NCBI GenBank assembly: GCA_002104895.1
Contig: MCFG01000238.1
Coordinates: forward strand, 45,313 to 109,312
Source of the DNA: Anaeromyces robustus
Lineage: Eukaryota; Neocallimastigomycota; Neocallimastigomycetes; Neocallimastigales; Neocallimastigaceae
Direction of reading: 5' to 3'
DNA length: 64,000 nt
Shown piece by piece: positions 1-64,000 of this stretch (the stretch's first letter is position 1; each line of letters opens with the position of its first letter). The position numbers and the translations under genes are program-made. Below the pieces are notes generated by a model. It had not been told where the DNA came from, did not search any database, and saw nothing but the letters and a program-made list of their open reading frames with translations.

Positions 1-657
1 CATAAAATTATATTAAATAGTTTTAATAAATGTTAAAAAAAAAATAAAAATGTTGTGTTTTAATTAATAAAATAATTAAAAACAAACAAATTAATAAGAT
101 TTGTATTTATATAGTGATTTTTAATTTTTACTGCTTTAATAATTAATAAAAAATTTTTTTTTTTTTTTTAAAATGAAAAGTTACAGGTTTTTTTAAATTA
201 TTATAAAATGAAACTATTTTCTAAAGAAAATTATATTATATATAAATTATTTTTATTAATTTTTTTTTAATAAAAAAAATATAAAATACATGAAAAAAAT
301 TATTATATAAAGAATGTTAAGTTATAATAAACTTTTTGAAACGTCTAGTGGTAATTTCTAAATTTAATATTATTAAAATTCCTACCTTTACATAATATTT
401 ATATTTTTTCATTAAATTAAATAAATAAAAAAGAAGTAAATATATTTTGTATATTTAAAATATTAATATATATTTTTCTTTTATTATATATATTTATATT
501 CAAAACTTGTATAATTTTTTTTATTTAATGATATGAATATTGTTCAATCTAATAAATTACTCAATATAAATGTATTTTACATTATTTTTTTTATCTTATA
601 TACAAAACAGTAAAAAACAAAAAAAAAGTTGATACTTTTCATTTACCACCGATAATA
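1..657. other. A+T-rich 5' flank
   Basis: No open frame or RNA gene is visible. The stretch is A/T homopolymers and TA-rich sequence and presumably holds the promoter and 5' UTR of the gene starting at 658. No clear TATA or CCAAT element can be singled out in so A+T-rich a background. Confidence 0.6.
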
Positions 658-900
658 ATGCCTAAAAATCAAAGTCAAATAAAAAATAAATTTAATTTTC
701 AATTTCAAGAAGAACATGAAATTGAAAACTTAAATTCTCAACATTCATTTAAAAATAATGAATTTTTATTAAAACCTATAGAATTAAATACCACAACAGT
801 ACTTCCAAGCATTAATAACTCAAAAAAAACAATATACCCATATATTCAGCAACAGTTTAAATTAAATAACAATAATAATAATAATTTAATTAATAATAAC

Positions 901-960
<60 letters not shown>

Positions 961-1383
961 TTAAATAAAAATAATATAAATAATAATTCAAATAATCATA
1001 ATAATTTTATAGCAAATTTAAATACTTCTTTTAATGAAGAATTAAATTCAGAAAATTTTGAAAAGAAAATATATACTGATAAAAAATTTGATTTTTATAA
1101 ATCAAATACTTACAGTGTTAATAATGATGAAAAGACATATGAAAATATTCTAAATAATAAACAGAAAAAATATGATAATAAGTTAAATGATAATGCTAAA
1201 AATAATATAAATATCCAGACAGAATTATTAAACAAAAATTATAATAATTTATCAAATACAATACCAAAAGATAATAAAGATATAGATAAAGATAAGAAAG
1301 AGGTTTTAAAGGCTATGAAGTCAAGTGATAATTTTATATTATCACATACTCTTAATAATTATGTGAAAGAAAGTATTTGTAAC

Positions 1384-1447
<64 letters not shown>

Positions 1448-1587
1448 GTAATAATAATAGAATTAGTAATAGTAATAATATTAATAATAGTAATAAAAAT
1501 AACAACAATAACAACAACATTAACAACAACAACAACAATAATAATAATAGCAACAACAATAACAACAACAACAACAACAACAACAAC

Positions 1588-1639
<52 letters not shown>

Positions 1640-2554
1640 GTAATAATAAAGGTAATATTTCTCATAAAGTTAATAAAACCTCAGGTTCTAGAAGAAAAAG
1701 TTGGTGGGACAATACAAAGAACAGAAGTGACGAAATACAAAGAGTTAAAGAACTTTTAAGAAGTAATACTGAGTTAATACAAGATGGTAATAATTCGGAA
1801 ATTTCAAATAATAAAAATAAACTAAATGATAATAGTAATAAAAAAAGTCTCAGTGGTTTAAATAATATTATTAATAATATTAATGATAATGTTATATATA
1901 GTCATAGTGAAAAAAATGATATAAATGATACAAAAATTATGAATTCAAAATTACAACGAATGAAGTTAATCCAACAACGTAACTCATCAAGTTCTATTAA
2001 AGAACTTTTAACATTTAATTCTGATAACAGTAAAGAGGAGAATAATATTGAAACTAATATTGATAGTCATAAATTATCTATATTGTATAATAAACAAAAG
2101 AAAAATGAGCTATTACATACTTCAACAATACTCAAAGAATTGTCTTGTAATACTGAACATCAGTCACCTATATTAAATAATAATATAAATGAAAATGAAC
2201 AGGAATTAAAAATGGAAAAAAGTTTTATAAATAACAAAGAAAATTCAGATTTATTAGAAAATAATATAGATGATAAAAATGATTTAAATATAAATGAAAA
2301 TAATAATAATATTATTAAAAAAATGATAAGACGTGATAAGATAAATTCTATTGAATTGAATATATTAAATGATTCAATAAAAAATAAAGCTCTCAATAAT
2401 GATTATAATAAAAAAGAAAATGATATTGACAACAACAACAACAACAACACTAGTAACAATAATAATAATAATGTCAACGTTGACAACAACAACAACAACA
2501 TTAGTAATAATAATAATGACAATAAGGACATCGTTGGCAACAACAACAACACTA

Positions 2555-2585
<31 letters not shown>

Positions 2586-4062
2586 GGACAGCGTTAATAA
2601 TAATAATAATAATAATAACAGTAGTAGTACCAATAAAAATGAAGATCTTTTTTCTTATTCAAATGGTTGTTATTTTATTTAAATTTTATTAATTTTTTTT
2701 ACAAATTTATTTTCATTTCAATTTTACTAAATTTTATTTTTTAAAAATATTTTATGTTAATTAGGTAATAGAAATGATAATAATGCTAAGAACACAGAAT
2801 TTTTGAATAATTATTTAGAAAGTAACCTTAAATATAAAATAGAAAATAATAGATATAATAATAATAATAATAATTTTGTTGATGATAATCTAATATCAAA
2901 TAAATTATTAAAGGAATCAAAAAATACTTTAACTAATTCATTAAAAAGTAGTGAGTCAGAAAAAAGTAACATAAATCATAATGAGTTTTATAATAATATT
3001 AATACCAATATATCCAATTATGAAATTATAGATAAACATGATATTAATATTAAAAATGAAAATGGAAATTATGATAATTTAAGAAAATCTGATTTTAACT
3101 ATCATTATAATGAATACTTAAGTAATAATAAAAAAGAAGTAATTAAAAATAATGAGAATTTAGTTGAACTTCAGAGAGAAACAATAAAAAATAAAAACCT
3201 AAAAATTAACGATAGTTCTATTTCTAATTCAATTGAATATAACCTTAACCCAATAGGATTGAAAAATATAGATAATAAAGAATATAATACAAATAATAAT
3301 AAAAAATACGAAGTAAATGCAATCAATGATAGCATTAAAACAACTTTTAATAATAAACATAAAGACAATGATATCAATCATAACGAACATAATATTAGCA
3401 ACAACAACAACAATAATAAAAATAACAATGATTACAACAATAATTATAATATCAATAGCAGTAATAATAATAACAACAACAATAATAATAATAAAAATAA
3501 CAATAACTATAACAATAATTATAATATCAATAACAATAATAATAATAACAACAACAACAATAATAATAATAATAATCAATATCAAAAATCTGTAAATAAT
3601 ATAAATTTAAAAAATGATTTAAAATATATTAATATAGAATATAGTACTTTAAACAATTCAGAAAATATAGAATCAAATTTTGGAACTGATATAAATAATA
3701 ATAATAATAACAAAGAAAATCATGATAATGTACAACACACAGACCTTAAAAATAGCTGTAATATATAATAATATTATTATAAACATATCTTAAATTCTAA
3801 TGAAATATTAACGATTATTAATAATTATATATTAAATTAGTACATAATTTTTCAGAAAAATCTAGATACTTACAATATATTAAATATTTGAAGAATAAAA
3901 TAAATGATTATAAAGAAATTGAAAAAGACTATAATCAAATGATTTCAAATTTTCAAAAATTTCAGGTTATTTATTTAATTAGTTATTTATTTAATTATTT
4001 AATTAATTAATTAATTATTTATTTATTTATTTAGTTATTTATTTATTTATTTATTTATTTAG

Positions 4063-4109
<47 letters not shown>

Positions 4110-5412
4110 TATATATATTTATATATTTATTTATTTATTTATTTATCTATTTATTGTCTATATTTAAATATAATAATCATTAATAATTTTTTCTAATAAA
4201 TTAGTATTATGATCAAAATGAGGAAAGATTACATGTTTCACCTTCAGCCATTAAATTAATTATGAATTACCTGCATCATTATGGTTATGATCATTCAGTA
4301 GAAGTTATTAAAAATGAAACAGGTATAGGAGCAAATGCTGAAAATTATAGAACATTAAAGCAACTTATAAATAAGAAAGAATTTGAAAAAGCCATAAAAT
4401 TTTCAAAGTATATTATAAAAATATTATTTTATTATTAAATATTATTAAATATATTTAATTAATATGTAAATTTTTTATCATTTTTTTAGAGAAGTATATG
4501 AATCTAAATCTACATCTGAAAATAGATTTAAATCTTGTAAGTTATACTAAATAGATAAATTAATAAAAATTTTGAATAAATAATTAATATTTATACAAAA
4601 TATATATTAACTTATTATTATCTATATTTTAATAAATATCATACTTAAAAGCATATGAAGATTTACTATATATTTTGAATAAATATTTATTGTTAAAATT
4701 TTTACAAGAGAAAAAAAAAGATAAAGCTATTTCTTTATTTGATAAATTTATTTGTAGTCATATACAACAAGAAATTGAAAAAGGTGGCTCTAGAGCAGAA
4801 TGGTTTATTAAAGGTAAATTAATTAATAAATAAAATAACTTAGATAATAAATTTAATTATATAATAATTAATATTTATAATTTATATATAGATCATAAAC
4901 TTCTTTCTACGTTAATAAATATTGATTATACAACAGAAATTGAAAAATTTAACACTTTTTTTAACTCTTGGAATTGGGAAAAAGAAATAAATCAATTTTG
5001 GGAATATGGTATTAAAGCATATAAATCATCTTATAACTTAACAAAAAGTTCATCATCTTCTTTTTCATCATCATCATTTTCTCATGTTTCCGAAGAACAA
5101 ACTAATATACCATTATTTTCTTATGTATTAGCAGCATATTTCCTTGAAGAAGATGAAATATTAAATAATAATAATTATAAATCATCTTATAAAATATTAG
5201 ATAATATTAATGAATTTTCTAAAGAAATGAAATCAACATTTAAAAAAAATCGTAGCAATATCTATATTAAAAATATCGATGAAAATTTTAATAATACTTT
5301 AGTTTCAGTTTCTAATAATCATTTAAATGTTAATGTAAATGATCAAAAAAATACAAATAATAATCCTCATGTACCAAATTTAAATATAGTTGAAAAATCC
5401 AATTTTGATTCA

Positions 5413-5511
<99 letters not shown>

Positions 5512-7737
5512 TATAATAATAATGTAATTTATACAATTACTGCAAATAAAAGAAGAATTAAATCTGCAGGAGTATTTAGAAGTATAGATAATTTAGATAA
5601 TGCTATTAATACACAAAATGAAAGAAGAATTCATTCATCACATTCAACTCAGTCACTCAATAGGAAAAAATCACAGAATTTCATTAATTCTGCTACATCA
5701 TTAAATAATATATATAATTCTATAGAACTACAAAATGATAAATTAAGTAATATAAACCAATTTAAAGGTTCTGTAATTACAAACAGTATGATGAAACCTG
5801 ATTTTAGTATATCAAGACAAACAAAAACTCCAGGTATTTTAAATATAGTAATAACTATGTATTATAATATTATCATTATTAAATACTATGCTATTAACTT
5901 TATATTTAATTTTATTATATTTTATGTTATATACTTTTTGTTTTTTTTTTAATTTTTTTTTAATACTCCATTAATGAAGATAGTTCATATACTTATCAAA
6001 ATCAATATCTAGAAAATGAGGTAATTAATTATATAAGTAATGAATTAATGATTTAATTATTAATTAATTTGATTATTATTGAAAATAAATTCAAAATTGT
6101 AATATAAATGCTTATATTAATGAAATATATACATTTTCATATTTATTTTTTCATAATTTTTACATTATTAGGCCTTTCCTTTAATATCAAATGATAATGA
6201 AACATCTAGTTTTATATTTTCTTCATGTATAGGACCAATGATGGGAACAATTAGAGCATTAGATATAAAATTAGTTCCTTCTACTAATCAGTAAGTATTA
6301 TATACTGATAATAATATATAATATAAATTAGATTGTTTTATTCAATAATTAAATAACTAAAAAATATATAAATATATTATAAGAATAATTGGTGCTTGTG
6401 CAAATGGTGATGACCGTGGCGACAGAAAAATATCTTTATGGGATTTGAATACTTCTTCATTAATTACTCAATTAGATAATAAAACTAGTAAAACAGTATT
6501 AACATTATCTTTTCATCCAGTATGGGAAGATATATTATTAAGTAGTGATATGGAATTTGATGTTAAACTATGGAATTGGAAAACAGGAAAATTATTAAGA
6601 ATTTGGAAGAAGCATCATACTAGAATTATCCATAAAACAGATTTTATTCCAGGAAATTATGAAATGTAAGAATCGAATTAAATATCTTAATAAAAGATTT
6701 TACTATTAATAAATATATTAATATTTTTATATTATTAATTATTATTATTGTATTATTTTTTATAATATATAATCTAAAGGGCTGTTTCATGTTCTAGTGA
6801 TCAAAGTATAAAAATATGGAATGTTACAAATGAAGATTCAAAAATAACAAGTATTCATTCTAATGAACCATTTACTTCATTTACTTTTTGGGGTGATGGT
6901 CATAATCAAGTCTTAGTAACATCTTTAAATTATAGTTTGAAATTATATAAACTTAGAACAAGTTCATTACTTCATTCTATTATATTACCAGATCTGAAAT
7001 CAAACAAAACTCCAATTACTTCAATAACATCACATCCTATACAAAATAATTATATCTTAATTTCCAGTGATAATAAGCTGCTTCTTTTTGATCTTCAAAC
7101 CTCAACTATTTTAAAAACATATAGTGCAAGAGAAATACTTCCAGGAGTAAGGATAATATATATATATATATATATATTATTAACTAATATAACAATAATT
7201 TTATTAATATATAAATCATATAAATTACTAATAATAGCAAAGAATACAGGGTGAATTTAGTCCTTGTGGTAATTATATTTACTCTGGATGTGCAGATGTA
7301 AAATCATTTGATTCTAGAAGAACAAGCTTACTTACTAATAGTAATAATTCTACCACAAATATTAATCCATCAACAAATAATGATGATTATAAGGAATCTT
7401 CTATGAGAAATAATACAACTGGTATATTTATATGGAAATTACAAACAGGAAAGCTTGAAAGAAACGATATGACTTTAATGGAAGACTCTGTACTTAATAA
7501 TAATGTTGGAATATATCCTGTAACACTTTGTAAATGGTAAAACATTAAATATTATCAATTTTATTGAAAAAAAATATTTCATATTAATATAATTTTTTTT
7601 AAAATTTTTAACATATAAATAGGATTGAAATAAACAATGAAACAAATAAAAAAGAAAATGAAACATTAAGTAATAATATTAGTAAAATACTAATTAGTGG
7701 AAGTTTAGATAGATATATAAAAATATTCACGGGCTAA
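658..7737 (+). CDS. LisH-CTLH-WD40 repeat protein, WDR47-like, with giant Asn-rich N-terminus
   Basis: Thirteen exons join in phase: 658-2665, 2765-3757, 3841-3965, 4205-4407, 4490-4536, 4652-4813, 4892-5833, 5980-6020, 6172-6290, 6384-6665, 6780-7146, 7250-7536, 7623-7737, giving 1,896 residues. Residues 1 to about 1040 are low complexity with several polyasparagine runs. A LisH motif (AIKLIMNYLHHYGYDHSVEV) lies near 1058-1085 and is followed by a CTLH-type helical region. A serine/Asn-rich linker leads to WD40 blades from about 1510 to the end, with blade ends ISLWD, VKLWN, IKIWN, FIWKL and IKIF. The order LisH, CTLH, linker, C-terminal WD40 matches WDR47 (nemitin), a microtubule-associated protein; the blade beginning MMGTIRALDI also fits. 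The assignment to WDR47 itself is inference, and other LisH-WD40 scaffolds are possible. The donor of intron 1 (GTTGTT) is weak, so the join of the first two exons is the least certain part. Confidence 0.72.
3986..4150. repeat. (TTTA)n microsatellite in intron 3
   Basis: Long, slightly interrupted TTTA repeat fills most of the intron between 3965 and 4205. The same motif recurs at 14745-14966, 21492-21594 and 56011-56075. Confidence 0.9.
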
Positions 7738-8152
7738 TCAACATAAAATTTTATCCTATTAATTCATATAATTGTATTGTAAATAATTAAAATATTATAA
7801 CAAACATTTATAATAAAAATCATATAATATTTATAACTAAATATTGATATTGAAAATTTTAAAAATATATTATTATAACATATTTCTATTTTAATAAATC
7901 CATTTGTCCTTTCATTCTTCACAATTTCAATTTTTATTCATTATTTTTTAATCTATATATCTTTTATTATAATTATAATTATAAATAATTCAAAGTTTAT
8001 TTTTCTTAATTAACACAAAAATAAAAATAATACACATATATTTTTTATTTTTTTATTTTTTTATTATTTTTTATTAGTAATATTTATGTGCTTTTGTTAA
8101 TATTAAAACAATATTACTACTACTCAGATATCTAAAAGCATAACTAATTAAC
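7738..8152. other. Convergent 3' flanks
   Basis: Separates the 3' ends of the WD40 gene (+) and the uL3 gene (-). It contains only A/T-rich sequence, presumably both 3' UTRs. No frame or RNA structure stands out. Confidence 0.6.
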
Positions 8153-9426
8153 TTAGTTCTTCTTTTCAACATCCTTCTTAAGAACACCCATGAAAGCATC
8201 CTTTTCTTCAGCAGTTTGGAAGCGACCATGTCCGAATTTGGAGGCAGTATCGATGAACTTAAGGTTAATTGGTTCAGTAGAAGCACGGCTGGCGTTAGTA
8301 AGAACTGACTTACGAAGGGTAATAACTCTCTTCTTAACACCTGGGCAAGAACCCTTGATCATAACGAAATCTTCGTTAACAATACCGTAGTGTGGGAAAC
8401 CACCCATTGGAGTAATCTTCTTTTCAGTAATATCGAATTCAGTAGAAGCACTCTTAGCATCAGAACCGTTGGCAATACGGTAAATCTTCTTGTTCATTTC
8501 GGTACGGTGGTGGTAACCATCTTGACCAGAACGAGCAACAGAGTACATAACGTGGGATGGATGCCATGGACCAATACAAGCAACCTTACGAAGACCACGG
8601 TGAGTCTTACGTGGAAGTCTAGTAGTACCCCAACGGTGAGTAACACCTTCGTAACCATGACCCTTAGTAACAGCAATGGTATCAATAACTTCACCTTCAG
8701 CAAAGACAGACTTAATATCAATAGTCTTTTCGAAGTTGGCCTTAGCAAAATCAACCTTATCAGCAATAGAACCACCATTTAATTGGATTTCCATAATATG
8801 AGCCTTCTTTTGACCAATGTTAACCTTACGGATTTGGGTGTGGGCAAGAACACGAACAACGGTACAGTATTTCTTAATTCTTTCTAATTCTCTTTCAATT
8901 GGCTTAGCAGCTTCGGCGTACTTCTTGGCGTATTTAGTGAAAGCCTTCTTCTTTGAGTGGTACCAGTTCTTGTAGAAACGACGTTTGACTTCATCGGAAA
9001 GATGTTCAGACCAGACAGTGGTTAAACTACGAAGACCACGTGGGGTTTCAATGTAACCAACAACACCAACAATAACCATTGGTGGAGTTTCAATGATGGT
9101 AACGGCTTCAACGACTTCTTCAGTCTTGTTTAATTTAGAACCTGGACGTTCAATATCACGAACAACGTGAGTCATACCAGCCTTGTAACCAAGGAAAGCA
9201 GTAAGGTGAACAGATTTCTTAGAATCATCCTTTGGGAAAGTCTTAACCTTACCTCTGTGGCGGGCAGCACGCTTACGTGGTAAGAAACCAAGGGAACCGT
9301 GACGTGGACACTCGTACTTACGATGAGACTAAAAATATATTTTAAAAAATTATATATTAATATTTCAATCCATTAATTATTAAAATCATTATTATTAAAT
9401 CATTATTAATTTCAATACTCTACCAT
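8153..9426 (-). CDS. RPL3: 60S ribosomal protein uL3 (L3)
   Basis: Complement of 8153-9328 joined to 9424-9426, 392 residues, close to the usual fungal length of about 387. uL3 is a core large-subunit protein that reaches the peptidyl-transferase centre. The N-terminus is the typical basic stretch ([20 protein letters not shown]), and the C-terminal half carries family blocks such as GGFPHYG and KFGHGRFQT. The reading frame runs upstream of the internal Met at 9175 to an acceptor at 9329. The nearest sensible start is a lone ATG at 9424-9426 followed directly by GTAGAG, so the first coding exon is only the start codon. Codon choice (AAG, GTT, ACC, GCC, CGT) and higher G+C differ sharply from neighbouring genes, as expected for a very highly expressed gene. 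CCAAT boxes lie just upstream. Confidence 0.96.
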
Positions 9427-9512
9427 TTTATCGTAATTAAATATAAATTAAAGAGGAAGTTTTTCTAATTTTTGCAATTTGTTTTTTATTTTATATGATA
9501 TACTTCTAAATT

Positions 9513-9559
9513 ATTGGTTGAATATATTTGAATATTATCATTTTAAAAAATTATTGGTT
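9513..9559 (-). promoter_or_regulatory. Paired CCAAT boxes upstream of RPL3
   Basis: Two ATTGGTT words (9513-9519 and 9553-9559), which read AACCAAT on the RPL3 strand, lie about 90 and 130 bases upstream of its start codon. A further related word, CTGGTT, follows. CCAAT is the binding site of the HAP/NF-Y complex. Function is inferred from position and from similar words upstream of RPL21. Confidence 0.45.
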
Positions 9560-9629
9560 AAATAAAAATTCTTAAAAATGACTGGTTATTATAGAAATAT
9601 AATATATATAAAATTATATAAAATTGAAT

Positions 9630-9800
9630 AACAATTTACATTAATCTATGTATATCACATGATTTTGAATATATTTATGTTTTTGTATTGTTAGTAATAT
9701 AACATAAGTAATATAACATAAAATATTACACAATTTATATTAATCTGTGAATATCATGTGGTTTCAAATATATTTATGTTTTTCGTAGTATTATATCATA
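9630..9800. repeat. Imperfect tandem duplication, unit about 85 bases
   Basis: Two successive copies both run through ACAATTTA, then TTAATCT with ATATCA, a CATGTG/CACATGA word and TTTATGTTTTT. They differ by scattered substitutions. The unit contains no frame. Confidence 0.6.
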
Positions 9801-10275
9801 AAATATTTACATTCTTAAATATTTTAAATATTTTTTAATATTTTATCTTTTTATAATATTTATGTATAAATAATTATATAACATTTATCTATTCCATTAA
9901 ATAAAAAATGATTATTTTTTTAATATTTATGTATAATAATTATATACTATTTTGTTGACATAACTTAACATTAATTAATAATCCAATCATTTAGGATGAT
10001 TATTGATATATATAAAGTGACATCATTTCGAAAAAAATATATAGTTAATTATTATATTAGGTTCATTGGGTAAATTAAGATAAAAAATTTAATATGATTG
10101 GATAATCAACTTCAAGCCAAATTAATATATTAATTAAAACAAAAAATCATTACAGTTACAAAACAAAAATCAAAGTAATATTTGATATAATAAATATAAA
10201 ATTATTAATTTTTTTTTTTTTTAAAAAAAGTTTTTGATATTTTTTATACTAAATATTATAAAATAATTAGGAAAA

Positions 10276-11443
10276 ATGGTATATATATAATTTATTTATT
10301 TTGTATATTTATGATAATATTTTGTAGGGATGTTTTATGGCAAATTCTGAAATATGGAAAAAAAATAATAATGACAAATAAATTATAAATGGGAATTATA
10401 AATATTGAAAATTAAATGATTGTATAATAAAGGATACTTAATATTTATCAAATTAAAAAAAAAATACTTAACAAAAAAAAAAAATCCAGACATGTTATTT
10501 TTTTTACTTTTAGATTTGAAATTTTGTTTTAAAGTCTATTGAAATCACGTAATAGATAATTCAAAATTAAATTTGATACTGGAAATAATTCTCATATTTC
10601 AAGATTAATGTTTATTTACAATACATCAAATAAAATTTATTTTAATAGAAATGAATTATTATTAAATAAAATATTACATGAAACATATTGAATTGATACA
10701 AATAAATACTCTTTATATGTTTATTTATATTATTAAAATTATATGAATTAATACAAATAAATATTCTTTATATGTTTATTAATATTAAAATTTTATGAAT
10801 TAATGATTTTATAATTATTATAATATATATGATAGTCTACTACAAATTCACAAGGAATTCAAACTTTAATTGATGCTGAAACTGAAGCTTCAACTATCGT
10901 TCAAAATGCTAGACAATGTAATAATAATATTAATCGATAATTTAATAATAATATATACATTGAAAATAATATTAATATTAATAAATGTTATTAATATAAA
11001 TAAACAGACAGAGTTAAGCGTTTAAAGGATGCTAGAGCTGAAGCTGCTAAGGAAATAGAAGAACTTAAAAATCAAAAGAATGCTGAATTCGCTGAATTCG
11101 AGAAGACTGTAAATATTTTTTATAATATAATTATAGTGATAATAAAAATTCAGTAAAATATTAATATAAATATTAATATTTTTATATATTAAAAACTATT
11201 AGCACTCTGGTTCCAATGATGAAAATGCTGCAAAGGCTAACTTAGAAACTGAACAAAAGTTAAGAGAAATTGAAAATGATTACAACAACAACAAAGAAAA
11301 GGTTGTTAGTAAATTAGTTGAAGTTGTTTTAAATGTTAAACCAACTGTAAGTATTATTAATTTTTATATTAATTCTGAAATAGAAATAATATTAATATTT
11401 TTTTAATATATATAAATAGATTCACACCAACTACAAGATGTAA
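10276..11443 (+). CDS. VMA10: V-type H+-ATPase subunit G
   Basis: Five exons agree in phase: 10276-10278, 10836-10917, 11008-11108, 11203-11346 and 11420-11443, giving 117 residues (about 114 in yeast Vma10). Subunit G pairs with subunit E to form the peripheral stalks that hold V1 to Vo on vacuolar and other endomembranes. The N-terminal block GIQTLIDAETEAS followed by ARQYRVKRLKDARAEAAKEI is the family signature, and the whole protein reads as a charged alpha-helix. The first coding exon is again a bare ATG followed by GTATAT. That choice rests on the absence of an in-frame Met upstream in exon 2, so the start exon is the uncertain part. The last exon encodes only IHTNYKM. Confidence 0.88.
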
Positions 11444-12278
11444 TTTAATTAATTAAATCAATCAATTTCTAAGCCAGAGAGAAATAAATTTAATAAATAT
11501 ATAAAATAATATAAAATAAAAGAATAAAGAAAATATATTAAATAATTAATATAATAAATAAAATATAAAAATTTAATAATAAAAAAATAAATATTTATGC
11601 CAATATATAATAAAAACAAAAAAAAAAAAATAAAATAAAATAAGCAAATAAAAATAAAGCACAAAGTATAAAAAGAATAAAAAATATAAAAATAAAATAA
11701 ATTCAATAATAAATAATAAAAAAAAAACTATAAATTACTAATAAAAATAATAATAATGAAATAATTTAGAAACAATAATTTTTTATCACAATGATTTTAA
11801 CAAAAAATTGAATGTAGAAATAAATTATCTTCATTTTATTTTTTTTAAAAATATTGAATAAAAATATTAAAAAATACAAAATATACAAATAGTATTATAT
11901 ATATATTTGTTTTATTTATTTTGTTTTGTTTTTGTTTATTAATATTTTATTTAATTTTACATAAATATTTAATATTTATGTAGTATAAAATAGAAATAGC
12001 GTTTATATTTTTTAAAACTGTAAATTTTAAATCGTTCTTATTTTAAATTCTTTAATTTATTTATAATATATATATATATATATACATGTTTTATTTATTT
12101 TGTTTTGTTTATATTTTATTTAATTTTACATATATATTTAATAATAATAATTTATGTAGTATAAATAGTAATGGCGTCTGTAATTGTTAAAACTGTTCCT
12201 TCATTTAAATAATTCTTTAATTATATAATATTAATAAAATAATTGATGAATATTTATTAGTAATTCATTAAATGTTCA
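11444..12278. other. Convergent intergenic region with duplicated segment
   Basis: Lies between the 3' ends of VMA10 (+) and the KNL1-like gene (-). It is A/T-rich and noncoding apart from the duplicated block listed separately. Confidence 0.6.
11885..12185. repeat. Local direct duplication, unit about 110-170 bases
   Basis: The blocks near 11895-12010 and 12070-12185 both run TATATATAT, then TTTTATTTATTTTGTTTTGT, then TATTTTATTTAATTTTACAT, then TTATGTAGTATAAA and a variant of ATAGCGT/ATGGCGT. They have diverged by small indels. The unit sits just beyond the VMA10 3' end. Confidence 0.65.
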
Positions 12279-14646
12279 TTAAAATTTAATATTTTGTTTT
12301 ACCTCAAGCTTAACCAAATTCTTATTATTTTTATCAGAAGAATAAGCATGAACTAATTCAAAGCAACCAGGAGTTCTCGGATACTCAGGGTCAATTTGAA
12401 ATACTAATATTGTTTGAGATATATCATTTAATATAATTTCTAAATTCCCTTGACAGCCTTTTATATCTGTATATTTTATATCATATCTAATTTATTTTAT
12501 ATATAATATTATAATAAAATTTAGAATAATACAATTTAATACAATTTATTTTACTAAACACAAAATAAATTTACTTTACTACCTTAATTTTAATTTTTGA
12601 AATTCAATTATTCTTTCATTAATATTTGCTACTCTCCAAGTTATTTCTTTTACATAAAAGCACATTAATTCTTCAATGCTATCTGTTCTTTTTTTTCCTT
12701 CCTCTATTATATCATCAATATATATATTTTGATTTTTTAACTATTTCATTATATAAAAAAAAATAAATATTGTTAATATTTTAAAAATAAATAAAAATTT
12801 ATATATTATTTTTTTATAATTACTAAATATTACCTTAACATTTACTGTATTGTTTTTATAAACTAAATTTATTATTATATCATAAACTGAATGATCTTTT
12901 AAAGTAATTCTTTTAACAATTTCTAATTCATCAGGTTCGACATAATTTAAAGACACAATAGAATCAATATTAGAGATTAATTTCCCTGTTATATTATACC
13001 TTATATTTATAATATAATTATATATAATTGTTTAATTTTTGACATTTTATTTTTAAAAGATTTGATATTGTATAAAATAATTTTTTTACCATTCACACAT
13101 ATTTTTAAAAATTGGATTGATATTTGAAGTTTTTCGTATTGTTTCTGTAACAGCTGTTTCTACATTTGTTCTTTGAATTCTTAAATTTGATATTTCCTTT
13201 CCCAGTTGTATTATTTTTTCATTTAATGATATAATAGATTCTTCTTGCTCTTGTAAATAACTTTCTAATTCTATTATTTTAGTTTCCTAGAATTATAAAA
13301 AAGAATTATTACATTTTATTGTTATTTTATAATTATTAATTATATAAATAAAAAAATAACATTTATATACTTGTTCATCAACAATATTTTGGACTCCTTT
13401 CTTTTATCCAGCAATACATTACACATATTGGTATAATAAAAATTATATCATAAATAAATGATGAAAATGATAATAATAATTAATTAATAAATTAATAAAT
13501 TAATAATATATAGTAATATTAATATTTATACTAATATTAACATATATGAAATTACTAATTTAGAAGTTGAACTTTCATAGTTTTTTATTTCTTCCTCCTA
13601 AGAAAATATATACAATAAATTAACATTGGTTCTTTAAATATATATATTACTAACTTTTATTATAAAAATTAACAAAATATTTATAATTAACTGATTTTCT
13701 TATTTTATTTTGCAATTGTTCTACTTCTTGGAAATGTTTCGATATTGTCTCAAAAGCTTTTGCATATACATATATATACAATTAATACATTAAATAAAAT
13801 AAGTTTATATATATATATTATATAAATTAACCTTGATTCACATTTTCTATTATTTCTAATAATTGATTTTTTGCATTTTCAATATCCTGTTTAGCTTGAT
13901 TTAATTTTATTTTATCATCCTTTGCTATTGATTCTGTATTTTATATATTATTAAAGTTAACGAAGAAAGAAAAGAAAAGAAAAGAAAAGAAAAGAAAAGA
14001 AGAAAAAAAAAAAAAAAAAAAAAAAAAAAGATATTTTACCAATTTCAGCTACTTGTTGTAAATTTGAATAAGTTGGTGGATTGGAAAAAATTTGATTTAA
14101 AAAATATGACTTTGTTTGGAACTCTCTAAAATTAATCCTTAATTCCGAAAATAAATCCTTTATTTATATATGATAAAAAAATAATTTATTACTATTATTA
14201 CTTTTATCCTCTGTATCTAATTCTTTTATTTTTTCAAAAAATTTACGTAATAACTTATATATTCATTAAAAACATAAATTATATCATATTCAAATTTATT
14301 ATTTATCATATTATATTCTGATAAATATTTGAAACCATATACCTTTTGATACTGTAATTCCTCTTTTAAGTAAATTGAATTATATTTTAATTCATTGGGT
14401 ATACTACTATTATTTTCTTGATTATCAATTATTATACCACCTTTAACAGTAGCATTTTTATGTTTTAATTTGCTTATATTAAATTGCGTCTTATAAAATT
14501 TGTTAAATAATCTTCATATAAATATAAAAATAAAAAATTAATATACTTATTATAATTTATAATATTATATATTATTATTTTTATTACAAATTTAATTCCT
14601 CATTATTAATATAATCGCTTTTAACTACACTCTGTAAATCATTCAT
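12279..14646 (-). CDS. Coiled-coil protein with C-terminal double-RWD-like part, KNL1/Spc7-like
   Basis: Twelve short exons on the minus strand join in phase to 443 residues: 12279-12486, 12583-12740, 12834-12999, 13090-13286, 13371-13400, 13556-13597, 13692-13756, 13832-13933, 14040-14123, 14202-14253, 14343-14511, 14588-14646. Residues of about 70-250 are heptad-rich coiled coil. Next comes a globular part beginning near MCEWYNITGKLISNIDS with alternating strands, then a helical pair (EELMCFYVKEITWRVANINE), then a strand-rich end (NLEIILNDISQTILVFQIDP) with a Pro-rich turn (PEYPRTPG). This order resembles the C-terminal coiled coil and tandem RWD of the kinetochore scaffold KNL1/Spc7, which binds the Mis12 complex. 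No MELT or RVSF motifs are present, and the long N-terminal scaffold is missing. The acceptor at 14123/14124 was chosen by phase and is uncertain. The family call is tentative; another kinetochore RWD protein is possible. Confidence 0.5.
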
Positions 14647-14744
14647 TTTAAATTATATAAATTTATAATAATAGTATAATTGTACATCTATTAAAAAATT
14701 TAAAAAAAAAATGAATTTTTATATAATTTTCAATTTAATTAATT

Positions 14745-14966
<222 letters not shown>

Positions 14967-15246
14967 ATATTATCCATATATTATTATTGATAGACTTTCA
15001 GTCATTATATAACTTAATATATTTTTGATTCTTTTATTATTTATAATTAAGAAAAGTTTTTGCTATTAGTCTAAAAATATTTTTTGAAGTAAATATGTGA
15101 AATATTACATTAATATAAAAGTAAAATGAAATGAAAAAAATAATTATTGATATTAATACCTTTTAAAGGAATTTTTGATTATAGATGTAATTTATTAACT
15201 AAAATTTTATTTTTCTGTTTTGAATAATTATTGCTTTAGAGAATTC

Positions 15247-15465
15247 TTAATATATATTTAAACAAATATTGACAAAATAACTATTTCCTGTTTCATAGTT
15301 ATTTATTTCTCTATCAGTCTGATGGTGATTATTGCTATTTTCACAATCATTCAAACACATTTGATCGACACTTTTCTGGGTCTTAAATATTAGCCTATAG
15401 TTTTTCTGTGATAAAGAAAGAAATTCATATTTATCCTGATAGTAGGGTATATATAAGTAGATGTA
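15247..15465 (-). pseudogene. Open frame fragment without start, possible orphan exon
   Basis: On the minus strand this stretch is open for about 70 codons and ends at a TAA (15247-15249). The product is not low complexity: it includes YEFLSLSQKNYRLIFKTQ and MCLNDCENSNNHHQ. There is no upstream Met in frame and no clear acceptor. I do not recognise a family. It may be a terminal exon of a lost gene or a transposon relic. Confidence 0.3.
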
Positions 15466-15639
15466 TTATAAATTTTAGAAAAATTTTTAAAACAAATTAA
15501 TTTGAATAAAAAAAATATAGTTGAGTCCTGCTAATAAAGTTTGTACTTGTCAAAAAAAAAAAAATTTAAGTGATAGTGAAGTGATCAAGAAAAGAAAATA
15601 GAATTTTCCAATGAAATTGTTAATATCATTAGAGAAAAA

Positions 15640-15840
15640 AATATATTTGTTAAATTACAAACAATAAGACTTTTTCATCTTTTTATCAACCAGATATAAA
15701 AGAATTCACCTCCTGTTTTCAAATGCTAGTTGTTCCATCAAATTATACATTGACCCAGATTTATCTAATATTATGATAATTAAGAAGGAAAAACCATATT
15801 TATTGAGAATATTTCAGTACGTAAATTTAAAATTTTACAA
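15640..15840 (+). pseudogene. Possible retroelement relic
   Basis: A broken frame reads SIKLYIDPDLSN and then IIKKEKPYLLRIF. That combination loosely recalls the region after the active site of gypsy-type aspartic proteases, but the D-S/T-G triad itself is not visible. Stops interrupt both sides. Very tentative. Confidence 0.18.
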
Positions 15841-16548
15841 TAATTTATATGGCTCCTTTTTAGTAATAATATTATAACTATAAAGTTCTAATAAACATAT
15901 TATGATATTATAAAAATTATAATATTATATAATTATAAAAATATATTAATAATTACGAAATGCAGAGCATATCTGTAAAATATTAATACTAATGTTATTA
16001 TAATTATCTATAAAACGTCAATTTCAATTATTTAAAGAAAAAAATTAAATAATGAAAAACAAAATAATTAAAATTTTTTTTTTTTTACTTATTTATTATA
16101 ATTCTTTTGTTAAAAAAATTTGTTTATATTTATTATAGTATTCTATTTTTTTATTATTTTTTAATCAGTTAAGATAGTTACACTAAAACTTTATTTAATA
16201 ACTTTAAATGAATTATTTACAATTATATTTTTTAAAATTTACTTTTTGTATATAAATAATACAATTATATTTAACTTCGACATTTTAATTATTTTGTATA
16301 TAAATTCAATTATAAATAAAAATAGCTATAATTTATTTAATATTTAATATTATAATGTTCAATATTAAATATATTATAATATATATAATAAATATAGAAT
16401 AAAAAAAATCTTCATTTATATAATATTTTTGTTATTCTTATTCTCTTTACAAATATCAAAAAATACTTATACTATATTTTAATAATATAAAATAATTATA
16501 AATGATTTCTTTATTGAAATCATCTTGATAGTTAAAATGATAAATTAT

Positions 16549-17027
<479 letters not shown>

Positions 17028-17208
17028 ATTCCAAATTATATATATATTTGATAAAAACCATTGATAATGAATTAAAATAAAATAAATTATAAATACACTA
17101 TATATATAATATATAAATGATAGTCCTTTTTTTTTTTTCTTTTGACAATGTATAATAAATATTGTATTAATTAAATATAAATATCATTATTACATTTATA
17201 CGTTGTTA

Positions 17209-20200
17209 TTATATTGTATTATTAATAGAATATAAACTTCGATTAGATTTATTAATTAAAATTTTGATCTTTCCATTTTGAAATTTAACAACTTTAGAGC
17301 ATTCATTATAAATATTAATATAATCTTCAGTTAATATCTCCATATTATCGTTCTTTGTCTTATTTAACATTCTTATACCAGTTTTTTTATTTTTTGGTCT
17401 TGTTTCGAAATAAGTCATTGGATCATCACCATGTTTTGTTAATATATAAAAATATTTATCCCAATAAAAAAATACTGATATTAAAAATAATGAAATATTA
17501 TTAAAAATAAAATCTCCTCTTAATCTTGCTTTTTTATTTTTTGGGAATACCAAAAATGTAATAACCTTTAAATATAAAAAACGAAAATACCAATATTAAT
17601 TTTATATTAATTATATATATATTATTATTATATATCATTATTAATTCATAATATTATATAATATAATTAATTATAATAAAAATATAATTAAACTATTATT
17701 ACATTTATTAAAGGTCCAAAAAAAATCCAAATAACTATTGTATATGTTATATAATAACAACATTTATATATGAATATATATCCTCCAATACTTTTTCCTT
17801 TTATAAATATAATTATCATAAAAATTATCTCTATTAAATTGACAAATAATTCTATTCTATGAATTAAGCATTGATAATACCATTCATGATTTTCATCTTG
17901 AACAAAACTATCTTCATCTGATAGTTTATTATAGAAAAAAAGGACTATAATAGTAAATAATATAATAATAGGATAAGCAACTAATAATTCAATATTAAGT
18001 GAACATAATTTAGTTAACATTTTATTAAAATCCTTAATAGTATATTCAGATTTTATGGTAGAATTGTTTTTTGCAATATAAGAAATTGATTCATTATGAT
18101 TATTACTGTTATTACTGTTACTGCTAATATTGCCGCTTTGATTAAATAAATCATTACTATTTTTAGCACTATTAATAATATTATTTGTATTACCAGGATA
18201 AGTTGTTTTTGTGGAAGGTAAATATGTTATTGTATTATATAAATTCGATATAAATTTTATTTTGTCATTTTTAATAGTTGAAACACCTAATTCACATCCA
18301 TAGAATATATATAGATAGTATATAAATAGTATTAATATAGTACCAGATATTCTAAATACAAAAAATAATGAAGATGTAATAAAAGTGTTTGAAACCATAA
18401 AATAATATGAAAAATAAATTAATATTAAACCAACTGACACAAAGATATTCTTTAACAATCCTGTATCTTTTATTATTCTTTTCTTTTTATTATAATAAAG
18501 AAATGCAATGTTAAGAATATGAATAAATATTAAAAGATCAGCCCAAACTTTAACAACTTTTGTTAAGTCGCTATATAATATGTAATTAAATTATTAGTAT
18601 GAAATAAATAATAAATAGTTAAATTATTAGAAAATATTAATAAAATAAATAATACATAATTAATAATAATAAATGTTATTTTAAAATTTTAATAATAGAA
18701 TATAAATCCATTTATGTAAAATAAATATTACAAAAAATTATTTAAATAAATAATAAAAAATTAATTACCTGAAATTAACATATATTCTTTCACTACAATT
18801 AACACCCGTGTATCCAGGATAACATTGACATTTATTATACTTTCTACTATTAACATTTTTAATACCTCCAGATGAACATATTGCTGTTACCTTGACAGGA
18901 CAACTATCATAACAAATTGGTACTTCGCATGAAAGTAAACCATTTCTGGAATACATTTCAATTTCTTGATCATTACAATTAGTAATTGCTATATCATATT
19001 CCTCTCCTTGTATAATTGTATTATAATTACTTTCAATTTCAAATTTTAATATATAACTTGATGGAATAGCTAAAATTTTTATATTATTTAATTTACATTC
19101 ACCATACAAAAATCTACATGTATTACCATAAATATAATAATTTAATTTTCTATTATTATACAAAACAGCTTTAATAGAAATTGAATTAAAAAAATTTGAT
19201 TTATCTTCCAAAATAGAATCCTGTTCATCATAAAGATAAAAAGAAAATGATAAATAATTCCCTGAACTCATAGTTAATGATGTTTCTTGATATTCACTTT
19301 TAAGTTTAGCATACGCTGGTAACGATGATATATTATTTCCATATGATAAAGCTGTATTATTCTTAAAATATAAACTTTCAGATGGTATTAAACATTTTTT
19401 AATATTATTTGGTGTAAATAAAGCACCACCTGCAACATTTGCTATATTATTTAAAAAATTAACATTCATAACCTCAGCCAAATATAATTCATTAAACTCT
19501 GAATAAATAGCACCTCCAAACTTTTCCGCTATATTACCTCGAAAAGTAACATTATGCATAGTGATATTACTATAATACAATTCAGGATTATATTTCTTTG
19601 AAAAATAAATAGCTCCTCCATTTGCACCTTTATTATTATTAAATTCAGAATTTTCTATTCGTATCTTTATATTATTGACATTTTCAAAACATCTATTGGA
19701 TATTAAATTTATATTATAATATTGTATTAATTATTTTTATCATATTTTATTATATTTTATTATATTTTATATATATTAGATTAAAATAATTCTATTAAAT
19801 TATGATAGTAATAATAATAATTTTAAATTTTTACAGTGCACCACCATTATTTAAATTTTCATTACTATTAAACTGAGAATTTTGAATATTAATATCAAAA
19901 TTATTTTCCATATAAATACTACCACATTGAGTATTATGAACATTATAATTATTACTAAATGTAGAATTTTTTATAGTCATTTTAGACTAATAAATATATG
20001 ATAAATATAATAAATATGTAATAAAATAAAATAAAATAAATAATATATAATATAATAAAACATAAAAATAAAAAGTTAAAATATATATATTAAATATATT
20101 AAATAAAGTAATACACATAATAAATAATTATCATACTAAATATATAATATAAAAATAATATATATATATTTATAAAGTAATAAATTATCAAAATTAGCTT

Positions 20201-21508
20201 ATATATAATAATTATATCTTACATTATTAGCAATATTTTCAATTAGTGATCCATATGAATGGCTATTCATAATTGTAATATTTTTAAAATCAACTCTATT
20301 TGAATAATCACCTTTAATTTTAATAATTGGATTATTTGTACGACAATTATTGATATATGCATTAATAATATTTAAACGAGTATTTGGATTGGTTTCAGAA
20401 TCAAAATATAATAAAGTTGCATCTTTAATATCTCCATTTCCTTGAATATTATCAACTTCTAGATTTTCAAATTTAAAATTCTTTCTCATTGCATATAAAA
20501 TAGGTTTTGAACTTGTAGTAATATTTTTAAATTTTATATTTTTAAACTTATAATTTGCTTCCCCACCAATTAAACTGTTAGTTTTAAATCTAAAATAAAA
20601 TATAAAAAAATAATATATATACATAATTATTTAATCAAGTAATAATACTAATAATAATAAACAAAAAAAAAAAAAAAAAATACAGTACTATAATGTAATA
20701 TATATAAAGTTATGATATATTACTTAATATTTTCAAATTTACTATTTTTAACAATTAAACTTGATGAACGATCGTTTGTAAAATCAAGAAGAGGAATATC
20801 CTTATTAGTTTCATAATTTATAACACTTAATCTATTTACAACTAACTTTGCTCCCACAAGTTCAAAAATTGTATCAGTATCTAATAAAATATAAAAAACA
20901 AATATTAAAAAAAATTAAATTAATACAATCTAATATATCTCAATTATATCTTAATAATTAAAATAGAAAAATAATGATAATCAATATTTTTAATATTGAT
21001 ATATGTTAATATATTTAAATTTATAATAACTATTACTTTCAAATGTATTATTATCAAATTGATATACATCAGAATTTAATTCAGCATCAATAGAATTCAC
21101 ATGAATCACAGATTTGGAAAAACAATTTTTAAAATGATTATTTTTCATACTATATTAATAAATAAATAAATAAATAAATAAATATAAATACAATAATTAA
21201 AAATGATAATTTCATGTATAAAATAATAATATATAAATAATATATATTTACTGAAAAGATGTTCCATCAAGGTTTATTAAATTTAATCCATTCTCTACTG
21301 TAAAATTATAGAAAGAAGAATTTGTAATTGATAATTCAGAAAAAGGAGTTCCTTCTAAAAGACCATTGTTAAAATATTTAGATCCAAGATTATCTTTAAA
21401 ATCTTTAAAACTACCTTTTATTTATTTATTTGTTCATTTATTTATTTATTATAAATATATATTGTAATTACAAAACAATAAGAATAATTTATTTATTTAT
21501 TTATTTCT

Positions 21509-21587
<79 letters not shown>

Positions 21588-21964
21588 TTAATTTATTTTT
21601 CTTCTTTTTTATCTTTTTTAATTTATTTTTATTTTTATTATTATGTTCTTAATTTTTTTTTTTTATTATTTTATAGATTTATCATTTAATCATTTAATTT
21701 ATTTTAATTTTTATTTTTGTTTTGATTTATATTTTTATATGTATACTTACAGTTATTATATTTGAAAGAACCATTACATAAATATGCTATCCCTCCACTG
21801 TTAGTAAATTTACAATTATTAAATTGAAAATTACTACACTTTGCTATTTCAGGATTAACTAAATTACTGCTATTTATATAATTACTATTCATTGCTACAA
21901 ATAAAATACCCCCTGTATTATCACTAAAATAATAATAAAATAAAAATTAAAATAATAAATATAT

Positions 21965-22016
<52 letters not shown>

Positions 22017-22916
22017 TTATACTGATTATAATTAATAATTAATATTAATATTTATAGACATATATTATCATACTCAAAGTAACAATTATTAAAAACATAT
22101 TGTGGCTCACTCTCATTTGAAGTAATACAATTAAATAAATTCATTATAACATTTCTTGCTTTAAGAAATTTACAATCTTCAAAATATAATTGATAACTGT
22201 CAGTCAATGGTGTTATATAAAATACATATAATAAAGATGGGTAATTAAGAAAATTTTTAAAAGTAATATTCTTAAATTTAATATAAGGTTTATCTGTAAG
22301 TCCATTTCCAATATAAAAATTAATAAACCATGTATAAGGATTCAAATTACTAAGGTCAATTGTTGTTGATTTTTCACTAAAAAAGGTAATATTTTTAAAT
22401 GCATATATCGTTACAGGAAATGATAAGTGTTCTTCTATTAATTCTCCTGAGTAATAATCCTCTTTAAAATTTATAACTAATTCAGATCCTGACAATGTAT
22501 TATTATACAATATTTCTATGAAAGAAGAAAAGTTCTTTTTTGTTATATCTATTTTAATAATACTTTCATTTTGCCTTTTTTTACGATTTTTTCGTAGTTG
22601 TTCCTGGTAAAATTTTTCTTTATCATAATAATAAGATGAATATGTTTCATTTAACTTTTTGAAAAGCAAATTGTTTTCTGTTTTAATCAATTCAGAGTAA
22701 TATGAAAATTGTTCTTTTGTTTCTTTTGTTCCATTATTATACTCTTTTATTATTATATATTTAATATATTGGTTTATTACATTATTAAAATAAATTATAT
22801 ATATACATATATAAATTTATATAGATATTAATATATTAATAATTACTTAACGAATAGCATAATGGAATTATTATCGAATATTGTAATAATATAAAAATAA
22901 ATATGTTATATATCAT
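17209..22916 (-). CDS. Secreted beta-helix / EGF-like / seven-helix receptor, class C GPCR-like
   Basis: Eleven exons join in phase to 1,340 residues: 17209-17565, 17694-18570, 18769-19692, 19835-19986, 20223-20589, 20724-20880, 21037-21149, 21252-21414, 21751-21923, 22074-22743, 22847-22916. A signal peptide (MIYNIFIFILLQYSIIIPLC) opens the protein. About 900 residues of short repeats follow (FKNITF, FNNCKF, GGAIYS, NNIANVAGGALF), the pattern of a right-handed parallel beta-helix. Next is one EGF-like unit ending CQCYPGYTGVNCSE. The last third has seven hydrophobic helices, with an Asn/Ser-rich insert of about 100 residues between helices 3 and 4. A Trp/Cys loop (ENHEWYYQCL) lies before helix 5, and FPK follows helix 7, like the PK motif of class C receptors. 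The likely role is sensing of an extracellular polymer, perhaps plant cell wall; the ligand is inference. Confidence 0.75.
21492..21594. repeat. (TTTA)n microsatellite in receptor intron
   Basis: Occupies much of the intron between exons 21252-21414 and 21751-21923 of the receptor gene. Confidence 0.9.
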
Positions 22917-22931
22917 TTTATTATTATTTTA

Positions 22932-22969
<38 letters not shown>

Positions 22970-23399
22970 TTCTTTTTACTAGCTTTTTTTCACATAATAT
23001 TCAATGATAATAAAAATAAAGGGGATTATTAAGTATTATTTATTTTTATTTTTTTATTCTATAACAATAATTATTATTATAATTATTATTAATAAGAATA
23101 TGGTATTATGGTATTATTAAATTATGTATATATTTAAAATAATAAAAAAATACTAAAACAATAATCAAAAAAAAAAAAAAAAAATTATAAAAAAAAAAAA
23201 AAAAATAGAAAAAAAAAAAACTTTAATAATTAAAACATAAAAAACTTTAATAATTAAAAAACAAAAAGATTTTTAGGTAAAGTATAAATACTTTTCATCA
23301 TTAGTACTATACACAATCGACAAAGATATTTTGTATAATTAGTAAAATATTATATAATAGTAACAATAATAATATACTATTGTTACTTTATTAATATAA

Positions 23400-23700
23400 T
23401 TTAATTTTAAATGAGTTTTTTCCTATGTTAAATGTCGTAACTATTCAAACCTCATAAAAAATATTAATATACTGAGTAGAACTAAGTCCTAATAATGTGG
23501 AGTGCTGCTCTCTATTATTAGGTGATTTACTAACTACTACTCGTATATAAGACTTGTAGACTGGACCAATTTAAGAACTAATGTAAAACATATGAACAAT
23601 AAGGACTTCAAGTAAGGTATATGGAATATAATTCCGATATATTCATGTGAATACCACATGATACATGATAAGTCTATAAAAATATATTTCTTAATGTAAA
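23400..23700. other. Higher-complexity stretch with two hairpins
   Basis: G+C content is visibly above the flanks. A 9-bp perfect stem (CCTAATAAT 23488-23496 with ATTATTAGG 23514-23522, 17-base loop) lies at its centre. Further on, near 23644-23662, TCATGTG pairs with CACATGA around a 5-base loop. All six frames are interrupted. It could be a noncoding RNA or a decayed mobile element. Confidence 0.3.
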
Positions 23701-24510
23701 ATCAATAATTTAAAAACTTTGTTAAATGTTATAATATTTTAAAAATTATGAATTTAATATTTTACAATTAAAATATTATACATTGTTAAAATTTGATAAT
23801 GTTAAATAATTTTAATTATTTTTAATGAGAGAAGTGTAATTAAATAATACAATAAAATAAAATAAAATAAATAAAATATTTATGAAGTGTTATTTTTTAA
23901 TATATTTAATCTTTAATTTTTTATATATTTAACATTTAATAATTAATATAGTAATGAGGTTAGAATTTTTATATAGGTTAGGATTATTTTAATGAATTAT
24001 TTTTGTTTTTGTAATATATTAGAAAATATTCAATTAGTAAATAAATAAATAAATAAATAAATAATATATATATATATATATAAATCACAGAATCCAAACA
24101 AAAAAATAAACAATAATAATAACAATAAAAAAGTTTTTTCATAAAGCTATACATATTAATAAAATGATACAATTAATATAAAATATAATTAAAAATAATA
24201 ATAAAAAGAATAATCATTCATAAAAAAATAATTGTGTTTAAAGAATTAGTATTTACATTTAGTATGCAGACATAAAATAATGTAACATCCAAAGCAAATT
24301 AATAATATATCTTATAATTAATTAATTAAATTTAGTTTATTATTTATTCTTTTCCTTTTTAATATATAAATGAAAAATAAATCACTTTATTTAATAATAT
24401 ATCTTTTAATATCTTATAGATAATTAAAATTAATTTTTTATTTCTTCTTTTCCTTTTTAATAAATAAATAAATAAATAAATAAATAAGAATAAAATGTTG
24501 AATTGCTCAA

Positions 24511-24546
24511 TAAAGATGATGTACAAATTGTGTGCTTAAAAAAAAA
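24511..24546 (+). repeat. Dispersed A-tailed repeat, copy 1
   Basis: The core reads AAAGATGATGTACAAATTG then TGTGCTT and ends in an A run. The same core with longer left homology occurs at 38421-38502 and 47558-47626. Confidence 0.7.
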
Positions 24547-24642
24547 TGTTCTACTAAATAATCATATCAGCAATTGATTTTATATTTATACAATTTATTA
24601 TTAAATTAAATAATATAGAAATATAAAAAAAAATTTTTTTTG

Positions 24643-24830
<188 letters not shown>

Positions 24831-27138
24831 ATAATACTACTACTAAGAATAATTATTATTAATAATTATTAATAATTATTAATAATGGTAATTATAATAA
24901 TTATAATCATAATTATAATCATAATAAACAAGGAATGAAAGAATAATAATTAAGTTTAATTAATAATGAAAATATAATGTTTATGTTTATTTTATTGATA
25001 ACATTTATTCAAATATCAACAATTTGTGTTTATTATTTTTTTTATTATTTATTAAAGTTTTTGAAATATATTTATATTTGACTTGGAATTGTTCATTACC
25101 AATAAAGTAAAACGGTTTATTGATGTAATAGCATTAATAGATTAATAATCATACTTCTATTGCTTATATATACTTTTATTAATACAATAATATATTAGGA
25201 TAATCTGAATTTAAATTTTGATATATTATATTATAATTTATAATATATTCAATAAAGTTATTTAATATTGAATCATTTTCAATATATATAAAATATATTA
25301 GAATTAATATATAACTATATATAATATGTTATGAACTAATATATTATTTAATTAATTAATATATAATCAATACATTTAAATATATTGAAATGTAACTTAT
25401 TATGAGATGAAAATTAACAAAAAATAATAATAATATATTAATTATATAATATAAAGTAATTATACAATATAAATTAATTTAATAATATTAAATAAATAAT
25501 AAAAATTGATTATTATTATAAATTTTTTATGTTTTTTTTATTTATTTATTTATTTCTTAAAAAAATTTTTAAAAATTAATATAAAATAGATGAAATAATA
25601 TATTAAAATATATTATATATAAATGAAATGCAATACAAATATTTAAAAATTTTTATAAACCATTATTTTTATTATGAAATTCAGTAAAATAATTTTATTA
25701 ACTATAAATCTTTAATATTATTTCTTCATATATTATTAATATATAAAATCTATTATATTTAAATATTTTATTATATAAACAATATATTAATATATATTTA
25801 TATTATTAATAATATATAAATAATATTAAATTTCTAATATATATTGAATTAATAGAGTTTTACGTATTTTATTTTATTTTATATAAAATTATAATATATA
25901 TGTATAATAAAAAATAAAATACAAATACATAATAATATATTAATATAATAAATTAAAAACATTTTTTATTTGTAAAAAAAAAAAAAAAAAATAAAAATTT
26001 AAAAATTTTTTTCTTTTTATCTTTCAATAGTCATTTATAATTATAAATATGTAAAAAGTAAAAGAAAGAAGTTTAAATTATTAAGTTAGAAAATAAGTTA
26101 TAAATAATAGTAAATCATTTAGAATATAAAATAAATATTATATAAACTTATTGTTATAACTTTATTATAACTTTTTATTCTTTTTCTATTTAATATTTTT
26201 TTGATAAATATAAGTAAATTTAAATATATATTGATATAATTGAAATATAAAATCTAGTTATTTTTATTTATTTTTCTTTCTTAAAAGTTGTAAAAGATTA
26301 ATAGAAATAGAAATAGAAATAGAAATTCAATTATCAATTATATAAAGTACTATTAAATATTAAATATTATATAAATTAAAAATATTCAAGCTTTACAATT
26401 ATAAAAGAAATTTGTAATTATAGATTATAATCAAGATAAATTAATAAAAAAAAAAATAGAATAAAATAAAATAGAATAGAATCAAATAAAACCAATAAAA
26501 CCAAATAAAACCAAATAAAATAAAATTCGAAAATAATTTATTGTTATAAACTATAAATATTAAAATCATAAATTAAAACTATAAAAACTATCTTTATTCA
26601 TATATTCAATTGATTATTATATAAATTAAATATATATTAAATCACTTGAGAAATTAATAAAAATAAACAGATAAAATAAAATTAAATTAAACAAAATAAA
26701 ATATTAAAAAAAAAATAATAAATATTTTAAAAGTGAAATTAAATAGAATAATAAATTAAAATTATAGTAAAATAAGAAATTTTATTTTATACCAAATAAT
26801 ATATAGCTTTTATATATATATATAAATAAAAATTACTATAATTTTCAATATAATAATTAAACGAATAATTTAAAATAAAGAGTAATAATTTAGTCATTTT
26901 GTAAAAAAATAAAAAAATATTAAAGAAAACTTTATTATTTTTATTATTTTTTAAATTATTTATATTGAAATTTTAATTTAAAAATAAAGAAAGGAAAAAA
27001 ATAATATTAATATTTTTATATTTTTAAATTAGCATAGATAAAATATATTATCTAAGAATATTAATATAATTAAAAAATACCTCGATATAGATTTTATATA
27101 GAAATAGAATTTTTATAATATAATAATATAAAGTTAAA

Positions 27139-30100
27139 ATGAATGAGAAAAGAATGACAATGAATAATTATAGGAATGAAATTGAAAATTCTTTTGCTGC
27201 CAATTTTTGGGTATTTATTTATATAAATATTTATCTTATTATTATTTATAATTATTTATTTATTATTTTATTATCTATAAATATATCTTATAGTTATTTA
27301 TTAATATTATTGTTATTTATAATTTATATATTTAAAGGGTAAAGGCGATAAGGGCTTAGAAGTATTGTTAAATCATATGAGAAGAACAAAAGTAGCATGT
27401 GATAATTTAAATAAAGTTTTAAAAGGAAGAGCAGAAATTGAAGAAAATTATGGTAAACAATTAGTGGAATTATCAAAAAATTTAATTGATCAAGATGAAA
27501 TAGTATCAATGAGAGATTCTATGGAAACTCTTAGATTAGAAATTGAAGCTACTGGGCAATCTAGAATTGATTTAGCTTTAGATATTAAAGATCAAATAAA
27601 TGCATTATTGGATGAATTTTCTTCAAATCAAGAAAAAATTATTAATAATTATAAGACGGTTATGGAACGTCATTTATATCTTAAAAATTCTCAGACTCAA
27701 GAAGTATTAAAAGTAAATGAAAAATATCAAAAAAAATGTGAAGCAGCAGTATTAATTTCAAAAAAATTAAATGATTGCTTACCAGAAGAAGTACAGTATT
27801 ATAAATCTTTATTAAGACAATCTTTGATAGAAGCTAAAGAAATTGATAAAGAATATATAATGGTGGTAAATCGTTTACATCAAATTTATAGAAAATGGCA
27901 ACAGGAATGGACAAGAAAATGTGAAAATTATCAAAAATTTGAAGAAGAAAGAATACATTTCTTATTTGACCAAATGTGGAATTATGCTAATATGTTTTCA
28001 ACGGTTTGTGTTGCTGATGATGAAGGATGTGAAAAATTACGTGTTCAATTAGAAAAATGTGACAGTAAAAATGATATAATTAATTATATTAGAGAACACA
28101 AAACTGGTTCAATTATATCAGAAGCACCAAAATATATTAATTATTATTCTAATATTCAATATTTAGAAGATGTTGTAGATTTAAATGGTGATTCTGAAAA
28201 ACCTCAATTTTCAATTCCACATACTCAACGTAATGAATCAAGAGGAAAAGTACCATCTCAACAATTTCCACCACAAATGCAACAACAACATTTCCAATCA
28301 CAAATGCAACCACAAATGCAACCTCAAATGCAACCTCAAATGCAACCTCAAATGCAACAATCACATTTTCAACAACATCATTTCCAACCACAACAACCAC
28401 AACAACCACAACAGCCACAACCACAACAACAGCAACCACAACAACCACAACAAACTCAACAATCTAATCAACCTCAACAACCTCAACAACCTCAACAAAC
28501 TAATCAAACTCAACAATATGTACAATCACAACAAACAGTCCGTAAATCAAGTTATCCAAATCAATATAATAATAGTAATGTACAAAATATACCAATGACT
28601 TCACAACCTTCAATGAATCAGTATTATGATCCAATACATTCAAATCAAAATCCAGATGTAAATCACATACAAAATAGTACCCAAATTCCTGGTCAACAAC
28701 AATTACAAACAAAACCAATGAATAATCAAAATTCTATTAATCAACAAGTATCTAAACAATTGTCTATTAATTCAAAACAATCTGAGGAGGAAAATAAAGA
28801 AAGTCCAAAAAGAGTTAGTGGATCTCCGTTAAAGAAGAGATTTGGAAAGAAACGTACTTCACTTTATGTTACAAATAAGTCTCCAAAAACCTCAGAAAAT
28901 GAATTAGATAAAAATGATGATAAATTTAAGTCAGATATTGACAATGAATTAAAAACAGATGGTAAAAACTTAAAGGTTAATGATAACGATAATAAAGAGA
29001 AAAATGTTGATCCAAATGTTAGTACAATTAGTGTTGTACCATTAATACCATCTGTTGAAGAAGAAGAAAAAACAATCAATGATTTAACTGCTCAATCAAT
29101 ATTAGATGGAATTAATCAAGATTCACAAGAAAATACACCAATTCCAAATGATGAGCCATCACATGCATTACCACCTGCACCAATAGGAATAAATACTTCA
29201 ATGTCGATTATAAGTCCAATTCCATTAGATAATAGTGAACATGATTTGGAAGAAGATAAGACTTCATTAACTAATAATATTGAATATTTAGAATCTGAAA
29301 AAGGAGAGGTAATTCAAAGTGAAAAAATATTAATTGGAAATGATGATAAAAATAACAAAAGTCCACAAATAGATGAAGTTAATAGTAATACTGAAAATAC
29401 TATGGTTCCTGATAATGATGTAATAGAAAGTATGGAAGAAGAAACTGTAGAAAATAAATTACAAGAAGTATTCGAAGAAAATATGGCTGGTGAAGTTAAA
29501 TCAAATAATATTAATATTAGTAATGAATCAAATGTATTAAAGGCTGAGGTTAAAAATATTGAAGATATAGAAAATATTGAAGAAAAGATAAAGGAAGATA
29601 TTAAAATGTTAAAAGCTGACATTGGTGAAGTATATGATGATGATGATCATGTGGATGTTGTTAAAGAAAATAATGAAAGTAATAAAGATGAGCCTTTAGT
29701 AGCAGAGATTAAAGATGTTGATGATTTACAAGCCTATGAGAATAATGAATTAAAAACTACTGTAAAAGATGTTAATGATATTATTAAATCTGAAGATTAT
29801 GATGATTTAGATATAAAACCAATTCCAACTTTTAAAGAATTAGGTTTTAGAGATAGTTATGGTAATTATTCAACTACAAGTACTGATGATGTAGAATCAA
29901 TTAAAATTATTGAAGAAAGTTCTATTGAAATTACCGATAACGAAGGTGGTTCATTTAATCCTGAAAATTATAATAATGATCGTGAAAGTTATAATTCACA
30001 AACATATGAAAATAATATTGTTGTCATTGATGATAATGATATTATTTCAGTAAATACACCAAATACGCCAAATTCTCAAACTAATTTACGTAATTCATTT

Positions 30101-32238
30101 GATAATACTATTCCAGTTAATAGTAATATTCCAAGATTAGAACCTGAAGAAGAAGAAGAAGATGTTTATAAGGGATATAATGAAGAAAAAGAAGAGAATA
30201 AAGAAATTGAAAATCAAAATGTTGAAGTAGTACAAGAAAATTATAATAATATAATACAAAATCAAAATACTCAACATTATGATACACAAATTTTTGGTCA
30301 TATAAATAATAATATGAATGTTAATGAAGGAATTATTCCAGTTAGAAGTTCAAGTAATGAAATTCAAAAAGAAATTGATTTACAAAAAGAACAACTTGAA
30401 GCTGAAAATTATAAAAATTCAAAAAGTTATGTCGAGGATCAAATAAAATCCATAAAAGGAACTGAACCTCCAACTCATTCTCGTAAACATTCTCATTCAA
30501 AGAGAAAGTCTTATAAAAAAGATGGAACTATAATAAGAATGGAAAGAAGAGAAAGTTTATTTGGTGTTACAAAAGATACCTATGATCAAATGCAACAACA
30601 AATACAGCAAACATCACAAGAACAAATTCCTAAAGCAAAAAGAGTTTCTTCAATTAGAAGTTTAAAAACAGGAGAAGCAAATGTAGCAGAAGCAGCTATA
30701 GCTGCAGTTAATAATAAAATGATGAGTACTAAACAAGAAAATAGTAATATTAGTAATAATAGTCATGTAAATAATAGTATGAATGAACGTACTCGTATAA
30801 ATGAACAAGATAAAGATAATAATTTAGATAAAAAACCAGATTCTCCAACATTAGTGTATGGACTTCATTTTATACCACCAATGTTACGTAATCAAATGGT
30901 ACAAAATCAAGAATTACAATTAGGTCATAAATCTTCCTCAAGTAATAGTTCATTGGAAAATCAAAATATAATGAATTATCATTCAAATGTAAATAGTCAA
31001 ATGCAATCTGCTTTAAATAAATATCCCTCTTCAATATCTTCAAATAATTCTAATCAATCTGCTAAGATTTCAAAAATTAGTTCTATTAGCTCTTTAAACA
31101 ATAGTAATCGCCGTCCATCCCAAGCTTCGTTAAGTTCAAATAAATCGGCTAATCGTACACCAAAGTTTAGTGAAAACGTTATGGGATCACCTTCTCTTAA
31201 TTCTAATTCAAAAAATAATAAGAATCAACTCTATCAATATATGAATGGTGGAGCTGGCTCTACCAATAATACAAATAATACAGGTTCTCCACATTCTATG
31301 ACAAAAGAACTCTCTTATTCTTCTCAACAACAACAATACACACCACAACAACAATATACACCACAACAACAATATACACCACAACAACAGTATACACCAC
31401 AACAACAATATACACCACAACAACAATATACACCACAACAACATACTCCAAAGCAACAATATGCTTCACAACAACATACTCCAAAACAACAATATGCTTC
31501 ACAACAACATACTCCAAAACAACAATATGCTTCACAGCAATATACTCCAAAACAGCAACATGTTTCACAACAACAATATATTCCAGTACAACAAACCCAA
31601 CAACAACAATATGTTCAATCTCAATCTAATCAATCACAACAAATTTCACAACAAATGAAACAACAATTACAACAACAATTAATGCCACAATATCAAGGGC
31701 AACCAACCACACCATCTCAACAATATATCGAAATAAATAATATTCCAAAATCACCAGCTATTGAATTAGGAACTACATATAATCCATATGATTTAAGAGT
31801 TAAAAAACCTGTACTTTTTAGAGGTAAAAATAATTAATATTTTAATTATTTATTATATTTTTTTTTTTTAATCAAACAAACAAAAAAAAAAAATATTATT
31901 ATATATTAGTTTTTTAATATTGATTTATTATTAGTGTTATTAATATCTTTTTTAAATATTGATATAATTATTAATTTAATTATTAATTATTATTAATTAT
32001 TATTATTATTATTGTTTTTAATTTTTAATTTTTACTTTTATTAGTTAATACATTATATAATTATGAAGCTGTTTCATTTGAAGAAGTATCATTTACTGCT
32101 AATTCTGTTTTACCAATTTTAGCTGTACAAGAAGATGGATGGTGGGAAACAGAAGTTAATGAGATGAAAGCTGATGGTACTATTTGTCGTAGAAGAGGAC
32201 TTATTCCTTCAAATTTTGTTGAAGTTATTAATGAATAA
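27139..32238 (+). CDS. F-BAR and SH3 domain scaffold, Cdc15/Hof1/Imp2-like
   Basis: Three exons (27139-27210, 27338-31823, 32045-32238) join in phase to 1,583 residues. The first exon ends in ENSFAANFW, and the second opens GKGDKGLEVLLNHMRRTKVA. These are the start of an FCH/F-BAR domain that continues as helices to about residue 290. A disordered Gln/Asn/Ser/acidic linker of over 1,200 residues follows. It includes a QMQP array near 28270-28370 and a QQQYTP array near 31324-31440. A C-terminal SH3 domain is encoded by the last exon (LYNYEAVSFEEVSF, then DGWWETE, then RRRGLIPSNFVEV). F-BAR domains bind and bend PI(4,5)P2 membranes. This architecture with a long linker is that of fungal Cdc15/Hof1/Imp2 proteins, which link the contractile actomyosin ring to the membrane at cytokinesis. 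Family membership is solid; the exact orthologue is not. Confidence 0.88.
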
Positions 32239-32415
32239 TTTTTTTTATTGATATATTAAATTATAATATTATTATTATAATAATTTTATAATTAAACAAA
32301 ATAAAAGAAATATTTATAAATATAAATAATCAAAATAAAATATATATATAGTAAAAATCAAAAATAATTTAAAAAACAAAAAATAAAAAACAAAACAAAA
32401 ACAAAACAAAAACAA

Positions 32416-32460
<45 letters not shown>

Positions 32461-32790
32461 GTAAGACAAAATAAAATCAATAATGAATTGATATATATTA
32501 TTAAAATAAGAATAAAATTAATAAAATAAGTAGTAATAATATTTTTAAAACAAAAGACAAAAACAAAAAAAATAAAAAAAAAAATAAAAATAATAAAAAA
32601 AAAAAAATAAAAACAAACAAAAAAATAATATAAAAATAAAAACAAAACAAAACAAAAAAAAAAAAAAAAAAAAAATAAAAAAATAAAAGCAAAAAAACAA
32701 AAAAAAAAAACAAAAAACAAAAACAAAAACAAAAAAATAAATCAATAAATCAATAAATCAATAAAAACAAAAAATAAGAATAAAAATAAA

Positions 32791-32826
<36 letters not shown>

Positions 32827-32873
32827 CTAACGTAAAACAAACAAAAAACGAAAGTAAAAACAAAGCAAATTAA

Positions 32874-32909
<36 letters not shown>

Positions 32910-33563
32910 AATATAAATATGATATAAATATATATATATATACACATTTGTATAATATATAGAAAAAGATTTTAATAATTTATTTAAAACTATATACTAA
33001 TCTTTGATTTATATATATTATTTTATACAAATAATATTTGTGTTTTTAAAAACTATTATAGTTATATATATATATATAAACAATTATTAGAAATTAATAA
33101 TTAATTTTAAATAATAAATATTATTACTATTTTTTATTATAAACGAAATATACGTTTTATTTTATATTTTATATTTTTCTAAAAAAAAAAAAAAAAATGA
33201 ATAAATAAATAAATAAAAAAATAAATATACTTTAAACGTTTTTTTTTTTTTTTTTTTTTTCTTATTATTGATATAATTTTTTTTTTTTTATTTTTTTTAT
33301 TTTTTTTATTTTTTTTATTTTATTTTATATCTAAAAAATAAAAAATCATATTAATTATATAATTAATATAATTTATTTATTTATTTATTTATTTATTATT
33401 AATTAATAGTAAAATTGATAAATTTTAAACTTTATATATATACAAATAATGTATAATATTAATTTTTATTTCATACAGTAAATTATTTTTACTGATATTG
33501 ATATGTATCAAGTATACTTCTTGATATATCAATATTCTTCAATAGAATTATTATATTTTATTA
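32239..33563. other. Convergent region of homopurine/homopyrimidine tracts
   Basis: Lies between the 3' ends of the F-BAR gene (+) and Nse1 (-). It contains long A tracts (32414-32458, 32649-32675, 32875-32904), AAAAC/AATA-type simple repeats around 32560-32830, and T tracts with an 8-base TTTTTTTA periodicity near 33281-33325. Frames open here are repeat artefacts. Confidence 0.75.
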
Positions 33564-34878
33564 TTAGTAATTATCTTCATCTTCTATTTCACCTGATATA
33601 ATATTCTCATCAATATCCCATAATTCTTTACATTTAGGACATCTTTTTGAATAACTATTTTTACCAAATTTTATTGCTAAGCAATAAGTATGTAAATAAT
33701 AATCACAATCTGGATTTGAGCAACGTTCAACCTAAATTATTATAATATATTAAATAATATATATTTATTGTATAATTATTAATTTTATTCTGCTATATAT
33801 ATAATTATAATTTTATTATGCTTAAATTATTTACATTTGAAAAAATATAATCTAAACATATTGGACATTCTATTAATTCATCTTCATTTAATATATTCTT
33901 TTTTATATATTCTGATAGTTCTGCTATTGACCTTATATCTAAAGAATATTTCCCTTCTCTTATATATATATATATATATTTAATTAATTTTAGTATATAT
34001 ATATTTGTTATTTAATAAATAAATAAATAAATATAGAAGTACTTTTCCATGATCCATCTATCTTTTTGAAATCGTTTTAATAAAGCTTCGATATCTTTTT
34101 TTGTAAAAGAATACTTTAGTTTACTTATTTCTCGAATAGCATCTGTTGAAGATAATTGGTAATTTTCTGAATAATTTTCCATAATTAACTCTAACTGTGT
34201 TAAATGATTGATTTATTATGTTAAATAATTTATTTTAACATTCATAATTAGAAATCAGTTAATAATTATTTTCTAATTTTATATACAAGAAATAATGAAA
34301 AATAAAATAATGAAATTAAAAAAATATTTACAATTCGTTTAAATATAACAATTTCATTTTGGGTATATTGAGTTGATAGTTGGGTAAAATCGTCATTTAT
34401 TAAATTAATCTTTTATATTAAAATATTGAAAATAAAAAATAATTATTATTGATTTAATTGTCATTAATTAATTGTAATTATACTAAATAGTAATTATTAA
34501 AATAGTATAATTAATATATACCCATATATAAAAAAAATGACCATCAGATTTCGATTGAATTCTTTTTATATCAAAATCAATTTTTATTAGGGTATTATGA
34601 ATTTCCTTCATAAAATTTTCAAATGAATTATCTGAATAAATGACTAGTAATAAAAAATTTTAAATTAAATGGAAATGAATGAATAAATTAATTAAATATA
34701 TATAAAATTAATAATTATATGAATAAAATATTTTTAAATTATTTTCGAATATACCTTCACAAGCATCACAAATTTTACTATAAAGTGTTTTTGTTTCTTC
34801 AATTGATAGTATTTTTTTTGCCATAAATGCTTGAATAAATAAACTATTCAAATAATTTCGATTTTGTGATGAATCCAT
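33564..34878 (-). CDS. NSE1: Nse1, SMC5/6 complex RING-like subunit
   Basis: Six exons on the minus strand join in phase to 251 residues: 33564-33731, 33835-33958, 34043-34194, 34332-34409, 34522-34631, 34755-34878. Nse1 works with Nse3 and Nse4 in the SMC5/6 DNA-repair and chromosome-segregation complex. The start MDSSQNRNYLNSLFIQAFMA and the following winged-helix-type segments fit the family. The C-terminal zinc finger reads ECPICLDY, then RCSNPDCDYYLHTYC, then KRCPKC, a C4HC3 ligand order typical of the Nse1 variant RING. An acidic tail (SGEIEDEDNY) ends the protein. The length is usual for fungal Nse1. The phase-consistent acceptor at 33958 adds KE before GKYSLDI. Confidence 0.83.
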
Positions 34879-35112
34879 TTTATTATATTATACATATCCA
34901 AATAATTAACATATAACCAAGATAAAAAAATAATATTTTATAAATATTTTAAATTAAACATTTTAAAGTTTGATATTATTTAATTAATATATAAATTAAA
35001 AAAAGAAATCTTTTATTTTCTCATTAAATTAAATACGTGAATTTTTAATACATAATGTATTAAAATTGTATATTTTTTAAAAAAATATATATAAATTATA
35101 GTAAAAATAATT

Positions 35113-35205
35113 CCAATCATTTAAAAAATTTTAAAATTTTGAATAAAATAACCAATCAACTATCTTAAAATCACGTGTAATATAAAAAAACCCATCTATA
35201 GTATA
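35113..35205 (+). promoter_or_regulatory. RPL21 promoter elements: two CCAAT boxes, E-box, TATA-like word
   Basis: CCAAT occurs at 35113-35117 and 35152-35156, about 210 and 170 bases before the RPL21 start. A CACGTG palindrome (35172-35177) and a TATAAAA word (near 35202) follow. CCAAT words also precede RPL3. The functional reading is inferred from position. Confidence 0.42.
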
Positions 35206-35325
35206 AAATCAACTTTGAGTTTGGATCCAAAATTTAAATAGTCTCTCTAATTATATATAGGAAATTTTTAACTTCCTGTAGTGTATAATTTATTGTATAC
35301 CAACATATTTGTATAATTAACAGCA

Positions 35326-35808
35326 ATGCCACATTCATACGGTCTTAGAGCTAGAACTCGTCACTTATTCGCCAGAGATTTCCGCACCAAGGGTCCAATT
35401 AAGTTATCTACTTACTTAAAGACCTACCGTGTTGGTGATATTGTTGATATCAAGGCCAATGGTGCTGTCCAAAAGGGTATGCCACACAAGTTCTACCACG
35501 GTAAGACTGGTGTTATCTACAATGTCACTAAGACCTCCGTTGGTATCATTGTTAACAAGCAAGTCGGTAACAGATTCATGGAAAAGAGAATCAATGTCCG
35601 TATTGAACACATCAAGCACTCTAAGTGTCGTCAAGACTTCCTTAACCGTGTCAAGAAGAACGCTGAATTAAAGGCTGCTGCTAAGGCTGCTGGTACTCGT
35701 GTTAATGTCTGTCGTCAACCAGAACAACCACGTGAAGCTCGTTTCGTTTCTACTAAGGGTAACGTTCCAACTACTATTGCCCCAGTTCCATACGAAGCTC
35801 TTGTTTAA
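35326..35808 (+). CDS. RPL21: 60S ribosomal protein eL21 (L21)
   Basis: A single uninterrupted frame of 160 residues, the usual eL21 length. eL21 is a eukaryote/archaea-specific large-subunit protein that binds near the central protuberance and 5S rRNA. The start MPHSYGLRARTRHLFARDFR, the internal GDIVDIKANGAVQKGMPHKF and the HGKTG(V/I) block are family hallmarks. Codon choice and G+C contrast with the A/T-rich flanks, as for RPL3. Unlike RPL3 it has no intron in the coding sequence; a 5' UTR intron cannot be excluded. Confidence 0.97.
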   Translation: MPHSYGLRARTRHLFARDFRTKGPIKLSTYLKTYRVGDIVDIKANGAVQKGMPHKFYHGKTGVIYNVTKTSVGIIVNKQVGNRFMEKRINVRIEHIKHSKCRQDFLNRVKKNAELKAAAKAAGTRVNVCRQPEQPREARFVSTKGNVPTTIAPVPYEALV

Positions 35809-37145
35809 GTAAAATTGACGAATATGATTGTTGGAAAAAGTTATTCTCTTGAATATTTTTTTTATTAAAAGTAAAAAAAAACATTGTATAAGAGTAAACT
35901 AGATCAATAAAATATTTTAAACAATAAAAAACTATAAATTATACGAAAATTAAAAATTATATAAAAATAAGTATATTTATAATTAACTCCCATTCTAAAA
36001 ATTTTTTTTTAAAACTAATTTTATATTATTTTTATTTAAACATTTTTTAAGCCAATTATCATTTATATCCATATTATTTATAGAACTATTTAAAATATTT
36101 TAAATAAACAGAAGCGATAATTATATATATTTTCAATTATTTGTCTGTATCATTATCAGTAAGAAAAATGGATATTTGTAATCAGTAAGAAAATAATGTA
36201 AATAATATGTATATAAAGAAACGGAAAGTTACAGTAAAATATGTATTTAAAATGTGTTATGTCAATAATCTATAAATGCAAAAATTTCAGGTTTTTTATT
36301 TATTTTATCAAATAATCGGAAAGATGGATGGATGGATGTTTACAAAAAATTATTTAATGAATACCAAAACTTGTTCATAAAATTAAATTATTGATTAAAT
36401 TAATGTTTGAAAAGGAAAAATTAAGGAAGAATTTTTATTAAGGAAAAGGATTAAAAATGAAAATATAAAATTTTTTTTGAAGAAAATATGTTTATATGTT
36501 TTTTTTTGGATCTATAATGGATATATTTAGATACATATATTTGAAGAAGTTAAAGAATTTATTATTATTTTAAAATAGATAAAATTTTTATTATGTGAAA
36601 GTAGTATTAATTATTAAACGTAATTTTGAATATTTTCGGTAATTTAAATATTAAAATGAGTATAAAACATCATTATATAGGTAATACATCTTTATTATAA
36701 TTTTAATATTATTTACATATTTATTTTTATTTTGCCATTTTCTTAACAATAGATAAAAATAATCAAAAAAAAAAAAAAAAAAAAAAAAATTGAAGAAAAA
36801 AAAAAAAAAAAGATATTATAAAATAACAAATAAATACAAATTTTAATTTATGAAAATGGTTTCATAAATATAAAATAATAATAATAAAAATGCATAACAA
36901 GTTTATACTATTAAAATTGTATAAATTGGTTAAGTTGATAATATATATATATATTATTTTTTTTTTTTTTTTTTTTTTATTTTTAATTTTTTAAAAAATT
37001 TATAAAATATATATAAATTGTTTTGATGTGATATTGTTGGTAATTATTTTTATAATTTCTTTAAATAATTTTGTTATTTGATTTATAGTTTAAATATTTT
37101 TTATATTTTTTTGTTTTTATTTTTTTTTTTTCTTGTATCCTAATC

Positions 37146-37251
37146 TTATCCACATTTATCATTATTATGCCAATTGATATATAAATCATCTCTGTCAACT
37201 TGTATAATATTCATAAGGTATCTCCAAAAATTTGTAAATGTTTCTGGTCCA
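37146..37251 (-). pseudogene. Possible orphan terminal exon
   Basis: After an acceptor-like TATAG on the minus strand the frame is open for 34 codons, then ends at TAA. The product is not low complexity: it contains GPETFTNFWRYLMNIIQVDR and then DDLYINWHNNDKCG. A related word (GGATCAGAAACC) occurs near 37810 on the same strand, so part of an upstream exon may be duplicated or decayed. No donor exon could be linked and I do not recognise the family. Confidence 0.3.
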
Positions 37252-38179
37252 CTATAATTTATTTTATATATGTTTTTTCACTAAAAATTGTATTTTAACA
37301 TATAAAATTCACTAAAAATGGTATTTTTGATATTAAAATTAATTTTTAAAATATATAAGTTTTTATTAATAAATTTAATAAATATTAATATTTTATAAAA
37401 TATATAAGTTTTATTATAAATATAAGTTTTTATTATAAATATTAATAAAATAAGTTTTATTTTTATTTATTATTATATATTATATATATTTTATTATTAT
37501 TATTAATATTATTATTATTATTATTATAAATGTTATAAATATTATAAATATTATAAATATTATTTTATATGCATTTATACACAAAAAATGGTATTTTTGA
37601 TATTAAAATACATAAAAATTGGTATTTTTATATATAAAATAAATTGCTAAATATATATGTATAATATATATGTTAAAATATATATATAAAATTTATATAT
37701 AAAGGGTTTTATTATTATTATTATTATTTATTTTATATTATATTTATTATTATTATTATATAAAACAACATTTATATGTATTTTAATATATAAAAAACAC
37801 TATTTATAGAACATTTGGTTTCTGATCCGCTTTTTATTAATTTAATTCAATAATAAATATTTAAATGTGTATGTATGTTTTTAATTGATAGTAATATATA
37901 AAAATTAATAACAAATCTAAAAAAAAATATCAAACAATATTTTTAAGTTGCAAGACCTTTTTTTTAAATTAAAAATTTTTTAGAAATGTTTAAAGTTATT
38001 TTAAAAACAACTGCAAGTATTTTAATTTTTTCTATAAGAATTATTTTTTTTTTAAATAAGGGGTAGAAATTAGGTATAAGGTATGTTTTTCTGTTCTTGT
38101 GATATTTAATATTAATACGTAATATTATAATTAATATTTCGTAACATTCTTTTGGTTCATAAAAGAAAAATTCTTTATT

Positions 38180-39240
38180 CCCATATTATTGGTATTTTAA
38201 ACTATTACTCTCTCCTTTTTTGGTTCTAATAAGAATAAAACCAAAAAAGCCCAATCTATATTCAATGGTGGGTTATTTTGAGTCTTGGACACAAATCTAT
38301 TAACTCTAACGCTTGCACTAATACCATATCTTGTGAAATAATATATATATTGGTAAATATTATTCGAATAATAATGAAAATGTTAATTTATCCTATAAGT
38401 AATTTTATATATATAATATTTTATGATTCGTGTATAGTAATATATAAACTCATCTTTATTAAGATGATGCACAAATTGTGTGCTTTAAAAAAAAAAAAAA
38501 AATTGTGAACTATTTGTGCTATTATTCAAATTCGTTGTTTCGATAAATGGGGGAAACCTTCTTGTATTAATTAAAGAACTAATTATAAATATTCCTATTA
38601 TGCCTTATATTATTATTCATGGACTAAAGAATTTTATACCTTAAAAGAAGTAATTTAATTTCCTTTTTTGAAAGAACTTTTTTAATTTCAAGTTTTTACT
38701 TAAAGGTAAATCAACTTTTGAAAACTTTCCTACGTTGGTGCCTTTGCTATGGTGAAAAAACGAAAAGTTTTCCTCAATGAATTTTCAATTGTAAGGTCTT
38801 TCAAAATGATAGGAATATAGTACTTAACCACTTTGATGACTTATTCTTGAAGTTTCCTTTAACTATTGAAGATAAATCACTAGAAATATCTATGGACTCG
38901 GACGAAGATTGTGAAGATAATATATATATTACTTGATGTTTAATGCTTTCCTTGATGGGTGTTATACATTTGAAAAACTAAAAATTGATGTGGAATGGAG
39001 ATAGTGGCGTGAACAACTTATCAAAAGTTCATTAGAGTTTCCTCTTCCGGATATTGTAAGTCTATCGCAATTTCTTACTGTTATTATGCTAAATGTAAAT
39101 ATATTTTTTAAGATTCTTTTCATTTGGTATAATAACAATAAGAACACTCCGAGCAGCTTCAAGGGCGTCGACGTCGAATATATAAAGCATTCGACACAGA
39201 TTCGAATGATATTTCATTCGTTGAATGGGAGAGGTTAAAA
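38180..39240 (+). pseudogene. Decayed coding segment
   Basis: Readable patches alternate with stops and frame changes. Around 38215-38340 the frame gives SNKNKTKKAQSIFNGGLF, then a TGA, then VLDTNLLTLTLALIPYL. Around 38797-38934 it gives NHFDDLFLKFPLTIEDKS and then DSDEDCEDN. Around 38947-39100, in another frame, it gives FLDGCYTFEKLKIDVEWR, then a TAG, then LEFPLPDIVSL. Around 39160-39235 it gives RRRRIYKAFDTDSND. The composition indicates former protein-coding DNA, most likely mobile-element derived. No family is recognised. The dispersed repeat at 38421-38502 lies inside it. Confidence 0.4.
38421..38502 (+). repeat. Dispersed A-tailed repeat, copy 2
   Basis: Begins TTATGATTCGTGTATAGTAA and continues to GATGATGCACAAATTGTG, TGCTTT and a run of A. 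The end contains GCACA-AATTG-TGTGC, a 5-bp stem just before the A tail. Homologous to 47558-47626 over the whole length and to 24511-24546 over the last 36 bases. Confidence 0.75.
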
Positions 39241-40121
39241 GTTTAACTTCTGTCCTTTTTGTTTATTTAATATTTTTAATCTGATTAATATCTGTAATAT
39301 ATTTTATTACTTTTATTTATTTTACATTTCATGTATTATATTTAATGTAATTTATATTTCACATGTATGTTAAAATTTAATAATTTTAAATAATGATTAA
39401 TCCTAGTCTAAAAAATAATTAATTTTAATTTTTTTCAACTATAAAATTTCTAGAGTTGATAAAATTGTAAATTGATAATAAATAATTTTAATCTTATAAT
39501 TTGTATAGGGTTCTTGTTGTCAATATTAACAATGAACAAGGAATTGATCATTAGTTAAAGTTTTTTTTTTTTTTTTTTTGTAAAGGGTTTATTTTAATTT
39601 TTTTTTCAGAGTTAGACTATTCTCTTTATATTTTTAAAAAAAAAATATTTTAAATCACAACACTAATTCAAATAATAATGGTTTCACTTAGTATTACTGA
39701 AGGTAATTTTGTTAGAAAATGATTGTAATTTTAATATAAAGTGATAATAATTTAATATAAAAGATATAAAAATGTTAATTAGTACTGAATATATTTATTT
39801 TTATTAGTGAAAGGGAATGAAGGTAACCTGACAGTTCTGCAATTCATATTATGATTAGTGTTCATTATTATATTGTAATCAATATAATTCAAAATTAACC
39901 TTTCCAAATTCAATGTTGATAATGATAATATTATTTAGGTAAATGATTTATTTAATCAATATTAATTCCAAGATTATAATTGTAGTTAATATTGATAGAT
40001 TAAGTTCTAATATGGATTTATTTTTTTATTATTGTTAAACTATAATATACCTTCTACTATTCATCATTAGCATTTATGTTTTTAACTGTTTTTATATATT
40101 TTTATTTTTTTATTTTATTTT

Positions 40122-40160
<39 letters not shown>

Positions 40161-41301
40161 AATATTTACAAATTTATTAAACTTTTTGTGTTACATTTTT
40201 TACAAAAGACCACACAATTATATATTATCTTAATCGAATTTTTAATATTATATTTTAATAAATAGTGTATTATATTTTTGTTTTAATAGGTAAAATTTTT
40301 TTCTAAATTTCTTTTTTTATTTTTAAGATATTCACTTATATAAAAAACGTTAATCTTAATTATTATATTATATCAATAACTAAAAATAAAAAAAATGAAT
40401 AAATAAAAAAAAACTAAAAATTATATAAGTAATCAAATAAATTCAAGTGTTATATTAATAGTGTTATTATTATTACTTGATTAAATAAATAAATATTTAT
40501 TTTTTAATGAAGAATATATAATAAAAAGCTTTAGTTAAATTTATACGGATGGAATCATTAATAAAACTTTCGATTATGAAATTTATTAATACAAAATAAT
40601 TGATATGTAACTGTTTTAATTTATAAAAATAATTCAAAATTATTATTTATATAATAGAATTAATAGATTTTTTATATTGTTAATAATGTTTTGTTCAATT
40701 TTGTTAATTATTTTAAATTATTTTAATATAATTAAATATTTAGATGATAAAAGAAGTTTAAAATGTGTAGAACAATAATGCTTCCTTTTATAATTTATTA
40801 AAATAATTTTTTTTATGTTTTTTCAATAATTTATCGATACGACTAAGTTAAAAATAATTTTAATTTAATAGTGTCAATAATATGAAACTCATTTAATAAT
40901 AAGATAGGTATGAGGATACTAAAATTTTTCTTCATTAAAAATGGATTTATCATTAAATTATTGAAATGGTAAATATATTATTAATAATACATAAAGATAT
41001 TAATACTAAAAATAATCAAAAAGAAATCATAAGTATTTTAAACAAAGAAGTTTGTTGTGATAATTAAATTCTTGAAAATATATTAATATTTTGTTATCAT
41101 TATTAAATTATAAACATATATCATTTTACATAATAATAATAATTTTAATATAATAATAATTATTATAATATAATAAAAAATAAATATATAATACATAAAT
41201 ATTTGAAGATTTCCACCAATAAAAATGTGATATACTATATTATACATTATAATATAAAATTTAAAAAAATTTTTATTTATAATAAACCGGATTTTTATTA
41301 T

Positions 41302-41336
<35 letters not shown>

Positions 41337-41447
41337 CACATCTCAAAATTAGATTAGTATACATTCCATTGTATTTTTTTTTTATAATTTATTATTTTAT
41401 TTAATTTTGTCTTCTTCTTTTTTTTTTATAACATTTTATAAATAACA

Positions 41448-44400
41448 ATGGATGATTATAATCAACAATATATGGATGGTAAAATAATCAAAAAAAAAAA
41501 TAAATAAAATAAAAATAATAAAATAAAATAAAATAATTAAATAAACAAATAAAATATATATATATATTTTGTGTATGATATATTAAAACTTTAATTTTAT
41601 TTTTCTTTTTTTTCCTTTAAATTAATTTTTGGTGGTGTAATTTTTATTGTGAATTAAAATATTTAAAGAGGATTATTATAATGAAGAAGAAGATCTTTTA
41701 GTCCAAGAAGATTTTTGGACTGTAATTACAGCTTTTTTTCAGGAAAAAGGTCTTGTAAGACAACAACTTGATTCATTTGATGAATTCATCCAAAATAGTA
41801 TGCAAGAAATTGTTGAAGAAAATGCACAATTAGTATTGCAAACAACAGCTCAACATACAGGACAAGGAAATGATGTCACAGTAAATTTCTAAAATTTGAA
41901 AGAAATAATTTTTGAATAAATAAATTTAAATGAATTTTTTATTGTATAAAAATTTGAAATGAAATTTATAAAAAAGTTATTAGATTAATAATAATATATA
42001 CTTATATACATATATTTTTATATATAAATTAATGATTTTATAAATATAATTATTAATACTGATAATCTTTTATTAAATATGAAATATCAAAGAAACAATA
42101 TATTATAAAATTTGGTCAAATTTACTTAAGTAAACCAACTTTTACTGAACCTGATGGTAATAATCATCCATTATTTCCACAAGAAACACGTTTAAGAAAT
42201 TTAACGTAAGGAAAAAATATATTCTAAAATAAATATTTTATATAAATATTTTTATTAATATTTTTTAATGCTTTATTTTATTTTTTTTTATCAATGTAAA
42301 TTATTAAATTAATAACAACAACAACAACAATAATAATAATAATAATAAAGATATGCTGCTCCTTTATATGTTGCTATGAAAAAAACAGTAAGAGTAGCAG
42401 ATCCTGAAGATCCTAAAAATCAAGGAAATTCATTTGCAGAAATGAATTGGGAAGATGAGGCAGAAGATCCAGTAGTTAAAGCATTTATTGGACAAGTACC
42501 TATTATGTTAAAATCAAGTTATTGTATATTAAGTGGTTTAAGAGATCAAGATTTACATGAAGTTGGTGAATGTCCATATGATCAAGTAAGAGATTTTTTT
42601 TATTATTAAATTTTGTTATATATAGTAATAAATGAAATGTCATCAATCAGTAATAATTAATAATGGATTTGGAAGAAGGATTTCAAAAATAAGGTTGGGA
42701 TTTTTAAAAATTTAAATATATTTTCTTTGACAATATATAATTTTATTTTATAGGGTGGTTATTTTGTAATTAATGGTTCAGAAAAAGTATTAATTGCACA
42801 AGAAAGAATGGCGTCAAATATTATATATGTATTTGCAAAATCACCTCCATCACCATATTCTTATACAGCAGAAATTCGAAGTGCTGTAGAAACTGGTTCA
42901 AGACATGCTAGTACATTATATATAAAGATGCTTGCTAAAGCATCATCAAGAGCCAATAGCGAAGTATTTTAGCTTTTTTTTATATCTTTTATATTTTTCA
43001 TTTTTAATAATAAAAATATTAAATATTAAATTAATATGTTTTTTTTTTTTTATAAGATTGTTGGTCAAAGTATAAAAGCAACTTTACCATATGTAAGACA
43101 AGATATTCCTGTTGTAATTGTATTCCGTGCTTTAGGTATTGTACCTGATAAAGATATTTTAGATCATATCTGTTATGATTTCAATGATACCCAAATGTTA
43201 GAAATGTTAAAACCATGTATAGAAGATGCTTTTGTTATTCAAGATAAAGAAATCGCACTTGATTATATCGGAAAAAGAGGTACTACAGTTGGTGTTACTA
43301 AAGAAAGACGTATAAGGTATATATTGGCTTATTCTTGCTTATTATTTATAATATATTATATAAAATAATTAATATTTTTAATAGTAATAATATTAGTATT
43401 TAATGAGGTAAATCAATTAAAATATATGTTATTAATGATTTATATTACACTAATTTTAACATTAAATTTACAATAAAGATACGCTGCTGAAATTCTACAA
43501 AAAGAATTATTACCTCATATCGGTACAAGAGCACACACTGAAACTAAAAAAGCATATTTCTTTGGTTATATGATTCATCGTTTATTACTTACAGCTTTAG
43601 AACGTAGAGAATGTGATGATAGAGATCACTTTGGTAAAAAGCGTTTAGATCTTGCAGGTCCATTACTTGGTTCATTATTCCGTATGTTATTTAGAAAATT
43701 AACAAAAGATGTTAGTAAAACTCTTCAAAAATGTATAGATAGAAATAAAGATTTTAATTTACATACTGCAGTTAGATCAAATACTATTAGTGATGGTTTG
43801 AAATATTCTTTAGCCACAGGTAACTGGGGTGCACAATCCAAATTTATGCAAAGTCGTGCTGGTGTAAGTCAAGTATTGAATCGTTATACATTTGCTTCAA
43901 CTTTAAGTCACTTAAGACGTTTAAATACCCCAATTGGTCGTGATGGTAAATTAGCTAAACCACGTCAATTGCATAATACCCACTGGGGTATGGTTTGTCC
44001 AGCTGAAACACCAGAAGGTCAAGCTTGTGGTCTTGTTAAGAATTTAGCTTTAATGTCATATGTATCTGTTGGTTCATCATCTGCTCCAATTATTGAATTT
44101 TTAGATGAATGGACAATGGAAAATATGGAAGAAGTTCATGTTAGTCATATTTTAGAGGCTACTAAAATTTTTGTTAATGGTGTATGGGTTGGTATTCACC
44201 GTGATCCAGATCATTTAGTTAAAACGTTAAGAGATTTAAGAAGAAGTCAAAATGTTAATGCTGAAATTAGTATTGTTAGAGATATTAGAGAAAAAGAATT
44301 AAGAATTTATACCGATGCTGGACGTATTTGTAGACCATTGTTTATCGTCGAAAATCAAAAACTTAAGTTAAAGAAATCCCATATAGCTAGAATTCAACAA

Positions 44401-44512
44401 AGGGTATGATAATATACATAATTTATATAGTAGTATAAATTAACATAAATTTTTATTATTTTTTTTTTTTTTTATTGACATATTTATATGAAAATTATTG
44501 AATGTTTGTGAA

Positions 44513-44556
<44 letters not shown>

Positions 44557-46310
44557 ATTTTTAATATATATGGTATTAAATGATATTTTATTAAATATAT
44601 ATTATTGCTATATTATATTAATATTATACTATATTATATTATATATTATATATTATTATTTTATTTTAGAATGAAACTGGCGAAGGCTGGGGATGGGATG
44701 ATTTAGTTGAAAATGGTATTATTGAATTTATTGATGCTGAAGAAGAAGAAACTATTTTAATTTGTATGTCACATGAAGATCTTGATACAAAGGAAAGTGA
44801 ATTAAGTTTACAAGATTACGGTACAAGTACACGTTTGAAATCAAGAAGTGTTTATTCTAGAAACTGGACTCACTGTGAAATTCATCCAAGTATGATTCTT
44901 GGTATTTGTGCTAGTATTATTCCATTCCCTGATCATAATCAATCTCCACGTAATACATATCAATCAGCTATGGGTAAACAAGCTATGGGTATTTATTTAA
45001 CAAACTTCCAATTAAGAATGGATACAATGGCAAATATTTTATATTATCCACAAAAGCCATTAGTTACCACTCGTGCTATGGAACATCTTCGTTTCCGTGA
45101 TTTACCTGCAGGACAAAATGCTATTGTAGCTATTGCATGTTATAGTGGTTATAATCAAGAAGATTCTATTATTATGAATCAGAGTTCAATTGATAGAGGT
45201 CTCTTTAGAAGTTTATTCTATCGTAGTTATATGGATCAAGAAAAGAAAGTTGGTATGTTTGATGTTGAAAACTTTGAAAAGCCAACTCGTGATTTCTGTT
45301 TACGTGTTAGACATGGTACTTATGAAAAATTAGAAGATGATGGTCTTATCGCTCCAGGTGTTCGTGTAAGTGGTGATGATATTATTATTGGTAAAACAGT
45401 TCCACTTAGTAAAGATTCTCAAGAATTAGGTCAACGTACTGAACATCACACTAAGCGTGATGCTTCAACACCTCTTAGAAGTACAGAAACTGGTATTGTT
45501 GATCGTGTATTAGTTACTAATAATCAAGATGGTATGAAATTCGTTAAAGTACGTGTTCGTAGTACGAGAGTCCCACAAATGGGTGATAAGTTTGCTAGTA
45601 GACACGGTCAAAAGGGTACTGTCGGTATGACATATCGTACTGAAGATATGCCATTTACTGTTGAAGGTATCACACCAGATATTATTATTAATCCACACGC
45701 TATCCCATCTCGTATGACTATTGGTCACTTGGTTGAATGTTTACTTGGTAAGGTTTCAACCCTTACTGGTGATGAAGGTGATGCTACACCATTTACTGAT
45801 GTTACAGTAGAAGCCATTTCTAAACTTTTAAGAGAAAATGGCTATCAATCTCGTGGTTTCGAAGTTATGTTTAATGGTCATACTGGTAAAAAACTTCAAG
45901 CTCAAATCTTCCTTGGTCCAACTTATTACCAACGTTTAAAGCATATGGTAGATGATAAGATTCACAGTCGTGCTCGTGGTCCAGTACAAATTCTTACTCG
46001 TCAACCAGTAGAAGGTAGATCTCGTGATGGTGGTCTTCGTTTCGGTGAAATGGAAAAGGATTGTATGATTAGTCATGGTGCTGCACAATTCTTAAAAGAA
46101 CGTCTTTTCGATACAAGTGATGCTTATCGTGTTCACGTATGTGATTTATGTGGTTTAATGTGTATTGCTAATTTAAAGAAGAATATATTTGAATGTCGTG
46201 GTTGTAAGAATAAAACAAGAATTAGTCAAGTTTATTTACCATATGCTTGTAAGTTATTATTCCAAGAACTTATGTCTATGAATATTGCTCCAAGAATGAT
46301 GGTTGGTTAA
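41448..46310 (+). CDS. RPB2: RNA polymerase II second-largest subunit
   Basis: Eight exons (41448-41478, 41669-41880, 42093-42205, 42351-42585, 42754-42963, 43057-43316, 43479-44403, 44670-46310) join in phase to 1,208 residues, against about 1,224 in yeast. Rpb2 forms one half of the Pol II cleft and contributes to the active site. Hallmarks in order are [84 protein letters not shown] (the hybrid-binding region), [36 protein letters not shown] and a C-terminal zinc clamp (CDLCGLMC, then CRGCKN). Short introns cluster in the 5' third, while the last two exons carry more than 70% of the coding sequence. The isoform is Pol II rather than I or III, judged from these blocks and the IAPRMM end. 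Confidence 0.97.
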
Positions 46311-46479
46311 ATTTAAAATCAATGTCATTGTTAATGTTTATGTTCATGAATTTTATAAATTTATAATTTATAATTTATTTTTATATTATTATTACTTCAT
46401 TTATCTTTTTCTTTTTATTATATTGTTTTTCTTCCTATTTAGAAATTTATTATAAAAAAATATTAATAATATAAACATC

Positions 46480-46485
46480 CAAACT

Positions 46486-46518
<33 letters not shown>

Positions 46519-46542
46519 GTTAATAGTTAATAGTAATAGTGA

Positions 46543-46580
<38 letters not shown>

Positions 46581-47095
46581 AAAAGAAAAGTTATTATTAT
46601 TTAAGAAATTTTTAAAAGATTAATTTTTTTATATTTTTTTTTATTCTGCTTGTAATTTACATTTAACAAATATAAACATATACAGGAAAAAAAAAATTTA
46701 GTATTCTATAATTGAATTATAGTTAATTTTTATGTATTTTTATTTTTTACATTATTTAAAAAAAAAATTGTTCTTTTTATTTTTTATTTTTTTTTTTTTT
46801 ATAAAATATTTTTTAATTACATTTTTTTTTTTTATCAATATACTATTATTATTATTATTTCAATATTTATGTATTTTTTTTTTTCTTTTTTTTTTTTTTT
46901 TTAAGCAGTATATAAAAAGTTATAATAATTATTAATTACATATATATAATTTAAAAAAAATTTAAAAAAAAAATAAAAAAAAAATAAAAAAAAAAAAAAA
47001 AACTAAAAAGCATTAAATTAAATAAAATATATATATATATATATATATATCTTTTATTTTTTAGGTATTAAATATTTATTGATATAATTTTGTTG

Positions 47096-47131
<36 letters not shown>

Positions 47132-47520
47132 TAATTATCAAGTAATAACAATAATAGTCATAAATTTAATATTAACAGTAATGACTAATTTATTTATAAT
47201 AATTAATAATAATAATAACAGTTAATTGTAGTAATGACTTAGAAAAAAAAAATTGTTATCATTATTTAAGAAGTTTTAAAAGAAAAAAAAAAAAAAAAAA
47301 AATTAGTATTCTATCATTGAATTATAATTAATTTATATATATTTTTATGTTACATTATTTTCTTTTTTATTACTTTTTTTTATATAATATTTTTTTTTTA
47401 ATTTACATTTTTTATACTATATTATTATTTCAATATTTTTATTTTTTTTATTTTTTTTTTTTTATATTTTAAAACTGTATATAAAAGTTATAAAAATTAC
47501 AATATACATATATAAGTAAA
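46480..47520. repeat. Diverged tandem duplication of RPB2 downstream DNA, unit about 430-600 bases
   Basis: Two successive blocks share the same order of landmarks: an AAT array (46488-46518 and 47099-47129), AGTAATAGTGATGA/AGTAATGACTTAG, an A tract, TTATTATTTAAGAA then TTTTAAAAGA, TTAGTATTCTAT then TTGAATTATA, poly-T stretches, TATTATTATTTCAATATTT, and a final CTGTATATAAAAGTTATA-like word (46913 and 47475). Confidence 0.65.
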
Positions 47521-47557
47521 AAAAAAAAATTAAAAGGCTCTTAATTATAAAATTTTT

Positions 47558-47626
47558 TTATGATTCATATATACTAATATTTAAACTAAATAAAGATGAT
47601 GTATAAATTGTGTGCTTTAAAAAAAA
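47558..47626 (+). repeat. Dispersed A-tailed repeat, copy 3
   Basis: Begins TTATGATTCATATATACTAA and ends GATGATGTATAAATTGTG, TGCTTT, A run. Same orientation and same layout as copy 2 at 38421-38502. Confidence 0.75.
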
Positions 47627-48165
47627 GAATTGGTATTAAAAATTTATTGATAGTTTTGATATTATAACGTTTTATTATATATAAATATAAATATATACAC
47701 TATTTTAAGAGTTCTTATTCATTCATAATAATATCTATTCATAATAATTAAATATTATTTTAAATTATTTATATTTAATAAATCTTTAATAACTAAATAA
47801 TTAATAAAAACGTATAAAATAATAAGTTTAAAGAAAAGAAAAAAAGTTACACAGAAATATAAATCAAATATAAATAATAAAATATTAACTATTTTGGTTT
47901 ATTAAATAAATAGAAAATATGATTTATTTTTATAATAATTATAAAATTTTAAATACATATAAATAAAGATAGATTATTTAAACTATCAAAATCCCCCAAC
48001 TTTTTATTTTATTTTTTTTTTAATATATATTTTATTAGTATTTTATATTTATTATTTTGTATTTATATATATATATATATAATAAATAAATAAATAAATA
48101 AATAAGTAAATAAATAAATAAAATAAATATGAAATATGAAATATATATGGGAGAATTTAGATAGG

Positions 48166-48200
<35 letters not shown>

Positions 48201-48605
48201 AAACCTAATATTTTTACTATTATTAAACTATCTAAATCAAGGATTTGTTTTATTAAAATTTCAGAAAAACATTAATTTCTTTATATATATATATTATATA
48301 CATATATTTTAATTAATTTCATTTTTAAGTATAGTTATAATTACTTTTTATATTTATATATATTCTTTATCTTGTATATTACAATCAAAACATTTTTTCA
48401 ATATATATATAATTTCAATACAAAGGAAATATAACAATAATAATAAAATATATATATAAATAAAAACATAAAAAAAAAAAAAAGAAGAAGAAATCAATTT
48501 TTATCATATTCATATTAATCACATTTATATTTCTTTCATTAAAAAAAAATAATTAATAATTTTTAATATTTAAAAAAATTTTATTTATTAAGAAAAAGTA
48601 ATATA

Positions 48606-55399
<6,794 letters not shown>

Positions 55400-56010
55400 G
55401 TTAGTTTTCTTTTTTTAAAAGTTTTAAATAATACTTTTTTTATTTTTTTAATAATTATATATATTAATAATAATAACATAATATATAAAAACATATACAT
55501 AATATATAAAAACACACAAGTTAATATATATTGTATAGAATAGAATAATAAATAATTAAATAATAATATAATTATTATTAATTATAATTTTAATTTTAAT
55601 TTATAGATGAAAGTAATAAATTAATATTATATAGAATAATATTATTAATATTATAATATTATAATATTATAATAATATATGATATAAAATAATTAAGAGA
55701 TAAATAACATTTTTTTTAAAATTTTTTATTAAAAAAACTTTTCTGTCCACAATATAAATTAAAAATATAAAATTTAATTTTAAAAAAAAAAAACTATTTC
55801 GTTTATAAAATAAAATAATTCACAAAAAAAAAAAACTTTTTTTATTTAAACAGAATAATCACAAAAAAAATCTTTTTTATTTTAATAAAATAATTCAGAA
55901 AATATAAAATTTTTTGTTTATTCAATAATAAAAAATATATTAACTAAAAAGTTTTAATGTGATATTTTTAAATAATAAAAAATATAACATTAAAACTGAA
56001 ATAATTTTTC

Positions 56011-56073
<63 letters not shown>

Positions 56074-57127
56074 TTATATTCTTATTATAAAAAAATTCTT
56101 TAATAATAAAAAAAAAAAACTTTGATAGTACTATATCTATTTTTATAAAAATATATAGAAAATTTGTAAAATCTGCTTATAAAAATTTATATATATATAT
56201 TTATTTATAATTATTTTAGTTTATAGATATAAATAGAATATAAAAAAAAATATTTAATATAATATATTTTCGTTCATTTTATTATATTAAATATTAAATA
56301 TATATATTATAAAAAAATAAAAAAAAGAATAAAAAAAAAATTAAATTTATTTTAGTACCATCTCCCATAATCAATGCTCTAATTTTAATTTAATACCTTT
56401 ATAAACATTTTAAAGTTTAAAAATTTAATTGATTAAATAATAATGATATTAAAATAAATAAAATTATTCATATCTTTAAAGGTAAAAAATGAGTAATAAT
56501 ATTTTTATAATTTATATTATAATTAATTATTATTAAGATAGTACTCATTTTTTAACTTTAAAAAAATTTAAAATGTTTATTTGAATTATGAATTATTCAA
56601 TTTTTATAATAATAATATTAAACTTAACATTTATAATTTATTATTTATTATTTATATATTTTTTTTCTCATTTTATATTTATTTTTATTTTTTTTTTATA
56701 AAAATATTAATATTAACAATATTTTATTATTTTAAATTTATTTATAGTCATAAAAAATAAACAAAAACTATTAATATAAAATAATAGTTATTGTTTTTGT
56801 TAGACTATTTGTATTATATTTTTAAATAATAAAATATATTTTATTTTAAAAAAAAAAATAATTTTAGTATATGAGAATAATAAAAATTATTTAATATAAT
56901 GATAATAACTGTATTTATTATTTAATAAAAGTATTAAAAAAAAATTACATATATATTATAGAATTATATAATAAGAAAGATTACTTGAAAAAAATAAATA
57001 ATATTTAATTATTTATATTATTTTTTTTATTCCTTTTTCTTTTCTTTTCTTTTTCTTTTTTTCTTAATAAATAAATAAATAAATTGTTAAATTTTTTTTT
57101 TTAATTATAAAATACATAAATTATAAA
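55400..57127. other. Intergenic region
   Basis: A/T-rich DNA with a TTTA array (56011-56075). An inverted pair lies near 56478-56562, where ATCTTTAAAGGTAAAAAATG and GTACTCATTTTTTAACTTT flank a central A/T spacer and could pair partly. No coding frame is visible. Confidence 0.55.
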
Positions 57128-57565
57128 ATGAAAATGAAAAATATACCATATTTTATCTTAATATTTATAATATGTTTTATTATTAATTGCTCAGCTTCAT
57201 TAAATAAAAAAGGAAAAAAAGATAAACCTAAAAAAATTGAAAAAATATTTTTTAAAAATAAGGAAAAAAATTATCATAAATTTTCATGTATTCGTAATAT
57301 GAAATTTTGGAACGGTATATCATGTGAAGATTTTACTGACAAAACATGTGAAAGTAAAAAGTATTATTGGGATAAAGCATTAAATAAATGCTTTTTCTCT
57401 GAAGAATCAGCTTGTATATTTAATAATAAATATTGGTCATCCTCTACAGGTTGTATCGATTTTACCAAAGATACATGTTTAGAAAAAAATATGTTTTGGG
57501 ACGCTAATAATAACAAATGTGATTTTCAACAAACTGAAATGAATTATGTCGATCTTAATCATTAA
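57128..57565 (+). CDS. Small secreted Cys/Trp-repeat protein
   Basis: A single exon of 145 residues. A signal peptide (PYFILIFIICFIINCSAS) is followed by a basic Lys-rich segment, then three or four short modules built on C-x5-[FY]W-x(4-6)-C. Examples are CIRNMKFWNGISC, CESKKYYWDKALNKC, CIFNNKYWSSSTGC and CLEKNMFWDANNNKC. Eight cysteines in regular spacing suggest four disulfides. I do not recognise a named family. Secretion and regular aromatic-plus-Cys modules fit an extracellular binding or effector-like role, but this is inference. There is no intron and no neighbour within 1.7 kb. Confidence 0.7.
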   Translation: MKMKNIPYFILIFIICFIINCSASLNKKGKKDKPKKIEKIFFKNKEKNYHKFSCIRNMKFWNGISCEDFTDKTCESKKYYWDKALNKCFFSEESACIFNNKYWSSSTGCIDFTKDTCLEKNMFWDANNNKCDFQQTEMNYVDLNH

Positions 57566-57620
57566 TAATTAATATTTTTAAAAAAATGAAAATATATTCA
57601 GAAATTGAAAAATAAATAAA

Positions 57621-57654
<34 letters not shown>

Positions 57655-57867
57655 ATCTTACTTTTTTTTTTTTTTCATCATAATAATATGATCATATAAA
57701 TTTTAAATTTAAATATAATAAATAAATATTAAAATATAAATAGATAATAAATAAATTAAAGTAAAAAAAAAAAAAAGTAGATAACATGTAAAATATATAT
57801 ATATAATAAAATTCTTAAAAAAGTAAAATATTTTTATTTCTACTTTGATTTTTGATAATAAAAAAAA

Positions 57868-57901
<34 letters not shown>

Positions 57902-59540
57902 AATTTCATTTTAACTTTCATATTTTATAATTAAAAAAATTGTATTAATTATTTTTTTATTTTTTAAAATTAAGATTTATATTAAAAATTTATGTTACAA
58001 TAAATAAAAGTTTTAATGTTTAAATATTATATGTTATCAATTTAAGATAACAAAATAAATATAATGCAATATAAGTAAATTATAAATAAATAAATATATT
58101 ATAATATATAACTGCATTATATAAATATAAATTCTTTTATATATTTATATTATAATCATATTATATAAAATAATAAATTATTAATTTTCAAATAAGGTTT
58201 AACTATTTTATTAAATAAAACTAGGTAAAATTTTAAAAATAAAAAAATATATATATAAAAATAAATATTAAATAATAATAATCCTTATATCCTTATATAT
58301 AATTGATAAATATTTAAATTAAAAAAAAAAATATATATATATATATAAATATATAAAAATATATATATAATTTATTTATCATTTTTATTAATAATAATAT
58401 AATTTTATTAAATTCAATTCTTTAACATGTGATTAAACATGTAAAACATGGATAATTGGAATAAATTTTATGGCTTACCATTTCGGCGACAACATCCATT
58501 GATACTAGAATTAAAAGGAACAGGACTAGTATGAAACAACAAAGAAACATTCAATTGTATGCCCACATTGTAATTAATATTTTTAATTTTTATTTTATTT
58601 TATTTTATTTTATTTTATTTTATTTTATTTTATTTTATTTTATTTTATTTTTTGTAGATGAATAAATTCGCCCCTTTATACCTTACCTGAATAGCTTATC
58701 TTATTACAATATAAAAAATTTATCACCAGAGAAAAAAGAAAAAATTGTTATACAAAAGAAGATTCAAAAATTAAAAATAAAAATACATCTCAATTAATTA
58801 TTATACAAGAACAGAATAATTTAATAAAAACAAAAACGTTTTTATAAATTTCAATAAATTAAATAAAATATACAATGTCAAAATACTAAATAGATTAAAT
58901 AATATTTTTATAATTAATAATGAGATTTCATAATAATGCAATTTTGAACAATTATTTTTATTGTCATTTTTTTAAAGTAATTTTTAGTTAAAAAATTTTA
59001 TAGGGTTACAAGTGTAAATTAATTTAACTTTTAAACCCTTTAACCTTAAACTATATTTATTATTAATAAATAATAAATATATACAATTATTATCAATATT
59101 ATTATCAACATGAATAAAATGCAAATAAATAACATATAATAAATTGTAATAATATATATGTAATATATGCATATTTATTTTTTTTTGCTTAAATTTTAAC
59201 CTTAAAAAAAAGAATTTAAAAATGTTCTTTTTTTATATGATGTTTTAATATCAATTTGGAATAATTAATATTTAAAATTTTCAATTATATTATTTTAATA
59301 TATAAAATAATTAAGAAAATAAATAAAATCTAACCTTTGAATTTTTTTTTTAAAATTTATAAATTATGGAAAAATTTTATATTGAATATAAAGATATATA
59401 CAAAGATATACAGATAGTAAATATAATATACATTATGTTAATAACTGTTATAAAATGTGGAAATTAATTTATTTATTTAATATAAATTTTTATTAAGAAG
59501 AACCTCATTTATTAATTATTACATTGAATGTGTTGCATTT
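57566..59540. other. Intergenic region
   Basis: A/T-rich, with A tracts at about 57624-57651 and 57872-57900. A short complex stretch at 58449-58530 reads MDNWNKFYGLPFRRQHPLIL then a stop, and may be a coding relic; it precedes an ATTTT array. Nothing intact is supported. Confidence 0.5.
58583..58651. repeat. (TTTTA)n pentanucleotide repeat
   Basis: About 13 copies of TTTTA in a row. Confidence 0.95.
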
Positions 59541-60531
59541 CGCAATGTTGCATTTCGCAATATGATATGAGGCGCATATTAAATTTTTGCAATGAGGCGC
59601 ATAAAAAACAAATAAAAAAATGAAAAATTTTTTAACACAAATTATGAAAGCCACGTTATGAAATAAAATAAAATAGAATTTAAAAAAATTAAATAAATAA
59701 ATAAAAAATATATATATAAATAAATGAATAGAAAATAAACAAATAAATAAATATTTCTTTTTTTATTAATTACTTAATTACAAAAAAAAAAGTAAAAAAA
59801 TAAAAAAAAAAAAAAAAAAAACTTATTATAAAATTAAATATATTTATATAATTTTTTTGATAAATGAATAATAATAAATAAAATAAAAGATAATAAATAA
59901 TATAACAATATTATATATGTATTTTTATTAAAAAGACGATAACAAATAATAAATAAAAAAATAATATAAACTTTAGAATAAAGAAAAGAAACAAATAAAT
60001 AAATATTTTTTTATTAATTACTTATTTACAAAAAAAAAAATATAAAAATAAAAATTCTTTATAAAATTAAATATTTTTATAAAATTTTTTTGATTTGAAA
60101 TATTAAAAAAAATATTCAATATTATTAAAATATTAAATAAAAAAATATTGAAGAAATATTCAATATCATTAAATAAAAAAATAAATAAAATATTATTAAA
60201 ATACTAAAGAAAATTCAATATTAAAAAAAAATATTTAATATTATTAAATCATTAAATAAAAAAATATTATTAAAAAAAAATATTATTAAATCATTAAATA
60301 AAAAAATATTATTAAAAAAAAATATTATTAAATCATTAAATAAAAAAATATTATTAAAAAAAAATATTATTAAATCATTAAATAAAAAAATATTATTAAA
60401 AAAAAATATTATTAAAAAAAAAATATTATTAAATAAAAAAATATTATTAAATAAATAATTCTTTATATTATATTTTTATTTATTTAATTATTTATACAAT
60501 TATGCGCCCCATTGCGAAATGCAACATTGCG
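59541..60531. mobile_element. Candidate non-autonomous element with 21-bp terminal inverted repeats
   Basis: The words at 59541-59561 and 60511-60531 are perfect reverse complements over 21 bases (core CAATGTTGCATTTCGCAAT). Both ends also carry GGCGCAT just inside: 59571-59577 and again 59596-59602 at the left, and ATGCGCCCC at 60502-60510 at the right. The roughly 950-base interior is A/T-rich and noncoding with internal tandem repeats. This fits a MITE-like DNA transposon or a large imperfect hairpin. No target-site duplication could be fixed with confidence. Confidence 0.5.
60239..60420. repeat. Tandem repeat, unit about 42 bases
   Basis: About four copies of a unit containing ATTAAATCATTAAATAAAA then ATATTATT and an A run, decaying at the right end. 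It lies inside the inverted-repeat-bounded element. Confidence 0.85.
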
Positions 60532-61403
60532 TGTTAAGATTTAAATTTATAACTTTATTTTATTAATCACGTGTAAATAGTATATTTATGTTTTATTAAC
60601 ATTATTTATGTAAATATCTTAAATTTATGTAATCATTATATTTTTATGTATTATACATTATTTTATGTAAAGTCATGTATTCACATGATATATTCTATTT
60701 TATATTTTCACCTGACAATAATTTTATTCTCTGAAGAAGTTGTATTTAATTCTTTCATATTAAATAAATGTATTAATTATTAAATATATTAAATAAATAA
60801 ATTATATAAACAAAATAAATTAACAGATTAAGAGTCTCACGGAGCTCTAATCATAAATAAAAATTAACATTAATTATAAATAAAATATTTGTAATAAATT
60901 GTAAAAAATAAGTAAATTATTTTACACAATTATTTTGATTGTAATAAATTGTAAAAAATAAGTAAATTATTTTACACAATTATTTTGATAGACCCAACAG
61001 GTCTACACAGAAAGTAAATCAGAAAAGAAGATTGGTTTTATAAGAACTTGTTTTATTAGATTTATTAAAAGTAAAAATTTATTTATTTATTAATTAATTT
61101 TGTAATATTCTGAATTACTTATAATTAATTAATAAAATCGCGAAGAATTAATCATTTAAAAATTTTACACCTATTTATACTTTTTACGGAAAAATAGTTT
61201 TCTTCGTAAAAAGTTGTTTAAAATTTCTAGAAACTTTTGATTAAAATCTTATGGAAAAATTTAGAAAAATTTAATATAAAAGTTGTCTTAAAATTTTTGA
61301 TTGTATTCTATTAATTTCTACGTAAAATACAGAAATAAAAATACAGAAATAAAATACAGAAATTCATAATAAAAATTTAAAAAATAAAATTTTTATAAAG
61401 TTT
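60532..61403. other. Intergenic flank with a tandem duplication
   Basis: Between the inverted-repeat element and the tRNA-like sequence. It contains a 50-base perfect duplication (60890-60989) and small hairpins, for example GATTAAGAG/CTCTAATC around 60826-60852 and GACC-CAACA-GGTC at 60991-61003. No gene is seen. Confidence 0.5.
60890..60989. repeat. Perfect 50-base tandem duplication
   Basis: Copies 60890-60939 and 60940-60989 are identical by eye. Each unit folds on itself (ATTGTAAAAAATAA against TTATTTTACACAAT). Confidence 0.9.
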
Positions 61404-61475
61404 GTAACAAGTGTGAGTCGAACCCAGAGTGTTCGCCCAGATGGTCATAGTGACTAACCACTAGACCATGGTTAC
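61404..61475 (-). pseudogene. tRNA-like sequence with Pol III A and B boxes
   Basis: On the minus strand 72 bases begin GTAACCA and end GTTAC, so the acceptor ends pair. TGGTCTAGTGG at positions 8-18 fits the A-box consensus, and GGTTCGACTC at positions 52-61 fits the B box. The D, anticodon and T stems do not pair properly and position 33 is not T, so no anticodon can be assigned. A decayed tRNA gene or a tRNA-derived SINE head is more likely than a working tRNA. Confidence 0.5.
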
Positions 61476-62571
61476 TATTTTATTAATTGTGAGATTCGTT
61501 ACAATATTAATAAAATATTAAAATATAATAAAATAAAAATGTGTCGCGAATATTAGTGGATTTAAAATTGAAATTCACTAATAGATCAATTACATTTAAA
61601 TTTCGTTATTGACTAAATCACTTAAAATTCGATTTTCAATAAAATAAACAAATATTAAAAAGTATTTAAATTGATATTGTAAAGGGTTTGGACAAATTAA
61701 ATAAATATTAATCAACTTAATTTAACCCTTAAGATATTAATAAAAATAATCAGAAGAAAAATAACGATAACTTGGCAAATATTGAAGATTTCCGCTTGAT
61801 TTTATGCTCATTGAGAAGCTCTGCTCAAGAGCTACAACATATCTGAATTTCAGCCCATTTGGACCACTGGTTGGCGAGATATTGGACTTTAAAGGTTTAT
61901 ACAATATAAAAATATAATTAAATATTTACAAGGATCCATAAATAAATAATTATAATATTTTATATAGATAAAATCTTTTTATTTCAATAATTATATTATA
62001 ATTTATAATAATAATAATCATTCAGATATACAGAAAACGCCTTCAAATAATTTATAAAATATTAATTAGAATAATAATAATAATTTATATAATATATTAT
62101 AATAATTGTTAATTATTTTTATAAAAATTAGAATAGTTGATTATTATATTAATTTACAGAAATTCTTAGAATTCTAAAAATCTCAAAAAGATTTAAAATT
62201 TACTTAAGATCTTAAATAATTAAAAATATCCCATTTTATCTAGAATTAATTATACAGAAAAGATTATAAAAATCCAAAGATAAAAATAATTAATATATAG
62301 ATAAATAATTAAATAGTATACTAAACAATTAAAATAATTAAATAGTTAACTAGTTAAATAATTAGAATAGTTATAAATCTAAATCTTAGATTATAAATTC
62401 TTATCATTAAATTTATTAATAGTTTATATAGTTTTATATTAGTTTTATATAGTTAGATTTTTATCAATATTATTTTATTCATATATTTTATTTAAAATTA
62501 TACATGTATAAATATATTATCAATAGATTATAATAATTAAATGTATTAATAATTATTAGATTTAGAAAAAG

Positions 62572-62580
62572 TATAAATAA
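62572..62580 (+). promoter_or_regulatory. TATA box, candidate retrotransposon promoter
   Basis: TATAAATAA is followed by GGATTGAAATTAC, about 330 bases upstream of the gag start. The position suits an LTR U3 promoter. Confidence 0.4.
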
Positions 62581-62904
62581 GGATTGAAATTACAATTCCT
62601 TTTAATCTTTGTAAGATTATTAACTAAATAACTTAGAATTAATGACTTAATAATCTAATTATTATTTAAACTTTTCTTAATTAATTATTAATAAAAAATA
62701 TTATTATAAAACTTAATTATTTTAAAAAAGTGTTCTTTTAATTAATTAATTTATTGTGTATTAATAAATAAATTTGCCTATTAATTATATATTTGTTTAA
62801 TTAGTTATTTTGTTATTAATTAAACATCTTGACCTGACCATTATTAAACCAAAACTACCCTCATTTAACAATAATCTTACCTGCTGTTTTCTGGTTACCT
62901 TAAG

Positions 62905-63966
62905 ATGTTTGGAAATTCCTATAGAGCTACCACTCCTGCACCTGAAGTTCCCATGGCTGAAGAAGTTGAACAACTTAGGCAAGATGCTACCAGAACTGCT
63001 GCTGAAATTATCGATGGTGTGCAAGCAAACTTTGTTTCAACTAATGATTTTACCCAATATTATGAACAACTAGAATCTAGGCTAAATAATATTTATTCTG
63101 CTATAGAAAATATTAATCAAAGATTAAATACTGAAAATACTGCGCCACAAGGATATGAAAGATTTGAAACTCCTAGACCATTACTTGGTAATCAAGATTC
63201 TGATGATAGTTCTACCGACACAAACTTCGATTTAGATAGAGATGTAATTATGAAAAGTAAATTTTCTGCTCCTTTAAATCAAGTTCCAGAACCAGGATTT
63301 TTCTCAGGAAAAACTTCGGAAACTGAGTTATTTTGCCAACTTTGTGAAGATACATTCAGAACTACGCCACATAAATATTTACCAGAAGAAACAAAAATTA
63401 ATTTTGTCAAATCACGTTTAAGAGATTCTGCAAGAAACTGGTACTTAACCAAGTATAGAGGCAATATTAAACCAGGAACAATGTTTGAATTATTAGCTGG
63501 TTTAAAAGCTGCTTTTTCAAATGTCGCAAGCTATAAATTAGCTAAAATTAAATTAATTTCCTTAAAACAACATTATGGAAAAATAAATGAGTATATAGAT
63601 GAATTCAGGAGTTATACTCGTTTATTTAACTGTGAAGAAGAACCATTAGCTTTAATATTTTATAATGGATTACACCCTAAATATCAAGAACAAGTTCAAA
63701 AGTTAGATGTATTTCCAGCCACATTAGAAGATATTATTACTACGTGTATACTATTTGAAAACTCTATTAGTGTAAAAAATTCCATTAGACAATCTAATAG
63801 CAATAATAAAAATAACAAGAAAAGAAATTCCAGCCACCATTCTAATTACAAAAATAATTACAAAAATTATAATAATAATTATCACAAAAATTATTCTAAT
63901 AATCAGAATAATTACAACAAAAATTCTGATGTTAGTAAAGCCACGAAAATTACTACAAAAAATTAA
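62905..63966 (+). CDS. Retrotransposon Gag polyprotein
   Basis: 353 residues. The N-terminal part (to about 110) is a charged helical segment. From about 127 the sequence PEPGFFSGKTSETELFCQLC starts a Retrotrans_gag-type capsid domain, continuing through FVKSRLRDSARNWYL, FELLAGLKAAFSN, KINEYIDEFRSYTRLF and EPLALIFYNGLHPKYQEQV. The C-terminus is a basic Asn/Lys/Tyr-rich tail with no CCHC zinc knuckle, so RNA binding may depend on basic residues, or the knuckle may lie after a frameshift. The frame ends at TAA (63964-63966) two codons after a slippery heptamer. Pol is not in the window. Codon use is less A/T-biased than the surrounding intergenic DNA. Confidence 0.85.
   Translation: MFGNSYRATTPAPEVPMAEEVEQLRQDATRTAAEIIDGVQANFVSTNDFTQYYEQLESRLNNIYSAIENINQRLNTENTAPQGYERFETPRPLLGNQDSDDSSTDTNFDLDRDVIMKSKFSAPLNQVPEPGFFSGKTSETELFCQLCEDTFRTTPHKYLPEETKINFVKSRLRDSARNWYLTKYRGNIKPGTMFELLAGLKAAFSNVASYKLAKIKLISLKQHYGKINEYIDEFRSYTRLFNCEEEPLALIFYNGLHPKYQEQVQKLDVFPATLEDIITTCILFENSISVKNSIRQSNSNNKNNKKRNSSHHSNYKNNYKNYNNNYHKNYSNNQNNYNKNSDVSKATKITTKN
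63957..63963 (+). promoter_or_regulatory. Candidate -1 ribosomal frameshift site
   Basis: A-AAA-AAT in gag frame fits the X-XXY-YYZ slippery pattern, directly before the gag stop. The -1 frame is open from here to the window end (KKLKNEHHLESMNV). No downstream pseudoknot can be seen because the window stops. Confidence 0.45.
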
Positions 63967-64000
63967 AAAATGAACATCATTTGGAGTCAATGAATGTTCA

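Follow-up and report, generated by a model that had tools for sequence, protein, structure and literature searches.

Gut fungi encode class C G-protein-coupled receptors whose ectodomains combine pectin-lyase-fold or β-helix repeats with EGF modules, as described by Seppala et al. in 2016 (PMC5168858). That account covers three gut-fungal species and about 100 receptors of class C, with ectodomains of 200–1600 residues; no ANF domain is reported among them, and a role as sugar sensors has already been proposed there in print. The window analysed here, a stretch of 64,000 nucleotides from Anaeromyces robustus (contig MCFG01000238.1, positions 45,313 to 109,312), contains a receptor gene which, as judged from its sequence, has this β-helix/EGF/seven-helix (7TM) layout entirely within one gene. 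As in the receptors of PMC5168858, a β-helix-type ectodomain stands in place of ANF, seven helices lie at the C-terminal end and a nine-cysteine domain is lacking; the EGF module is shared with a few of them, in the description given there. The architecture itself is therefore not new, and the receptor is a diverged member of a published design. The idea of the earlier note that a β-helix replaces the Venus flytrap holds at the level of sequence and has this gut-fungal precedent.

The gene lies on the minus strand, from 22916 to 17209, exactly where it had been placed before. It has 11 exons, which give a single reading of 1337 amino acids with no internal stops, and the frame stays open across ten introns, all of them GT-AG, so that the phase-consistent splicing claimed earlier is upheld. 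The GC content is 21.7% in the exons versus 6.9% in the introns, and a splice-aware protein alignment reproduces the gene model from the EGF module to the end. The 11-exon gene is real; its features are as follows.

22916-22847, 22743-22074, 21923-21751, 21414-21252, 21149-21037, 20880-20724, minus strand: exons 1–6 (gene model)
20589-20223, 19986-19835, 19692-18769, 18570-17703, 17565-17209, minus strand: exons 7–11, stop included (gene model)
22851..22916, minus strand: hydrophobic leader and probable signal peptide, residues 1-22 (hydropathy only)
19413..22411, minus strand: β-helix-type repeat region, residues ~135-715, exons 2-9 (rung-like motifs, Chlam_PMP)
18918..19412, minus strand: β-rich linker, residues 716-880, no named family (family comparison)
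18795..18914, minus strand: EGF-like module, residues 882-921, six cysteines (family alignment)
18495..18557, minus strand: TM1, residues 935-955 (hydropathy)
18384..18455, minus strand: TM2, residues 969-992 (hydropathy)
18303..18368, minus strand: TM3, residues 998-1019 (hydropathy, family alignment)
17997..18302, minus strand: second intracellular loop, long and Asn/Ser-rich, residues 1020-1121 (alignment)
17925..17996, minus strand: TM4, residues 1122-1145 (hydropathy)
17796..17861, minus strand: TM5, residues 1167-1188 (hydropathy)
17548..17780, minus strand: TM6, residues 1194-1225, split by the phase-0 intron 17702-17566 (hydropathy, introns)
17539..17547, minus strand: FPK at the close of TM6, residues 1226-1228, distinct from the class C motif (alignment, spacing)
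17437..17517, minus strand: TM7, residues 1236-1262, with WDK at 1254-1256 (hydropathy, spacing)
17209..17436, minus strand: cytoplasmic tail, residues 1263-1337, and stop (gene model)

A search for paralogues, suggested by the earlier note, was run in the source genome and found about twenty other loci with the same layout. Of the 22 other loci bearing the ectodomain, 20 also have the transmembrane domain, and the remaining two gave no call either way. The phase-2 intron between the EGF module and TM1 is common to 20 of 21 paralogous models, and the phase-0 intron within TM6 to 19 of 21. It is highly improbable that the model joins two genes by artefact, one for the ectodomain and one for the helices: the frame is continuous over the ten introns, and the recurrence of the EGF/TM1 intron at the identical place in the paralogous models led us to reject separate genes. 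A broken gene with a missing TM7 exon was likewise rejected, because 16 aligned paralogues place TM7 after the same segment, with no extra exon. These 16 and the window receptor form the family alignment, 17 of 22 sequences; two sequences with one stop each (C507 and C180), a fragment (C377), C45a and C45b were left out.

The protein begins with a hydrophobic leader whose hydropathy peaks at 2.16 over residues 5-23, in agreement with the signal peptide predicted earlier. It is followed by repeats which cover about 580 residues instead of the approximately 900 first assigned to the β-helix, residues 716-880 being a different, β-rich region. A pattern drawn up by eye picks out 18 rung-like motifs between residues 85 and 770, where 1000 shuffles average 3.0 and reach 9 at most; the motifs span residues 139 to about 703, with a lone stray at 818. 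Hydrophobic autocorrelation of the ectodomain is weak, |z| exceeding 2 only at lags 29 (z 3.1) and 4 (z -2.9). The Chlam_PMP profile is matched by 10/10 members of the ectodomain alignment (the window gene and nine of the 14 non-window loci found), most strongly at residues 669-687 in the receptor. By this sequence comparison the repeats resemble those of Pmp and adhesin-like proteins: FxxN...GGAIY repeats like those of the receptor family are present in Chlamydia Pmp (PF02415) and in the methanogen adhesin-like proteins described in PMC11532034. A match of the ectodomain alignment in the PDB to Rhombotarget A (E 0.0071) was set aside as too weak. In a Pfam search at E≤1, where the HMMER filters discard most matches above about 0.1, none of the pectate-lyase, Cthe_2159 or carbohydrate-binding families was listed for the receptor, nor were ANF, NCD3G or, before TM1, the GAIN/GPS element that marks adhesion GPCRs of class B2. 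A more remote likeness in fold to the lyase or Cthe_2159 families may still exist. The Cthe_2159 proteins of anaerobic fungi are also β-helical, bind polysaccharides and come from the same fungal group, but in the account of PMC6712302 no fusion to seven helices is described, unlike in the receptor, and their family PF14262 is among those not listed for it at that threshold.

The linker at 716-880 is partly conserved within the receptor family and has no match among 19 prokaryotic loci found with the Pmp-type repeat. The single EGF-like module after it, expected from the earlier reading, is confirmed by six cysteines invariant in all 17 aligned members, and PDB chains of EGF type were matched by the family profile, with E down to 2.8e-4. 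An EGF-like module is also found in the ectodomain of the class C receptors mGlyR (GPR158) and GPR179, where, according to PMC12716839, it accompanies a Cache domain rather than a β-helix-type region. Single-sequence AlphaFold2 models of exon 9 (β-helix/EGF; mean pLDDT 30.3, pTM 0.22) and exon 10 (TM1-6; mean pLDDT 50.1, pTM 0.30) were too poor to use; in the latter, low-confidence model, the exon-10 part of TM6 is one continuous helix.

All seven hydrophobic segments first noticed are present, the best 19-residue hydropathy in the receptor being 1.39-2.71 and every segment reaching at least 0.99 in the 16 aligned paralogues. The Asn/Ser-rich loop at 1020-1121 is placed by alignment between class C TM3 and TM4. 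The FPK motif, previously thought to follow helix 7, closes helix 6, and helix 7 comes next, at about 1236-1262. FPK is rejected as the class C TM7 motif because of its spacing and the residues of the paralogues: class C rows have 54-56 residues from the helix-6 anchor to the end of helix 7, a distance that is 55 for WDK and 27 for FPK in the receptor, and the FPK position is taken by FSN and FFD in the two closest paralogues. In a forced global profile alignment, the class C PK falls seven residues past WDK, and likewise beyond FPK.

The class C-like nature of the helices is supported by sequence comparison for the family, not from the receptor on its own. Pfam 7tm_3 is matched by 7/17 family members at E≤0.1 (best 9.5e-8), while the receptor itself gives no match at E≤1. 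The family profile, compared over TM1-TM6 with other class C receptors from this genome (20 of 30 class C loci fetched), gave E 5.3e-6 and score 46.3, against E 0.023-0.56 and scores of at most 22.3 in 11 scrambled controls, one reversed and ten block-shuffled. A profile of the family from the start of the transmembrane part has weak matches to GABA-B1 (E 0.016) and GPR158 (E 2.2); a single-sequence PDB search with this part gave one match, which was spurious. The class C cysteine just before TM3, kept in 14/17 members, is Ser in the receptor, so the usual disulphide to ECL2 is impossible; the ECL2 cysteine itself is kept (15/17 members). The class C label given before thus stands for the family by profile and is weakened for the receptor by this substitution and the missing 7tm_3 match. 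A Cys/His motif in the tail, kept by 13/17, is also absent; the GPLIN element of TM6 and WDK of TM7 are retained. The receptor groups with C48 and C35 in a diverged clade with support 100/100, and the TM3 cysteine is lost in all three. NG86 dN/dS values from EGF to end are 0.39/1.01 against C35 and 0.38/1.03 against C48, with dS near saturation, and are consistent with purifying selection.

We favour, with moderate confidence, a gut-fungal cell-surface contact receptor in which a repeat ectodomain and an EGF module are coupled to a class C-like 7TM domain. The long repeat rod would stand off the membrane and may grip an extended or surface-bound ligand, such as a plant-wall polymer or the coat of another microbe. 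Binding would be relayed through the short EGF stalk, joined directly to TM1, into the helices and from there to a heterotrimeric G protein, whose α-subunit family is encoded in the genome (30 exon-level matches); through such a relay the protein would work as a contact sensor. The missing 7tm_3 match and the Ser at the TM3 position count against this explanation, and so does the strongly basic TM6-TM7 stretch, net +5, contrary as it is to the positive-inside rule. The ligand might be a polymeric carbohydrate of plants, such as pectin, xylan or cellulose, held along the β-helix; sugar sensing is proposed in PMC5168858, and β-helices are called glycan binders in PMC11532034. The host is probably an anaerobic gut fungus with the habitat of a plant-fibre degrader, because CBM_10/dockerin matches are abundant in the 70.2-Mb genome (150 among 150 scored of 683 candidates); CBM_10 is named among the domains unique to anaerobic fungi (PMC6712302). 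The repeats are Pmp-like, however, and the absence of lyase, Cthe_2159 and carbohydrate-binding families from the matches also speaks against this ligand. Polysaccharide sensing is possible, neither supported nor excluded, and as a specific explanation we give it a minority chance.

The same repeats would suit a receptor that responds to contact with archaea or bacteria of the rumen, which we consider unlikely. Methanobacteriaceae account for 11 of the 19 prokaryotic loci, the best prokaryotic match (residues 568-717) has E 4.5e-5 at full collection size, and in our reading the frame at one of these loci, L080, has the layout of an adhesin-like protein; class C GPCR genes are also up in fungus-methanogen co-culture, with Avicel and xylan, as reported in PMC8665504. 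Yet the prokaryotic scan rests on one short motif, Pmp repeats may be common elsewhere and a common repeat does not imply a common ligand. Moreover, the likeness is confined to the repeats, the linker is unmatched, and unlike in the receptor no EGF-7TM fusion was seen at L080. A membrane-anchored adhesin whose helices no longer signal would account for the losses of the TM3 cysteine and the tail motif and for the lack of a 7tm_3 match, but the seven segments, the GPLIN and WDK elements and the substitution rates argue the other way, making it a doubtful reading. It is improbable that these features combine, the Pmp/adhesin-like repeat that rumen methanogens and bacteria carry on their surfaces and the disulphide-less, class C-like 7TM of the clade together forming a contact receptor for those microbes, perhaps with a laterally acquired ectodomain; a fungus would then recognise syntrophic archaea through a GPCR.

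If the favoured contact receptor signals, it would be one among many orphan receptors that could let gut fungi sense fibre or neighbours. Its kind is unusual but already known, the design having been described in 2016. The survey of PMC5168858 selected receptors by InterPro/BLAST annotation; the window receptor, of a diverged clade, lacks the TM3 cysteine and the Cys/His tail motif and fails Pfam 7tm_3. Since the helix assignment had to be corrected and the clade is missed by domain searches, our results suggest that domain-based counts of gut-fungal receptors may be too low.

The receptor gene occupies 22916-17209 on the minus strand and comprises 11 exons encoding a stop-free protein of 1337 residues, limits identical to those assigned in the earlier note (17209..22916). 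The phase-consistent splicing of ectodomain to helices described there was also confirmed, all introns being GT-AG and consistent in phase, with a GC content of 6.9% in introns vs 21.7% in exons. For the part running from the EGF module to the end of the protein, splice-aware alignment recovered an identical model from the DNA. The gene and its surroundings in the window are as follows:

8153-9328, minus strand: open frame, presumably ribosomal protein L3
16456-17097: long low-complexity TTA/TAA trinucleotide tract immediately downstream of the receptor gene, open in three frames
17209-22916, minus strand: receptor gene
27323-31837, plus strand: 1504-residue open frame carrying an F-BAR (FCH) domain, its C-terminal part long and Gln-rich
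43477-46310, plus strand: open frame, presumably the second subunit of RNA polymerase II
62875-63966, plus strand: gag frame of a retrotransposon (Retrotrans_gag, E 6.1e-8)

The search for paralogues proposed in the earlier note was made in the receptor's own genome (70.2 Mb, 769 contigs). There, the transmembrane (TM) part matched 31 stretches at E<=0.01, two of them the receptor gene itself and the others on 17 other loci, all contained in the 22 other loci reached with the exon-9 ectodomain at E<=0.001 (41 stretches, one being the receptor gene). Splice-aware models, which cover 21 of these 22 loci (all except C228), recovered the TM part of C334, C45a and C45b, and the EGF end alone of C377; ectodomain and TM part are found together at 20 of the 22. 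A phase-2 intron separates the EGF module from TM1 in 20 of the 21 models and a phase-0 intron lies within TM6 in 19. The models of C180 and C507 contain one in-frame stop apiece and odd extra introns, and may be broken or mis-modelled. The nearest relatives of the receptor are C48 (48% identity) and C35 (47%); in an unrooted tree the three form a group whose support is 100/100. NG86 rates (dN/dS 0.39/1.01 against C35 and 0.38/1.03 against C48, with dS near saturation and no YN00 estimate for either pair) are consistent with purifying selection. Two family members form a tandem pair on one contig (C31, 57593-59219 and 63621-65343). A cytoplasmic-tail motif, C-x-x-H-x-S-x-x-C-x-C, possibly involved in metal binding or docking, is present in 13 of the 17 aligned members, as scored by its three cysteine columns, and absent from the receptor, C48, C35 and C379.

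The receptor is a diverged new member of an already published kind of receptor. Hydropathy analysis delineates seven hydrophobic segments in all 17 aligned members (weakest score 0.99), in agreement with the seven helices first noticed. At E<=1 the receptor protein gave no match to 7tm_3. It is also missing from the at least 127 stretches that match 7tm_3 in the genome (150 candidates scored out of 187), which include the paralogous loci C74, above the cut-off, and C81, below it. Scanned one by one, 7 of the 17 members gave a 7tm_3 match at E<=0.1, the best at 9.5e-8. Compared with 20 class C receptors of the same genome, the family profile gave E 0.0002 with its long loop and 5.3e-6 with the loop removed, vs 0.023-0.56 for one reversed and ten block-shuffled controls. 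The local alignment of the two profiles pairs TM1 through TM6, the Asn/Ser-rich loop falling between TM3 and TM4. At the position of the TM3 cysteine, 14 of 17 members have Cys, and the clade of the receptor, C48 and C35 has Ser, Tyr and Tyr; the ECL2 cysteine is kept in 15 of 17, the receptor among them. AlphaFold2 modelling of the single contiguous exon spanning TM1-6 gave six membrane helices, with TM6 unbroken, at low confidence (mean pLDDT 50.1). The class C repertoire of the genome is itself very large, at least 113 of the 7tm_3 stretches lying above the cut-off alongside the beta-helix/EGF family.

Regarding the FPK motif, its proposed location after helix 7 was not upheld. In the family alignment TM6 bears GPLIN-x-ISY and TM7 passes through ICY...WDKIYYI. 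In class C receptors, 54-56 residues separate the conserved TM6 position from the residue closing the 7tm_3 match, as measured in the 7 of 20 aligned rows extending to that column, four of which have PK at their end; in the receptor, the K of WDK lies at a spacing of 55 and the K of FPK at 27. By pattern, the spacing is 55 in 15 of 22 family sequences and 56 in one, the pattern being missed or misplaced in six. An exact equivalence of WDK with the class C PK is counted against by a forced global profile alignment, which opened a gap in TM7 and set the class C PK seven residues beyond WDK, still far past FPK. Placing helix 7 after FPK is in turn counted against by the charge of FPKNKKARLR, which would then face outward with a net +5, the other 16 members ranging from -2 to +3.

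In the ectodomain, 18 rung-like motifs begin within residues 85-770, whereas 1000 shuffles averaged 3.0 and never exceeded 9; as the motif pattern had been defined by eye, this comparison overstates the significance. Hydrophobic autocorrelation gave little signal. Chlam_PMP barely reaches the cut-off with the whole protein (20.6 bits), scores 38.2 bits with exon 9 alone, and matches all ten members of the ectodomain alignment; the families listed for the receptor at E<=1 included none of the lyase, Cthe_2159 or carbohydrate-binding kind. Residues 716-880 are partially conserved within the family. The EGF-like module of the earlier note is well founded, its six cysteines being invariant in 17 of 17 members, and in the PDB the family profile picked out EGF-type ligands, the best at E 2.8e-4. 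The single contiguous beta-helix/EGF exon was modelled by AlphaFold2 with a mean pLDDT of 30.3, too low for use. The outline first drawn from the sequence stands, apart from the FPK placement and the extent of the beta-helix, put there at about 900 residues.

According to the available portion of a survey of three gut fungi (PMC5168858), these carry 51, 24 and 32 class C receptors, about 30% of them with a pectin lyase fold, at times with parallel beta-helix repeats; EGF occurs in a few and ANF in none, and carbohydrate binding was proposed. On Avicel and xylan, co-culture with a methanogen upregulated class C receptor genes, with sugar binding or physical contact offered as speculation (PMC8665504, available portion). 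For the present receptor, signalling and ligand are both putative.

A scan of a prokaryote collection with one degenerate motif, taken from the ectodomain alignment, yielded 73 stretches and 19 confirmed loci, in methanogens and other gut microbes, whose Pmp-type beta-helix repeats resemble the receptor's; none of these loci matches residues 716-880. Eleven belong to Methanobacteriaceae (eight Methanobrevibacter, two Methanosphaera, one Methanoflexus) and the remaining eight are bacterial records, including Ruminococcaceae, Endomicrobium and two Termititenax. The best match, to residues 568-717 (E 4.5e-5 at full collection size, low-complexity filter off), is a Methanobrevibacter locus; by our reading, its frame resembles an adhesin-like protein, a class described as possessing beta-helix domains (PMC11532034, available portion). 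Because a single motif was used with no control motif, and Pmp repeats may be widespread, this resemblance is only a lead, not a result; no link between gut-fungal class C receptors and methanogen adhesins was found in the portions of the literature available. Finally, the genome is probably that of an anaerobic gut fungus, to judge from CBM_10 (fungal dockerin): all 150 scored candidates, of 683 in the genome, lie above the cut-off, and the domain is listed among those unique to these fungi (PMC6712302, available portion).
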